Below, in pieces: positions 1-15,168 of a stretch of 15,168 bases of DNA. Under the pieces are notes generated by a model. It was not told the DNA's origin. It did not search any database and saw only the letters and a list, made by a program, of their open reading frames with translations. The stretch lies in NCBI GenBank assembly GCA_947313765.1, contig CAMZNQ010000126.1, positions 1 to 15,168 of the forward strand, in the 5' to 3' direction. The position numbers and the translations under genes are program-made. The first letter of the stretch is position 1, and every line of letters starts with the position of its first letter. The DNA is from an uncultured Sulfurovum sp. (GTDB lineage: Bacteria > Campylobacterota > Campylobacteria > Campylobacterales > Sulfurovaceae).

Positions 1-89
1 CATATTAGACTAACTTAAACGATAAATGGCTTTAGATTATTATTTTTAGGGGCTTTATATAGGTTTTTAAATGGGATTAGATTAAGAAG

Positions 90-166
90 TGGTAGTAAGA
101 GAGGTACTCGAACCCTCGACCTCCGGCTTATGAGACCAGCGCTCTAACCAGCTGAGCTACCTTACC
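90..166 (-). tRNA. tRNA with CAU anticodon (elongator tRNA-Met likely)
   Basis: A 77-nt cloverleaf can be folded on the minus strand: 7-bp acceptor (GGTAAGG with TCTTACT, including G1-U72 and G7-U66 wobbles), a D arm with GG at 18-19, a 5-bp anticodon stem around the loop CTCATAA (anticodon CAU), a 5-nt variable loop, a T loop TTCGAGT and an encoded 3' ACCA. It lacks the run of three G-C pairs in the anticodon stem expected of an initiator, so elongator Met is the best call; a lysidine-modified tRNA-Ile2 also has a CAU anticodon and is not excluded. The T stem has a G53-A61 mismatch where G53-C61 is nearly universal. Confidence 0.88.
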
Positions 167-190
167 ACACGTTTATTTTGAAGTGGCGAA

Positions 191-219
191 ATTTTATCTG
201 AAACACTCTTAAAAGTCAA
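191..219 (-). promoter_or_regulatory. Predicted sigma-70-type promoter of the tRNA gene
   Basis: On the minus strand TTGACT (219-214) is followed after exactly 17 nt by TAAAAT (196-191). The predicted start of transcription is near 184, about 18 nt before the mature tRNA 5' end at 166. The promoter points away from groES. Confidence 0.65.
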
Positions 220-253
220 GCCTTTTTCTAAAATTATTAATTTATTTGCAAAG

Positions 254-298
254 TTTAGTTATACAGACTAAAGTTTATTGATTTTTAAACCATAAACT
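254..298. promoter_or_regulatory. Inverted repeats upstream of the groES promoter (possible operator)
   Basis: Two short inverted repeats lie just upstream of the -35 box of groES: TTTAGT (254-259) with ACTAAA (267-272), and AGTTTAT (272-278) with ATAAACT (292-298). They do not match the CIRCE element (TTAGCACTC-N9-GAGTGCTAA) bound by HrcA or the HAIR element bound by HspR. They may be a regulator site or chance in AT-rich DNA. Confidence 0.25.
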
Positions 299-299
299 A

Positions 300-328
300 T
301 TGACTTTTATAGAAAAAAATATTATTAT
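300..328 (+). promoter_or_regulatory. Predicted groES-groEL promoter
   Basis: TTGACT (300-305), a 17-nt spacer and TATTAT (323-328) form a good sigma-70-type promoter. The transcript would begin near 335, leaving a leader of about 27 nt that holds the Shine-Dalgarno AAGGAG upstream of the groES ATG. Confidence 0.7.
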
Positions 329-361
329 TCCGAAAAATTAATAACTATAAGGAGAAACCAA

Positions 362-2278
<1,917 letters not shown>

Positions 2279-2303
2279 TAAAAAAATAGGGGTTTATCCC
2301 CTA
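2279..2303 (-). terminator. Rho-independent terminator of the nadC-DHH-M23 operon
   Basis: On the minus strand a stem TAGGGG/CCCCTA (2303-2298 with 2292-2287), loop of 5 nt, is followed directly by a run of T (2286-2280). The first three stem bases are the TAG stop of the M23 gene, so the terminator begins inside the coding region. Confidence 0.8.
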
Positions 2304-3707
2304 CTCTCCTTCAATAATCTTATCAGCAGATTTAAATACTTTATCAATATTATCACGAATCCATTTTCTATCCATCCACTCCTCTGGACGTACTTCAATT
2401 CCTTGAACTAAAACACCAAAGTGTAAATGGTCTCCTAATGCTAAACCAGATTTTCCTGTTTGAGCAATAACAAAACCTGCATGAACTCTATCTCCTCTTT
2501 TTACAATAATATTTGAACAGTGTCCATATACTGTATAGAGTCCCAAACCATGGTCTATCATTGGCATATTTCCATAGATTCCATTATCATCAGCATAGAC
2601 AACTGTACCTGCATTTGAACTTACAATTTTTGCCATTTTTGTACTAGCTAAATCTAAACCAACATGTTTTGATTCAGATACTTCATTATCTTTAGTTTTA
2701 TAGTAGTAGTGTCTATCATCTCCAAAAGAGGCAACTTTAGCTGCATTTTTTAGAGGATAAAACTTTTTAATCTTCCACTCTGTTAATAACTCATCTGAAA
2801 CTTTTGAACTTAAACTATGGATTAAATCTTCATTCTTATTTCTCATTACTTCATTAATAGCTTTTAACTTCTCTAATCTATCTTCAATCATCAAATAGTC
2901 TGGGTCAGAAGCGATTAAATCAGAAATTTTTCCATCAATGAATTTATCTTTTGCTTGAATAAAAGAGGTTCTATATTTTCGAGATAGGATATAGAATGGG
3001 ACATTTGATATACGTTTATTTCCTGCTCTATCTTCTGCTACAATATTTGCTGAAAAATTCTCTTTATCATAAGGCCAAACAATCAATGTGGCATAATATC
3101 CACTCTCTTTGTATGGTTGTGCTTTAAATATATTTCCACATGCCTCTACATAAAAGCTCTTTAAATCTTTATCTTTTACTTGGAAAACAACTAACCCTAC
3201 TCCACCACGAGTAACAGAGTATGAATTAGATAAGATATTAATATCAGGACGTTTGTAATCAATCTCTACATTGATACGCTTTGTTGTACTATTTCCTTGA
3301 AAAAAGTTCCAATTACTTCTATCGTTTACCTCTATTGTAACCTGTAATTTTTCTGCTCTAGGGTCTAATCTAACACCATTTAAAACCTTTTTAGGATATA
3401 TAATATCAATAACTTTCTCTTTTACATTTTCAGGTAAAATATCATTTGCTACCTCTACTTTATGCTCTCCATCATTTATATATACTCTATATGATTTTAA
3501 AGCTGTATCATCATAGACTCTAATTTTCAAAGGTGATTTTCTATTCCAATAGATAAAATCATTACTCTCTATTACAGGTTTATTTCTCTCAAACCCTTCT
3601 GATGTAAATAAAACAACTCCTGCTCCAATTAAAAGCCCAAGAATGATTATTCCTAAACTATTTGAACTCTTCTTTCTGCCATAACTACCATAACGTCTTC
3701 TACGCAT
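2301..3707 (-). CDS. Membrane-anchored M23-family peptidoglycan endopeptidase (LytM domain)
   Basis: A 468-residue protein with a basic N-terminus (MRRRRYGSYGRKK), one membrane segment at about residues 17-35 and a long extracytoplasmic part. The C-terminal M23 metallopeptidase domain (about 325-440) has all expected residues: zinc ligands H348 and D352 in HVGLD, H396 in YGHC, and H427 and H429 in GDHLHFG. It should therefore be an active cell-wall endopeptidase cutting peptide cross-bridges. The middle region (about 40-240) is beta-rich and not recognised; about 260-310 is helical and may be a short coiled coil. The ATG overlaps the preceding DHH gene by 8 nt and has AGAGAGG as ribosome binding site. 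It resembles the M23 peptidases that set cell shape in Helicobacter and Campylobacter, but its exact role is inference. Confidence 0.92.
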   Translation of the reverse strand: MRRRRYGSYGRKKSSNSLGIIILGLLIGAGVVLFTSEGFERNKPVIESNDFIYWNRKSPLKIRVYDDTALKSYRVYINDGEHKVEVANDILPENVKEKVIDIIYPKKVLNGVRLDPRAEKLQVTIEVNDRSNWNFFQGNSTTKRINVEIDYKRPDINILSNSYSVTRGGVGLVVFQVKDKDLKSFYVEACGNIFKAQPYKESGYYATLIVWPYDKENFSANIVAEDRAGNKRISNVPFYILSRKYRTSFIQAKDKFIDGKISDLIASDPDYLMIEDRLEKLKAINEVMRNKNEDLIHSLSSKVSDELLTEWKIKKFYPLKNAAKVASFGDDRHYYYKTKDNEVSESKHVGLDLASTKMAKIVSSNAGTVVYADDNGIYGNMPMIDHGLGLYTVYGHCSNIIVKRGDRVHAGFVIAQTGKSGLALGDHLHFGVLVQGIEVRPEEWMDRKWIRDNIDKVFKSADKIIEGE

Positions 3708-4644
3708 TTAATAATCCTCTCTCTTTAATTTCTTTTTTTATTTTAATTTTTAACTCTTCTATACTTATATTTGATAATTCAAATCCACTAGCAGTTGAGT
3801 GACCACCTCCACCAAAAGAGGTAGCCAATCCCGAAACATCTACTCTTTTACTTCGCAAGGATACTTTAACCATATCTTTTAACTCTACCAAAAAAATAGA
3901 TATCTCTACAGTTACCAATGATATACCATAATTGACAATACCAACAGTATCTAATAGTTCTGCTCCTGCTTCTTCCATCTTCTCTCTAGTAGAGTGGATG
4001 ATTGACAAAGCTCCACTCTCATCTAACTCCAACGTATTTAAAGCTGAAGATAAGATACGAATAGATGCTAAAGAGCGTCTCTGATTTAAATTTTTTACAA
4101 CAGAATATATGTCAACTCCATAATCAACCATTTCAGAAGCTACATCAAATAACTCTTTTGAGACATTAGAGGTAGTAAAATATCTACTATCTGAAACTAA
4201 TGCTGTATAGAAACATGTTGCAACCTCTTTTGTAATAGGATAATCCTCTTTAAAAAGTTCATATGCCACATGAGAGGCTGAACTATAATCTGAATTTACA
4301 ATATTAATTGAACCAAAATAGGTATTACTTTTATGATGGTCTATATTTAAAATTTTACGCTCTGTTAAATCAAAACCAAGTCTATCTATACTTCCTGTAT
4401 CGCATGATATAATCAGACTATCTTCATAATTAATCCTTTGTTTTATTTTAGAAAAGTTCGGTAGAAAATCTAAATTAATGGGTATATTAGAACCTCCATT
4501 AACAACCTCTACCCTTTTTCCACTATTTTTAAGAAGAGCATAGATGCCCAATGCTGTACCAATTGTATCTGCATCAGGATTTAAGTGAGTAAGAATTGTA
4601 ATTTTATTATGATTATCAAGCAATTTTTGAACTTTTTGAAACAT
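3700..4644 (-). CDS. DHH/DHHA1-family phosphoesterase, NrnA-like
   Basis: A 314-residue cytoplasmic enzyme of the NrnA type, a family that degrades very short RNA oligomers and dephosphorylates pAp. DHH motifs are intact: motif I HLNPDADTIG (H20, D24, D26), motif II CDTGSIDR (D82), motif III IDHHKSN (D102, H103, H104), and motif IV around SDSR (D152). The DHHA1 substrate-binding domain ends in GGGGHSTASGF (278-288). The length fits the family (about 310-340). It starts 2 nt after the nadC stop and overlaps the M23 gene by 8 nt, so the three form an operon. The substrate (nanoRNA, pAp or a cyclic dinucleotide product) cannot be told from sequence alone. Confidence 0.9.
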   Translation of the reverse strand: MFQKVQKLLDNHNKITILTHLNPDADTIGTALGIYALLKNSGKRVEVVNGGSNIPINLDFLPNFSKIKQRINYEDSLIISCDTGSIDRLGFDLTERKILNIDHHKSNTYFGSINIVNSDYSSASHVAYELFKEDYPITKEVATCFYTALVSDSRYFTTSNVSKELFDVASEMVDYGVDIYSVVKNLNQRRSLASIRILSSALNTLELDESGALSIIHSTREKMEEAGAELLDTVGIVNYGISLVTVEISIFLVELKDMVKVSLRSKRVDVSGLATSFGGGGHSTASGFELSNISIEELKIKIKKEIKERGLLNA

Positions 4645-4646
4645 AT

Positions 4647-5486
4647 CTAACTTTCAATTTTCATTGATAGGTCAATCCAATTTGCTTGATGGATTAATGC
4701 ACCTGAAGAGATGGCATCAACACCTGTTTTTGCAATCTCCTCAATTGTATCTAAAGTAACATTTCCACTAGCTTCTAGTAAAATATGGGCATAATATCTA
4801 TCTCTAAATACCACAACCTCTTTTATCTTATCTATGCTCATATTGTCACACATTACAATATCTGCTCCTGCACTCATCGCCTCCTTTACCCCTTCAAGAG
4901 TTTCACACTCTATCTCAACTTTAGATGTAAATGGGATTTTTTGACGAACCTCTATCATAAACTCTTTTAAATTATCAATAGTTTTTAAATGGGTATCTTT
5001 TAACATTAGAGAGTCATCTAATCCCATTCTATGATTAATCCCACCACCACAACGTACAGCATATTTTTCAAACTCTCTAAGAAGTGGTCTAGTTTTTCTA
5101 GTATCTAGCAACTTAACTCCATAAGGTTCTACTTTTAAGACAAACTTTTTGGTAAGTGTAGCTATGGACGAAGCATGAAGGGCAATATCTAAAATAGAAC
5201 GCTCCAAAGAGAGAATAGATTTAGAGTCTCCAGAGATGTTAAGTAGTCTATCTCCTATTTGAAAAGGTAAACCATCATCTACATACCACTCTAAATTGAG
5301 ATTATAGATATTTGCTAAAACATCAATATACTCTTTTCCTCCAAAAGTACCATCACTCTTCGCAAGAATATAGGAGCGAACCTCTTTTGATTTAGAAATA
5401 CGAGAAAAAAGGTCTCCACGACCAACATCTTCACTAACCATTGACTCTATAAATTTATATTTTAACACACAACACTTCTTTATCAA
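4647..5486 (-). CDS. nadC: Nicotinate-nucleotide pyrophosphorylase (quinolinate phosphoribosyltransferase)
   Basis: NadC converts quinolinate and PRPP to nicotinate mononucleotide in de novo NAD synthesis. Recognisable parts are SEDVGRGDLFS (18-28), LDTRKTRP (127-134), the Arg-rich substrate site VRCGGGINHR (144-153), LKDTH (162-166), E191, E193 and E195, D214 and EASGN (238-242). The coordinates use the longest frame, whose start is a TTG (5486-5484) with no ribosome binding site. A GTG at 5468-5466 (residue 7) has AAGAAG six bases upstream, sits 31 nt below the presumed transcription start, and gives an N-terminus closer to the family; I prefer 5468 as true start (273 residues). It is the first gene of the leftward operon with the DHH and M23 genes. 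Confidence 0.95.
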   Translation of the reverse strand: MIKKCCVLKYKFIESMVSEDVGRGDLFSRISKSKEVRSYILAKSDGTFGGKEYIDVLANIYNLNLEWYVDDGLPFQIGDRLLNISGDSKSILSLERSILDIALHASSIATLTKKFVLKVEPYGVKLLDTRKTRPLLREFEKYAVRCGGGINHRMGLDDSLMLKDTHLKTIDNLKEFMIEVRQKIPFTSKVEIECETLEGVKEAMSAGADIVMCDNMSIDKIKEVVVFRDRYYAHILLEASGNVTLDTIEEIAKTGVDAISSGALIHQANWIDLSMKIES

Positions 5487-5505
5487 TATATTTTTGTTTT
5501 CACGG

Positions 5506-5511
5506 ATTATA
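5506..5511 (-). promoter_or_regulatory. -10 box for nadC operon
   Basis: TATAAT on the minus strand (5511-5506), with no convincing -35, as is common in Campylobacterota. The expected transcript start near 5499 leaves too short a leader for the TTG at 5486 but a normal one for the GTG at 5468. Confidence 0.5.
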
Positions 5512-5552
5512 ACAAACTAGATATTATTTCCAAATAACTTTTCTATGATTTT

Positions 5553-5561
5553 TGATATAAT
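5553..5561 (+). promoter_or_regulatory. Extended -10 promoter for smpB
   Basis: TGATATAAT (5553-5561) is an extended -10 box (TGnTATAAT) preceded by a T-run, the usual Campylobacterota pattern. The predicted start of transcription is near 5568, about 35 nt before the smpB ATG. It is divergent from the nadC promoter. Confidence 0.6.
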
Positions 5562-5602
5562 ACAGATAATATAAAAAGAAATACACTATAAAAGAATTAG
5601 AA

Positions 5603-6061
5603 ATGGCAATAAATTTAATAGCAAAAAATAAAAAAGCATATCATGACTATGAAATAGTTGAAAAATTTGAAGCAGGTGTTGTTCTTCAAGGTTCAGAAGT
5701 AAAAGCACTTCGTGCAAAACGAGCCAATTTAAATGATGCTTTTTGTCGGTTTATAAAAGGTGAGTTAAATTTAATGAATGCACATATAGCACATCTTGAA
5801 ACAACCAATAGAAACTATAGCAGAGATACAAGGAGCCCTAGAAAACTACTACTACATAAAAAAGAGTTAGATAAACTATTTGATAAAGTAAGTAGAGATG
5901 GAAATACCATTGTTCCTTTGATACTATATTTTAATGAACGAAATTTTGTAAAAGTTAGTATCGCACTTGCAAAAGGTAAAAACTTACACGACAAACGTGA
6001 GACTTTAAAAAGAAGAACACAGCATAGAGAGGCACAACAAGCTATGAAAAATTACAGATAA
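5603..6061 (+). CDS. smpB: SsrA-binding protein SmpB
   Basis: A 152-residue SmpB, normal length. It binds tmRNA and delivers it to stalled ribosomes for trans-translation. The RNA-binding beta-barrel has [10 protein letters not shown] (28-37), N42-D45 (NLND), and LLLHKKEL (82-89). The C-terminal tail [18 protein letters not shown] (121-138) is the segment that enters the decoding site and folds as a helix. No ssrA gene is visible in the window. The ribosome binding site is weak (AAGAAT). It is transcribed away from nadC and probably alone; the next gene has its own -10 box. Confidence 0.97.
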
Positions 6062-6114
6062 TATAAAAAAACTATTTAAAATATTTATTAATCAAAATTA
6101 AAGCTTAAAAATAG

Positions 6115-6120
6115 TATACT
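6115..6120 (+). promoter_or_regulatory. -10 box for the small exported protein gene
   Basis: TATACT (6115-6120) lies 28 nt before the preferred ATG at 6148, in an AT-rich stretch between smpB and this gene. No clear -35 is seen. Confidence 0.4.
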
Positions 6121-6147
6121 ACGCGTTAATATAAAAAAAGGATGTAT

Positions 6148-6381
6148 ATGAAGTTACTATTAAGTTTAATGGTTTTAGGAGCAACGCTATTGGTTGCAGG
6201 AGGGGATATTCTACCTGTTAAGGTTTACAAGCCAACTGTTCTTGTTCAAAAACAGAGAGGTTGTTATAAACCAAACATTAGAAAATGCCCAGATTGTGTA
6301 GATGTTGCAGAGATTTGCCCAGATGACCCAAATCTTCCAGTTATTGAGTCTATCCCTTGTGAGGCAAATATAAATCACTAA
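6148..6381 (+). CDS. Small secreted cysteine-rich protein of unknown function
   Basis: A 77-residue protein that I do not recognise. It begins with a signal peptide (MKLLLSLMVLGATLLVAGG), so the mature part of about 58 residues is probably periplasmic. The mature part has five cysteines (C39, C47, C50, C57, C71), two of them as CPDC, and many prolines. An ATG two codons earlier (6142) is in frame, but it directly abuts the AAAGG ribosome binding site (6137-6141), while the ATG at 6148 has a 6-nt spacing and is preferred. It has its own -10 box and ends 6 nt before a strong hairpin, so it is probably a single-gene unit. The even-odd cysteine count leaves one thiol free, or points to metal binding or dimer formation; that is speculation. 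Confidence 0.75.
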   Translation: MKLLLSLMVLGATLLVAGGDILPVKVYKPTVLVQKQRGCYKPNIRKCPDCVDVAEICPDDPNLPVIESIPCEANINH

Positions 6382-6387
6382 GAGTTT

Positions 6388-6410
6388 AAGAGTGGTAAAC
6401 CCACTCTTTT
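6388..6410. terminator. Bidirectional terminator between the small exported gene and the rhomboid gene
   Basis: An 8-bp perfect stem, AAGAGTGG (6388-6395) with CCACTCTT (6401-6408), and a 5-nt loop. On the plus strand it ends in CTCTTTT; on the minus strand the hairpin begins immediately after the rhomboid stop codon and ends in CTCTTAAA. It serves both converging units. Confidence 0.65.
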
Positions 6411-7086
6411 AAGAGATATATAGAGTCTCTAAATATCCATAAGCTACCAATAAAATAGTAATAGATACTAAAACATAACCCCAAATATAATTTAAACCTT
6501 TAGCTACAATAACTCCACCAATAACTCCTGCTAACAATCCACCAACATGTGCAGATATTGCAATATTTGGAAAAATTAGACCTATAAAGAAGTTAATGAG
6601 AAGAACAACTCCAAAATTTTGCATAAAACCTATAAACTCTCTTCCCATTTGTTTACGCTGAACAAATGCAAAACCAGCCAATGCTCCAAATATTCCAAAC
6701 AATGCTCCACTAGCACCCACAGCCCAATCTAAAGGATTTAGATAGATATAGGCAAAGCTACCAAATAGACCAGATATAAAATAGATTCCTAAATATATCC
6801 AAGTAGAAAATAGACGTTCCACAACTCTTCCAACCATATATATTGACAACATGTTCATAGATATATGCATAATGTCATTATGTAGAAACATAGATGAAAA
6901 AAGTCTATATATCTCCCCTTTCAATACAACATAAAAACCATTTAATCCACCTAATTGAAACATCTCTTCTGTCAATTCAGGAGATATTGTAGTTACTAAA
7001 AAGATAAAAACATTCAATATAATTAGACTATAGGTAATTGGAAACTCTTTAAATTTTTCTATGAGAAATCCTTTTTTTTGATTCAA
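6409..7086 (-). CDS. Rhomboid-family intramembrane serine protease
   Basis: A 225-residue polytopic membrane protein with about six hydrophobic segments. The catalytic dyad is present: S126 in GASGALFG (124-131) and H180 in AHVGG (179-183). The HNDIMHISMN motif (69-78) supplies the oxyanion-side histidine and asparagine of the family (H74, N78). Rhomboids cut membrane proteins within or near their transmembrane helix; the substrate here is unknown. The start is a TTG directly after the comEC stop codon (no gap), with GGA a few bases upstream. It is the last gene of the priA-ispG-dnaB-comEC-rhomboid cluster and ends at a terminator. Confidence 0.93.
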   Translation of the reverse strand: MNQKKGFLIEKFKEFPITYSLIILNVFIFLVTTISPELTEEMFQLGGLNGFYVVLKGEIYRLFSSMFLHNDIMHISMNMLSIYMVGRVVERLFSTWIYLGIYFISGLFGSFAYIYLNPLDWAVGASGALFGIFGALAGFAFVQRKQMGREFIGFMQNFGVVLLINFFIGLIFPNIAISAHVGGLLAGVIGGVIVAKGLNYIWGYVLVSITILLVAYGYLETLYIS

Positions 7087-8358
7087 TCATATCCAAAATA
7101 GAATAAAAAACCATATAAAAAATCCAAAAGATACAAGCAATAGAAGATAGAAGAGCCTTCTATCATAAAATGCAACTAAAGAGAGAGATAGATATGCAAA
7201 TCCAATATATGGGTCAATTAATCTATCTACAGTAAAAGTATCTAAGGTGAATAGTTTAAGTAGTATAGGGTCTAAAATATCTCCAAATCCAAATAGATGT
7301 AATATCATACTCAAAGGATAGAAGAGTGTAAAAAGTAACGATAAAATAGGAGATATGAGTTGTAGTGGAGTTGTAATAGGAAATATTATATGCACTACAG
7401 GTAACATTAAAATAAAGATTCCAAAAGAGATAATAGTTGTCATAATATATTTATTAACATGGGAGAAATAGTTAAGTAGTAAAAATATATAAAATACTCC
7501 AATAACAGATAACCAAAAGGATAAAGAGAGAAGAAGATGAGGAGATATTGTAATTATAATAAATGTAATAGTTACTAAAAAGGAGAGTGTTAAAAGCTCA
7601 ACTCCTAAAATTAATAGAATCCAAGTAGTTAAAAGCATCACATAGGAACGAATCAGAGAGGCAGGAGAGTCTACAAAAATTAGATATAACAGCAAAATAA
7701 CTAAAACAGAAAAACCAATATCTATCAAATCAAATCTATATGGAAAATAGTGTTGCTGAAAGAGTCTATAGATAGGTCTTAATAGAAAAAATAGTATTGT
7801 TGATAATATCCCTAGATGAAATCCACTTAAAGCAATCAGATGACTAACTCCTAGTTTTGAGACTTGACTTCTCAACTCTCTCTCTAAAGGCTCTGCCAAA
7901 AATATGGCATTATAGAAATTTGATAGCATACTATTGCTATGTTGAGTCGAGATATAATCTATAATATTTGACTTTAAATTACTATCTTTTGGAAAAATTC
8001 TATTAATCTTTGAGGAGATGAAAGATGTTCCAAGATATTCATGAAATTTCATCTTAGAATTTGGAAAAAGTTTAACTCTCAATCTTTGATGTATCTCTTT
8101 TGATGGAATTGAAGTTATTGTAAAAAATTTCAAATCTAACTTTTGACTATATAGTTTAAGAACCGTAAAATGCTTCTTATCTCTATCTTTCTCATAGGCA
8201 TTAAGAACTTTAGTCTCTGTATAGTAAAATGGTTTATCTTTAAACTCTTGATAATCAATATATGTAACAAATAGCCTAATAGAGATTAAGATAGATAGAA
8301 AAAGCATAAAGAACCAAAACTCTTTTAAGGTTAAAAAAAGTTTTGGTTTATCAATCAT
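7087..8358 (-). CDS. comEC: ComEC/Rec2-family DNA uptake channel
   Basis: A 423-residue inner-membrane protein with about ten hydrophobic segments. The competence-domain signature SHLIALSGFHLG (172-183) is clear. It has an N-terminal membrane segment (about 14-32), an extracytoplasmic region (about 35-170), then the channel. The C-terminal metallo-beta-lactamase domain of Bacillus-type ComEC is absent, as known for the short ComEC proteins of Helicobacter and Campylobacter. It would carry single-stranded DNA across the inner membrane in natural transformation. The ATG lies 9 nt after the dnaB stop, and its ribosome binding site AGAAG overlaps the dnaB end, so it is co-transcribed with dnaB. 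Whether the cell is competent cannot be seen here. Confidence 0.9.
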   Translation of the reverse strand: MIDKPKLFLTLKEFWFFMLFLSILISIRLFVTYIDYQEFKDKPFYYTETKVLNAYEKDRDKKHFTVLKLYSQKLDLKFFTITSIPSKEIHQRLRVKLFPNSKMKFHEYLGTSFISSKINRIFPKDSNLKSNIIDYISTQHSNSMLSNFYNAIFLAEPLERELRSQVSKLGVSHLIALSGFHLGILSTILFFLLRPIYRLFQQHYFPYRFDLIDIGFSVLVILLLYLIFVDSPASLIRSYVMLLTTWILLILGVELLTLSFLVTITFIIITISPHLLLSLSFWLSVIGVFYIFLLLNYFSHVNKYIMTTIISFGIFILMLPVVHIIFPITTPLQLISPILSLLFTLFYPLSMILHLFGFGDILDPILLKLFTLDTFTVDRLIDPYIGFAYLSLSLVAFYDRRLFYLLLLVSFGFFIWFFILFWI

Positions 8359-8367
8359 AGAAAACTT

Positions 8368-10758
8368 CTAAATTGTAGATAAATCAATATTTCCCATATC
8401 TCTAGTATCTATATTTTTATCTTCATAATTTATATCATAAGGAGCATTGTCTCCTCTAAAACCAGCATCAACAAATCGTGTAAAGTTCTTTTGAAAGATT
8501 AAGTTCACTGTTCCTGTAGGTCCATTTCTATGTTTACCAATAATTAACTCTGTCTCCTCTTCTAGCTTTTTTATGAATTCATTTTTATACTCTCCACCAG
8601 AAGCCTTAGCCTTCATCTCTTTCTCTTTTTCTGCTGCCTCACGATAGACATCATCACGATATACAAACATTACTATATCTGCATCTTGTTCGATAGAGTT
8701 ATGAACTATAATATCATTGGCTACAAAATTATGCACTCTGTCAACAGTTAGATCATACGTTTTTTCTTTTTTATTCTCTTTGATGGAGATAATTTCATCC
8801 CAGTATATATCTGAATAAGCAAGATTATTATCTTTTTCAACATTTAGATTAACTCTATCAGGTGTTGCAATCTTATCTCCAACTTTAAGATTATCTAATC
8901 TAATCCATCCATCGACTCTATAAAATTTATGATTAGCAGTTGCATTAATAGTTTTACCTGATTTTGTGGTTAATTTATAAGTTATCTTCTCGCCTGAAAA
9001 AAAAGCATTGGTAATGGTGAAACTATTTACTTTCAAATCCTTATCCATAGATTTTGTTTTCATAGGAAGTAGATTTTTATTCTCTACAAGTTCATCTATT
9101 CTATAACGTTTCCCATTTTTAGAATCAACTATAATTGAATCTCCTGAAAGACAACCTGATTCACGTAAATCAGAAAGCATAGGACGTTTATTATCCCTAC
9201 TCTCTACACCACGATTTAGCTGTGAAAGTGCCAATATGGGAATCTCTAACTCTCTAGCTAACTGTTTTAATCCCCTAGAAATCTCTGAAATAACCTGCTG
9301 TCTACCCTCTTTATTATCTCCAGACATTAATTGTAGATAGTCAATAATTGCCATAGATATTTCAGGGTGTTGACTCTTTAGCTTACGTAATTTTGAACGA
9401 ACATGATGAATGGTAGCGTATCCACCATCATCTACAAAAAGTTTACGTTTTGCCATTCTATCTGTAGATTTAGAGAGGTGTGTCCACTGCTCATCAGTCA
9501 AATCTCCTACTCTAAGTTTTTGTAAAGGGATAGATGTCTCTGTAGAGAGAAGACGAAGCATCAACTGTTCTGCTGGCATTTCTAGTGAGAAAAAGGCTAC
9601 ACCCTCTCCACGCTCTATTGCTTTTTGAGTTATGTTTAAAACCAAAGAGGTATTGTGTGTAACTGTCATATCTTCAAGTAAAAATAAATTATTCCCATCT
9701 ATCTCAAAACCATAATAGTCATCTACTTTGTCATATTCTACTTTAATATCTGTATATTCTATCTCATCAGGAAAACTATATTTATCGGAATAACTAAAAG
9801 AGAGTTTTGAAAAATCTAATTTAGACTTGTACCCTTTATAATTACTCTTAAAATTAGATGACTTCTCTAAATATTCAGAAACCTCTATATTTAATACCTC
9901 TCCCTGTTTATATTTACCCTCATTTTTTGAACATTTAAGTGATAAAATATGCGACTTATTCACACGATAATCTATCCCTTTATTTTGTCGAACCCAATAC
10001 ATCTCTTCATTTCCACGAGCCAAGGAGAGAACTTTTCTTGGAGTAGAGTCATTACCCATTAATAGCTCTCCAACTTCGATATTTTCGACCTTTTTAAGCT
10101 CTCCAGAGTACATTAAAACCTTTGTACCTTTTCCAAAACATTTCCCCATTGCAGGACGTGCTGCGATAATTATCAAATCCCCTTTACCAAAACCTTGTGT
10201 TTTATCATTTAGATTATGAAATCCTGTATCGACTCCAAGGAGTTTTGAATTACCTAAAGCTTTAAGCCTCTTTATCTCATCAAACATAGATAAAGTAACC
10301 TCTTTAGAACCTCTAAAATCTTCTGAAGTTGAATTTTGAGTAATCTCATATAGCTTCTTCTCTACCAAATTCATAATCTCATCAGTAGGTAAATCATCTT
10401 CTATTGTTACTTTTTTAATGGTAGTTGCTAAAGTTGCCAAGGCACGTTTTGTTGAGCGAGATTTAATCTCATCAATATATGCATCTGTATTAGAGATTGC
10501 ATTTGCACTTAAGATATCAAGAAGTCCAACCTCATCATAATTATTATTTACCTTTAATTTTGTCTTTAAAAACTCTTCATCTATCGGTTTATCTTCACGA
10601 CTTAAATCCTCCATTGCCACAAAAAGATGTTGATGAAAAGGTAGATAGAAATCATGAGGTTCTAATTTAGATGCAATCTCTTCAAAAATTTGTGGGTCAA
10701 AAAGAATGGCTGAAAGCACAGCTCTCTCTATATTTATATTATACATATTTTCATTCAT
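8368..10758 (-). CDS. dnaB: Replicative DNA helicase DnaB containing two mini-inteins
   Basis: The 796-residue precursor becomes a DnaB of 481 residues when two in-frame inteins (residues 207-369 and 536-687) are removed. DnaB is the hexameric helicase that unwinds DNA at the fork. The N-terminal domain (about 1-105) and linker are normal. The RecA-like domain has the Walker A ARPAMGK (200-206) joined to T370-S371 only after splicing, FSLEMPAEQL (390-399), Walker B IIDYLQLMSG (471-480), LSQLNRG (511-517), LRESG (531-535) joined to SIEQDADIVMF (688-698), and GKHRNGPTGTV (741-751). A GAGGGG ribosome binding site lies 8 nt before the ATG, and 18 nt separate it from ispG. The unspliced protein would lack a contiguous P-loop, so helicase activity should depend on splicing. 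Confidence 0.97.
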   Translation of the reverse strand: MNENMYNINIERAVLSAILFDPQIFEEIASKLEPHDFYLPFHQHLFVAMEDLSREDKPIDEEFLKTKLKVNNNYDEVGLLDILSANAISNTDAYIDEIKSRSTKRALATLATTIKKVTIEDDLPTDEIMNLVEKKLYEITQNSTSEDFRGSKEVTLSMFDEIKRLKALGNSKLLGVDTGFHNLNDKTQGFGKGDLIIIAARPAMGKCFGKGTKVLMYSGELKKVENIEVGELLMGNDSTPRKVLSLARGNEEMYWVRQNKGIDYRVNKSHILSLKCSKNEGKYKQGEVLNIEVSEYLEKSSNFKSNYKGYKSKLDFSKLSFSYSDKYSFPDEIEYTDIKVEYDKVDDYYGFEIDGNNLFLLEDMTVTHNTSLVLNITQKAIERGEGVAFFSLEMPAEQLMLRLLSTETSIPLQKLRVGDLTDEQWTHLSKSTDRMAKRKLFVDDGGYATIHHVRSKLRKLKSQHPEISMAIIDYLQLMSGDNKEGRQQVISEISRGLKQLARELEIPILALSQLNRGVESRDNKRPMLSDLRESGCLSGDSIIVDSKNGKRYRIDELVENKNLLPMKTKSMDKDLKVNSFTITNAFFSGEKITYKLTTKSGKTINATANHKFYRVDGWIRLDNLKVGDKIATPDRVNLNVEKDNNLAYSDIYWDEIISIKENKKEKTYDLTVDRVHNFVANDIIVHNSIEQDADIVMFVYRDDVYREAAEKEKEMKAKASGGEYKNEFIKKLEEETELIIGKHRNGPTGTVNLIFQKNFTRFVDAGFRGDNAPYDINYEDKNIDTRDMGNIDLSTI
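8698..9153 (-). other. Mini-intein 2 of DnaB, at the RESG/SIEQ site
   Basis: A 152-residue intein (precursor residues 536-687). It starts CLSGDSIIVDS (C536), has block B ATANHKFYRVDGW with T607 and H610, block F TYDLTVDRVHNFVAND (667-682), and block G IIVHN with H686-N687, followed by S688. The ends closely resemble the Ssp DnaB intein of Synechocystis and sit at the same extein site (G/S before IEQDAD). No endonuclease domain is present, so it is a natural mini-intein close to the minimum splicing size. All catalytic residues are intact. Confidence 0.96.
9652..10140 (-). other. Mini-intein 1 of DnaB, inserted in the Walker A P-loop
   Basis: A 163-residue intein (precursor residues 207-369). 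It begins with C207 in block A (CFGKGTKVLMYSG), has a block B-like segment ending VNKSHILSL with H270, block F DYYGFEIDG (347-355), and block G ending THN (H368-N369), followed by T370 as the +1 nucleophile. It splits the host P-loop between K206 and T370. No LAGLIDADG or other homing endonuclease motif fits between the splicing blocks. The intervening part (about 277-340) is Ser, Lys and Tyr rich. A second cysteine, C276, lies close to block B. All splicing residues are present, so I expect cis-splicing. Confidence 0.95.
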
Positions 10759-10776
10759 GCCATAAACCCCTCAAAA

Positions 10777-11838
10777 TTATACGTTTGCTTTTGCAAATGC
10801 TTCAACTTCTGCTACAAATCTATCTACTAACTCATTTTCAGGTAATCTTGCCACAACTTCGCCTTTAAGCATTACTAATCCTGATTCTTTACCATAAGCG
10901 ATGGCTACATCTGCATGTTTTGCTTCACCAATGGCATTTACAACACAACCCATGACAGATACATCCATTGGAGTTTTAATGTGAGCTGTTCGTCTCTCAA
11001 CCTCTGCTACGGCACTAACTAAATCTGCCTCTATCCTTCCACAAGTAGGACAAGAGATAATGTTTAGCCCCTCTTTAACTCGTCCACTATCTTTTAAAAT
11101 GGCTTTTCCTACCTTTATCTCCTCTTCAAGCTCTCCTGTAATAGAGACTCTCATTGTATCTCCAATCCCATCAAGAAGAAGAGTACCTAAACCAATAGCA
11201 GATTTAACTGTTGCATGAAAAATAGTTCCAGCTTCTGTTACCCCTAAGTGAAATGGATAATGATTTTTAGGTCTCAACATTCGATAAGCATCAACTGTTC
11301 TCTCAACATCAGAGGCTTTAAGTGATACTTTAATATCTGTAAATCCTAAATCCTCCAAAAATTTAATATTATACTCTGCACTAGCAACCATACCTTTAGC
11401 TGTTGCTCCATATCTATCATCAAACTCTTTTTCTAAAGAACCTGCATTTACCCCAATACGAATTGGAAGATTACGCTCTTGACACGCTTTGACAATATCT
11501 TTAACACGACTCTTCTCTCCTATATTACCTGGGTTAATACGTATACAATCAACCCACTTTGCAGCCTCAAGTGCTAGTTTATAGTTAAAGTGAATATCTG
11601 CAATTAGAGGTAGAGAGATTTGCTCTTTAATCTCTTTTAGTGCTAAAGCATCTTCCATTTTAGGAACAGCCACACGAACCATATCTGCTCCTGCAAAGTG
11701 CAGACGATTTATCTGTTCTACTGTAGCCTCTACATTATTTGTATCAGAGTAAGTCATAGATTGTACAGAGATTGGAGCGTCACCACCTACAGCTACATCT
11801 CCTACATAAATTTTTTTAGTTGGGATTCTTTCTTTCAT
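10777..11838 (-). CDS. ispG: 4-hydroxy-3-methylbut-2-enyl diphosphate synthase (GcpE)
   Basis: A 353-residue IspG of the short bacterial type. This [4Fe-4S] enzyme makes HMBPP from the cyclic diphosphate MEcPP in the MEP pathway of isoprenoid synthesis. The N-terminal TIM barrel has VQSMTYSDT (25-33), IRINPGN (99-105), RIGVNAGSL (127-135) and GVTEAG (199-204). The C-terminal cluster domain has C263 and C266 in SCPTCGR, C298 in [10 protein letters not shown] and E305, the three Cys and one Glu expected as ligands. The ATG has a good AAGGA ribosome binding site. It follows priA by 62 nt and precedes dnaB by 18 nt; a TATAAC at 11880-11875 could be its own -10 box. Confidence 0.97.
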
Positions 11839-11900
11839 ACTTTTCCTTGATAGAGTAATTTAATAAGTTTAAAGGTTATACCAAAAACTAGCTAAAAAAC

Positions 11901-13802
11901 CTAAGAGAAATCGACTGCATCCATATCTATCTCTACCAAAGGACTCTTTACAAAATGTAGAGCTTTTAACATAGATTTTCTACTTTTAGAGCGTAACAAA
12001 ATATTAAAACGATACTTATTTGCAATCCGTTCAATAGGAGCTTTTCCATGCCCTACTATCTCTACATCTTTAAACTCTTTTAATTTGGTTACAGTATCTA
12101 AAGTTATTTTAGATGCCTTCTCCTCTTTTTGATGAGAGATTAATACTCTTGATAGAGTAACAAAAGGTGGGTACATATCTTCTACAAAAAACATCTCATC
12201 TTTTAAAAATGCCTCATAATCATTTAGATATAGCTCAAACAAGTCTCTATTTGATGTTTGGATTATTATATCTGCACTCTTTGCCCTACCAGAACGTCCT
12301 GCAATCTGAATGAGTAGGCTCATAGCCCTCTCTCTTGCTCTGTAGTCAGAAACGCCTAATATGTAATCAATACCAAAGATAATACTCAATGTGATATTGG
12401 CATAATCATGCCCCTTGCTTAACATCTGTGTACCTAAAAGAAGATGACTCTCTTTTGCTTCAAAACGCTTTAGAGCATTTTTTAACTTTGTAGCTGTTGT
12501 GATGCTATCTCGGTCAAACTGCTCTACTACAATATCTGAAATAGCTAACTCTATCATCTCTTTTACCTCTTGTGTACCTATTCTCTGACTTGTTAATGGT
12601 TCATGACCACAATGGCTACATACACTTCTTATCGCCTCAACATAGTTACAGTAGTGGCACTTTAGATATCTTTGATTTCTATGTAGAGCCATTCCTACTG
12701 AACAGTATGGACACATGTGTGTAACCCCACACTTTTGACAAAATAGATATTTAAAATTGCCACGAGTTGGAACAAAAACCAAAGATTGTTCCCCTGCTCT
12801 AAAGTTCTCCTCTAATCTCTTTATCATTCCGTTTGTAAGAGTGAGTCCCTCTACATAATTGTAATTTTTTTGAGTCTCAATAAATGGTTTTTTAAGACGT
12901 ACTACTTCATATTTATGGTACGAACTCAAAGAGGGTGTCGCTGAAGCTAAAAGAACTTTAGCCCCCAACTTCTGACCCATATAGACAGCCATATCTCTAG
13001 CATGATAGCGTGGTTTCATCATACATTTATAGCTATCATCATGCTCTTCATCAACAATAATTAACCCTAAATTGCTTAACGGTGTAAATAGTGCCGACCT
13101 AGCCCCTGCTACAATATCCACTTCATTCTTATGTATCTTCTCTAAAATCTCCTCTTTTTTCTTTTTAGTAAGTTTTGAGTGCCACATCACAATGCGTTTT
13201 CCAAAGTACTTCTCTAATCTTCTCTGCATCTGTGGGGTAAGTGAGATTTCAGGCATAAGAAAGATACACTGCTTACCCTCCTCTATGGTTTTTATCATGA
13301 GTGAGATAAATATCTCTGTTTTTCCAGAACCTGTGACTCCAAAGAGTAATGCTCTATCTTTTTTTAGGAGTTGTTTATAGGCTTTTTGTTGGTCGGTTGA
13401 TAACGTAGGTCGGGGTATCCCTACCCCGACACTCACCCCGACATCTATCCCCTCATCAACAAAACCATCTTCTTCTTTTTGGTTTTTATTGTCGGGGTGA
13501 GGATACCCCGACCTACGTGGCATAAACAACGCCAATGCTTCGCCCAAAGAGCTAAAGTAATAGGTGGCAATAAACTTTGCAATTTCTATCTGATTTTCAT
13601 CATTATAAGTTATTAAATACTCTTTTATTTCAGAGGTATCAAACTCTTTTGGTTTCTCAACCTCTTCTAAAACAATGGCTAATTTGGTTTTGGAATGGAC
13701 AGGAACATAGATGTGTTGACCTATGGCTAGTGGCTCTTTTGAGTGGTAGGTTAAAAGTGGGGCTGATGAACGGTGGAGGGTTACTTTGTAGTAAAAGATA
13801 AT
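11901..13802 (-). CDS. priA: Primosomal protein N' (PriA helicase), non-canonical start, REP-like element in frame
   Basis: PriA recognises stalled forks and reloads DnaB. The first usable canonical start in frame is a TTG at 13547, but the frame stays open and family-like for 85 codons more (FYYKVTLHRSSAPLLTYHS and on, the 3' DNA-binding domain), back to a TAA at 13814-13812 (TAA read 13814 to 13812). There is no ATG, GTG or TTG in that part that would keep the conserved N-terminus; I place the start at ATT 13802-13800 (633 residues; the ATC at 13799 would give 632), preceded by AGGAG. With this numbering: Walker A GVTGSGKTE at 155-163, DEEH at 251-254, eight zinc cysteines at 355, 358, 364, 367, 382, 385, 395 and 398, and IAGRSGR near 500. 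Residues about 95-134 are encoded by an inverted-repeat element. First gene of the cluster leading to ispG and dnaB. Confidence 0.93.
   Translation of the reverse strand: MIFYYKVTLHRSSAPLLTYHSKEPLAIGQHIYVPVHSKTKLAIVLEEVEKPKEFDTSEIKEYLITYNDENQIEIAKFIATYYFSSLGEALALFMPRRSGYPHPDNKNQKEEDGFVDEGIDVGVSVGVGIPRPTLSTDQQKAYKQLLKKDRALLFGVTGSGKTEIFISLMIKTIEEGKQCIFLMPEISLTPQMQRRLEKYFGKRIVMWHSKLTKKKKEEILEKIHKNEVDIVAGARSALFTPLSNLGLIIVDEEHDDSYKCMMKPRYHARDMAVYMGQKLGAKVLLASATPSLSSYHKYEVVRLKKPFIETQKNYNYVEGLTLTNGMIKRLEENFRAGEQSLVFVPTRGNFKYLFCQKCGVTHMCPYCSVGMALHRNQRYLKCHYCNYVEAIRSVCSHCGHEPLTSQRIGTQEVKEMIELAISDIVVEQFDRDSITTATKLKNALKRFEAKESHLLLGTQMLSKGHDYANITLSIIFGIDYILGVSDYRARERAMSLLIQIAGRSGRAKSADIIIQTSNRDLFELYLNDYEAFLKDEMFFVEDMYPPFVTLSRVLISHQKEEKASKITLDTVTKLKEFKDVEIVGHGKAPIERIANKYRFNILLRSKSRKSMLKALHFVKSPLVEIDMDAVDFS
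13403..13518. repeat. REP/BIME-like GC-rich inverted-repeat element inside priA
   Basis: Perfect 18-bp outer arms ACGTAGGTCGGGGTATCC (13403-13420) and its reverse complement (13501-13518) flank 80 bp. The octamer GTCGGGGT or its complement ACCCCGAC occurs five times (13409, 13423, 13435, 13491, 13505), so each end can also fold on its own (GTCGGGGT with ACCCCGAC, 6-nt loops). The central 48 bp (13443-13490) is AT-rich. The arms are far richer in G+C than the surroundings. The core resembles REP-type palindromes moved by RAYT transposases, but no transposase is present here. It encodes priA residues of about 95-134 without breaking the frame. Confidence 0.85.
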
Positions 13803-13807
13803 AAATC

Positions 13808-13826
13808 TCCTAAAAAATATTTAGGA
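13808..13826 (-). promoter_or_regulatory. Palindrome covering the priA Shine-Dalgarno
   Basis: TCCTAAA (13826-13820 on the minus strand) and TTTAGGA (13814-13808) form a perfect 7-bp stem with a 5-nt loop; the right arm contains most of the AGGAG ribosome binding site of priA. In a transcript entering from the pilin genes the site would be sequestered. A transcript starting at the predicted local promoter (near 13821) would lack most of the left arm and leave the site free. The palindrome might instead be a DNA operator at the transcription start. Confidence 0.45.
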
Positions 13827-13827
13827 A

Positions 13828-13833
13828 ATTATA
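13828..13833 (-). promoter_or_regulatory. -10 box for priA
   Basis: TATAAT (13833-13828) preceded by a T-run and, 17 nt further up, by TTAACC as a weak -35. The predicted start near 13821 gives a leader of about 20 nt to the ATT start codon. Confidence 0.5.
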
Positions 13834-13844
13834 GCCAAAAAATT

Positions 13845-14327
13845 CTAATTGGTTAACTGCGTACATCCATTAGTATTTGTATTGTTTGTTTTAGTAGTAT
13901 CACATTCAAATTTACCTGAAACTACTTCAAACTTTACATCATCTAACATTGATTTAAAAATATATTGGTCACGTCCATCTTTACCTGTTCCCTCACTAAA
14001 AAACCATCTGTCTTTTTCATCTTCTGATTTCATTGAATACTCTAAAACGCCTACCCCTGTATCTCCATCAGTATCATAAAAATTTCCAAATACATTTGTA
14101 CTATCTCCAACAGCAGTCAGAACTTTAAAATCCCCTCTCAAAATCCTCTTCTGTCGCTCCATAGCCAAAGCATTTCTTATACTTGATACTAAAACTTTAG
14201 CCTTTGTAACCTGTGCATCATCTCTTGTGGCTGCTAGTCTTGGAATAGCTACGGCTGCTAAGATTCCGATAACTACTATTACGAAGACTAACTCTATCAT
14301 TGTGAAAGCTGATTTTTTGTTTTTCAT
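13845..14327 (-). CDS. Type IV pilin-like / pseudopilin protein with prepilin leader (1)
   Basis: A 160-residue protein with a class III prepilin leader: MKNKKSA cut before FTMIELVFVIVVIGILAA, with Glu at mature position 5 and a hydrophobic helix of about 20 residues. The residue at -1 is Ala rather than the usual Gly. The globular part has an Asp/Gly-rich loop (YDTDGDTGVGV, 84-94) that might bind calcium as in some pseudopilins, and two cysteines near the end (C142, C155) that could form a disulfide-bounded loop. AAAGG lies upstream of the ATG. It follows the second pilin gene by 21 nt and is the last of the group. It could belong to a type II secretion system or to a type IV pilus; no secretion or pilus ATPase is in the window to decide. 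Confidence 0.88.
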   Translation of the reverse strand: MKNKKSAFTMIELVFVIVVIGILAAVAIPRLAATRDDAQVTKAKVLVSSIRNALAMERQKRILRGDFKVLTAVGDSTNVFGNFYDTDGDTGVGVLEYSMKSEDEKDRWFFSEGTGKDGRDQYIFKSMLDDVKFEVVSGKFECDTTKTNNTNTNGCTQLTN

Positions 14328-14348
14328 ATTTTATATCCTTTTAATTAT

Positions 14349-14852
14349 TTATCTTTTTATTCTAATACCTGTAATAGCATGGTCAACTCCTGCACCTGTT
14401 GTTGCAATATTTTTTTTATCTAAAAGATAACCTAAATCTCCATCGACACTTCCTTGGGTTATGGAAGCTACTGTTGCGTTAATATTAGTCCGTTTATTAC
14501 CAGTAGCATCTGTAACTTTAAAGAATTTAAAAGTAATCGCCGCATCAGTAGCAGTCATGACTGCTTTAGTTTTATCACAAACAAAATAGTACTCCCCTGC
14601 ATCTCCACTTTGGGTAATGGGTATTGTTTGATATACTTCTATATTTGTCATATCTTTTAGATTAGTAGAATATTCTCCTTGTGAAGTATAATAAGTTGAA
14701 ACATCCCTCATAAAAAGAGTAATACTCTCTACACAAGTTGCTTCCTTTGCATCATCTATTGTCACTGATAGTCTAGGAATAACTATAGAACCTAAAATAC
14801 CAATAATCACAATAACAAAAATAAGTTCTATCATGGTAAATGCTTTTTTCAT
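14349..14852 (-). CDS. Type IV pilin-like / pseudopilin protein with prepilin leader (2)
   Basis: A 167-residue protein with the leader MKKA cut before FTMIELIFVIVIIGILGS, Glu at mature position 5 and Ala at -1. Cysteines C40 and C92 may form a disulfide. Its C-terminal part (about 128-167: ITQGSVDGDLGYLLDKKNI, then GIRIKR at the end) is closely similar to that of the partial gene upstream, so the two are tandem paralogs, while gene 1 downstream lacks this ending. The ribosome binding site is AGAAGAG. A hairpin with T-run lies 60-90 nt upstream, so it may be transcribed separately from the third gene. The transport or pilus system it serves is not shown by this window. Confidence 0.88.
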   Translation of the reverse strand: MKKAFTMIELIFVIVIIGILGSIVIPRLSVTIDDAKEATCVESITLFMRDVSTYYTSQGEYSTNLKDMTNIEVYQTIPITQSGDAGEYYFVCDKTKAVMTATDAAITFKFFKVTDATGNKRTNINATVASITQGSVDGDLGYLLDKKNIATTGAGVDHAITGIRIKR

Positions 14853-14900
14853 AAACTACTCTTCTATTTTTTAATTTTAAAATCACTTTATGAGCTTAAA

Positions 14901-14937
14901 ATTAAAAAATATATTCCCATCATAAATATGAGAATAT
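14901..14937 (-). terminator. Intrinsic terminator between pilin-like genes 3 and 2
   Basis: On the minus strand ATATTCTCAT (14937-14928) pairs with ATGGGAATAT (14920-14911) over 10 bp with one U-G pair and a 7-nt loop, followed by ATTTTTTAAT (14910-14901). It would end or attenuate transcription coming from the third gene. Confidence 0.65.
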
Positions 14938-14947
14938 TTAAAAAGAA

Positions 14948-15168
14948 TTATCTTTTAATTCTAAGTCCTGAGATTGTGTAGTTATGGTCTTCACCATCTT
15001 CTCCAACAATATTCTTTTTCATAAGTAAAAATCCTAAATCTCCATCTACTGTACCCTGAGTAACACTAGCTGCTTTTGCTTGTACAATAACCATATTATT
15101 TCCGTCTGCATTTGCTATTTTATCAAAAGTAAAAGTAATTGCTGTTGTAGGTGTAGCTAAATCATCAC
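14948..15168 (-). CDS. Pilin-like protein (3), 3' part only, cut by the window edge
   Basis: The last 72 residues of a protein whose start lies beyond the right edge. It ends SVTQGTVDGDLGFLLMKKNI and, at the very end, GLRIKR, matching the end of pilin-like protein 2 almost residue for residue, and the upstream part (AITFTFDKI) also aligns with AITFKFFKV there. The leader peptide is outside the window, so the pilin assignment rests on this similarity. Its TAA (14950-14948) is followed by an intrinsic terminator. Confidence 0.8.
   Translation of the reverse strand, partial: DDLATPTTAITFTFDKIANADGNNMVIVQAKAASVTQGTVDGDLGFLLMKKNIVGEDGEDHNYTISGLRIKR

Follow-up and report, generated by a model that had tools for sequence, protein, structure and literature searches.

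The window, a stretch of 15,168 nucleotides from an uncultured Sulfurovum sp., carries the gene for a precursor of the replicative helicase DnaB (Table 1); the plus strand is full of stops over the same coordinates (8368-10758). The frame contains two inserts, inteins 1 and 2, whose removal leaves a contiguous extein of 481 residues (54.7 kDa), as the initial annotation had read it, beside 478-482 aa in orthologues without inteins at the same locus. The gene qualifies as a replicative DnaB, passing the curated cut-off of the NCBIfam model TIGR00665 (454 bits against 385, E 5e-136), and its product contains the Pfam domain DnaB_C (E 1.6e-90). None of the five families that Pfam lists for the 796-aa product at E<=0.001 is an endonuclease, so that both inserts, of 163 and 152 aa, are indeed free of such a domain.

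Table 1. Features of the dnaB locus, in coordinates of the window.
Feature	Position	Strand	Remarks
ComEC-like gene, downstream of dnaB	7087..8358	-	Pfam Competence, E 5e-22
dnaB, replicative helicase precursor, 796 aa	8368..10758	-	ORF, NCBIfam and Pfam
C-extein, residues 688-796	8371..8697	-	
Intein 2, class 1 mini-intein, residues 536-687, 152 aa	8698..9153	-	Intein_splicing (Ssp DnaB-like)
Putative scar of endonuclease loss in intein 2 (VEKDNNLAY)	8815..8841	-	about 281 extra codons there in G002
Middle extein, residues 370-535	9154..9651	-	
Intein 1, class 1 mini-intein, residues 207-369, 163 aa	9652..10140	-	Hom_end_hint (VMA/PRP8-like) type
Linker of intein 1, 25 residues (KSKLDFSKLSF...)	9754..9828	-	in place of the homing endonuclease of relatives
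N-extein, residues 1-206	10141..10758	-	last residue is the Walker A lysine (ARPAMGK, 10141-10161)
IspG-like gene, upstream of dnaB	10777..11838	-	named from its sequence, not by family search

Intein 1 is inserted in the Walker A motif, between K and T (ARPAMGK/TSL, the slash marking the insertion point); it begins with CFGKGT and ends with VTHN, followed by T. Pfam assigns it to Hom_end_hint (E 2e-21), and a PDB sequence search matches its first 62 residues to PI-SceI (E 9e-14) and its residues 1-163 to PRP8 inteins (best E 7e-9); these VMA and PRP8 inteins are eukaryotic and reside in other host genes, but share with it the splicing part, the NxxH block B, and the HN end. With C1, the block B histidine, HN at the end, and T at +1, it is a class 1 intein; class 3, defined by the lack of a nucleophile at position 1 and a WCT triplet (PMC6195587), does not apply, as the intein starts with Cys. 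A second cysteine, Cys70, lies near block B. About 340 aa long in its relatives, the intein is here reduced to a mini form.

Intein 2 is inserted at ESG/SIEQ, begins with CLSGDS, and ends with IVHN, followed by S. It matches Pfam Intein_splicing (E 1.3e-27) and, over residues 2-151, the Ssp (Synechocystis) DnaB intein 1mi8 (E 2.5e-32); this match and the insertion site together make it an Ssp DnaB-type intein, and cyanobacterial DnaBs, for example P0186, carry an intein at the same site. The natural cyanobacterial copies are mostly longer, whereas intein 2 is a mini form that arose naturally and bears a recent scar, 152 aa against 433 aa in a relative. It too is class 1 (C1, block B ANH, HN end, S at +1), and its only cysteine is Cys1. 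Both inserts thus have the complete set of splicing motifs initially ascribed to them, with family matches far beyond chance; the block B histidine is present in both, but in intein 1 block B reads NKSH (N-x-x-H), not T-x-x-H as in intein 2 (ATANH).

The genome of the window (G000) is a metagenome-assembled genome (MAG) whose 379 contigs add up to 2.0 Mb, with a completeness of 83%. A search of these contigs with the DnaB_C profile (PF03796) found no second DnaB in this part of the genome; the other match, a 319-aa frame on contig C177, is RadA-like by sequence and not a DnaB. Among the 33 dnaB loci of relatives that were examined, 29 have a match to the IspG-like gene and 30 to the ComEC-like gene, and around dnaB the window contains genes of ordinary chromosomal kinds; the shared ispG-dnaB-comEC order and these neighbours identify the gene as the cellular, chromosomal dnaB. 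Its close relatives come from MAGs of Sulfurovum sp. and 'Campylobacteraceae bacterium'. Near the ComEC-like gene, the minus strand also carries two genes with prepilin-type N-terminal methylation motifs (13845-14852), the second of which, at 21.1 bits, falls just below the cut-off of 21.2.

Class 1 splicing proceeds by attack of Cys1, transfer to Thr or Ser at +1, and cyclisation of Asn. Both dnaB inteins are predicted to splice, two such reactions converting the 796-aa precursor to the 481-aa helicase. As long as intein 1 is in place, it separates the Lys of the Walker A motif from the Thr, and the precursor should thus not bind or hydrolyse ATP; as the two inteins are independent, both class 1, and sit in the only DnaB found, two splicing events would be needed before a normal helicase exists, in agreement with the original proposal. 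The low dN/dS within the inteins (0.073/0.63 for intein 1, G000 to G014; 0.020/0.22 for intein 2) is expected if splicing is still needed. A misassembly that created the inteins or removed their endonucleases, or a pseudogene from which DnaB is no longer made, might be suspected in a MAG of 379 contigs whose gyrB has a broken frame; this is hardly credible, however, for a clean 796-aa frame with every splicing residue in place and low dN/dS, in the only DnaB found in the genome, the more so as the 163-aa intein 1 recurs on other contigs (G014, G013a) and other short forms of intein 2 exist. We consider it very probable that the gene encodes a two-intein precursor which splices to the helicase, and that each of the inteins is a homing element in a stage of decay. 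The gyrB in question (contig C349, L070:3203-5008, minus strand) holds a third mini-intein, of 144 aa, at AGG/SAKQ; its frame breaks shortly after the intein (LNVEKDS, stop) and the rest lies in another frame, which may be either an error of the MAG or real.

In the following, HEN stands for homing endonuclease, mini for an intein of <250 aa (remnants such as P0130 and P0023 included), and states are given as site 1/site 2. The intein 1 region matches 2084 proteins at E<=1e-3 and the intein 2 region 1470; the best 120 of each were listed. For 127 of the 221 proteins listed, the middle extein shares at least 78% identity with that of the window; they are distributed over HEN/empty (65), mini/empty (16), empty/mini (13), empty/HEN (10), HEN/mini (7), HEN/HEN (6), mini/mini (5), mini/HEN (2), and unclear (3); all eight intein-bearing combinations of the three states thus occur among close relatives. 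The mini/mini DnaBs among the 221 are that of the window and P0011, P0012, P0023, and P0027. The double mini-intein arrangement is therefore rare, not unique; what stands of its supposed novelty is that no published account was found, in a literature search with subscription journals mostly outside its coverage and with 25 of 136 papers listed for Campylobacter, of inteins in the DnaB of Campylobacterota, Sulfurimonas, or Sulfurovum.

Within the family, intein 1 matches occur in 42 of 175 genomes, 40 of them in DnaB (some on partial contigs); the other two are in a terminase-like protein (G080) and in one without a DnaB domain (G043). Unbroken matches to the 163-aa mini form are found in five of the 175 (G000, G013, G014, G167, G169). 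Intein 2 matches occur in 14 of the 175 genomes, and by position lie in DnaB in ten (G000, G002, G013, G016, G018, G022, G029, G048, G090, G094). A sample of the phylum has intein 1 matches in 22 of 397 genomes, one of which (G043 again) is not in DnaB. The genus offers 25 complete dnaBs (the partial genes of G010, G012, G013, G015, G016, and G018 are outside this set): 15 are empty/empty, five HEN/empty, and one each mini/mini, mini/empty, empty/HEN, HEN/mini, and empty/203-aa remnant. On their extein tree, these states require a minimum of seven changes at site 1 and of four at site 2. The inteins of the window belong to known families that are still being gained and lost in dnaB among close relatives. 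HEN loss at one site is not associated with loss at the other (Fisher p 0.64), and independent loss at each site thus explains the double mini state. A link between the sites in intein presence (Fisher p 0.0009, 161 family genomes, with intein 2 in nine of them against ten actual carriers in the 175) is not claimed: the test ignores kinship and leaves out G016, whose site 1 is off the contig, and independent tree pairs give it no support.

The history of intein 2 is most visible in G002, the sister of G000 on the extein tree (support 100/99), whose dnaB is empty at site 1 and has at site 2 the 433-aa intein with its endonuclease. Over the 152 aligned codons of intein 2, only 25 of 456 bases differ between the two genomes, and the synonymous difference (pS) is 0.193 (0.11-0.28) against 0.535 (0.47-0.60) in the exteins (permutation p 0.0005, the lowest value that 2000 shuffles can give, in one of 51 uncorrected tests). 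Intein 2, less diverged than the exteins, would have entered after the lineages split or have been exchanged between them; and as G002 retains the endonuclease in its copy, G000 would have lost it since. Intein 2 thus probably arrived horizontally, with its endonuclease, and then recently lost about 281 codons in frame, as judged from these sequence comparisons. Identity between the two genomes is high in intein 2 and the next 25 codons (93%), then drops; this hint of co-conversion on the 3' side falls in a stretch that is conserved anyway, and nothing similar is seen 5' of the intein. Among close relatives, intein 2 forms without a full endonuclease range between 139 and 203 aa, with eight different lengths and with differing junctions, which argues for many independent losses. 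The DnaB of P0013, with a mini intein 1, has an intein 2 whose reading frame ends prematurely within the endonuclease region, possibly a stage on the way to loss, or else an error of sequencing.

Intein 1 has an older background. Its mini forms have in common a linker of 21-25 residues with a mean identity of 0.48 (231 pairs, near-copies included), against a mean of 0.20 and a maximum of 0.44 in 150 draws of a shuffled control; a linker common to so many relatives implies that the HEN-less form is old. To this extent, the long vertical residence which the initial annotation proposed for both inteins, with ancient loss of both endonucleases, is borne out; as an account of the locus it is very improbable, since for intein 2 it is contradicted by the low divergence from the HEN-bearing copy in G002, and for intein 1 by the conflict, over 21 genomes, of its core tree with the extein tree, each of which rejects the other (AU p 5e-5 and 5e-52). 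The much more probable reading is that copies of the old, HEN-less intein 1 also crossed between species. Between G013a and G014, both HEN-less, pS is 0.257 (0.17-0.35) in intein 1 against 0.722 (0.62-0.83) in the N-extein; 31 of 489 bases of the intein differ and 24 of the 25 linker residues are the same, while 21% of the N-extein bases differ, with dense mismatches from 16 bases upstream of the insertion site. In its sequence, this tract looks like one left by homing. G013 has two dnaB pieces, and G013a is therefore a possible contaminant, yet it is distinct from G014. The window's own intein 1 shows a weaker contrast of this kind towards G014 (pS 0.425 against 0.595 in the N-extein, p 0.0085) and G013a (0.432 against 0.692, p 0.001), all such comparisons together comprising 51 uncorrected tests; towards G001, G004, G022, and G027 it shows no such contrast, and intein and extein show no difference in divergence in the pairs of G000 with G022, G029, G001, and G027.

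Despite the common linker, a single clade of intein 1 minis is rejected on the splicing part (19 minis against 55 others, AU p 4e-9), in a test carried by few columns (135), from which the far HEN rows P0084-P0120 and the long-branch and other-type rows were left out beforehand, and whose group was named after the tree was seen; the starred branches by themselves are compatible with a single origin. Either cassette exchange or repeated loss may account for the minis. Inteins without HEN are held to be transmitted mainly vertically (PMC4071816); that intein 1 still spreads between species without an endonuclease of its own is, on these sequence patterns, a tentative proposal that we think more likely wrong than right. 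Such spread could be effected by cutting in trans, by HEN copies of the same family in neighbouring genomes or viral helicases, or alternatively by plain recombination after natural transformation.

Viral contigs are matched five times in the intein 1 search, and the three examined (L112, L114, L115) carry relatives of the intein in DnaB helicases, at the same GK/T site, with lengths of 333-347 aa and endonuclease domains present. Phage-type genes lie beside these helicases, for example for a terminase small subunit, a repressor, and a replication initiator. Their splicing parts are 65-69% identical to that of the window, while the exteins are distant, making phages possible carriers of intein 1; intein 2 has one viral match, at 36% identity. 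The ComEC-like gene beside dnaB would allow DNA uptake as a route. We infer that natural transformation or phages carried the inteins, and the order of their gains and losses is likewise a reconstruction.

A close parallel is the DnaB of Mycobacterium smegmatis, which likewise has two inteins, one of them a P-loop mini-intein whose +1 residue is the P-loop Ser/Thr (PMC6195587). The same source describes this intein, DnaBi1, as class 3, with no nucleophile at position 1 and an internal Cys118, whereas intein 1 starts with Cys and matches the VMA/PRP8-type Hint domain; two unrelated splicing classes thus use one site. The second mycobacterial intein, DnaBi2, keeps its HEN (same source), unlike intein 2. 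As splicing of DnaBi1 is inhibited by H2O2 through a Cys-Cys bond, and stress control has been proposed for it (PMC6195587), the inteins of the window might be domesticated, the host holding replication under stress by conditional splicing of DnaB, for instance through the redox state of Cys1. Intein 1 occupies the same P-loop position and has Cys70 near block B; but of the 119 rows selected with the block B pattern of the family only 3 have this cysteine there, 15 of the 25 close relatives are empty at both sites and show no conserved regulatory need, the unassociated HEN losses point the same way, and intein 2, with no cysteine besides Cys1, lost its HEN recently. Domestication, also suggested by the initial annotation, is for these reasons unlikely, and nothing was found that points to host benefit or regulation; decayed homing elements are the better description. 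In haloarchaeal MCM, another replicative helicase with two neighbouring inteins, single-intein and empty alleles are also common; there, both endonucleases are active (PMC10643990), whereas in the DnaB of the window both are gone. P-loop DnaB inteins of Sulfurovum, other Campylobacterota, Bacteroidota, and viral contigs share the family and site of intein 1, but mostly carry an endonuclease.

Further inteins were noticed in the same material. The DnaBs P0165 and P0171 have at the P-loop site an intein of 169 aa that is of a different type (TANH as block B, HNF at the end), together with a full intein at site 2, and the DnaB frame of L100 (G167), with a mini intein 1, stops 32 codons into the C-extein, inside an 84-kb contig. 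Inteins occur in frames resembling dCTP deaminase (L118, L119, and L124, in G008, G020, and G094), L118 having DCD, Intein_splicing, and LAGLIDADG domains in Pfam; in a helicase resembling UvrD, where two stretches belong to the splicing domain (L120, G025); in GyrA, with an endonuclease (L121, G002); and, as a Hom_end_hint relative of intein 1, in the large subunit of a terminase, probably of a prophage (L122, G080).

The empty, HEN-bearing, and HEN-less stages of the homing cycle are all found here in one gene of one genus, at two sites, and the sister pair G000 and G002 sets endonuclease lost against endonuclease kept. The tempo of endonuclease loss, and the travel of inteins without HEN, thereby become directly testable; and in the double mini-intein DnaB an essential helicase would naturally contain two orthogonal splicing domains as a compact pair.
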